DNA of 34,822 nucleotides, taken from positions 1 through 34,822 of the IMG/VR virus record IMGVR_UViG_3300048672_000287, one strand, 5' to 3'. Below, piece by piece: positions 1 through 34,822 of the stretch. The translations under genes and the position numbers were made by a program. The number at the start of each line of letters is the position of its first letter. Position 1 is the stretch's first letter. The stretch comes from a virus. A model generated the notes under the pieces. It was not told where the DNA came from. It ran no database searches and worked only from the letters and a program-made list of their open reading frames with translations.

Positions 1-92
1 CACCACCTTCTATTAATATTAACAGAACTTCCAATATAAATTCTATTTGGTTTTATAATTGATTGTATTTTATATATACCAGATATTTTCAT
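1..92 (-). CDS. GIY-YIG endonuclease, N-terminal part only
   Basis: An ATG at 92 opens a frame that runs off the window edge after about 30 residues. It begins with GIYKI at residues 5-9, and YIGSS follows at 19-23, which together form the GIY-YIG signature. The spacing and the following N-x-x-R-R match the complete GIY-YIG protein at 22098-22574 (GIYGI then YIGSS). Known members are homing endonucleases that nick or cut DNA and spread their own gene. It lies 12 nt past the caspase-like gene, with no promoter between them. Family assignment is firm; full length and activity cannot be judged. Confidence 0.8.
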   Translation of the reverse strand, partial: MKISGIYKIQSIIKPNRIYIGSSVNINRRW

Positions 93-104
93 TTATTAAA
101 ATAA

Positions 105-941
105 TTAAACAGGTATCTTTTGTAGTAATTCATTTATTTCATCATCCGTTACAAATGTATCATAAAGAAAAATCGCTTCGTCATAACCATCTTTCTCATC
201 ACCATGTTTATCATAAACCTGTGTGCCATGAGAAGAGTTAGCTATTATAAGTGTCGGGCCATCAAAGACTATTCTATCAAGAAGATAGTCTGGGCCTTCA
301 ATATATGGGGCTTGATCAAATGATGAACTAGGTAGATACTTCTGTATCTCTACTCCCCATTGCCTATATGTCATACCTGGTCTTAATGCTTTCATAGCAT
401 AGTAAGTTCCAGCGCCATGATATTCACCATTTATATATGCATCTGCAGATGTCTGATTTTCTTGACACATTGCAAATGTAAGCCATTTGATAGGGACTTC
501 CTTACCCATGGCAAATTTCTTATTTACTTTTTTAATTCTCTTACGGACTTGTGGATTAGGGAAGAACCTGTTCTTTGTTGGATGTGGGTTCTTACTTAAG
601 AATTTTGTTATAGTACCACTAAAACAACTATCTGCAAATACTAATACAACTGCATCAGAAGGAAGTAATGCGATAGATTTCTCTACCTCTGTCTTATAGC
701 AACTCTTTGTTACTTCAGAATTGGTAAATCTACTAACTTCAAACTCCTTAGGGTATAATGTATTTAATCTTTCTACCATATCTCTACCATCATTCAAACA
801 ACCATTAAGGTCATTTGCTGTGCCGGGATAATCATTAATCGCAAAGTGTAATATCTTCTTATCTAGTTTCATAGGTTCGGGTATTGGTGTCGGATCAGGA
901 TCAGGCTTCGTAAGCCAATCATAAATTTTTCTAAAGCACAT
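105..941 (-). CDS. Caspase-like (peptidase C14) protein with permuted catalytic blocks
   Basis: The protein has 278 residues. A basic N-terminus and a Pro/Asp linker (13-23) precede a caspase-hemoglobinase fold. The opening block (30-60, AINDYPG then a DLNGCLND-like helix) is typical. The cysteine block VFADSCFSG follows at 101-109 with Cys106. The usual domain end (EGPDYLLDRIVF) is at 215-226. The histidine block SHGTQ, with His238, then GDEKDGYDEA and TDDEINELL, appears only after this, at 229-278. In the family the His block lies between the opening block and the Cys block, so order is permuted while both catalytic residues are kept. Known relatives are Cys-His peptidases cutting after Arg/Lys or Asp; the target here is unknown. 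I chose the ATG at 941 because the upstream 38-residue gene stops at 943; an in-frame ATG at 971 exists. Inactivity or domain-swapped dimerisation are possible. Confidence 0.85.
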   Translation of the reverse strand: MCFRKIYDWLTKPDPDPTPIPEPMKLDKKILHFAINDYPGTANDLNGCLNDGRDMVERLNTLYPKEFEVSRFTNSEVTKSCYKTEVEKSIALLPSDAVVLVFADSCFSGTITKFLSKNPHPTKNRFFPNPQVRKRIKKVNKKFAMGKEVPIKWLTFAMCQENQTSADAYINGEYHGAGTYYAMKALRPGMTYRQWGVEIQKYLPSSSFDQAPYIEGPDYLLDRIVFDGPTLIIANSSHGTQVYDKHGDEKDGYDEAIFLYDTFVTDDEINELLQKIPV

Positions 942-942
942 A

Positions 943-1059
943 TTATTTAGTTTTAAATAGTTTGCCAGCATTTATTGCCTGTTGATGTAAGAACTTGCGT
1001 ATAGCCCAGAAAGCTTTCCATACGCTTATAAAATTTATTTTAATTGGTGGTAGATTCAT
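943..1059 (-). CDS. Small basic protein, 38 residues
   Basis: The ATG at 1059 overlaps the stop of the DUF5675 gene (1056-1058), and the stop at 943-945 sits one base before the caspase-like start. The product is basic (about eight Lys/Arg) with an aromatic centre (SVWKAFWAIRKFL) that could form an amphipathic helix. I recognise no family. The tight packing between two real genes is the main support. The helix could associate with a membrane, which would suit a lysis operon, but that is inference. Confidence 0.6.
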   Translation of the reverse strand: MNLPPIKINFISVWKAFWAIRKFLHQQAINAGKLFKTK

Positions 1060-1466
1060 ATTATTACTAATGTAAAACTGTTTGGTAATATCTCTAATAA
1101 TTTAGTAAGAGTGTTGGTACTTTCAACAACATCTTTATAGCCATCTTTATTTATATCTCCAAATCTACTTCCTACTAATATGCAGCCCTGTGTATCAACC
1201 TTAGATCCTGTAGCATAATTTCCCTTATGAATTAATATTGCCGATCTATTAGGGACATCATGTACCATAAAACACTTACCTTTAGTAGGAGAATATATCT
1301 TAGTAACATTATACTTACCTTCAGGTATGCACGACACATTTTTTTCGTTTCTTAAGAATGGAAGTTCTAAGGAAACAAACTCAAACAGTTTCTGAGCCCC
1401 ATCTAATACTAGACAGAGCCCAGGAGTCTGTTTGTCATCATATGATCTACTCAGTAGTAGCTTCAT
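1056..1466 (-). CDS. DUF5675 family protein, probable lysis-associated enzyme
   Basis: The protein has 136 residues. It shows the DUF5675 pattern: an N-terminal strand region with LELPFLRNEK, a CIPEGKYNV turn, then LIHKGNY and DTQGCILVGSRFGD near residues 79-104. The His and Cys in IHxGN...GCILVG are the family's conserved polar positions and recall the His/Cys pair of L,D-transpeptidase-like folds. DUF5675 genes are often found in phage lysis regions, and a cell-wall role is generally suspected rather than proven. It overlaps the 52-residue gene upstream by 20 nt and the 38-residue gene downstream by 4 nt, so translation is probably coupled. Family call is good; enzyme activity is uncertain. 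Confidence 0.75.
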   Translation of the reverse strand: MKLLLSRSYDDKQTPGLCLVLDGAQKLFEFVSLELPFLRNEKNVSCIPEGKYNVTKIYSPTKGKCFMVHDVPNRSAILIHKGNYATGSKVDTQGCILVGSRFGDINKDGYKDVVESTNTLTKLLEILPNSFTLVII

Positions 1467-1605
1467 CTTTAGCTTCAGTCTTACGAAGTTGTTTCTCTAA
1501 GTTCTGAATAACAGAGAGAGAGAATTTACTCGGTAACTCTAAGAGCCCACGATATACAATCTCTAACTCATTGTTAGTTAACTCAACTTTAATTTTCTCT
1601 TCCAT
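1447..1605 (-). CDS. Small hypothetical protein, 52 residues
   Basis: It is the first gene after the promoter at 1633-1664, with an ATG at 1605. The product is rich in charged residues and Leu, reading as one or two amphipathic helices (VELTNNELEIVYRGLLELP, then SVIQNLEKQLRK) and an acidic tail. It overlaps the DUF5675 start by 20 nt. I recognise no named family; a helical regulator or assembly partner is conceivable. Promoter position and overlap support it as real. Confidence 0.65.
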   Translation of the reverse strand: MEEKIKVELTNNELEIVYRGLLELPSKFSLSVIQNLEKQLRKTEAKDEATTE

Positions 1606-1632
1606 TAATATCCGTATTAATTAATTAAGATA

Positions 1633-1664
1633 CAAAGATACGTAAAATATTTCTAATTTCCAAA
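1633..1664 (-). promoter_or_regulatory. Bacteroidota-type promoter for the caspase/DUF5675 operon
   Basis: On the minus strand TTTG (1661-1664) is followed after 20 nt by TATCTTTG (1633-1640). This fits the -33 TTTG and -7 TAnnTTTG elements used by the primary sigma factor of Bacteroidota. The first start codon is about 28 nt downstream. No other promoter is visible before 92, so the genes at 1605-92 probably form one transcript, also reachable by read-through from the fibre genes. Confidence 0.75.
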
Positions 1665-1671
1665 TTTATTT

Positions 1672-3036
1672 TTATGCTTCATAAGGATCAGATGCCTCTG
1701 TTATAGTAAATGGACCAGTACCTCCAGCATTTGCCGCAGCCGAGTCAGCATAAAATATTTGTCCATCAGCATCTCCTGGAGTAATAGCATACCAAGTAAC
1801 AGGATCGTATGTTGCACCAGTAGGCGTAGCGTATGATATAGTATTTCTATTAGCTGGAACGTTATCATCAGTAGCAGTTCCATTAACCCACACACCACCA
1901 GACCATATAGGTCTTACTGTCCATACATAAGAATCAGCACCAGTAACAATATCACTAGAAAGATCAAATGGTGCTTGAGTACTAGCTTGATTAATTCCAA
2001 CCCAATCAGGAGCAGTATCAGGAGGTCTAATCGCATTATGAACTACATTAATATTTGTAGTTATAGTTCCTGCGATATTTTTTAAAACAACATTTTCATC
2101 TTTCTCAGTACTAGCGTTTGCAACATTAGGATATATACGTATAGTATCACCATTATTGAGCTGTGTTGTTTCTGAGACAGCATCGCCAAACCAGTCCTTT
2201 ATAGTTATCCATGATGGTATAGTATCCACAACAATACTATCAGAAGTACCCACTACAACTAATATTTCTACTCCACTATCCCATTCATAATAATCCCAAA
2301 CAAGATCTGGATTGTCAACATAAATAAAATCTTCAACAGTAAATGTGCCAGTACTAGAATATAATCCTTCATGTGGTAATGCTATATAGTTACTAGGAGC
2401 ACTAGTTGACCAGCCTATAGGACATCCCGGGGAAGCTGTAGTCTGCGTAGAAGCAATAAATAACTCCCATGTATATGTTCCTGATCCAAAAGGTAAGTCT
2501 GTATAAAATCCTTCATCTGGATCATATATAGCATATACATCTAAATCAGCTCCAGTATAAGCTACGGAAGATACCTGATCGTGAGTTTTATATGCAGTGT
2601 ACGTGCCTGCTCCAGAAATCTTAATACCAAAATAATAGTTATCGAAAGATAATAAATCTGGTGTTATATAATATGGATATGTTGCAGCTACATTATAAGC
2701 TCTTATTACCCATCTATTATTAGGAGAAGACATTGGATTGATAGTTCCAGTTTCCTGTTCTGTGGTTAATGAATGTATTGTTGGTATTGCCGTATGTTCA
2801 TATCCTCTGAAGTCTCCCATTCTAGCATTTGATGTAATATCAATATGGTCCCAGTTAGTAGGAAGATTTAAACCATACTTACCAGTAGTACTAGATGGCC
2901 ATATCCCAGTTACTGGTTTATACCTACTCCATTTATTAATAGAAGTAGAAGTAGCTAATTGAAATACATTATTATTACTTTCAGATAATGCAGTTCTTAT
3001 TATACCAGTAGTTATATCAGTTGTTCCGAGAGCCAT
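1672..3036 (-). CDS. Virion/tail fibre protein with Ig-like repeats, 454 residues
   Basis: The first 110 residues form a conserved-looking module (MALGTT, TSINKWSRYKP, NRWVIRAYN) that I recognise from fibre-associated proteins of large Bacteroidota phages. The rest is Thr/Ser/Val-rich beta structure resembling Ig-like or bacterial surface domains (about 240-330) with a final Pro/Thr segment. There is no signal peptide or catalytic motif. It is the last gene of the fibre run and ends 8 nt before the promoter at 1633. A structural role is well supported by context; exact position in the virion is not. Confidence 0.65.
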   Translation of the reverse strand: MALGTTDITTGIIRTALSESNNNVFQLATSTSINKWSRYKPVTGIWPSSTTGKYGLNLPTNWDHIDITSNARMGDFRGYEHTAIPTIHSLTTEQETGTINPMSSPNNRWVIRAYNVAATYPYYITPDLLSFDNYYFGIKISGAGTYTAYKTHDQVSSVAYTGADLDVYAIYDPDEGFYTDLPFGSGTYTWELFIASTQTTASPGCPIGWSTSAPSNYIALPHEGLYSSTGTFTVEDFIYVDNPDLVWDYYEWDSGVEILVVVGTSDSIVVDTIPSWITIKDWFGDAVSETTQLNNGDTIRIYPNVANASTEKDENVVLKNIAGTITTNINVVHNAIRPPDTAPDWVGINQASTQAPFDLSSDIVTGADSYVWTVRPIWSGGVWVNGTATDDNVPANRNTISYATPTGATYDPVTWYAITPGDADGQIFYADSAAANAGGTGPFTITEASDPYEA

Positions 3037-3047
3037 AGTTTATTATT

Positions 3048-4121
3048 TTAAGGAGTTCCAAATGCAGTAACCTCATCTTTAGCAGTTAATAATCCCGCAG
3101 AGGATATACTTAATACTACAGTTGATCCATATTTAATATTTAATTTTGTTCCACTTTGTTCCAGAGTGAATGCTGTTGCTCCACTAGTCTTAAACGAATC
3201 AGCAATAATTGATCCAACATGAGTTATATCATATACTGCCTCTGAGCCAGATGTATTTCTTTGTGCAAAATAAAGCCAATCAGTACCTGTTTTATTTAAA
3301 AATTGAATAGATCCACTATTATAAATAAATGGTGTAGTAATATCTGTTGTAAAATTAGGACTGTCTATTGGGGCATAACCAGCGGACGCATGATTTCCCC
3401 AATTATAAGCACTATTCCAGTTAGATGAATTATTAACAACCGATGTAGTCCATCCAGATCCAGTAGAAACACCAATCCCTGCAGATGGATAAACCATTTC
3501 CCCACCTCCAGTAGCTACTGTTTGCCATGTACCATCTCCTCTTAAATAATTAGTAGTTGTTCCATCTAAAAGGATACCACCAACATCTAGTGTAGTCGCT
3601 AATGGCATACTATCCCACCAATCTATAGGAGCCGCCCCCGCAAAGGCTGAAACCTCACCAGAGGCCGTTATATTACCCTCTACATGTAATGTTGTCCCAT
3701 CATATGTTAATCCAGTAGTTCCTTCTAATAGATTACTAGATGTCCAGACCGCTACTTGATTATCTATTGCAGTTCCAGAAAAGGATAATATATCAGTAAT
3801 ACCATATCCAGCAATTGTTGTTGGGTGGAAAGATGATTTCCAATACCCGACAGAAGAGTGATTACCCCATGAATATGCAGTATTCCAATTATTAGAATAA
3901 TCTGCAATAGAAGTTCCCCATGCTGTACCTGTAGAAATAGTTATGCCAGCTCCAGGAAATGATATACTAGATAATGAACTGTTAGATGATCCACCCATCA
4001 TAACTTCCTTAGCTAGTGCTTGAGAAGATCTAGATGGTGGCTTAACATAAGAATCAACTCTTTGTTTAGAGTTAATTTGCTTTTGTTGTTCTAATTGTAT
4101 TTGTCTTTCTAAAGAGTTCAT
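3048..4121 (-). CDS. Tail fibre protein with WGNH repeats, 357 residues
   Basis: A Gln/Lys-rich N-terminal helix (1-40) leads into Gly/Ser/Thr-rich fibre sequence. Two copies of a module ending NWN(T/S)AY(S/N)WGNH(S/A)S(V/A)GY occur, near residues 75-95 and 230-255, each preceded by (F/Y)P(G/S)AGI. The last 40 residues (SGTKLNIKYGSTVVLSISS...KDEVTAFGTP) closely match the end of the next gene upstream (4127-4906). The modules are shared with the fibre at 7029-8228. Such repeats are typical of trimeric phage fibres in Bacteroidota phages. Receptor contact is inferred. Confidence 0.7.
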   Translation of the reverse strand: MNSLERQIQLEQQKQINSKQRVDSYVKPPSRSSQALAKEVMMGGSSNSSLSSISFPGAGITISTGTAWGTSIADYSNNWNTAYSWGNHSSVGYWKSSFHPTTIAGYGITDILSFSGTAIDNQVAVWTSSNLLEGTTGLTYDGTTLHVEGNITASGEVSAFAGAAPIDWWDSMPLATTLDVGGILLDGTTTNYLRGDGTWQTVATGGGEMVYPSAGIGVSTGSGWTTSVVNNSSNWNSAYNWGNHASAGYAPIDSPNFTTDITTPFIYNSGSIQFLNKTGTDWLYFAQRNTSGSEAVYDITHVGSIIADSFKTSGATAFTLEQSGTKLNIKYGSTVVLSISSAGLLTAKDEVTAFGTP

Positions 4122-4126
4122 ATAAA

Positions 4127-4906
4127 TTATGGTGTTGTAAACGCACCAACCTCATCTTTCGCTTTAAAATACCCAGCGCTAGAAAATGAAGCTATAACAG
4201 TAGATCCATACTTAATCACTAACTTACCACCAGATTCTTCTATACTAAAATTAGTTGTTACTAACGATGTGGCTATTCCTGTTCCAGCAGCAGAAAAAGA
4301 AATAAAATCTGCAGCGCTAAGATAACCAGCTCTAGCTGCAGTAGCTGTCTGTGTTGCTATAGTATGTTGTGCAGATGTTAAATGATAATACTCACCAGCA
4401 CTACCACCTTGTTTAGAAGTAGTATCGTTGTGTGCAAACACCCCAACTATCTTACTATCGACATATGTTTTTGTAGCTTTTACGGATGGATACTTAGTAT
4501 CTGATAAGGCATCGGTAATTATATTTATACTCTTGTTTGATAAATCTTCTTTTAAAAATAATGCTGATAACATCGCTATGCTAAGTGGCTTACTTAGATC
4601 TGCTGTATTATCGACTAACGATAACCCAACATCATTTTTTGTTAAACCTAATGGACTTAGTATTGTTTTGTTAGTTAATGTTTGAATCCCACTAAGAGTA
4701 ACGGGAAATGTTATTCCGGGAACTATTTGAGATTCTGTTATTACAATTCCAGTAGATTTATCCCATGCTGAAAATATAGGATCTGTTTCCGCACCAAAAA
4801 CCAATGGTAGACCATCATATCCTGATAATGCTAATGCCGAAGTACTAACATTCAATGGATTATTAAGTTGTCTTGTAGAATCGCTTCTTTGTCCTGATAG
4901 ATTCAT
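4127..4906 (-). CDS. Tail fibre protein, 259 residues
   Basis: Low-complexity Ser/Thr/Ala/Leu sequence contains the common fibre phrase TLSGIQTLTNKTI (around 70-85) and a YHLTSAQH-like segment near 165-180. It ends with a 40-residue module (SGGKLVIKYGSTVIASFSS...KDEVGAFTTP) paralogous to the end of the neighbouring 357-residue fibre. The phrase with TNKTL also occurs in the 399-residue fibre at 7029-8228. Its start overlaps the stop of the 85-residue gene by 4 nt. Structural function is well supported by composition and neighbours. Confidence 0.68.
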   Translation of the reverse strand: MNLSGQRSDSTRQLNNPLNVSTSALALSGYDGLPLVFGAETDPIFSAWDKSTGIVITESQIVPGITFPVTLSGIQTLTNKTILSPLGLTKNDVGLSLVDNTADLSKPLSIAMLSALFLKEDLSNKSINIITDALSDTKYPSVKATKTYVDSKIVGVFAHNDTTSKQGGSAGEYYHLTSAQHTIATQTATAARAGYLSAADFISFSAAGTGIATSLVTTNFSIEESGGKLVIKYGSTVIASFSSAGYFKAKDEVGAFTTP

Positions 4907-5160
4907 GTATATTCAATTTGTACTGTACTATTACTATATTTATTAAATAAAACTATACATTGTTGTATATTAGTTTTAGTAAGCATATCTATTGTTTCAT
5001 CTCCATATTGGTTTAATAAAACCTTCCATATTGCTTTTACAAAACAAATCCTTCTATTACTATATTCATCATCTACTCCTAATATCTCATTGGTAATATA
5101 ATTATCAGAGAAATTAGCATACGCTTGATTTATTATTGTTTTTAATATAGAATATGTCAT
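4903..5160 (-). CDS. 85-residue virion-associated protein, permuted paralogue of a fibre N-terminal domain
   Basis: Residues 5-47 (INQAYANF...EYSNRRICFVKAIWKVL) align with residues 32-74 of the 487-residue fibre at 8268-9731 (VNEAYAKF...IYSNRCINFVKNLWKLL). Residues 60-85 (LTKTNIQQCIVLFNKYSN...IEY) align with residues 3-28 of that fibre (LTEEEILKCIELFNKYSD...VVY). The two blocks are therefore in the opposite order in the two proteins. It has no enzyme motif; a small helical attachment or adaptor domain is the simplest guess. It sits between a beta-helix spike gene and a fibre gene and overlaps the latter by 4 nt. Confidence 0.75.
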   Translation of the reverse strand: MTYSILKTIINQAYANFSDNYITNEILGVDDEYSNRRICFVKAIWKVLLNQYGDETIDMLTKTNIQQCIVLFNKYSNSTVQIEYT

Positions 5161-5178
5161 GGATACTATTTTATTTAA

Positions 5179-7026
5179 TTACCAAACAACTATCATAAAT
5201 GATCTTGTAACAAAAGATATATCTGCGCCATATGAAGTTCCAGTACTATTAGTGGCATAAGCCCTAACGTGATATGTTGTATTTTCTATCAACCCAGTCA
5301 TTGATGATGTAAAAGATCCCAATCCCGTTCCTCCTATAACTTTGGTATCTGAGATAGTTGGATTATAAGAAGTAGAATAACAAATTCCTTTTTCACTAAT
5401 TGAACTACCACCATCTGCTGTAACATTTCCCCCAGAGTTAGCTGATGTTTTTGTGGTACCAGAAATAGCTGTTGTTATTATAGTTGCATATCCAGCCTGT
5501 ATTTGATTAGAAAGAACTAAATCATAATAATCCCACGCATCATTATTATCTACATTATGCGCCCATATTGTTACTGTCCCATTCGTAGCCGCAGTAAATA
5601 ATCCATTAGAGTCTATTGTTCCTGATCCTGTTCCATTAACAACAGACCATGTAACATCTGTATTTGTGGTATTGGCTGGTGTATATCCAATTACTGAAAA
5701 TTGGAGTGTTCCGTGGTAAGTTGAAACAGTTGTTGCTCCTCCGGCAGCAGCGATATTAAGTGTCTGCATTAGTACTGCACCTGAAGCACCGTATTGATAA
5801 GCACCAACGGAAGGAGCCGTAGCATCGAATAAATTACCAGCTCCATCAAGAGTCAACCCTGTTATTGGAGTACCAGCAGCAATTAAACTTGATCCAGATG
5901 CGAGTTTTAAAAAGTTAAGTATCGGCAAACTACCATCAGATTGCCTTGCTCCATTCATCCCGGTAGCGTCAATGCTTACAAAATTTGAAGTATTGGCATT
6001 ATAAGTTGTAGTTGTGATTGTAACACTACCTGTATTATTTCCTGACTCTGTCGAAGACAGATGATTAGTAATTTGACTATTTGTATTTGTTGAACTAAAA
6101 TAACTAAATGCTTGTAGATTGTTATATGATGTACAGTTATATATATGAGTAGTTAAATCACCCATTCCATCTCTTGACTGATCAGTTCCAGTTCCTTTAT
6201 TATTAAATGATAAACAAGTTATTAGTGTTCTTTGCACTGGACTTCCACTTAATGCACCCTGATTTGCTGCACCTAACTTAAATCCTGAGCCATTTGCATT
6301 ACCACCATATACATTACCGTTTAAGTCTTTACCATTTCCAAAAGACCAACAATTAGTAAATGTAAAATAACTACTTGCACCATAAAGATCAAATCCATCA
6401 TCTGAATTTGCCCATGCCCTACATCCTGTTAAATATATATGACTATTAGTTGAATGAACATTAGGACTTCCAGAACTAATATATAGATTCAAAGAAAATC
6501 CATTAGAGTAACCACCACTATCAGCTTCTACGTCCCAATTATTATAAGCATCACAATTTGTATAATAAACATAATCGCTATTCCCCAACAATGCAAATCC
6601 ATCACCACAACCATGAACAACGCATTGTTCAATATTGAAATAATTGCATCTATTCATCCAAATACTTTCTGCTATATGTCCTGTATATTCTCTAACATTC
6701 CTAACAGTAAGTCCTTTTAATGTCCAATATGAACAATCTACCATTTCAACACCTCGCCTTGTATCAGTGGTAGTGATATTAGTGCCATCTAATATTGGGG
6801 TTTCCCCAGGATAGTTTTGTATTGTTATCCGGCTTCCACTGGTTCCATTTTTACTGTCTATATAAACAGCAGGAGTAGAAGTAACATAATACACACCTCC
6901 TCTGATATAAACTATATCACCGGCTACAGCAGTGCTAAATCCTTTTTGCCATGTTGCCCATGGTTGTGTTATTGTACCGGGATTAGTATCATTTCCACCA
7001 GATGCTGCCACATAATAAGTTGCCAT
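5179..7026 (-). CDS. Beta-helix tail spike, PL9-like pectate-lyase fold, with Big_2 and FN3-like C-terminus
   Basis: The protein has 615 residues. Residues 1-90 show the DUF1565-like opening of right-handed beta-helix proteins (YYVAASGGND, VYIRGG, ITIQNYPGETPILDGT). Coils run to about 400. NSDDGFDLYG at 207-216 and FTFTNCWSFGNG at 221-232 resemble the conserved region of polysaccharide lyase family 9, where an Asp binds calcium. Residues about 415-505 look like a Big_2 Ig-like domain (WSVVNGTGSGTIDSNGLFTA), and about 515-610 like an FN3-type domain (YHVRAYATNSTGTSYG). This architecture suggests a spike that degrades capsular polysaccharide. Substrate is unknown, and the lyase base cannot be confirmed by eye. 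Confidence 0.75.
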   Translation of the reverse strand: MATYYVAASGGNDTNPGTITQPWATWQKGFSTAVAGDIVYIRGGVYYVTSTPAVYIDSKNGTSGSRITIQNYPGETPILDGTNITTTDTRRGVEMVDCSYWTLKGLTVRNVREYTGHIAESIWMNRCNYFNIEQCVVHGCGDGFALLGNSDYVYYTNCDAYNNWDVEADSGGYSNGFSLNLYISSGSPNVHSTNSHIYLTGCRAWANSDDGFDLYGASSYFTFTNCWSFGNGKDLNGNVYGGNANGSGFKLGAANQGALSGSPVQRTLITCLSFNNKGTGTDQSRDGMGDLTTHIYNCTSYNNLQAFSYFSSTNTNSQITNHLSSTESGNNTGSVTITTTTYNANTSNFVSIDATGMNGARQSDGSLPILNFLKLASGSSLIAAGTPITGLTLDGAGNLFDATAPSVGAYQYGASGAVLMQTLNIAAAGGATTVSTYHGTLQFSVIGYTPANTTNTDVTWSVVNGTGSGTIDSNGLFTAATNGTVTIWAHNVDNNDAWDYYDLVLSNQIQAGYATIITTAISGTTKTSANSGGNVTADGGSSISEKGICYSTSYNPTISDTKVIGGTGLGSFTSSMTGLIENTTYHVRAYATNSTGTSYGADISFVTRSFMIVVW

Positions 7027-7028
7027 AA

Positions 7029-8228
7029 TTAAACTGCTTTAGTAAATTTTATATAATACCAATCTGTTCCATCACTCTCTACAAAATACAGTAATCCAGA
7101 TCCACTAGTATCCTTAACTGTAACCTTATATCCAGCAGTTATAGTACTAGCTGCAAATCCTATTGCCGAAGTTAATTCAGCATCAGTAGGAGTATTGTCA
7201 GTAAGAGCACCAGATTTTTCATCTCTTAATACCGCTATGTCCCCTATATACACTAAATTAGGTTCAATATTATGTAAAATATTTAATTCCGTTGAAGTAC
7301 TTAGTACGTCAATATTCTCATTTATCCTAGGAAGAGTCAATGTTTTATTAGTTAAAGTTTGTGTTCCAGTAGTCGTTACATCTCCTGCACTAGGAGCGCT
7401 AACCCATACCGTACCAGTTGAAGTTAAAATATTACCAGGAGTTCCTGGAGTTATATCGCTAGGAACAGTAATGTTTGCACTACCATTAAAAGAGACACCA
7501 TTAATAGTTCTTGCTGTTGCTAATATAGTTGCTTTTGCCGCCGTAGCTGTTAATCCTAAGTATAATCCAGCATGATTACCCCACCCATAAGCGGTATTCC
7601 AGTTAGTAGAATTATCTGTAACTATTCCATAAACACCAGATGCTGTTCTTTTAAGAATACCATTACTAGTAAAATCTCCATCAACAACAACGTCAGCATG
7701 GGATGTTTGAGATGTAAGATAACCTGCTGTTGCATGATTGCCCCACCCATACGCGGTCTCTCCATTTGCTATATTAGCATGGTTATAAGTAGCAAGATGT
7801 GTAGAGCTAACAAGATAGCCAGATGATGCATGATTGCCCCAGCTATAAGCTGTATTCCAATTAGTAGAATTATTTGTTATAGAAGATCCCCACGCAGAAC
7901 CACTAGATAATGCTATTCCAGCCCCAGGATATACCATATCCCCACCACCACCAACTCCACTAGAAGCTGATGTTATTAATCCTTTTGCATTAACGGTTAT
8001 GTTTGCATTAGTAAAGCTACCAACATTAGCATTAACGGTAGCTAATGTTAATGCAGTACTCCCAGAAACATCTCCAGTATGTGTTGCATTAGTTACCTTT
8101 GCTGTATTTAATGCTTCAGCATCATATAATTCAGTAAAATTGTCATTACATATATCCATTGCCGTACGTAATGGATCACCAGTGCCAGTATTAGGGGCAG
8201 TACCTATATTTATAACTTGCTTGCTCAT
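7029..8228 (-). CDS. Tail fibre protein with three WGNH repeats, 399 residues
   Basis: The N-terminus (VINIGTAPNTGTGDPLRTAMDICNDNFTELY) is a widespread phage fibre start. WGNH modules follow near residues 125-145, 158-178 and 208-228, with NWNTAY in two of them. GTQTLTNKTLTLP near 295-310 and a C-terminal segment (VTVKDTSGSGLLYFVESDGTDWYYI) complete a typical fibre. The module YPGAGI...WNTAYSWGNHASSGY is shared with the 357-residue fibre, so recombination between these genes is plausible. It overlaps nothing and starts 39 nt after the 487-residue fibre stop. Receptor specificity unknown. Confidence 0.72.
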   Translation of the reverse strand: MSKQVINIGTAPNTGTGDPLRTAMDICNDNFTELYDAEALNTAKVTNATHTGDVSGSTALTLATVNANVGSFTNANITVNAKGLITSASSGVGGGGDMVYPGAGIALSSGSAWGSSITNNSTNWNTAYSWGNHASSGYLVSSTHLATYNHANIANGETAYGWGNHATAGYLTSQTSHADVVVDGDFTSNGILKRTASGVYGIVTDNSTNWNTAYGWGNHAGLYLGLTATAAKATILATARTINGVSFNGSANITVPSDITPGTPGNILTSTGTVWVSAPSAGDVTTTGTQTLTNKTLTLPRINENIDVLSTSTELNILHNIEPNLVYIGDIAVLRDEKSGALTDNTPTDAELTSAIGFAASTITAGYKVTVKDTSGSGLLYFVESDGTDWYYIKFTKAV

Positions 8229-8267
8229 GCTATTAATTTTGATTAAATTTTATATATCCCTATTTGC

Positions 8268-9731
8268 CTAGCCATTATCTACAGTTATTATTGTATTATC
8301 ACTTAGTGTTGATGTATCATCTACTGTAATATTCGAAGAAGATGAAATATCTCTTACACAACGAATAGATAACCCAATTATTTTTGGAATATTCATTGTA
8401 GCAACAGTTATGGAACTATTTTGTATTTGTCTTCCATAAGCATTGGTGGTATTATATTCTGTCTCACTCCATAAATCTCCTTCTATCATAAGTTGCATAA
8501 AACTACCATTTGAAAATCTATAGCCAGAACCAACAATAGTAAGTCCCGAAAAGTTATCTGCACCAACATTAGGAGCTATCCAATGTGTAATCCCTATTTC
8601 TTTTAACTTACCTCCAGCAACACTAGTCCCACCAAGTGATACTATTAAACTGTCCCAATTAGATGTAGATGGTATTTTCCATCCACTTTCATAAATTCCA
8701 TCTCTTGTAAAATGTACTAACCCTTTAGCATTGCTTATTGCGTACCAATTATATAAGGCACCATAAGGAACTTTATAATTAATATCATTATTATACCAAC
8801 AGTATGCACCAACAGTATCCCCAGCCCATCCAGTACCAATAGATATAGAATAATTACCACATAGATTAGCCGCACTAGCTGTATGTCCTACTTGCGCAAT
8901 AATAGTCTCAGTATTTTCCTGACCATAACTTATCCATACTCCAGTACCATTACAAAATGTAGTATTAAGATTACTCCATGTTGAATCAGACAAATCAGTG
9001 AGACCGGCTTCGTATACCTGTTGTTGATTGTCAACTATCGTATCTAAATAATAAATATATCCTCCAGCTGGTCCAATATCTCCTATTTCATATGATCCGA
9101 CTGTAGCAAGAAAGTTTCTAGAGGGACGTACTTTAAGTATGCTACTCTTAGGGGCAGTCCCATCGCTTCCAAAAGTGAAATCTTTTTGGCAAGCTTCCGT
9201 TGCACTTGATTCAGAGGAGCTCCAATAGTTAGTAGTAGTAAAATTACCGAGAGGATTAGGGATGTCCCATAAATTATCATACATAGCAATTAACTCATCT
9301 CTTGATGGTAGATACCAATCATTATAAGTAGTAGCAACGCCATCTACTGTTATATTTTCAATAGCCGATCCATCAGCATACTTAGTAACTCTAAGATTTT
9401 CAACTATCCATTCTTGTGTCCCTATCGTAACTGTAGTATATTCATTGCCATCAAGATCTAACAATGGAGGTACAGTTGGACCTGGAGTTATCCAATCCAA
9501 TAACCACTTCATTAACAGTTTCCAGAGATTCTTAACAAAGTTTATACATCTATTACTATATATATCATTTGATCCCATTGTTGAATTCCTTATTCTATCA
9601 TAAGAAAACTTTGCATACGCTTCATTAACCAATGCCTTTGTATTCGTATCATATACAACAGGAACATCAGAATCTGAATATTTATTAAACAGTTCTATAC
9701 ATTTTAATATTTCCTCTTCTGTAAGTGCCAT
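8268..9731 (-). CDS. Fibre-tip protein with interleaved FISUMP and DUF1566 lectin-like halves, 487 residues
   Basis: Residues 1-80 are a helical domain related, in permuted order, to the 85-residue protein at 4903-5160. A Pro linker (82-90) precedes a FISUMP start (LDGNEYTTVTIGTQEWIVENL, 92-113). Then comes the C-terminal half of a DUF1566 domain (DWYLPSRDEL 138-147, YWSSSES 169-175, VRPSRN 201-206), followed by the DUF1566 N-terminal half (IGDIGPAGGYIYYLD 216-230, AANLC 287-291). The rest of FISUMP follows (GAYCWYNND 308-316, YGALYNWYA 323-331, GWKIPSTSNWDSL 350-362, SIRCVRD near 470). Both families adopt C-type-lectin-like folds used for host binding. Its start overlaps the stop of the 166-residue gene (TAATG). 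Confidence 0.75.
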   Translation of the reverse strand: MALTEEEILKCIELFNKYSDSDVPVVYDTNTKALVNEAYAKFSYDRIRNSTMGSNDIYSNRCINFVKNLWKLLMKWLLDWITPGPTVPPLLDLDGNEYTTVTIGTQEWIVENLRVTKYADGSAIENITVDGVATTYNDWYLPSRDELIAMYDNLWDIPNPLGNFTTTNYWSSSESSATEACQKDFTFGSDGTAPKSSILKVRPSRNFLATVGSYEIGDIGPAGGYIYYLDTIVDNQQQVYEAGLTDLSDSTWSNLNTTFCNGTGVWISYGQENTETIIAQVGHTASAANLCGNYSISIGTGWAGDTVGAYCWYNNDINYKVPYGALYNWYAISNAKGLVHFTRDGIYESGWKIPSTSNWDSLIVSLGGTSVAGGKLKEIGITHWIAPNVGADNFSGLTIVGSGYRFSNGSFMQLMIEGDLWSETEYNTTNAYGRQIQNSSITVATMNIPKIIGLSIRCVRDISSSSNITVDDTSTLSDNTIITVDNG

Positions 9732-10231
9732 TAGTCATTAAGGCGAGCAAAAATATCAAACACATAATATATTGCAGAACTATTACCAACAACTGCGTTA
9801 GACTCTATAGACGTAACTAAAAAATCTAACCAGTTAGCATAATCCTGATCTTTATTATATACATCATCAATATAAGCAGCTTTAGATGCTATGAAACTAT
9901 CTCTAGTATACATAGCATTATAATAAACTACTTCTTCACTAGTGTATGTTTCTCCAGTATTAAATGTTAGGATTATCTCATAAATAGAATCTGGAATAGT
10001 ATCTGTCACTGCGAATCCTAGGTCTGTATTTTTAACTTCTATAGAAAACCCAGATGCTAATACCCCACCAGACAATGTAACCATAGTTAATGTAACACCA
10101 GAATATTTAGATTCTATAGTTAGAGTATATGTAGCCATGCCTGGAAATGGTGATCCAGTAGATGCATCCTGTACAAGGATAGACTTACCTTGGTCATAAT
10201 CAGTAGTGCCGAACGCTAAGCTAAATGCCAT
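9731..10231 (-). CDS. Virion-associated protein, 166 residues, unknown
   Basis: A beta-rich N-terminal half (1-110; TYTLTIESKYSG, IYEIILTFNTGETY) resembles a small Ig-like domain. A helical C-terminal half (SFIASKAAYIDDVYNKDQDYANWLDFLVTSIESNA) follows. I recognise no named family. It lies between a coiled-coil membrane protein and the FISUMP/DUF1566 fibre and is probably a fibre adaptor. No signal peptide. Confidence 0.6.
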   Translation of the reverse strand: MAFSLAFGTTDYDQGKSILVQDASTGSPFPGMATYTLTIESKYSGVTLTMVTLSGGVLASGFSIEVKNTDLGFAVTDTIPDSIYEIILTFNTGETYTSEEVVYYNAMYTRDSFIASKAAYIDDVYNKDQDYANWLDFLVTSIESNAVVGNSSAIYYVFDIFARLND

Positions 10232-10243
10232 TATTTTATATTT

Positions 10244-10756
10244 TTAATTTGTTAATAATTTAATTAATCCAGGTAATGTATTTTCTGCTAATACAATAGA
10301 TACTAATATTACTAATACGATAATAGAACCTATAAGCAACTTAGGATGTCTTACAAAGAATAAACCATCCACTAATTGATCACTAAGACTTTTCTGAGCA
10401 TTATTTATCTCTTTTATTTCCTCTGTCCATTTCTCATCAAGCTTCCTATGCCTAACATCTATTAGATCTATTGTAGTATCAATTCTTTTATCCAACTTTT
10501 CAAACTTTATTATATTAGGACACTCAGTCCCCCTTGTATCAATGATATGTTTACCTTCAGCAATAGCCTTGTCAGTTTTTTCTTCTAATTTAACTAGATC
10601 TTCTTCTAAATGATTTACTCTAGAGTTTGTTAATTGAGTGTCTTTCTTAATAGAATCTAAACTATCCTTAACATTCATAAAATGAGCATTCATTAATATA
10701 GTGAGATCAGTAAATCTCTGAGCAACCATATCCCTATAATCTTGACTATTTGGCAT
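10244..10756 (-). CDS. Coiled-coil protein with C-terminal membrane anchor, 170 residues
   Basis: Residues 20-130 are highly charged with heptad-like Leu/Ile spacing (DSLDSIKKDT, VNHLEEDLVKLEEKTDKAI), predicting a coiled coil. A single hydrophobic helix (about 140-160, LLIGSIIVLVILVSIVLA) lies near the C-terminus. This layout is seen in phage lysis accessories such as XhlA-like proteins. It directly follows the holin-like gene by 3 nt. A lysis role is inferred from topology and position; I cannot assign a family. Confidence 0.6.
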   Translation of the reverse strand: MPNSQDYRDMVAQRFTDLTILMNAHFMNVKDSLDSIKKDTQLTNSRVNHLEEDLVKLEEKTDKAIAEGKHIIDTRGTECPNIIKFEKLDKRIDTTIDLIDVRHRKLDEKWTEEIKEINNAQKSLSDQLVDGLFFVRHPKLLIGSIIVLVILVSIVLAENTLPGLIKLLTN

Positions 10757-10759
10757 AAT

Positions 10760-11131
10760 TTAAAATATTATATTTTTTATTGTCATTATAATCCTATCCT
10801 GTAATCCTAAAAGCAAACATATTCCTACTATCAAACAAATTCCACGAACAAATAACATAAAACCAAAAGGCACTTTCTTAATTGCTTTGTCCCACCATGA
10901 GGTCGAACCGACAAATCGTAAAGGAAGTCCAGCAGAGATATTGTAAGCTAAATCAAAGAGTGCAATCCTCAATAGTCCATAACTTATAAGTGCTATATAC
11001 CACACCGGATGATCTATGACTAAAAGAGAACCTAAACAAGCAGCCCATAAAGCATGACCTATATTCCTGTTCTTTACCCCGTCACCGGAAGCGTTTAAAA
11101 GTATTGATGATATGTAAAATAGTATATTCAT
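10760..11131 (-). CDS. Holin-like multi-pass membrane protein, 123 residues
   Basis: Three or four hydrophobic segments are visible: residues 1-14, 27-45 (ALWAACLGSLLVIDH), 45-65 (WYIALISYGLLRIALF) and about 93-110 (MLFVRGICLIVGICLLLG), with a short basic tail. Length and topology suit a holin that opens the inner membrane at lysis, and the neighbour is a coiled-coil membrane protein. The ATG at 11131 overlaps the TGA of a 12-codon remnant frame. The first 21 codons have a near-identical copy at 31990-32051. Function is inferred from topology and context. Confidence 0.6.
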   Translation of the reverse strand: MNILFYISSILLNASGDGVKNRNIGHALWAACLGSLLVIDHPVWYIALISYGLLRIALFDLAYNISAGLPLRFVGSTSWWDKAIKKVPFGFMLFVRGICLIVGICLLLGLQDRIIMTIKNIIF

Positions 11132-11166
11132 AGAAAGTAACCTGTGTATTTTAAGAGTAGTTTCAT
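11070..11166 (-). repeat. Copy A of dispersed repeat (one-helix peptide plus holin-like start)
   Basis: This 97-nt stretch aligns with 31990-32128 (139 nt) over its whole length apart from a single 42-nt gap. The 62-nt holin-like part (11070-11131) differs at about five positions. It begins directly after a spike gene, as does copy B. Confidence 0.8.
11128..11166 (-). pseudogene. Truncated one-helix membrane peptide, 12 codons
   Basis: The frame MKLLLKYTGYFL then stops, matching the start MKLILKYIGYFL of the intact 26-residue peptide at 32048-32128. A 42-nt in-frame deletion has removed the hydrophobic remainder. The stop still overlaps the next ATG (ATGA), so it may survive as a translational-coupling leader for the holin-like gene. 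Confidence 0.65.
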
Positions 11167-11167
11167 T

Positions 11168-12406
11168 TTAAAACAAATCATTCCACGTTGAACCATTATA
11201 ACACTCTAATTTGTCAGTAGTAGTATTATAACCCACCATTCCTTTTTGCGGTACAGACGGTCTTGCTGTTGTTGTCCAATGAAACGTACCTGTTTTTACT
11301 ATATTTTTAGTAAGTAAATTATAACCGCCATGAGATTTTGTCATATAAGCACCCTGATCGCCTCCGCTATTTTTATCTATACTATATGATACTTCTCCCA
11401 ATAAATGATTATTTGTATCAAGTATATAATCTTCAAATTGTGTCCAAACAGGTGTATCAAAATAATATCCTTCAAGACATTTTTCAATATTCCAAAATTC
11501 AACTTTTAGTGTAGAATATGAAGGAGCGAGATCAGCAATAGTTTCCTGTTGCGATGAAAGTGCATAAGTATTCCAATGAGTATCTAATCCTTTTATGATA
11601 GAACCATATAGATTTTTTAGCATTGAAACTCCTATATAATTCTTTGCACTAAACAAAGAACTTATCTTGCATCCTTCGCCAACAAGTACGCCATAATAAA
11701 ATCCACCAAAAACGGAAATAGAGCCTATTATCGGAAAATCAGTTGCCTGTCGTGGTAATCCTATTCCAAATACGTGATTTTCAGGCATTATCAATGTTCC
11801 AATATTTACTGTTGAATATCCATCAGCGAAATATGGAGTAATAAATATTTTATCTAAATACACCGTACTTGCTTCTAATAAATTTATTCCACACATTGAA
11901 ACGCCTTTTGTTGCAACAAAAGGCTCTACATGAAAAGTTAAATTCTCAATAGCAACAGGATTGTAATTAATATTTCCAAAACTAATCCCATAGCCTTTAG
12001 CGCAAATAATTGATGGAAATACACCACTTCCGGCAATAGTTGATCTTAACCTACTACCACCGCCACCTATTACATAACCCTTGTGTCCTTCGCCTGTAAT
12101 CTTAATATATTTTGCTTCATTAATTGTTGCGGGTGGCGGAATATATAATTGGCTGTTATAATCAATTCCATCTATATCATTTTTTAATTCTCCGGCTATT
12201 AAACAATCATGTCCGGTATCAGGTATCAAAACCGTACCACCATCAATAGCAGCCTCATTGATTGTTGCCTGTACATTTTCAGTATCATCATGTACACCAT
12301 CAACATAACAACCAGCATCCCTAATGTCAAATATTTTATTTCTTGTTTCAACAACAAGGTAATCTGATGAACTCATACCCGCATAGGGTTTTTTCCTATA
12401 TGTCAT
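11168..12406 (-). CDS. Tail spike with pectate-lyase-3-like beta-helix, 412 residues
   Basis: Residues 22-60 (NKIFDIRDAGCYVDGVHDDTENVQATINEAA..GGTVLIP) are the classic opening of phage spikes with a Pectate_lyase_3/GH28-type right-handed beta-helix. Repeating beta-coil sequence runs to about 340. The C-terminus (TTARPSVPQKGMVGYNTTTDKLECYNGSTWNDLF) is a module common at the end of phage spikes and fibres. It probably forms a trimer and may depolymerise surface glycan, although catalytic residues cannot be identified by eye. The unit one-helix remnant/holin follows 2 nt after its stop. Confidence 0.75.
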   Translation of the reverse strand: MTYRKKPYAGMSSSDYLVVETRNKIFDIRDAGCYVDGVHDDTENVQATINEAAIDGGTVLIPDTGHDCLIAGELKNDIDGIDYNSQLYIPPPATINEAKYIKITGEGHKGYVIGGGGSRLRSTIAGSGVFPSIICAKGYGISFGNINYNPVAIENLTFHVEPFVATKGVSMCGINLLEASTVYLDKIFITPYFADGYSTVNIGTLIMPENHVFGIGLPRQATDFPIIGSISVFGGFYYGVLVGEGCKISSLFSAKNYIGVSMLKNLYGSIIKGLDTHWNTYALSSQQETIADLAPSYSTLKVEFWNIEKCLEGYYFDTPVWTQFEDYILDTNNHLLGEVSYSIDKNSGGDQGAYMTKSHGGYNLLTKNIVKTGTFHWTTTARPSVPQKGMVGYNTTTDKLECYNGSTWNDLF

Positions 12407-12417
12407 ATTTTTATTTT

Positions 12418-13704
12418 TTAAAACGTGCCGCCAACATTATCATTGAAATATTTTATTATATCATAAAGTGCTGCCTGTTTTGTTGCACCTAAATATTTAC
12501 ATATTACTATTGTTCTTATATACCCATTTGAATAATAACCCGGAAGTGATGAAGGATTTGTTGATAATGCACCAAAAAATAGTTCCCTGTTATTATCTAT
12601 AACTGTACTGTTTGCATCAATATCTGAAGATTTTACTTTATTATAGTAACCAATCATCTTATTGTTATTCCTTTCAACGTAAAACACACCATCAGCAGAA
12701 GCAACATCATCATTCTGATTAATTGTACCACCGTAATTTGAATTTAGATAACCATCACATTTTTTAGCTACATTGGAATACAAGTCAAGTTGAAATCTTT
12801 TTGTCGCATCACTCCCAAAAGAACCACTTATCATATAATCACCCAAATCACCCGAACTTTCAAAACTATCAATTAAAAATCCTACATCATCTGCACCTAT
12901 TTTCCCCGCTGTTATCTGATCTGAAACAATAAAGCCCGATTTCAGATATTTTCCTGTTGTTGCTTTCCATCCTTTTTTATTTGTAAACACAGGAGAGCCT
13001 ACTGGAACAATAGGTAACGTATTACCAATCCAATTCAGTTTAGCATCTGTTTCATTATGAATATTTGCTTTAGTAAACTGAACCAAAGAACTATATATAT
13101 CAGCAGCTTTCAGATCAACAAATGTTTTATTAATAAGTGCAGCCAGCGCACTTGATGGAGCAGAACCCATCCTTGCTATAAAAGCGTCACTATCGCTATC
13201 TGTAACTGCTTCAGGATTCCAGTCTGATTTTTCTCCCGCCCTATTTCCTTTTATATAACCATATATGCTTAATGTATCATCCCACCACATAGAAAGATGA
13301 AAGTCATTCCGCATCTTAGCAGTATCTAAGTCTGAGGAAAGAATCATTATTTCCTGTATGGAATAATCACTTACATCTTCATATTTTACTATTGTCCTCG
13401 TGAAGTCATACCCTATCAATTCAGCTTCTGTTGTTGTTCGGGGTGTTTCATCTGTTTTGAACCATATTTTGTCGGTGTCAGCAGCTATATAAGCAGCAGT
13501 ATCAGGACATTGGAAAGTATATGTACCAGCAGAACCGCCAACAGTTAAGTAATCAGTTGCCCCGGATTTTTGATTGTAGAGCTTCCCATCTGCGATATTT
13601 TTAGTCTCAGCAAAGAATAAAACTTCACTTTGGTTCCTCCAATAGCTTAACCCCTGACCACCGGCAATGCCTATACCTATACCTATACCTATTCCTGTTC
13701 CCAT
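12418..13704 (-). CDS. Receptor-binding spike with GI-repeat N-terminus, 428 residues
   Basis: The N-terminus is a Gly-Ile run (residues 2-13) ending in AGGQG, encoded partly by a hexanucleotide repeat. IAGGQG also occurs in the GH29 spike at 32125-34170, with a 25-nt exact DNA match (13650-13674 and 34101-34125), so this is probably a shared virion anchor. The middle (DTDKIWFKTDETPRT..AELIGYDFTRTIVKYED) recurs in receptor-binding proteins of Bacteroidota phages as far as I can judge. The C-terminal third (about 240-428) reads as a LamG/concanavalin-like beta-sandwich. It lacks recognisable catalytic residues. Confidence 0.65.
   Translation of the reverse strand: MGTGIGIGIGIGIAGGQGLSYWRNQSEVLFFAETKNIADGKLYNQKSGATDYLTVGGSAGTYTFQCPDTAAYIAADTDKIWFKTDETPRTTTEAELIGYDFTRTIVKYEDVSDYSIQEIMILSSDLDTAKMRNDFHLSMWWDDTLSIYGYIKGNRAGEKSDWNPEAVTDSDSDAFIARMGSAPSSALAALINKTFVDLKAADIYSSLVQFTKANIHNETDAKLNWIGNTLPIVPVGSPVFTNKKGWKATTGKYLKSGFIVSDQITAGKIGADDVGFLIDSFESSGDLGDYMISGSFGSDATKRFQLDLYSNVAKKCDGYLNSNYGGTINQNDDVASADGVFYVERNNNKMIGYYNKVKSSDIDANSTVIDNNRELFFGALSTNPSSLPGYYSNGYIRTIVICKYLGATKQAALYDIIKYFNDNVGGTF
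13671..13700 (-). repeat. Hexanucleotide repeat in spike N-terminus
   Basis: Near-perfect copies of the 6-nt unit cctata (+ strand) encode alternating Gly-Ile on the minus strand. Because the unit is two codons, slippage would change linker length without frameshift. The paralogous spike at 34.1 kb has only one GIGI unit. Confidence 0.75.
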
Positions 13705-13728
13705 ATTATTTAATTAAGGGAATTGAAA

Positions 13729-14049
13729 CTAAAAACATATTACGATATCCGTTGCGGTTGTACCATTGCCTACATCTCCAACCCTTACAACATATAAAGG
13801 AAGAAATGTACCCTCAGGAACATTCTTAAACACTACATATGATGTTGGGTCAGCATTCTTAGCATCAGGATTATCTGCTGGTATGACAGCTACATCTCCA
13901 CCAACACCAATATACAATAATCCTTTTGGATATATAACCTCACTAGCTATTGTGACAGCAGAAGCCTTAGCTGGTTGTAAATTAACATTGAGTCCATTAG
14001 CTCCAGCAAGTGTCACTGGGCCTTCTATTTTAACTATTCTATCTGCCAT
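13729..14049 (-). CDS. Small virion decoration or fibre-base protein, 106 residues
   Basis: The whole protein is beta-rich: VKIEGPVTLAGANGLNVNLQ, then GLLYIGVGGDVAVIP, then YVVFKNVPEGTFLPLYVVRV and a final TATDIVICF. The phrase YVGTGG...VTFKNVPxGxFLPV is frequent in small structural proteins of Bacteroidota phages. It is the first gene after promoter 14070-14100 and precedes the two spikes, so it may be a spike base or capsid decoration protein. Role inferred. Confidence 0.6.
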   Translation of the reverse strand: MADRIVKIEGPVTLAGANGLNVNLQPAKASAVTIASEVIYPKGLLYIGVGGDVAVIPADNPDAKNADPTSYVVFKNVPEGTFLPLYVVRVGDVGNGTTATDIVICF

Positions 14050-14069
14050 TTTCGTAAATTTATTTGGTG

Positions 14070-14100
14070 CAAAGATAATTAATATTAATTACATAACAAA
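14070..14100 (-). promoter_or_regulatory. Bacteroidota-type promoter for the spike/lysis module
   Basis: Minus-strand TTTG (14097-14100), 19 nt, TATCTTTG (14070-14077). It lies between a terminator (14153-14177) and the 106-residue gene, whose start is 21 nt downstream, so the spike cassette begins a new transcript. Confidence 0.72.
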
Positions 14101-14152
14101 ATAATTGATAATATATTTCATGTCTTTATAGTCTTAACATGAACGGTATCTA

Positions 14153-14177
14153 ATAAAAAAAGGGAGACAAGCTCCCT
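14153..14177 (-). terminator. Rho-independent terminator after the 184-residue gene
   Basis: On the minus strand, AGGGAG and CTCCCT form a six-pair stem around a five-base loop, immediately followed by a run of seven T. It lies 24 nt past the stop at 14201. Confidence 0.8.
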
Positions 14178-14200
14178 AATTTAATATCATGTATAGATAA

Positions 14201-14755
14201 TTACAATCCAGTCGTTATTACATTATATGTAATATGTAACCTAGCAACACCAGTACCAGTGATAAACTCAGCACCAGCTGCTTTTAAAACTAGTGCTGTA
14301 TTAACAGGTTGTGTTAACCCATTATTAGCATTAAGCCTTTCAAAATTATATATCTTATCACCAGCTGTAAACATTGTAGAGGCAATAGTGCTAGATTGAT
14401 CTGCCCCTCCAGAATATGCTATTGACAATGCACTACCATTTGCATAAGCTGTAGCTGTGGAATCAAATACAAGTACAGCGCTTACAAAATGCAATGCATA
14501 TCCAGCTCCAGGAGCAGCAACAACTACCTTAGGAGATGCCGCTAATGCTAATATTTCTGGAGAAGATATACTAACTACCGCTGTAACATAATTACTTTCA
14601 GTTGCGTTAGCAAGTGTACTATCGAAACCTAATGCCGTTACAACAGTGTCAAAGTCATCTTTTAGTTTATTATAATCAGACGCTGTAACAAGTTTCTGGG
14701 TCATCTTATTGTTATCCATCAACGTGTTAAGAGTCGTTATCTTTGTAGATTTCAT
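14201..14755 (-). CDS. Virion protein, 184 residues, N-terminus shared with 34170-34568
   Basis: The first 35 residues (MKSTKITTLNTLMD..., VTASDYNKLKDD) match the start of the 132-residue protein at 34170-34568 (MKSSKIKTLNTNIG..., VETRDYNKVIED). The remainder is a beta-sandwich-like segment (ALHFVSAVLVFDSTATAYANG, AGDKIYNFERLNANN, ARLHITYNVI) of the type found in capsid decoration or tail accessory proteins of Bacteroidota phages. Terminators flank the gene on both sides (14776-14793, 14153-14177). No promoter is visible in the 46-nt gap upstream, so it depends on read-through. Precise role unknown. Confidence 0.65.
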   Translation of the reverse strand: MKSTKITTLNTLMDNNKMTQKLVTASDYNKLKDDFDTVVTALGFDSTLANATESNYVTAVVSISSPEILALAASPKVVVAAPGAGYALHFVSAVLVFDSTATAYANGSALSIAYSGGADQSSTIASTMFTAGDKIYNFERLNANNGLTQPVNTALVLKAAGAEFITGTGVARLHITYNVITTGL

Positions 14756-14761
14756 TCTTTA

Positions 14762-14793
14762 AAAGTTTTAAGTAAAGGGGAGTTGCCTCCCCT
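14762..14793 (-). terminator. Probable terminator after the 409-residue virion gene
   Basis: AGGGGAG and CTCCCCT pair perfectly (seven pairs, four-base loop) on the minus strand, 8 nt past the stop at 14802. The following tract is T-rich but broken (TTTACTTAAAACTTTT), so termination may be partial, which would let the 184-residue gene be expressed at lower level. Confidence 0.65.
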
Positions 14794-14801
14794 ATTATTT
14801 A

Positions 14802-16031
14802 TTAGAGTGTAAACACTGTAGCTAAGTTAGCATCGGCAGCATTAACAGATACAATCATAAGCTGTACAAAGGAATCAGCAGTACCACCAATGGTCTCTGT
14901 TGAGTTATCTTTAAATCTAAGATCATATACATAAGTATATGTATCAGTAGTAGCAGCATTTGATGTAAATGTAACTGGCCATTCAGCTATCCTATAAGCT
15001 TCTCTTCTATTATTCTGGAGTTCCCAGTCAAGTTGAGCAACATGCTTATAAGTACCTTCACCTACCTTAGGAGTAGTATCAAGTCTAACCTCAGTAGTAC
15101 TGAAATCAGGAGATACACCTACGGTAAAATAAATAAGGTTAATACCATATTTACCAAGCTCAAAAGGAGCTTCACTATCATTACCTGTTAATACAAGACC
15201 CCATTTAGTAGCGGCAGCTTCACCATCAGCCTTACGAATAACGCAGGCATCAAAAGTACCCTCTACATAAGTGCCAGAAGCATTAGTAACAGGACGATCA
15301 AGCTCAATAAGGTCAGTACTATCATGAGCAAGAGTTGTTTTAACAACCCTATACACAGGAGAAGCAACAGTCGGAGCTGTACCTGCAGCGCCCAATCTGA
15401 TATAATCACCTATAACAGGAGTCTCGTTTGTGCTATAATCAGCATCTGTTTTAAAAGTAAGATACTTACTTCCTTTAACAACATAGACATCATCATCAAA
15501 GCAGTCACCATTAACCTGATTGAAACTACAAACAGCCTTAACAACTACTCTCTGGAAAGCATCTTTCCTCATGTTATAATAAAGACTATCGGCAAGACCT
15601 ATAGCTATGTCATAATTCTTAGCTGTTGCTCCAGCTACATATGAACCATATTTATACAGTCTCTTATTACCAATCATCTTTGTCAGATCCCTGAAACCTA
15701 TAGTTACAAGATAGTTACCTAAGTTTGTAGGCACTATGTCACCATTAGTTCCATTATAACCTATACTTGATACTTGGGATGTCAACGCAGCAACAGCTCT
15801 TTTGCTTTTGCTGATAAGATTATTCCAAGTAAACATAGGAGATTTAACCACCTTACCAGCGGCATTCATATACAACACCTCAAACTGATCACCAGCAACA
15901 AGTGCAGATGCATCACAGAGTTGTTCACCAATTCTACGTATACCCATATATCTTGCAGTAGTAGGAGCTGCGGTCGTAACCAAAGCTGCTGTATCTACGA
16001 AAAGATAGGTAACATTTTTTTGTGCAATCAT
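14802..16031 (-). CDS. Abundant-type virion protein, 409 residues (tail or head accessory)
   Basis: The first residues (MIAQKNVTYLFVDTAALV) and evenly spread beta structure with Gly/Ala/Thr richness suggest a major structural protein. A typical central phrase is YDIAIGLADSLYYNMRKDA (about 145-163), and a C-terminal domain (YRIAEWPVTFTSN...DTYTYVYDLRFKD) follows. It is next to the connector gene, where a tail tube, neck or decoration protein is expected. I recognise related proteins in large Bacteroidota phages but no characterised function. Its terminator suggests it closes the head/neck transcript. Confidence 0.65.
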   Translation of the reverse strand: MIAQKNVTYLFVDTAALVTTAAPTTARYMGIRRIGEQLCDASALVAGDQFEVLYMNAAGKVVKSPMFTWNNLISKSKRAVAALTSQVSSIGYNGTNGDIVPTNLGNYLVTIGFRDLTKMIGNKRLYKYGSYVAGATAKNYDIAIGLADSLYYNMRKDAFQRVVVKAVCSFNQVNGDCFDDDVYVVKGSKYLTFKTDADYSTNETPVIGDYIRLGAAGTAPTVASPVYRVVKTTLAHDSTDLIELDRPVTNASGTYVEGTFDACVIRKADGEAAATKWGLVLTGNDSEAPFELGKYGINLIYFTVGVSPDFSTTEVRLDTTPKVGEGTYKHVAQLDWELQNNRREAYRIAEWPVTFTSNAATTDTYTYVYDLRFKDNSTETIGGTADSFVQLMIVSVNAADANLATVFTL

Positions 16032-16061
16032 TGTTTTTTAAATTTAAAATTAATATTGAAT

Positions 16062-16784
16062 TTAGTTCTCATCGAATTTCTTTTCTATAGTTACTGTCTC
16101 GTAACTTCCATCCTCAAGAGATGACTTGATGATCTTAATAGACTCACCAATAATCTCATCCTGAAAAGATGCATCAGGGATCTCACAATCAACCTGATTA
16201 CCAGGAACAGCAACATTGACAGTGATATCCTCAGGATACTTAAGATATGAAATAATATAATCAGCCATTGTGTGTGTTGCTGGATATATTATCTCTACTG
16301 TGGGGCTACCACTTTCAAGCTTAGCATCCATACGCCATACTAAATCTACATATGGCTTCTTATACCTATTCTTATAATTCTTTAGATAGTAATCATAAGA
16401 TATTGGTAATACTAACACTGGCCCTACTGTAACTGCGTTAGCTGTCAAATAAACCTGCTCTTCTAATAACCTACCGACATCAACAGGTAGCGTATAAAAC
16501 GTACCCATAAGCGATGATGTAACACTATGTGAGTAGTTAGTTATAGTAGTATCTGCTGTGACAGTTATATTTCCTTCTAGTAAACTACCCCCATAGACAA
16601 GTGGAGCAAGTATCCTTTTTATCTTTTCGTTAGTATCAAAGAGCCTAGCGTAGTCTCTGAATACTCTACGCTGTGCCCTATTGATAATGGAACTTATTTG
16701 TTTATCATTATAGCCAGGAGAGGTGCCTACATAGAGACTATCTATCCCGACTAATATGTTGTAACGCAAAGTATTTGCATCCAT
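16062..16784 (-). CDS. Head-tail connector/adaptor candidate, 240 residues
   Basis: The N-terminal 60 residues (TLRYNILVGIDSLYVGTSPGYNDKQISSIINRAQRRVFRDY) form the helical pattern of phage neck adaptors, where conserved Asn/Asp-Lys and Gln-Arg helices pack on the portal. A central beta region (VDVGRLLEEQVYL, KNRYKKPYVDLVWRM, VEIIYPATHTMADYIISYLKYPEDI) and a final acidic helix (QDEIIGESIKIIKSSLEDGSYE) match connector proteins of large Bacteroidota phages. It is separated by only 4 nt from the GIY-YIG gene inserted before it. Confidence in connector role is moderate. Confidence 0.65.
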   Translation of the reverse strand: MDANTLRYNILVGIDSLYVGTSPGYNDKQISSIINRAQRRVFRDYARLFDTNEKIKRILAPLVYGGSLLEGNITVTADTTITNYSHSVTSSLMGTFYTLPVDVGRLLEEQVYLTANAVTVGPVLVLPISYDYYLKNYKNRYKKPYVDLVWRMDAKLESGSPTVEIIYPATHTMADYIISYLKYPEDITVNVAVPGNQVDCEIPDASFQDEIIGESIKIIKSSLEDGSYETVTIEKKFDEN

Positions 16785-16788
16785 AATA

Positions 16789-17505
16789 TTATCTATGTTT
16801 AATAAATGATGGATCTTTTATTTTCCAATAATAGTTACCAGCCCTAGAAGTTATATCATGAGTACAGTTTGTTATACTTGCAGGATGTATTCCTGTTTCC
16901 ATAGAGGCTTCTTTTACTGAATTATATTCTTTTAGAAAATTATTATCCAAATCATATTGTAATACAGGTGTAAATCTTTTATCTATTGGATTGCATTTAT
17001 TCGGATTATTTTTCCACTTCCATCTAAATCCATGAGATATTATACCATTTTTTCTACAAGCACTAGCTATTAACGATTTATTTATATTCATCGTTCTTGA
17101 AGCTTCGGCACAAGATTTAAAATTGTTTATTATATTATAATCTAAATCCATCTGAATAACTTCCTTTGTATTTTTACTAGTCCCTATTTTACAATATTCT
17201 CTTATTGTTGTACTATTTCCACCAGGCTCTATGTTTGTTAACTTATCGGTCTTATATTTATCTATATAGAATTTTTCCCTATTTTCCCATTCTGATATAT
17301 CACAATTATCAAGAACTTCTAACTTTGGTCTTACATTATCTCTTAATAATGACTTTATCCAATTACAAGAATGTCTTTTGTAATACTTAGAATGACATAT
17401 ATGTTGATTCAATCTAGATCTAATGTCTTTCTGAAAAGTTTTCCCAATATACCTAGTTATGTCCGGGTATCTAGGATCATATAGTCTGTAAATAGTTACA
17501 GTCAT
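16789..17505 (-). CDS. GIY-YIG homing endonuclease with two NUMOD1/IENR1-like repeats
   Basis: The protein has 238 residues. TIYRLYD (4-10) and RYIGKT (18-23) form a GIY-YIG variant, followed by Arg (28-31) and the Glu of NREKFYIDKYK (77-87). Two DNA-binding repeats follow: IQMDLDYNIINNFKSCAEASR...FRWKW (about 117-165) and LQYDLDNNFLKEYNSVKEASM...YYWK (about 181-230). Such free-standing enzymes cut specific phage sequence and copy themselves in. The ATG overlaps the last base of the 282-residue gene stop (TAATG). Between two virion genes, it is a likely mobile insert. Confidence 0.88.
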   Translation of the reverse strand: MTVTIYRLYDPRYPDITRYIGKTFQKDIRSRLNQHICHSKYYKRHSCNWIKSLLRDNVRPKLEVLDNCDISEWENREKFYIDKYKTDKLTNIEPGGNSTTIREYCKIGTSKNTKEVIQMDLDYNIINNFKSCAEASRTMNINKSLIASACRKNGIISHGFRWKWKNNPNKCNPIDKRFTPVLQYDLDNNFLKEYNSVKEASMETGIHPASITNCTHDITSRAGNYYWKIKDPSFIKHR

Positions 17506-18353
17506 TACTTTCCTTTGTTATTTCTTACCCTATCCTCAACAAGTAACTTAGACTGTTGATTCTTGGGATTATTAAAGTAGTCTATAGCTTGATATAAGTC
17601 GTATCCAATGACATCACCAGACTTTAACTTATATGTTGTTCCTTCTATAAATACTTCACCAAGTTCTATTGCATCCATGATAAATATCTTAATATCGAAA
17701 TCTTTATCACTAGCAACCTTTATAAACTCATCTATATTGGGTTGTCCTGGAACCTTAGCCCTCTGCTCTATGATCTTCACGAGCTCTGACTTAAGCGCCT
17801 TTGTACCCCAATCTGGAGCTATCTTCTTACCAAGAAGCCTGAGTACACTTTCCATCCTACTACTAGACTTACTAATAGTATTGAATAACTTAGAAGCTTC
17901 CTCAAACCTATCAGAGATCTTAACACTTGCATCGAGTTCCTCATCCTCACTTACAAGATAAAACGTATGCTGAAGAACGTTTATTGCAGCTTTAGTATTT
18001 GCTACAGTATTGGAGGCTTTAAGTACTCTATACGCGAGATAATCTTCTGCATCACTAAGATCTAATATCCTTCCCTTTTTATCGAGAGTCACCTTGAACT
18101 CTCTCCAAAAGCTTTTTTCTTTGTTCTGGAACGAAAGGTCACCCTTATTAAGTCCCAATTTATCTTCGAAGAACCTTTGTTCTTCTTCTGTTAAGATGGG
18201 GATCAGTCTGTCATATTGATTAGTGGGAGCCTGAAAAACCTGCTTACATCCTGTGTAAAGCGTGCTACCATCACTATCTTTATTAAATCCCGTTCTATAC
18301 TTCTGTATTACCTTAACATTAACTTTTTTGTTTTCTAAAAAATTAGTTTCCAT
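17505..18353 (-). CDS. Conserved virion protein, 282 residues, unknown role
   Basis: The sequence contains phrases I associate with a conserved structural protein of large Bacteroidota phages: LIPILTEEEQRFFEDKLGLNKGDLS (about 49-73), FWREFKVTLDKKGRILDLSDAEDYLAYRVLKA (82-113). A helical, Lys/Glu-rich C-terminal half follows, with a final VEDRVRNNKGK. It contains no catalytic motif. The original neighbour upstream would be the capsid gene, now separated by the HNH gene. Probably a head or head-completion protein; role inferred from position. Confidence 0.62.
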   Translation of the reverse strand: METNFLENKKVNVKVIQKYRTGFNKDSDGSTLYTGCKQVFQAPTNQYDRLIPILTEEEQRFFEDKLGLNKGDLSFQNKEKSFWREFKVTLDKKGRILDLSDAEDYLAYRVLKASNTVANTKAAINVLQHTFYLVSEDEELDASVKISDRFEEASKLFNTISKSSSRMESVLRLLGKKIAPDWGTKALKSELVKIIEQRAKVPGQPNIDEFIKVASDKDFDIKIFIMDAIELGEVFIEGTTYKLKSGDVIGYDLYQAIDYFNNPKNQQSKLLVEDRVRNNKGK

Positions 18354-18373
18354 TTTACTCCGTTATTAATTTA

Positions 18374-19198
18374 TTATTCTTCTCCTTTAAAAATCATTCT
18401 ATCCCCTTTTGAAAGATTATCTACAGCCCATAATGGTTGTAAATTTTCTAATTTAGATAACTCAATACCTTCCTCTAAATTTTTTGCAGATGAAATTGGA
18501 ACTATATGATCAATATGCCACTCCCCGTAATTATCCCAAGTCATCCCTTCTTTAAACTGTCTCTCTATGTGTTCTTTTAATTCTAATGCTGAATAACCAA
18601 GTACCTCATTTGTTTTTAGAATTTTATCGGAATGTATCGAATCAAACATTCTTCTAACCATTTCTCTACAAATTTTTCTTAACCGATATTCATCATTATT
18701 GTTATATCTATTCCTACAATACTCAGTTAATCTTTCTCTATTCTTTTTACCATATTCTCTCGAATTGAAATTTCTTATTTCTTTATTTTTAGAATGATAT
18801 TCTTTTTGAAGTTCTTTAATTTTACTAATATTATCTCGTCTGTATTTTTTATTCCTATCGAGAATAATTTCTTTATTTTGACTATAATATTTCTCTCTAA
18901 GTTCTTTTATTTCCTTTTGATGGGATTCCCTATAAACTGCAGCCTTATGTACTAATTCTTCTCTTTTATTTTTATACCTATTTGCATCTCTTTGCTTATA
19001 ATATTCTAAATTATCTTGTCGTTTATTTTTAGAACATTCTTTACATATAGCATTATAACCATCAATCATTTTAGAGTTTAAACTAAAATTATCAAACTCT
19101 ATTGCTTTTCTACAGCGACTACACCACTTAAACCCTAACTCAAATAGGAAATCTTTTTCTACCTTAGTTATCCTTTTACCTTTAATTTCAAATTCCAT
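18374..19198 (-). CDS. HNH homing endonuclease, 274 residues
   Basis: An N-terminal CSRC...CKEC pair (about 22-25 and 48-51) is a probable zinc site. A long Lys/Arg/Glu helix region follows (about 55-175; YYSQNKEII, YHSKNKEIR repeats). The C-terminal HNH nuclease shows YGEWHIDHIVPIS, then LENLQPLWAVDNLSKGDR, with the paired His/Asp and downstream Asn. Such genes are mobile. I chose the ATG at 19198, because the longer frame starts with GTG inside an inverted repeat and at the promoter. It has its own promoter (19245-19276), and sits between the capsid gene and a conserved virion gene. Confidence 0.88.
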   Translation of the reverse strand: MEFEIKGKRITKVEKDFLFELGFKWCSRCRKAIEFDNFSLNSKMIDGYNAICKECSKNKRQDNLEYYKQRDANRYKNKREELVHKAAVYRESHQKEIKELREKYYSQNKEIILDRNKKYRRDNISKIKELQKEYHSKNKEIRNFNSREYGKKNRERLTEYCRNRYNNNDEYRLRKICREMVRRMFDSIHSDKILKTNEVLGYSALELKEHIERQFKEGMTWDNYGEWHIDHIVPISSAKNLEEGIELSKLENLQPLWAVDNLSKGDRMIFKGEE

Positions 19199-19213
19199 AA
19201 TCTTAAGCTTAAA

Positions 19214-19247
19214 TTGTAGTGTGGAAGACAATTCAACCACACTACAA
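19214..19247. promoter_or_regulatory. 11-bp inverted repeat overlapping the HNH gene promoter (operator or 5' hairpin)
   Basis: TTGTAGTGTGG (19214-19224) is perfectly complementary to CCACACTACAA (19237-19247) across a 12-nt spacer. The right arm covers the end of the -7 element (19245-19252), and the transcription start should fall inside the repeat. A dimeric repressor site is one reading, an mRNA 5' structure the other. No other promoter in the window has such a repeat. Confidence 0.65.
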
Positions 19248-19276
19248 AGATAAGTAAAATTTATGAGATTTCCAAA
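19245..19276 (-). promoter_or_regulatory. Bacteroidota-type promoter before the HNH gene
   Basis: Minus-strand TTTG (19273-19276), 20 nt, TATCTTTG (19245-19252). The HNH ATG is 47 nt downstream. It may also feed the virion genes below 18353. Confidence 0.75.
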
Positions 19277-19301
19277 TTATTAGTAAGAAATCTTATAAGT
19301 A

Positions 19302-20792
19302 TTATGCTAATGCGGTCGGAATCCACTCGCCCATCCTCATGGGATTGCGCACGAGAAGCCCCACCCAGTCTGCTTTGTGTATTTCATAACCATCAACAGG
19401 GGTAACCATTACTTTCGGTTTACCTTTTCCACCAGTTGAGAAAGGATCACGAAGACCCGGGATATACCCATGCTCTTCAGGCTGTCCTTTAATTCTTACC
19501 TGTTGGATATTCGGATGAGCACCTGCTGTACCAAAGTCCATGATAGTGAGCCTACGTGATTCCCATGTACCCCCTTCAGGATGCATAAGTTTGTTTCTAG
19601 TCTCGTTGTCATAGTCAGGAATATGAATAAAATCAAATTCTATTCCATTGATATCAGCCATGCTGATGTACTGCGGTTTGGTATATCTAGCTTTCGGCCC
19701 ACCTGTCAGAGCATCAACCCTATTGTAGGTGATAGCAGCAGCACCAGCGTAAGCTTCGATAGCTGCACTAACCATTGCTAATCCATATTCACCTGTTCCA
19801 ATAACGAACTTCCTACGGTCTTCTGGTAATTTACCAACTGATAAACCAAGAGAATAACGTACAAGGTTCTGAATATTGAATGAGTTATAATAGAAAACGT
19901 TTGCAGGAGCGATCTGTTCACGAAGACCAAGACCAGCTTTGATCTCGAATCCACTTGAACCAAACTGATTGTAGTTACCATCAGCAGTTTTGTTTCCTGT
20001 TCCATAGAACAAAAGGCGAGCTTTCTCTCTACGGAATGATTTCATAAACTCCCAGTCCAATTTGTTAAGCCAACTTGTGTGCTGAACGCCATCCTGATCT
20101 GCAAATGTGAATGCAAGAGGATTGTTAGCACCCTTAAGAATCATATTACCAGGAACGGTATGTTTCTTCCTAAGCATTGAAAGACGATTACTCATCTTAA
20201 ATGGAGAGGTAAAGCTAATATCAGAAGCATCTTTTGAAAGAGTTTGCTCGCTGATTGAATACTCAACACTCCACAATGTACCAGCTGTCAGTTCTTCGTA
20301 AGGGATAAACGCATCAATGTTACCTGTAAACAGTTCACATTCATACAGAAACCCTGTACTAAAAGGTTCAGCTTCTTTTTTAATCCTTACCTTATAAAGG
20401 TCAGGCTTGTTACCAACTATGATATTTGTAACAAAGAATAATTTTTCTGGGAACAACAGATAGAAGGTAGCTCCATTCTTACCAACCTGATCAGCAGCTG
20501 TGATAGCTGTAAGAGTAGGTGTAGCTTCTTTTACGAAGGCTCCAGTAAGAGGGATATTCTTCTCGTCTGATCCCTGTAACATCCATTCAAACTCCCTGTC
20601 ATCCTCGATCTCAAAGGTCGGGTATTTGTTAAGGAGAGTAAGCATATCGTCTGCAAGGTTAACTTCATACAACCTCTCAATGTATTGAGATATCTGGATA
20701 GGCTTCTCCTGAAAGAGCTGTCCTAGGTTGTTCTCAGTAACCAAGCCAGAGAAATCTTTAGGTTCATAAACTTGATTTGGGAAAACTTTCAT
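19302..20792 (-). CDS. Major capsid protein, HK97-fold candidate, 496 residues
   Basis: Length, position after a scaffold candidate and sequence texture fit the major capsid protein of large Bacteroidota phages, including crAss-like ones. Recognisable stretches include QISQYIERLYEVNLADDMLTLLNKYP (34-59), WEFMKSFRREKARLLFYGTGNKT (about 246-268), the Gly-rich RRKFVIGTGEYGLAMVSAAIEAYAG (326-350) and HPEGGTWESRRLTIMDFGTAG (about 403-423). GC and codon use appear slightly higher than in neighbouring hypothetical genes, as expected for an abundant product. It should build the icosahedral shell around the scaffold. No protease site can be defined by eye. Confidence 0.8.
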   Translation of the reverse strand: MKVFPNQVYEPKDFSGLVTENNLGQLFQEKPIQISQYIERLYEVNLADDMLTLLNKYPTFEIEDDREFEWMLQGSDEKNIPLTGAFVKEATPTLTAITAADQVGKNGATFYLLFPEKLFFVTNIIVGNKPDLYKVRIKKEAEPFSTGFLYECELFTGNIDAFIPYEELTAGTLWSVEYSISEQTLSKDASDISFTSPFKMSNRLSMLRKKHTVPGNMILKGANNPLAFTFADQDGVQHTSWLNKLDWEFMKSFRREKARLLFYGTGNKTADGNYNQFGSSGFEIKAGLGLREQIAPANVFYYNSFNIQNLVRYSLGLSVGKLPEDRRKFVIGTGEYGLAMVSAAIEAYAGAAAITYNRVDALTGGPKARYTKPQYISMADINGIEFDFIHIPDYDNETRNKLMHPEGGTWESRRLTIMDFGTAGAHPNIQQVRIKGQPEEHGYIPGLRDPFSTGGKGKPKVMVTPVDGYEIHKADWVGLLVRNPMRMGEWIPTALA

Positions 20793-20815
20793 TTTAATAT
20801 AGTATTAATTGTGTG

Positions 20816-22006
20816 TTATAGCTTATAAGTCTTTTCAAGACTCTTAAGGAAATCAAGACTTTTCTTCTTCAGTGGCTCAGAACCTTTCTCATGTTCTTCG
20901 AAATGGGTATTATCCATCTCTGATACGGCCTCTTCAAATTGCTTAGTAGCATCCTTCTTTCCTTTTTCTGCCAACTTGGTAAAGTCTGTAAACCCCTTAG
21001 TGATCTCAAATAAGTAATGTAACTTCATCTCAAACTCTATAGGATTCTCCATTCTAGCAGCGACTATCCTATTTACTGCGCGACCATTCTGGTCATAACC
21101 AACTGGCGTAGTCATCGAAGCAAAGACATTATTCTTAACCTTGTCATTTAACTTCATTCCAGGAATTATCTCAGTAGTTGTTTTTACTTTTTCCTGAAGA
21201 GCGACTAACTCTCTCTTTCTATTTTCTTCTTCGGCCTTACGTTGACTAGCGACAGCTTTCACTTCATTAGCCTTCTCAGCCTCAATCATTGACTTTAGTT
21301 CATCATAAGAACTCTTAGCCTCATCTTCCAACTCACCTTTGTCTTCATAATCATTGACCACCTTAGCGATCTTTGTCTCTGAGAACTTAGTTGTTCGCTT
21401 AAGATAATCAGTAACTAGTTTCCTTTGCAATGTAACATCATCCTCTATTGTCTCAGGTGTTACTTTTGCGATTTCCATTTCTGACCTATCTAGCTGTAAA
21501 AGCTTTTCGAATGGCACACCATCTTCATAATTATTGATGAGGTTCTTGATCCGCTCAGGAAGTGATTCCTTATAGCCATCAACTGCACCTACTATCTCAT
21601 TAATCATTGCTTCTTTTAACGCATCTGCCGTGCCATCAAAAGTCTTTACATCTAAATTAGGAAGAACCCCCTCGTCCACAAGCAATTGAGCATACGGAGT
21701 CAATGGAGAAGAAGTTTTGCTTTTGCTTTTCTGAGGAGAGTGTTCTTTATCGGACGAGGGTTCTTCCGAAGTTTCTTCTATTTCTTCTTCCTCTTCTTCT
21801 TCTTGTACCTCTTTATCTTGATCTAAATCAATTAGATTCTTATTCTCTTCTTCGATAGCCTTCTTCTCAGCTATCTCTTTTTCATTAGTTCTAGTAGGGA
21901 TTATCTCTTCAGGATACATCCCATCATTTGCAGCTTCGACATCTATTGGTGTCTCGCTAAGCAGTGAGTCAAGACTCACGTCAAATATTCCGTTTTTCTT
22001 CTCCAT
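20816..22006 (-). CDS. Scaffold-like acidic, helical protein, 396 residues
   Basis: Residues 40-100 are extremely acidic and disordered (a Glu run at about 69-76, then SSDKEHSPQKSKSK). The remainder is helical and highly charged, with a long coiled-coil candidate (about 220-275; YDELKSMIEAEKANEVKAVASQRKAEEENRKRE) and a C-terminal basic helix (KKKSLDFLKSLEKTYKL). A charged helical protein immediately before the capsid gene is the usual profile of a phage scaffold. It has its own promoter (22033-22064). Function is inferred from composition and order. Confidence 0.65.
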   Translation of the reverse strand: MEKKNGIFDVSLDSLLSETPIDVEAANDGMYPEEIIPTRTNEKEIAEKKAIEEENKNLIDLDQDKEVQEEEEEEEIEETSEEPSSDKEHSPQKSKSKTSSPLTPYAQLLVDEGVLPNLDVKTFDGTADALKEAMINEIVGAVDGYKESLPERIKNLINNYEDGVPFEKLLQLDRSEMEIAKVTPETIEDDVTLQRKLVTDYLKRTTKFSETKIAKVVNDYEDKGELEDEAKSSYDELKSMIEAEKANEVKAVASQRKAEEENRKRELVALQEKVKTTTEIIPGMKLNDKVKNNVFASMTTPVGYDQNGRAVNRIVAARMENPIEFEMKLHYLFEITKGFTDFTKLAEKGKKDATKQFEEAVSEMDNTHFEEHEKGSEPLKKKSLDFLKSLEKTYKL

Positions 22007-22032
22007 TTTATTTAAATCTCCATTATTATCTA

Positions 22033-22064
22033 CAAAAGTAATTATTATATTTTATATAACCAAA
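22033..22064 (-). promoter_or_regulatory. Bacteroidota-type promoter for scaffold and capsid genes
   Basis: Minus-strand TTTG (22061-22064), 20 nt, TACTTTTG (22033-22040), with the scaffold ATG 27 nt downstream. The -7 variant TACTTTTG is shared only with the portal promoter. Confidence 0.7.
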
Positions 22065-22097
22065 TAAAATACTAATTATTTTAATGGCTTATGAACT

Positions 22098-22574
22098 TTA
22101 CATGAAATTATATTGCTTTAAAAACTTCATTGTAACCATTTTCTCCTTATTTTTAATTGTATTTTTTTGTTTATTTCTTGCTTCTTCGCATCCAACTCTA
22201 AAATATTTTCCTTCTTTCCATGCTTTTCTAACAGCATTCCCAATCTTGTTTTTTGCTCCAATAGAAAATTTTTTACCAAGCATTGGACTTCCCACATATA
22301 TAGAACTATTAAAATATGGGAAATCATGATCTAAAAATGATTGTTCTATTTCTAATAACTTATCTTCATCGCATTCGTATAAAACAACAAAGTTTAAATC
22401 ATCTATTCCATATTTATCATAATGCCTTTGTAATTTTATAGATTGATGTTTATTTTTTTTTAACAAACCTTTATGCGCTGAAAATCTTTTACTAATATTT
22501 CTAGAACTTCCGATGTAATATCTAGAAGGAATAGATTTAGATTCTATACCATATATTCCACATATAGTTTTCAT
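22098..22574 (-). CDS. GIY-YIG homing endonuclease, 158 residues
   Basis: GIYGI (6-10) and YYIGSSRNISKRFSAH (18-33) form the nuclease core, with the conserved Arg, a Tyr in HYDKYG, and Glu in LLEIEQSFLDHD (about 72-83). A C-terminal basic segment (SIGAKNKIGNAVRKAWKEGK...RNKQKNTIKNKEK) resembles NUMOD3-type DNA-binding elements. It has no promoter of its own and lies between the exonuclease gene and the scaffold promoter. It is closest in style to the fragment at 1-92. Confidence 0.85.
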   Translation of the reverse strand: MKTICGIYGIESKSIPSRYYIGSSRNISKRFSAHKGLLKKNKHQSIKLQRHYDKYGIDDLNFVVLYECDEDKLLEIEQSFLDHDFPYFNSSIYVGSPMLGKKFSIGAKNKIGNAVRKAWKEGKYFRVGCEEARNKQKNTIKNKEKMVTMKFLKQYNFM

Positions 22575-22590
22575 AACTTAAGTTATCAAA

Positions 22591-23520
22591 TTATCTCCCA
22601 GGGATACTAACTAACAACTCCTTCTCCTTGGGTAAGACAGACTTTCTCTTCCTAGATATACCACCACAGTCATGACATTTGTATGTTTCGTACTTACCAG
22701 TCTGTGTGTAATAGTTATTATCTTGTATTACATTACCACTACCACAAGATGGACATAATGCCACATTTGTATCTGTGTATAAGTTAAAGTTAGGATGCGA
22801 CTTAATATATGGTCTCATTCTAAGATATACCTTTTCTAATACTATAATATCATTTCTATTATATTCTTCCATATACTTCAAGGAAACAAGATCTCCCTTC
22901 ATACAGCTGATCCATAAAGCCAATCCTGTAGGTATCTTACCATCTATGCCTAATGACTTAGCTAAAGCATCCAGTTTGTTACTAGGGAAGTTAAACTCTT
23001 TCTTAGCCACCTCTAGTGTATCTATCTGCTGATAATAAGATGTAGGCGTTAGATGATGCACAAGAAACCTAGACTTTATCCTAGGTACATCAAATTTCTT
23101 ACCATTATGAGCGATCACTATATCTGCCTGATCTAGGAACTCCCACAACTCTATCACTAATCTAAAGTCATTCTCGTCACTTATCTCTTTAGGAGTAAGT
23201 ATATTTGAATATATCTTATCCTCGCCTAACCATTTGCAACTATAACTAAGTAAAAACCACTCTGACATCAATGCATCTAACGATATATTCTGATCCCACA
23301 TCCTCCATACATACGCGAGTAATGGGCTAGTCTCTAGGTCAAATATTAATATCTTTGGTGTTTTTGTTGTTTTTGTTTTGTCAATATTATTCTTTACTAT
23401 TCTTTTTGCTTCTCTTATTTCATCTGTACTACAATCCAACATTCTTGATAACTTTCCTTTCCCCATATCTAATAGATATCTCTTCTCATGCATTCTAACA
23501 ACAACCTCTTCTAATGTCAT
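22591..23520 (-). CDS. DEDDy 3'-5' exonuclease (RNase H-like) with C-terminal zinc ribbon
   Basis: The protein has 309 residues. The DEDDy set is present: Asp61 and Glu63 (FDLET), Asp144 (AHNGKKFDVPR), Asp224 with Tyr220 (YNRND). A small helical N-terminus (1-50) may be a helix-turn-helix. A zinc ribbon follows at 256-285 (CPSC and CHDC). The fold is shared with DnaQ/YprB-type nucleases and proofreading domains. Its place between portal and scaffold is odd for replication, though similar genes sit near portal genes in other Bacteroidota phages. Its start overlaps the portal stop (TAATG). DNA end processing at packaging is one possible role, but this is inference. Confidence 0.8.
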   Translation of the reverse strand: MTLEEVVVRMHEKRYLLDMGKGKLSRMLDCSTDEIREAKRIVKNNIDKTKTTKTPKILIFDLETSPLLAYVWRMWDQNISLDALMSEWFLLSYSCKWLGEDKIYSNILTPKEISDENDFRLVIELWEFLDQADIVIAHNGKKFDVPRIKSRFLVHHLTPTSYYQQIDTLEVAKKEFNFPSNKLDALAKSLGIDGKIPTGLALWISCMKGDLVSLKYMEEYNRNDIIVLEKVYLRMRPYIKSHPNFNLYTDTNVALCPSCGSGNVIQDNNYYTQTGKYETYKCHDCGGISRKRKSVLPKEKELLVSIPGR

Positions 23521-25856
23521 TACACTTTCGTTTTTGGTTTAATACTCTCAAGTTTCTCATTATGTCTCGTAGCTTCTTCTTCCTTAGCCATATTACTACG
23601 TTTTGTCTCATCAAGTTTAGATCTCTCAATGGCTATCTTATTCTCATGTTCCTGAACCTTAAGCATCAACTCCTGTTCAGAACCCTTTGCCTCATTCTGC
23701 AACACAGCAATCTGCCATTGCATATCTACCTTATATTTCTCCATCTCCCTATCAAGTTCTTTCTGCTGAGCCTCATTCTGCATTATCTTATCTTGGAGAG
23801 CAAGTTTCTTCTCTTCCATAGCATTAGCGCTTTCAGCTTGTAGATCTTCAGCTTCTTCAAGTATCCTTGTCATCTCAGCAATACTCTCAGACTTAATAGC
23901 ATTAACTAATACAGATGCAGAAGAACCATTCTGTACCATTGACTGAGCTAGTGTCTCAATAGTATTACGTATCTTCATATCATCCTGTGTAGAACTAACA
24001 AAGATATCAAAGTCAGTATATACAAGATCATCACCATTAAAGTCAAGCATCACCCTAGACATATCATCTAGAACAAACTCAGCCTTAATATTCTTGCCTT
24101 TATATATCTGCTTAGCTATATCTATACATGCTTGTAATACCCTACGTTTAGTCTCCTCATGTATAACAAACCATCTCTCTGTTATATGTGAAGACTGAGT
24201 AACAGCTCTTTCTATCCCACCTTTAGTTTCTCTATTATCTACCTGTCCTTCTCTCTGTTTCGTTACGCCAGCTATAGTACCCAACTGAGTCTCTATATAC
24301 TGTAACATCGCAATGTTCTGTTGTATGTAGTTTCCTACTTCTGGGTTAATAGCCTTAACAGTAGTATTATTACTACCAGCTAACTTGCCTTGAGCAGCAC
24401 CTTTCTTACCTTCATTCCATGGATCAGTAACCATGTATCCAAGGATATGCATATAATACATCCACTTATCAAGATCCCAATCATCAGGTATCTTAGATGT
24501 ATCTATCTCTATTATTGGGCCACCTATCCTAGCACATAACAACTCAAGTCTGCGCATATACACGTTATACGCGAACTGGAATGGTCTCATCCTACTCATC
24601 ATAGAGATACCACAGTCAGTTCCTATATAGCCAAGATCGCACTTAGACTTATTATTAATATATCTACGCTGATATTTACGTGGGCCATACTTAACGTATA
24701 TCCTTCCAGCAAGTTTAACACCTTCATATGCTTCATTTATCCATCTCCATTTAATAGTCTCACCATCCTCAGGATTAATCTTATAGTTCTCTGATACCCA
24801 TTTTACCTGTTCATCACCATATTCATCAAAGTAAGTAACCTTACCAACCTTACGTCTACCTCTCCAACGCGTACGTACAGTACGTATATTACCCTTATCA
24901 TCAAATGGACCTACATAACCATAGTTAGACATCTCATTGTCTACCTCTAATAGTCTAGGATCATCATCAGAAAGGTTAACTGGGAAGTATAATCTAGGGT
25001 TAACATAGTTATAGTTAAGAACACCTTCGTCTCTTTTTACACCTATACCGCCCTCTAAGTACTTAATATCATCATCACTAAGGTAATCATAGAACTCATC
25101 TATAATCTTACCAACTGGTTGATAATGTATCTGTATGATTATATCAGCATCTTCTATCTTAAAATCATTAGTATAACCTAAAGTATGTATCTGCCTAGGG
25201 TCGCATTTCTCAACAATGACATCATTATTAACTTCATCTACTCTGTATATCTCTCTACTAGTGACAAGATGGTCAATCATACCATCATTAAACTTTTTCT
25301 TGAGTACTTGTTCCTTATAGATATAACTAAGTAATCTAGACGCTGTAAGCTCATTGGAATCTTTCCAGTTATATTTGAGATACTTACCAAGTTTAGATAT
25401 CTTCTTCTTAGCCTCTTCTTCACTATAGTTAGGATTCGTCAATTCTTGTTCAACAAGTTGCATAAGAATCTCCTGTTGCTGATCTTGTTTAGCTGATACT
25501 GCAGACTCATTAGTACTACGTATCATCCAAGAATCCCTTCTCATAAACTCTTCTCCAACAAGTAAATCTATCTTAGGGGCACAAATAGGATAATTTCTAG
25601 TCTCTGATGGGAATGTTATTCCATCAAGATCCATAGGGTTAAACATCTTCTCCATATCATCAGGAACAGCTATTCCTTTGTATACGTTAAGATTAGATTC
25701 TATATCTATTTGCTTAGTCCTACTAAGGCCACTACGATAATATAACATTGTCTCACAAGCATCTATACACTTCTTGTAAAACAAATCATCTTTATCTTTT
25801 GTAGGGACTTTCTGTTGAGGAAAGAATATTTGATTATATGCGCCAATTATATCCAT
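23520..25856 (-). CDS. Portal protein, 778 residues
   Basis: It follows the large terminase and has the length and texture of large Bacteroidota phage portals. Residues 85-115 (FPSETRNYPICAPKIDLLVGEEFMRR) are a typical portal opening where a stem helix and crown begin. A central WINEAYEGVKLAGRIYVKYGP (about 366-386) and a conserved YIETQLGTIAGVTKQREGQVDNRETKGGIERAVTQSSHITERW (about 519-561) match portal core segments. The C-terminal 130 residues are a long charged coiled coil, likely the barrel region. A dodecameric ring at one capsid vertex is expected. Driven by promoter 25872-25902. Confidence 0.85.
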   Translation of the reverse strand: MDIIGAYNQIFFPQQKVPTKDKDDLFYKKCIDACETMLYYRSGLSRTKQIDIESNLNVYKGIAVPDDMEKMFNPMDLDGITFPSETRNYPICAPKIDLLVGEEFMRRDSWMIRSTNESAVSAKQDQQQEILMQLVEQELTNPNYSEEEAKKKISKLGKYLKYNWKDSNELTASRLLSYIYKEQVLKKKFNDGMIDHLVTSREIYRVDEVNNDVIVEKCDPRQIHTLGYTNDFKIEDADIIIQIHYQPVGKIIDEFYDYLSDDDIKYLEGGIGVKRDEGVLNYNYVNPRLYFPVNLSDDDPRLLEVDNEMSNYGYVGPFDDKGNIRTVRTRWRGRRKVGKVTYFDEYGDEQVKWVSENYKINPEDGETIKWRWINEAYEGVKLAGRIYVKYGPRKYQRRYINNKSKCDLGYIGTDCGISMMSRMRPFQFAYNVYMRRLELLCARIGGPIIEIDTSKIPDDWDLDKWMYYMHILGYMVTDPWNEGKKGAAQGKLAGSNNTTVKAINPEVGNYIQQNIAMLQYIETQLGTIAGVTKQREGQVDNRETKGGIERAVTQSSHITERWFVIHEETKRRVLQACIDIAKQIYKGKNIKAEFVLDDMSRVMLDFNGDDLVYTDFDIFVSSTQDDMKIRNTIETLAQSMVQNGSSASVLVNAIKSESIAEMTRILEEAEDLQAESANAMEEKKLALQDKIMQNEAQQKELDREMEKYKVDMQWQIAVLQNEAKGSEQELMLKVQEHENKIAIERSKLDETKRSNMAKEEEATRHNEKLESIKPKTKV

Positions 25857-25871
25857 AGTAAAAATTTTCTA

Positions 25872-25902
25872 CAAAAGTAATCAATATAAGTGTGATAACA
25901 AA
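25872..25902 (-). promoter_or_regulatory. Bacteroidota-type promoter for the portal gene
   Basis: Minus-strand TTTG (25899-25902), 19 nt, TACTTTTG (25872-25879), 16 nt before the portal ATG. The rest of the 117-nt gap shows no clear terminator for the terminase gene. Confidence 0.68.
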
Positions 25903-25973
25903 ATAATCGTTGAAATTTCTACAATCTTTATAATCTTAATAGTATGCATATCTAATATAAAAAAATATCTATT

Positions 25974-28178
25974 CTATTTTTTAAAGCTCATGGAACTCTG
26001 AAATGGCGTTAATTTCTTTGTCTTATACGCCTTATCCCAGAAAGAGTTCTGTGTAACAACTTGTACTTTCTTATTAAAAGCATTCTTAGAAAGGTTTATT
26101 CTATCTTCCCTCAATATCATTAAAAGGATCATAGATGAAACCCTATCCACATTTATCTCGCTATTGTATGCTAACATCTCTTGAAGCAATGCTGGTGACT
26201 TAATTGTACTTAGATTCCTAATATAATTAGATTCATCCTCGGCATCCATATCTCCTTGATCGTATGCCCTAGAGTTAATATACGTAAGCAATAGATCTAA
26301 CCCCCAGTTTATCACTAATGTAGTAGAACTTGTACCTTTAGTCTGATTACCAATACTTGCTATGTTCTTCGTTAACCCTTTTTCAGTCAATATCTCAGGT
26401 TGATCACACAATAAATGCAGAGAAGTATGCTTCTTCATATGAGGATAGAAACCTTTTAGGTTCCTTTCATAGTTGCATATAGCATTATAAAATATCAAAC
26501 AACGTCTCCATTGCTCATAAAAGTCTTCTGTAAGTTTTGTCCTGCCTGTATATTCGCATACTAACCTATCTGTCCATGAGTCAAGTATGAATCCTGATAA
26601 GAGTGAATGATCAACATCATCACCACCATCATTATCCACAGGGTCAAGAGATGCAAGATAACGTCCAAAGGTAGGTTTCATGGAAGAATCCATCTTTGGT
26701 AACTCCCATATCTCTATTGCAGTATCAAGAACATCACCTCTTCTATGAGGAAAATCTCTTAAGACAGGTTTCTCTGATATATTCCAATCTACCTTACCAT
26801 CTTTTATATAAAACTCTACCTTCCAACTAGCGTCTAATATGCGCTTATTATTCTCTATAGAAGCTAATCGCTCTCTAAGGTCATCAATAGGAAAGAAATT
26901 ACCTTCTACCGTAAGGAATATATCTGATGGTTTAAGAGGCTTGTTGATAATCTCAGCCATATACCTACGTCTATTACCAGACTTCTTGGCCTTATCTATC
27001 TCCTCATCTATATATAACTTAGCATTTACCTCATCAGTGACCCTATCAGGGCCTTTCTTAAACTTATTAATTGTATATGTACCAGGGATAAAATATCCTA
27101 TCTTACCCTTATTTTCCCATATATCATCAAATGACAAACAGTTAAACTCCTCGGGATTATAAAATATCTCCTTGGTATAAGTAACAGCTCCATGCGTGCT
27201 AAGACCTCCTGTACCTAATCCATATATAACTAGATTCTTATAATCAGATGAGGCCTGTGTAGACTCTAATGCTCCCCACACCTCTATTATATTATTTAAG
27301 AAACCAACCTCTTCTAAGAACGCCCTATTAGGACGTGTACCGTTGGCAGCCAAGGGATCGTCCATAAATGTTCTATGGTTGATAACTGACCCTACAGCAG
27401 ACGTAAGTGTCTTCCCAGAAGCTAATGATCCTGTAAATGTAGTGAATAATGGCGATGGATATACTTCACTATTTATTATCTGTCTATCAGGAAGATGTTC
27501 TATAGCTATCTTTACCTTCTTTAATAGGTCATCACTATACTTACTTTCTACAGCGCCAACAACAGTATCAGACGTTAATGGCGTACCACTCTTCTTACTC
27601 TCAAGATATAATTCATAGTTATACGCGCCATCAAATAAGAAGTTATGTAATATAAGAGAAGAGGCCCAGTATGATTTTCCACCACCACGAGCCTCAAGAT
27701 CTATCACGTTCTTAGCCTGATTATTATATAATGGCCTACCCATATCCATAGGATGTATCTTACGTAGATACTCTCTTGCTGGTATATATATCCTAGTCTT
27801 TGCTTCTTCTTCCGTTATCCATCCAAATTTTAATGCTTTATCTTTCTCTGGCCCAAAGCGCCTATCACAGGTAAATACCTTATCATCTGAGAAACCAGAG
27901 AATCCTAGCGCCTCCTCATATATATATGCCCTATCCCATTCTATGTCACGTAACCAAGGTCTTCCTATACGCCTAGAACCAGAACCCTCTTCCTCGAATC
28001 GTATTGTATGGAAGTTAGAATAGTAATATAATGGCCCTGGCATCCACTTACCACCCGACCATAATCCTTCTATACATGCAGTTTTTTGCCTTCTCCAGAA
28101 CGATGTTCTATCATAATGTTGAGATATAGCATGAAACTTAGGTATCTCAGGAAGTAAAAAGTTACTATTATTTATCAT
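25974..28178 (-). CDS. terL: Terminase large subunit, 734 residues
   Basis: The ATPase shows a Walker A variant EARGGGKS (162-169), Walker B with catalytic Glu (RAFLEEVG, 285-292) and a coupling motif GLGTGG (321-326). The nuclease begins with ASLDPVDNDGG (509-519), where Asp512 is the likely first metal ligand, and Asp591 (LLCDQPEILTE region) is a candidate second. The N-terminal region (WMPGPLYYYSNF, 45-56) is typical of large Bacteroidota phage terminases. It pumps DNA into the prohead through the portal and cuts it. The start overlaps the upstream gene stop (ATGA), arguing for coupled translation. Confidence 0.92.
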   Translation of the reverse strand: MINNSNFLLPEIPKFHAISQHYDRTSFWRRQKTACIEGLWSGGKWMPGPLYYYSNFHTIRFEEEGSGSRRIGRPWLRDIEWDRAYIYEEALGFSGFSDDKVFTCDRRFGPEKDKALKFGWITEEEAKTRIYIPAREYLRKIHPMDMGRPLYNNQAKNVIDLEARGGGKSYWASSLILHNFLFDGAYNYELYLESKKSGTPLTSDTVVGAVESKYSDDLLKKVKIAIEHLPDRQIINSEVYPSPLFTTFTGSLASGKTLTSAVGSVINHRTFMDDPLAANGTRPNRAFLEEVGFLNNIIEVWGALESTQASSDYKNLVIYGLGTGGLSTHGAVTYTKEIFYNPEEFNCLSFDDIWENKGKIGYFIPGTYTINKFKKGPDRVTDEVNAKLYIDEEIDKAKKSGNRRRYMAEIINKPLKPSDIFLTVEGNFFPIDDLRERLASIENNKRILDASWKVEFYIKDGKVDWNISEKPVLRDFPHRRGDVLDTAIEIWELPKMDSSMKPTFGRYLASLDPVDNDGGDDVDHSLLSGFILDSWTDRLVCEYTGRTKLTEDFYEQWRRCLIFYNAICNYERNLKGFYPHMKKHTSLHLLCDQPEILTEKGLTKNIASIGNQTKGTSSTTLVINWGLDLLLTYINSRAYDQGDMDAEDESNYIRNLSTIKSPALLQEMLAYNSEINVDRVSSMILLMILREDRINLSKNAFNKKVQVVTQNSFWDKAYKTKKLTPFQSSMSFKK

Positions 28179-28393
28179 TGTTCCCAGAATATATTAATAT
28201 AGAACTGTGAAGTATTAGTTATAAAGTCCTCAAATAGCTTCTTCACAGCATAATCATAATCACCATCTATTTTCCTTTTAATAAAAAAATTACCAATCTT
28301 CATGGTAATGTGCTCTTCATCCTCCTCAAACTTAATATTTTTATAATCCAAAGCAACCGACTTAATAAAACTATTCACTTTATCTTTATCCAT
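28175..28393 (-). CDS. Small hypothetical protein, 72 residues
   Basis: A charged, mixed alpha/beta protein (IKSVALDYKNIKFEEDEEHITMKIGNFFIKRK). I recognise no family. It overlaps the membrane peptide upstream by one base (TAATG) and the terminase downstream by four (ATGA), so its expression is tied to packaging genes. Confidence 0.6.
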   Translation of the reverse strand: MDKDKVNSFIKSVALDYKNIKFEEDEEHITMKIGNFFIKRKIDGDYDYAVKKLFEDFITNTSQFYINIFWEQ

Positions 28394-28503
28394 TATTTAA
28401 ATATTTCATACATTAAAAGTAAAATTGATAATGTAAATAAAGTAGCTATAAAAACTACAAATCCCCACCTCCATATATCATACCATCTATATTTCATTTG
28501 CAT
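28393..28503 (-). CDS. Single-helix membrane peptide, 36 residues
   Basis: After a Trp/Tyr/Arg-rich start (MQMKYRWYDIWRW) comes one hydrophobic helix (about 14-32, GFVVFIATLFTLSILLLM). The ATG at 28503, or a second at 28497, lies within the end of the 193-residue gene, and the stop shares a base with the next ATG. Both junctions argue for a real gene. A role in membrane or lysis control is possible but not shown. Confidence 0.6.
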   Translation of the reverse strand: MQMKYRWYDIWRWGFVVFIATLFTLSILLLMYEIFK

Positions 28504-29068
28504 CATTTAATGATATAACCTTATTACCTTTTCCCCTCTTTATCTCATCATCTTCTATCTCTTTCTTTATCTTATAGAAGTCAGAATACATCCTTGGAGT
28601 AGTAGAAAAAGCCTTATCCAACTGTTCAGCCGTGCCCTTAACTGTTATAAACTGTCCTGTACGACTCTTAACATTATCTCCACCTTCATCAGTCATATAC
28701 TTATCAAAGTAGTATTCTTGCTGTTTAAGGTATTTATCCCTCTTAGCCATCAACTCCTCCCACGCGAGTAATGATCGTTCAGCCTGTGTCATGTATGACT
28801 CTTTAAATGACATTATAATAGACTCATAATCATCCCAGTTCAGCTTCTCATTACCAGCAATATCCTTAGCAGCTAATTCCCATCTATTAGGAAGGTTATA
28901 CATAGGTGATTCTTTACGTAAACAGAAAGCTATAGCCCACATGATATTAGAACTCTTCTCATGATTCTTACTCTTATCTTCTCTATAGAAGGAATCAAAG
29001 ACATCTATAGCTCTAAACTCAGGAAGTACCTCCCAGAAGTTATTCCCCTTGAAATACTTACCTATCAT
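28487..29068 (-). CDS. Possible small terminase or packaging partner, 193 residues
   Basis: A helical, charged protein with Trp-rich N-terminus (NNFWEVLPEFRAIDVFDSFYRED, IMWAIAFCLRKESP) and a central coiled-coil candidate (SLLAWEELMAKRDKYLKQQEYYFDKYM, about 99-125). The C-terminal third (EQLDKAFSTTPRMYSDFYKIKKEIEDDE) could be an oligomerisation segment. Position shortly before the large terminase and helical build would suit a small subunit. I see no clear helix-turn-helix, so this is a weak functional call. The winged-helix protein at 29629-30009 is the rival candidate. Confidence 0.55.
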   Translation of the reverse strand: MIGKYFKGNNFWEVLPEFRAIDVFDSFYREDKSKNHEKSSNIMWAIAFCLRKESPMYNLPNRWELAAKDIAGNEKLNWDDYESIIMSFKESYMTQAERSLLAWEELMAKRDKYLKQQEYYFDKYMTDEGGDNVKSRTGQFITVKGTAEQLDKAFSTTPRMYSDFYKIKKEIEDDEIKRGKGNKVISLNDANEI

Positions 29069-29211
29069 ATAGTTCTTACTTTACTTACTTGTTCTACTGG
29101 CGTATAAATTATTGTCCTTCTAAAAGGATAATATGTGCCTTCGTGAGGCACAATCTCATACTCAGTCTTAACAATAATATCCCACATATCATTATGTGCT
29201 AACCGTATCAT
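29065..29211 (-). CDS. Small hypothetical protein, 48 residues
   Basis: The ATG at 29211 lies within the end of the 91-residue gene, and the TGA overlaps the next ATG (ATGA). The product has a beta-rich texture (MWDIIVKTEYEIVPHEGTYYPFRRTIIYTP). It fills what would otherwise be a 123-nt gap in a region where every other gene overlaps the next. It has no recognisable family. Confidence 0.6.
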   Translation of the reverse strand: MIRLAHNDMWDIIVKTEYEIVPHEGTYYPFRRTIIYTPVEQVSKVRTI

Positions 29212-29467
29212 CTTTATCATTTTTGGCATCCTCTATCTCTGTTAGTTTGTTAATATGTTTCTCATTGGATATAAACGATCCAAGGTACTTAAGTAATACA
29301 TTCTCATAAGTATTGTAGTCGCGCCTATTACCCTTAGCCATCTGATTAGCTACGAACTCAAACTGCTGAAAATACACATCCTCAACAAGCCTGTATTCGT
29401 ATCCCTGATCACTAGCTATCTTATGTAACAGATCCTTAATTTCTTTCGGGACAACTCTTGTATACAT
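29192..29467 (-). CDS. Conserved-looking phage protein, 91 residues
   Basis: Helical, with VYFQQFEFVANQMAKGNRRDYNTYENVLLKYLGSFISNEKHINKL (about 27-71). This phrase is familiar from a small protein frequent near terminase genes of Bacteroidota phages, but has no known role. It overlaps the preceding acidic protein by 32 nt and the next small gene by 20 nt. Confidence 0.62.
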   Translation of the reverse strand: MYTRVVPKEIKDLLHKIASDQGYEYRLVEDVYFQQFEFVANQMAKGNRRDYNTYENVLLKYLGSFISNEKHINKLTEIEDAKNDKDDTVST

Positions 29468-29648
29468 TCCTTACGTAGTTATAGATCTCTTCTATATCAA
29501 ATATAATATCTTCTATATTACCTCCAGCATCCATTATCTGAAGGACTACTCTCTTCTGCTCCACGTCAGGAGGTAACTCAAACTGTTTTAATGTATCATC
29601 CAGTTCATCTGAATAATCATCATTCTCGTCATTGAATATCGTCTTCAT
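29436..29648 (-). CDS. Small acidic protein, 70 residues
   Basis: The ATG at 29648 gives a product with a strongly acidic N-terminus (NDENDDYSDELDD) and a helical end (DIIFDIEEIYNYVRNVYKS). A longer frame would start with GTG deep inside the previous gene, so I prefer 29648. It might interact with nucleic-acid-binding proteins or mimic DNA charge, but nothing specific is visible. Confidence 0.58.
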   Translation of the reverse strand: MKTIFNDENDDYSDELDDTLKQFELPPDVEQKRVVLQIMDAGGNIEDIIFDIEEIYNYVRNVYKSCPERN

Positions 29649-30009
29649 GTATCTCAAAATTAAAATTAACAGAATATTTATCACCAACCATTATCTGTAG
29701 AAACTTAGGAAGCCTACCATCTTTGGTAAGCAACCCAGCCTTTCTCACTAATGATATATTGTTATTAAAGATATCTTCACTCATATCTATACTTTGTTGC
29801 ATGTCCCTTTTAGTAGAGGTATCATTGATAACCCTCCATCTAATATCTTCTTGTATGTCTCTGTATTTATAGTTATAATACATCAACACAGCAAGAACAT
29901 CTAGTTCTCTATTACGCAAGGCATCTAGTGGAGGAAAACTCCTTATTATCTCTAATATCTGCCTATATGCCTTTTGTTGTGTTGTTTTTATATTAAGCTT
30001 CATCTCCAT
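29629..30009 (-). CDS. Winged-helix-type DNA-binding protein, 126 residues
   Basis: Residues 30-105 read as a helix-turn-helix with wing: LRNRELDVLAVLMYYNYKY (31-49), then MSEDIFNNNISLVRKAGLLTKDGRLPKFL (75-105), where NNNISLVRKAGLL is the recognition helix and turn into a strand. Proteins of this pattern occur just before terminase genes in large Bacteroidota phages. A regulator or the DNA-recognising small terminase are the two options. It overlaps both neighbouring genes. Confidence 0.62.
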   Translation of the reverse strand: MEMKLNIKTTQQKAYRQILEIIRSFPPLDALRNRELDVLAVLMYYNYKYRDIQEDIRWRVINDTSTKRDMQQSIDMSEDIFNNNISLVRKAGLLTKDGRLPKFLQIMVGDKYSVNFNFEIHEDDIQ

Positions 30010-30193
30010 TTATTTTGTCCGTAAACTCCATTATAAAGGCTCTCTCATCAGAGTTAAACATATTCCTGAACCCTTTCTTAGTAGCTTCTTCCCTACATTT
30101 CTTTAGAATATTGTAGAATAGTTCTATCGCATCATCTCCATTGTTAGTTATTTTGAAGGTAATGCTATCCTCACTAAATAGTTCTATTTGCAT
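29993..30193 (-). CDS. Small hypothetical protein, 66 residues
   Basis: The first ATG is at 30193; a longer frame would use TTG at 30202. The product is charged and helical (DDAIELFYNILKKCREEATKKGFRNMFNSDERAFIMEF). It has overlaps of 10 and 17 nt with its neighbours. No family recognised. Confidence 0.55.
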   Translation of the reverse strand: MQIELFSEDSITFKITNNGDDAIELFYNILKKCREEATKKGFRNMFNSDERAFIMEFTDKINGDEA

Positions 30194-30414
30194 AACTTCC
30201 AAAATAGATCTAGTTGTATGTCAGTAAGATTCTCCACTGTGTTGTTTTCCAATGTCAAGTCCAATGGGGATTCTAAGATAAACTCAAAGTCCTGAACCTT
30301 CTCCCTCCATTCAAGAATATCCCCATCAGACGTAACATATTTTCCTCCATCAACAAACGAACCCGATTCCCTTAAAGGAACACTGCCAAACTCATATACC
30401 TTGTACTTATTCAT
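30184..30414 (-). CDS. Small hypothetical protein, 76 residues
   Basis: Starts at ATG 30414 (MNKYKVYEFGSVPLRES), 11 nt after the upstream stop; a longer GTG frame would overlap that gene. Contains a short strand-rich segment (VDGGKYVTSDGDILEWREKVQDFEF) and a helical end. Function unknown. Confidence 0.55.
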   Translation of the reverse strand: MNKYKVYEFGSVPLRESGSFVDGGKYVTSDGDILEWREKVQDFEFILESPLDLTLENNTVENLTDIQLDLFWKLCK

Positions 30415-30425
30415 CTTGTATGTTT

Positions 30426-30626
30426 TTAATTCTCCCACTCTATATTTCCATTATCTCTAGATGGATTTAGTAACGCGAACTCTTCTCCTGTGTCTGTCCG
30501 TATAGTTGCTATCTCATCTACTTTCTCTAATCTAAATAACGTTTCCCCTGGCCTTGTGGTGTCAAACACCACTTCTAACTCTGGAGGCATCTGTGCAAGT
30601 TTTATTATTAGTTCCGTTACCGTCAT
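30426..30626 (-). CDS. Small hypothetical protein, 66 residues
   Basis: First gene after promoter 30649-30680, with ATG at 30626 (MTVTELIIKLAQMPPELEVVFD). The phrase ELIxxLxxxPPxxEVxF is a common start of small phage proteins in several lineages, and the ending is strand-rich (EIATIRTDTGEEFALLNP). The longer TTG frame would overlap the promoter. Role unknown. Confidence 0.65.
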   Translation of the reverse strand: MTVTELIIKLAQMPPELEVVFDTTRPGETLFRLEKVDEIATIRTDTGEEFALLNPSRDNGNIEWEN

Positions 30627-30648
30627 GTAATATGTTTTAAATTCAATA

Positions 30649-30680
30649 CAAAGATAAGTATAATTTATCAATTATCCAAA
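30649..30680 (-). promoter_or_regulatory. Bacteroidota-type promoter for the pre-terminase small-gene string
   Basis: Minus-strand TTTG (30677-30680), 20 nt, TATCTTTG (30649-30656), 23 nt before the ATG at 30626. It lies directly after a terminator. Confidence 0.78.
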
Positions 30681-30693
30681 TATTTAAGCAATT

Positions 30694-30733
30694 ATTTTTT
30701 AAAAAAAGAAACCCTAAGCTTTTGACTTAGGGT
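30694..30733 (-). terminator. Rho-independent terminator after the Hsp20 gene
   Basis: ACCCTAAG (30726-30733 on the minus strand) pairs with CTTAGGGT (30711-30718) around a seven-base loop, followed by TTC and seven T. It is 23 nt past the Hsp20 stop and closes the chaperone transcript. Confidence 0.85.
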
Positions 30734-30755
30734 AACTATTGACAACCAACGGGGA

Positions 30756-31088
30756 CTACTCGAGAGATATTCTATACTCTGAATTTTCTTTCTTTTTTAT
30801 ATGTACAGTAAGTATCCCTTCCTTGACTGTAGCATAAGTTTCTTTCTTTGCAATCTCACATGGCAGTACATACGCACAATTAAACTTAGGTGTAAATCGT
30901 GCATCCTTTATAGACTTGATAACTAACCTTCTATTGTTAACTATCCTAATGTCTATGTCCTCTCGCGCTAACCCTGGCACTCCCATTGTAAAGATTATCT
31001 CATCCTCTGTTTCTTGTGCATCATAAGATGTTCCTACGACTCCTAGATTCTTATAAATCTGATATAGTCCATAATCAATTATATTCAT
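30756..31088 (-). CDS. Small heat-shock protein (Hsp20/alpha-crystallin domain), 110 residues
   Basis: The alpha-crystallin fold is clear: residues 20-50 (SYDAQETEDEIIFTMGVPGLAREDIDIRI), a strand (NRRLVIKS), then the signature Ala-x-x-x-x-Gly-x-Leu (ATVKEGILTVHI, about 87-98) and KKK. The N-terminus is short and the C-terminal I-x-I anchor is replaced by YRISLE. Small heat-shock proteins hold unfolding proteins; phage versions are known in cyanophages and T4-like phages. Its partner may be the GroES-like protein coded 43 nt upstream in the same transcript. Confidence 0.85.
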   Translation of the reverse strand: MNIIDYGLYQIYKNLGVVGTSYDAQETEDEIIFTMGVPGLAREDIDIRIVNNRRLVIKSIKDARFTPKFNCAYVLPCEIAKKETYATVKEGILTVHIKKKENSEYRISLE

Positions 31089-31131
31089 AGTTTTAAGTTT
31101 TTTCTAGGAATGTCAAATGGTATACCAGACC

Positions 31132-31464
31132 TTATACGTTAACCTTATCTGTTATTTTATCAGGATTGATGAAGTTATCAGGACGTACTGCTGCCAATAT
31201 GGCACCTCTACTGACAAACACCATCGTCACCTCTTCACCTTTTACGTTCTTCATAGGATAGCCAGTCATCTGACCACCTACCTTTATTATTATATCCTCA
31301 GGAGATATATCCTTTACATTAGCACCAACAGTCACTACCTTTATATAAGAGTCTTCATCCTTCGTACCATCAGGTGTAAGTATGAACCTCTTAGGTTTAA
31401 TCAACTCGCCAAGTATTGTTTCTGGCGTTAAAATTGTTTCTTTTAAGTCTTTTATCTTCTCCAT
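31132..31464 (-). CDS. GroES/gp31-like co-chaperonin candidate, 110 residues
   Basis: Residues 20-100 follow GroES order: KPKRFILTPD (strand like KPLxDRVLV), a variable mobile-loop region (DGTKDEDSYI), VVTVGANVKDISPEDIIIKVGG (matching the VvavG...vk.GD pattern), then a dome region and VFVSRGAILAAVRPD at the end. Length equals that of T4 gp31 (111 residues). Phage co-chaperonins work with host GroEL to fold the capsid protein. I chose the ATG at 31464, 1 nt after the stop of the 22-residue peptide. Call made by pattern, without alignment. Confidence 0.6.
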   Translation of the reverse strand: MEKIKDLKETILTPETILGELIKPKRFILTPDGTKDEDSYIKVVTVGANVKDISPEDIIIKVGGQMTGYPMKNVKGEEVTMVFVSRGAILAAVRPDNFINPDKITDKVNV

Positions 31465-31465
31465 A

Positions 31466-31534
31466 TTACTCACTTTTTATTGCCCACCATAAAATTACTC
31501 CTACTAAAATAATTGCTCCAACTACTATCCACAT
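31466..31534 (-). CDS. Single-helix membrane peptide, 22 residues
   Basis: The whole peptide is one hydrophobic helix (WIVVGAIILVGVILWWAI) with a KSE tail. The ATG lies 10 nt inside the zinc-ribbon gene end, and the stop is one base before the GroES-like ATG. The position in a string of overlapping genes supports it, but so short a frame could be a leader peptide only. Confidence 0.45.
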   Translation of the reverse strand: MWIVVGAIILVGVILWWAIKSE

Positions 31535-31620
31535 ATCACTAACGTTTTACAGTTTGTACATAATCCATATTCAAATAGTAATACCCTACAGTTAGGGCAC
31601 CTAATCTCGTCCCTGTGCAT
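31525..31620 (-). CDS. Zinc-ribbon microprotein, 31 residues
   Basis: Two CxxC knuckles, CPNC (8-11) and CTNC (23-26), are spaced as in a minimal zinc ribbon, with little else in the peptide. Such proteins bind nucleic acid or protein. The ATG overlaps the previous gene by 20 nt, the stop overlaps the next by 10 nt. Confidence 0.6.
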   Translation of the reverse strand: MHRDEIRCPNCRVLLFEYGLCTNCKTLVICG

Positions 31621-31717
31621 GGTAAGGCTTTTTATAGAGTTTACTACCCTTATTAACTGATGTCTTTGTCTTCGCATGAACACCCTTCCTCTTAATCTTA
31701 AACTTCTCCTTATGCAT
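31601..31717 (-). CDS. Small very basic protein, 38 residues
   Basis: About one residue in three is Lys or Arg (KRKGVHAKTKTSVNKGSKLY). It resembles small basic phage proteins that may bind DNA or RNA; I cannot name a family. The ATG at 31717 overlaps the end of the 71-residue gene. Confidence 0.55.
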   Translation of the reverse strand: MHKEKFKIKRKGVHAKTKTSVNKGSKLYKKPYHAQGRD

Positions 31718-31925
31718 CTTCTCCGTAGTTATATTCTACCTCATACCTCTGTTTCTTATAAAAGAAATATGTCTCACCTTTTAGGTATGCCTTAAGGTGT
31801 TTCTTCTGCATATTCTCATATTCATTCATCTCCAACCCTAGAAAACCACTATGTAGCTTCTCCTCTCTAGCGTTAATAGGCCCAGCAAAACTTCTTCCTC
31901 TCAAAAATTGTCTCTTCTCTCTCAT
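31710..31925 (-). CDS. Small hypothetical protein, 71 residues
   Basis: First gene after promoter 31945-31976. A basic, Arg/Gly-rich start (REKRQFLRGRSFAGPINARE) is followed by helix and a strand-rich end (GETYFFYKKQRYEVEYNYGEDA). No family recognised. Strong promoter position supports it. Confidence 0.6.
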   Translation of the reverse strand: MREKRQFLRGRSFAGPINAREEKLHSGFLGLEMNEYENMQKKHLKAYLKGETYFFYKKQRYEVEYNYGEDA

Positions 31926-31944
31926 AGTATTATATTTTATAATA

Positions 31945-31976
31945 CAAAGATAAGTAAAAAAAACGAGAAAAACAAA
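31945..31976 (-). promoter_or_regulatory. Bacteroidota-type promoter for the microprotein/chaperone transcript
   Basis: Minus-strand TTTG (31973-31976), 20 nt, TATCTTTG (31945-31952), 19 nt before the ATG at 31925. It lies just past the broken holin-like copy. Confidence 0.78.
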
Positions 31977-31979
31977 TAA

Positions 31980-32051
31980 TTATGAAGAATTCTTTACCCC
32001 GTCACCGGAAGCATTTAAAAGGATTGATGATATGTAAGAAAGTATGTTCAT
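31980..32051 (-). pseudogene. Truncated holin-like copy, 23 codons
   Basis: MNILSYISSILLNASGDGVKN matches residues 1-21 of the 123-residue membrane protein at 10760-11131, then ends in SS and a stop. The following sequence is unrelated (promoter 31945-31976). The ATG still overlaps the TGA of the one-helix peptide. It probably is a remnant left where the cassette was cut. Confidence 0.78.
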
Positions 32052-32128
32052 AAATTAACCTGCCAGATGATCGCTGCTGCTCCGGCAATGCTTAGAAAAT
32101 ATCCTATGTATTTTAATATCAGTTTCAT
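31990..32128 (-). repeat. Copy B of dispersed repeat (one-helix peptide plus holin-like start)
   Basis: Pairs with copy A at 11070-11166. The 42 extra nucleotides here encode residues 13-26 of the one-helix peptide. Both copies begin at or within a few bases of a spike stop codon. Confidence 0.8.
32048..32128 (-). CDS. Intact one-helix membrane peptide, 26 residues
   Basis: A short basic start (MKLILKY) leads into a hydrophobic helix (about 8-24, IGYFLSIAGAAAIIWQV). ATGA overlaps join it to the spike upstream (32125-32128) and to the holin-like remnant downstream (32048-32051). Its counterpart at 11128-11166 is truncated. Small membrane peptides before holins can regulate lysis timing; that is inference here. 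Confidence 0.58.
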   Translation of the reverse strand: MKLILKYIGYFLSIAGAAAIIWQVNL

Positions 32129-34170
32129 AATACTATATCCCCAACTAAATCAGCCTGGTCAACATCTATAGTTCCATCAGGCTTAGGACAGACAGATATT
32201 GAACAAGGAATATTGATACCTTTTGCATAATCATAAACTGTTTGTACCGCTGATATGGTTCTTAATGCTGCCGGAGTTGCATTACAAAACCACTCATTAT
32301 TAGAACGTGATGTTAAAACATACTCTTTTATGCAAGGATATTCTATATTATTTATTCTTTGTTTTTTTGTCCACCAGTCATTAGCTGAACCAACTCCAAT
32401 ACTTGACATACAAACTTCTTCTGACGCTGTTGCATCAGCAGCACCAAACTTAGGATCATTCCTGTCTGTATCATACCAAATATTTAATATTACACCAACA
32501 CTGGGATTGACTGACTTTATTGCATAATATAAATCCCTTACATAATCTGTTGGATAAAAGCCATCCGTCCCGTCAAGCCATATAGCAAACGGATTTAAAG
32601 CAGCCAATTCCTTCAATCTGTCTATCCTAAACTGGTGATTTGCTGCCCACTGGTAATCTGAATCTGTATAACAATCAATAGGGTCTTTATCAAAATAATA
32701 GTTTCTATTGCCAGCAACATGAAAATATAATATAGGCTTGATGCCGACTGCATTAAATTCTTCAATAAAGTCAGGAACAATGTTTTTATATCCGGTAGTA
32801 ATACCAACATCATATTTAGTGTATGCCGGACATAAATAACCACCGCCCATATCTACCTGGGTACCTTTCCATATTGCTGTCTTGTGGTCATATAAACTAA
32901 ATCCCTGTATATGAACAACACTTAGAATTGCATAATCAATTTTCCCGTAACTGGCAGCAAGTGCAGCCCACGCAGCAACATCAATATTAGCTACATTAAA
33001 CAAGGCAGGATTACCGACCTCAACCGGAGACTTCCATGTAAATTCATTGCCTGTAAAGGTTTCCATGTTAAAGTGCATAAACCACCCTAACTTAAAATTC
33101 TTAAACGTGCTTTGGAAAGTGCTTTCAGTTACTGACGGCAGATATTTATATTTAGGTAAATTTTTATAAACAGGAGAAACTGACGTTCCGTTGTGACTGC
33201 CTATTTCATCATTGAGATTATTTTTAAATTTATTGGCTGAAATTAGGTTTGAATAAAATGATAATTCAGTTAAATCATTTTCTTCTGTCATATTTTGGTA
33301 TTCTGTCACTTCCGCTGCTGACAATGCCTTATCAGCCACTAACAATAAATTAATATCGCTATGTGCATAATTTGCAGTATATACCTCAGAATGACCAATA
33401 ACAAAATGATCCCTGTTATTCATGTTTACATAAGTGCCGCTATTTTGTGACATATTGTAAGATAACTCATTACCGTCAAGATATATCTTCATTCCGGTTG
33501 CAGACTTATTTCCCGAATATGTAAAAGCAAACTTATATAAATTACCCGGGACAACAACTCCAGGATTCGCAGACTTATATAACTGTATACTTCTTGCATC
33601 ATTGCCATATATACTGAAATCAGCGGTATTTGCAGATGTATTTAGCTGAATGTAATAACTCATGCCGGAAGAATTACCCCTACATATTAACATGCCCGCA
33701 GCATCTTTCAGGTTTACTTTTGCCGTTGCAAGTATGGTAAAAGGAAGATCATTACCTGACCCATCATTGAAATAATAATCATTTGAAGCATCAGCCAAGG
33801 TAATTGAAGAATTAACTGAACTAATCACCACCATCTCTGGCGTAACAGCTACTATACTTGAGTAATCTGTATATTTTGCACCCTTATATGCCCTTACCCT
33901 GTACTGATAAATACCAAGTGCCGGAATTATATCAGCACAAATAGGTATTTCAGTTACAGCTACCTCGGTGAAATCAACTCCGTTTGTACTTCTTTCCCAA
34001 CAATATCCATCTATTGTTTTTGTGTATGTATCACAATATAAATCTATTCTTGTATCAGAATATGTAATCGCCGTCATTCCTGACGGTGACCCTACATTCC
34101 ACCCCTGACCACCGGCAATGCCTATGCCTTCACGTAAATTAAAAATGCTGTTTCTTATCGCTGTGCTCAT
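32125..34170 (-). CDS. Spike with LamG-like and GH29 alpha-L-fucosidase-like domains, 681 residues
   Basis: The anchor REGIGIAGGQG (13-23) is shared with the 428-residue spike. An FN3-type domain (about 30-112; YQYRVRAYKGAKYTDYS) and a LamG/concanavalin-like sandwich (about 117-295) follow. From about 345 the sequence follows GH29: LGWFMHFN (like FGMFIHWG), WAALAASYGKIDYAILSV with a His in place of part of KHHDGF (VVHIQGFSLYD), RLKELAALNPFAIWLDG with Asp533 as the expected nucleophile, EEVCMSSIG, and VCPKPDGTID near 656-665 (like NIGPxxDGxI). GH29 enzymes release alpha-L-fucose. A fucosylated capsule or glycoprotein is the likely target; activity is unproven. Confidence 0.75.
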   Translation of the reverse strand: MSTAIRNSIFNLREGIGIAGGQGWNVGSPSGMTAITYSDTRIDLYCDTYTKTIDGYCWERSTNGVDFTEVAVTEIPICADIIPALGIYQYRVRAYKGAKYTDYSSIVAVTPEMVVISSVNSSITLADASNDYYFNDGSGNDLPFTILATAKVNLKDAAGMLICRGNSSGMSYYIQLNTSANTADFSIYGNDARSIQLYKSANPGVVVPGNLYKFAFTYSGNKSATGMKIYLDGNELSYNMSQNSGTYVNMNNRDHFVIGHSEVYTANYAHSDINLLLVADKALSAAEVTEYQNMTEENDLTELSFYSNLISANKFKNNLNDEIGSHNGTSVSPVYKNLPKYKYLPSVTESTFQSTFKNFKLGWFMHFNMETFTGNEFTWKSPVEVGNPALFNVANIDVAAWAALAASYGKIDYAILSVVHIQGFSLYDHKTAIWKGTQVDMGGGYLCPAYTKYDVGITTGYKNIVPDFIEEFNAVGIKPILYFHVAGNRNYYFDKDPIDCYTDSDYQWAANHQFRIDRLKELAALNPFAIWLDGTDGFYPTDYVRDLYYAIKSVNPSVGVILNIWYDTDRNDPKFGAADATASEEVCMSSIGVGSANDWWTKKQRINNIEYPCIKEYVLTSRSNNEWFCNATPAALRTISAVQTVYDYAKGINIPCSISVCPKPDGTIDVDQADLVGDIVL

Positions 34171-34568
34171 TATAATACTGTATGTGAATAATAAACTGTA
34201 GTACCATCATAATAAAAGATAGTCTTATTTTTAGCCGCTAGAGTAGTATCGTAAGCATCGCTACTCCCAGAGATAGTACAGTCTGGGAAAGTAGGTGTAC
34301 TAGCACCATCCCCAACGAAGATGATCTCTGCACCACCACTAGTAAGTCTAGTAGGGTTAACTCTAACAACCATACTTGTACTCATAGTATATGTAGCATA
34401 CCCAGTATAAACCCTACTAAGATCTATATTGCCACTAAAAGGCTGATTGACCAATGGGTAAAGAACCTCAAGATCCTCTATGACCTTATTATAATCCCTG
34501 GTCTCTACAAACTTAGTATTTCCAGCGCCAATATTCGTGTTTAACGTTTTAATTTTACTTGATTTCAT
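34170..34568 (-). CDS. Small virion protein, 132 residues, paralogue of 14201-14755
   Basis: Residues 1-33 (MKSSKIKTLNT..., VETRDYNKVIEDLE) match the start of the 184-residue protein; the rest is a different, shorter beta-rich domain (YTMSTSMVVRVNPTRLTSGGAEIIFVGDG, KNKTIFYYDGTTVYYSHTVL). The shared start may dock both on the same virion site. It overlaps the GH29 spike start by one base (TAATG), as part of the second recognition cassette. Confidence 0.65.
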   Translation of the reverse strand: MKSSKIKTLNTNIGAGNTKFVETRDYNKVIEDLEVLYPLVNQPFSGNIDLSRVYTGYATYTMSTSMVVRVNPTRLTSGGAEIIFVGDGASTPTFPDCTISGSSDAYDTTLAAKNKTIFYYDGTTVYYSHTVL

Positions 34569-34576
34569 GTCTTTTA

Positions 34577-34822
34577 TTATTTTATATATTCTTGCGTACT
34601 ACCTAAACTATCTATCTGATAATGACAGTCTATTTCATAGAGATTGCCATTACCGGTAAAAGTGTCATCACCATCATTAATCCTAGCTAGATATACACAT
34701 AGCATAGAACTAAGTGTCTTGCCTACGCCAGAGAGATCCGTCCATTCCATTAATGCATGCTTACCTGTAGTATTACTATTAGTAACATATTCTGTGCCTT
34801 TCGCTAAAACACTAAAGCCAGG
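34577..34822 (-). CDS. Virion protein, C-terminal 81 residues only
   Basis: The frame enters from the right edge and ends in TAA at 34577. Visible sequence (KHALMEWTDLSGVGKTL..., NLYEIDCHYQIDSLGSTQEYIK) has the beta-rich end of structural proteins in Bacteroidota phages; the phrase CHYQIDSLGS is familiar from such proteins. It lies 9 nt before the 132-residue gene, the position held by the 409-residue gene in the first cassette, but I see no clear sequence match between the two. Confidence 0.6.
   Translation of the reverse strand, partial: PGFSVLAKGTEYVTNSNTTGKHALMEWTDLSGVGKTLSSMLCVYLARINDGDDTFTGNGNLYEIDCHYQIDSLGSTQEYIK

Follow-up and report, generated by a model that had tools for sequence, protein, structure and literature searches.

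A caspase-like gene of a crAss-like phage encodes its catalytic cysteine ahead of its catalytic histidine, an order opposite to that of standard caspases. The sequences of its relatives and the predicted fold make it likely that the protein is a natural, non-circular (segment) permutation of the caspase/metacaspase fold, and probably an active endopeptidase late in infection. A permuted and probably active enzyme, as proposed in an earlier, sequence-only reading of this DNA, remains the best interpretation.

The permuted gene

The window, that is, the whole stretch of DNA analysed here, is a complete IMG/VR record of 34,822 bases, linear. For its major capsid protein the match is to the Crassvirus capsid family (5.8e-110), and for its terminase to phrog_6681. 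The minus-strand frame from 105 to 971 is open throughout and would encode 288 residues; a start at 941 (MCFRK) gives 278. Since this start fits the MC[FW]KK start of relatives, the 278-residue version is adopted. The unusual N-terminus Met-Cys-(Phe/Trp)-Lys-Lys (window 921–941) is common to the permuted and the near standard phage caspases. The gene and its parts are as follows.

105–941, minus strand: permuted caspase gene, 278 residues, stop codon at 105–107, block order N-C-H; starting instead from the in-frame ATG at 971 would yield 288 residues.
666–860, minus strand: N block, residues 28–92, comprising strand b1, a helix with the S1-pocket motif GCxND (Cys48, Asp51), and b2; profile E 7.6e-20, predicted strands 28–34 and 68–73, GCxND invariant in 12 of 12 members.
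264–662, minus strand: Cys/p10 block, residues 94–226, comprising b4 with DSC, the basic L4 loop, and p10 with QTSADA and the end LLDRIVF; profile E 6.7e-38, strand 98–103, Asp104 and Cys106 (nt 624–626) invariant in 12 of 12.
252–263, minus strand: join DGPT, residues 227–230, connecting the p10 end to the relocated strand b3.
114–257, minus strand: relocated His block, residues 229–276, comprising b3 with NSSHG, the acidic loop GDEKDGYDE, and the helix DDEINELLQKI; profile E 2.8e-20, strand 230–236, helix 266–273, His238 (nt 228–230) invariant in 12 of 12.

The order was read with three block profiles built from standard-order phage homologues. Profile N covers b1–b2 and GCxND, profile H covers b3 and its catalytic His together with the acidic loop and the helix, and profile C covers b4, its catalytic Cys, and p10. 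Searches and alignments used the protein piece by piece. By these profiles the window protein runs N, Cys/p10, His, in contrast to the standard N, His, Cys/p10; Cys106 in FADSCFSG precedes His238 in NSSHGTQ (278-residue numbering). The protein matches Pfam PF00656 with E 2.6e-9, better than the cut-off. Its pieces fall out of order on PDB 3bij, query 237–286 aligning to chain residues 73–122 and query 108–214 to 127–252 (288-residue numbering). The acidic loop and the pocket residues are retained. The sequence-only reading had placed the His block behind the Cys/p10 block and had taken the catalytic and acidic pocket residues to be kept; the profiles, the misordered 3bij pieces, a sister phage with the standard order, and invariance across all 12 members bear out both points.

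Distribution among phages

That reading had also suggested searching phage proteins for this arrangement of blocks. When viral contigs were searched with profiles, 13 further ones showed it (those of L159, L167, L169, L170 and L171, which encode the same protein, L172, L174, L177, L178, L202, L203, L204, and L213). L213 is cut by its contig end and still shows the His block coming after the p10 end. Among 127 distinct full-length caspases, 12 are N-C-H, the window counted, and 115 are N-H-C. Successive profile rounds on viral contigs returned 38 relatives, then 31, then just the 13 known permuted contigs; the permuted set is close to exhaustion in the searched viral collection.

Searching viral contigs with the single sequence gave no match, nor did a protein search among contigs that encode related capsid proteins, because the relatives are divergent or their fragments stop short of the locus; profiles were needed. 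INPHARED phages yielded just one remote match. Block profiles detected no N-C-H order among 80 prokaryote loci, and a search of 395 Bacteroidota genomes at E 1e-9 gave no junction-type match, every match starting at profile position 16 or later and thus covering the His block only.

The phage backgrounds differ. The window and the contig of L200 have a crAss-type terminase, the contigs of L193 and L197 have Terminase_6N, and L204 has another portal and head set. As judged from these genomes and from the substitution patterns described below, the permuted version is maintained by selection in at least 12 phage genomes of several backgrounds.

A single origin

The 12 permuted proteins form one clade in trees of the concatenated blocks (FastTree 0.991; IQ-TREE SH-aLRT 99.6, UFBoot 100). 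Their sister group is a set of standard-order phage caspases, L029, L065, and L066 (99.6/100), and the clade is nested among standard-order phage caspases. Support for the permuted clade is 0.977 when the His block is left out and 0.803 for a tree of just the C block; a tree of just the short N block lacks the clade. By this phylogeny the permuted order is derived, not ancestral, and has one origin.

The sister phage that carries L029 (IMG/VR sample 3300004282) allows a close comparison. Its contigs 000002 and 000005 overlap exactly by 60 bases at their ends and are probably one genome. Its capsid protein is 96% identical to that of the window, and a standard-order caspase (L029:5408–6319), with SGHG ahead of DSCFSG, occupies the same slot, beside a DUF5675 gene that shares 83% identity with its window counterpart. 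The caspase DNA of the window and of L029 aligns just in short separate pieces (window 159–230 and 423–461).

The other permuted proteins have diverged until they are ~40–56% identical to that of the window. On this evidence the permutation event is old, shared by the entire clade, and predates that divergence. The sequence-only reading had seen a trace of the event in the word TGATG, common to both junctions as after a tandem duplication followed by deletion. The word is present at both junctions, but chance readily accounts for a shared word of this length (P ~0.41): when 24-base stretches of the gene are paired at random, 41% of the pairs have a word at least as long in common. A recent duplication/deletion marked by TGATG was rejected, the longest word common to both junctions being at chance in the window; for the near-identical pair L203 and L204 the longest shared junction word has P 0.08–0.09. 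With an event this old and clade-wide, the locus is not one that preserves its trace.

Conservation and selection

All 12 full-length permuted members retain both catalytic residues, the Asp that precedes Ser-Cys, and GCxND, and in 13 of 13 a join of exactly four residues links p10 to b3. The clade also has signatures of its own beside the dyad, where positions have changed jointly. Three positions before the His stands Asn in 12 of 12 permuted proteins, where 97 of 115 standard forms have Tyr or Phe and none has Asn. Just before DSC the permuted proteins have Ala, Pro, or Met (12 of 12), and the standard forms mostly Leu, Met, Ser, or Phe. These changes may reflect re-packing of neighbouring strands after the permutation, and activity or specificity may have been changed by them.

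Non-synonymous change is far below synonymous change in each block in nearly all pairs listed, and the relocated His block is not relaxed. The pair L169/L172 is an example, with pN 0.18–0.23 and pS 0.69–0.84; synonymous sites are near saturation in most pairs, so that pN/pS figures are qualitative. The substitution pattern thus shows the permuted gene to be under purifying selection.

In one subgroup (L169, L170, L172, L174, and L177) the acidic loop after the catalytic His is shortened, with DG missing before DE. The shorter loop may alter calcium dependence.

Gene neighbourhood

Two genes flank the caspase gene in the window.

1–92, minus strand: beginning of a gene for a GIY-YIG homing endonuclease, truncated where the contig ends (30 residues match Pfam GIY-YIG with E 0.0011); a separate neighbour of the caspase.
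1056–1466, minus strand: DUF5675 gene, the upstream neighbour (Pfam PF18925, E 1.1e-24).

Within ~45 bases downstream of permuted genes lies a small, holin-like protein with at least one predicted hydrophobic segment, usually two, and the next protein has, in most permuted loci, a signal-like N-terminus; in L197 and L213 a GIY-YIG gene intervenes before the holin-like one. The window's caspase gene is followed by the endonuclease start, and the contig then ends, before any holin-like gene. Upstream of permuted genes are DUF5675 (window, L193, L202), Amidase_2 (L195, below the cut-off), or an endolysin family (L194). The downstream arrangement, with its holin-like gene, recurs at the standard-order loci L029, L067, L158, L160, and L161. 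Because the neighbourhoods match, the caspase, in either form, seems to belong to a lysis-type cassette in which standard and permuted versions look interchangeable. The most likely function is that of a late Arg/Lys-specific protease that would process a protein of the phage or its host no later than lysis.

Other genes recur nearby. Free-standing GIY-YIG genes lie after or near the caspase in several contigs (window 1–92 and 22098–22574; L197:6790–7707; L213:332–946; L195:9891–10718; L200:7692–8450 and 9840–10562). A protein that by eye looks like an ECF-type sigma factor is encoded at L203:1406–1948 and L204:3733–4305, upstream of the permuted caspase and separated from it by a few genes. 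Window positions 32125–34170 encode a 681-residue protein that weakly resembles alpha-L-fucosidase (Pfam PF01120, E 2e-6).

Predicted fold and a proposed folding path

A first AlphaFold2 run, on nine permuted sequences, scored pLDDT 69.7 and pTM 0.73. A second run reached pLDDT 84.0 and pTM 0.81, with all five models at 81–84; its alignment held more members and, as extra rows, fragments of standard-order homologues, which may bias it towards the known fold. The junction residues 221–230 have a mean pLDDT of 97, and strand 98–103 stops just before the catalytic Cys. Foldseek's top PDB matches to the model are 3bij, metacaspase-9, metacaspase-4, and MALT1, and its top viral matches are giant-virus caspases. 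TM-scores are just ~0.45–0.52 in alignments that preserve chain order; low values would be expected for a model with one strand out of chain order, and by themselves they are no proof of where the strand lies.

The caspase sheet has the topology 2up-1up-3up-4up-5up-6down, with His and Cys at the ends of b3 and b4 (PMC4357240). We propose that one ancestral event in phages took b3, with the catalytic His, the acidic loop, and the helix, out of its position between b2 and b4 and placed it at the C-terminus. As b6 is the one strand that points down, it finishes on the edge where b3 begins, two strands or ~14 Å away at the usual strand spacing. The four-residue join would cross that edge of the sheet, and b3 would re-enter its usual place in its own chain. 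Four residues and the strand ends would be just long enough, which would explain the fixed length of the join. His238 would then stand opposite Cys106, and the S1 pocket (Cys48, Asp51, Asp104, Ser236) would be rebuilt. From the published topology (PMC4357240) we infer insertion of b3 within the same chain, and hence folding as a monomer.

The acidic residues of the S1 pocket suggest a P1 preference for Arg/Lys, and the conserved residues argue for catalytic activity of the permuted enzyme. The product is most likely an active cysteine endopeptidase that cuts after Lys/Arg, is made alongside the lysis genes, and acts late.

Alternative explanations

The two alternatives that deserve most attention concern the protein itself. 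In a domain-swapped dimer the C-terminal b3 and His of each chain would complete the active site of the partner, an idea encouraged by the dimerization of known caspases through b6 (PMC4357240) and by the position of the relocated segment, C-terminal and directly after b6. Yet the join is just four residues in 13 of 13 members, and an antiparallel b6–b6' dimer would, by the same topology, put the partner's b3 start on the opposite edge, further away, so that a longer connection would be needed; type I metacaspases, moreover, act as monomers (PMC4357240). We consider swapping unlikely. As an obligate state, which the sequence-only reading had entertained, it is pointed to by no finding, and a four-residue join in every member fits a crossing within the chain; nor does any finding point to that reading's other suggestion, an escape from self-activation. 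It is comparably improbable that the protein is an inactive pseudo-protease retained as a binding protein or scaffold. The substitutions beside the catalytic residues, rare or absent in standard forms, and the shortened acidic loop of L169, L170, L172, L174, and L177 would suit such a role, but some loss of catalytic and S1-pocket residues would then be expected, and these are invariant in 12 of 12 members despite identities of ~40–56% to the window protein.

The other two alternatives concern the locus, and we give them almost no credence. An assembly chimera, or a gene recently broken in one phage, is brought to mind by the position of the gene at the contig end, 104 bases from position 1. 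The order, the join, and the signature residues are repeated, however, in 13 other contigs, which exclude the assembly error that had been named as the main way to overturn the permutation, and the frame is open with silent-site bias. Insertion of a homing endonuclease or intron, with the Cys part lying beyond and joined by splicing, has in its favour that the GIY-YIG gene begins shortly past the stop codon, where the Cys block of a standard gene would come. In L197 and L213, where the GIY-YIG gene is placed alike, it is followed by the holin-like gene without a second Cys block; most permuted loci have no endonuclease there, and there is no Rfam intron match. A permuted enzyme that folds within its own chain accordingly remains the preferred reading.

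Relation to known caspase-like proteins

The nearest relatives, the standard-order phage caspases L029, L065, and L066, share the sequence family and its residues, and L029 also the slot between DUF5675 and a holin-like gene; they differ in having the His block before the Cys block and Tyr/Phe, not Asn, three positions before the His. The family C14 bacterial caspase-like proteins and metacaspases (3bij, metacaspase-4 and -9) share the blocks, the dyad, and the predicted fold, but have His and then Cys, with b3 between b2 and b4. Membership of clan CD, family C14, is indicated by caspase-domain similarity (PF00656 and the block profiles) and by HG and DSC motifs in 12 of 12 members. The confident AlphaFold2 model shows the strands and has caspase matches, and may form the six-stranded sheet of this clan, in which b3 ends with the His and b4 with the Cys. 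The order of the residues, one assignment criterion for clan CD (PMC4357240), is the exception, Cys106 coming before His238.

Two other re-wired caspases invite comparison. Algal type III metacaspases are likewise a natural rearrangement of caspase segments, but there the entire p10 has moved ahead of an intact p20 (PMC5756287); in the phage form the N block comes first and p20 itself is split. The circularly permuted caspase-2 (PMC7760212) is man-made. A circular permutation joins the old termini and opens new ones, whereas in the natural phage form b1–b2 stay first, the N block is still N-terminal, and just the His block has moved, through a cut inside p20. Searches of open-access papers turned up neither a naturally permuted p20 nor an account of this family of phages. 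With somewhat less assurance than for the permutation as such, we favor the view that these phages carry a natural lineage of active caspase-fold peptidases in which Cys precedes His through transposition of one central strand.

Such a lineage would have several consequences. If the L4 loop were cleaved, Cys and His would end up on separate chains, which would imply a new activation control. The reversed order itself breaks the residue-order criterion of clan CD, so that order-dependent profiles detect just pieces of these proteins. An interior strand with a catalytic residue, reattached at the chain end and kept by selection, is a natural test of how far a fold tolerates re-wiring. Caspase-type proteases, standard and permuted, would be placed in phage lysis-type cassettes, where their job could be addressed by comparing both forms.

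Two standard-order phage caspases (L074:1651–3612 and L223:4279–6462) contain an in-frame intein (Intein_splicing and HNH), inserted right after the catalytic His-Gly (SGHG|CF[AS]GDTR ... VHN|SQV). By the position of the insertion, these two proteases should be dead until the intein splices out.
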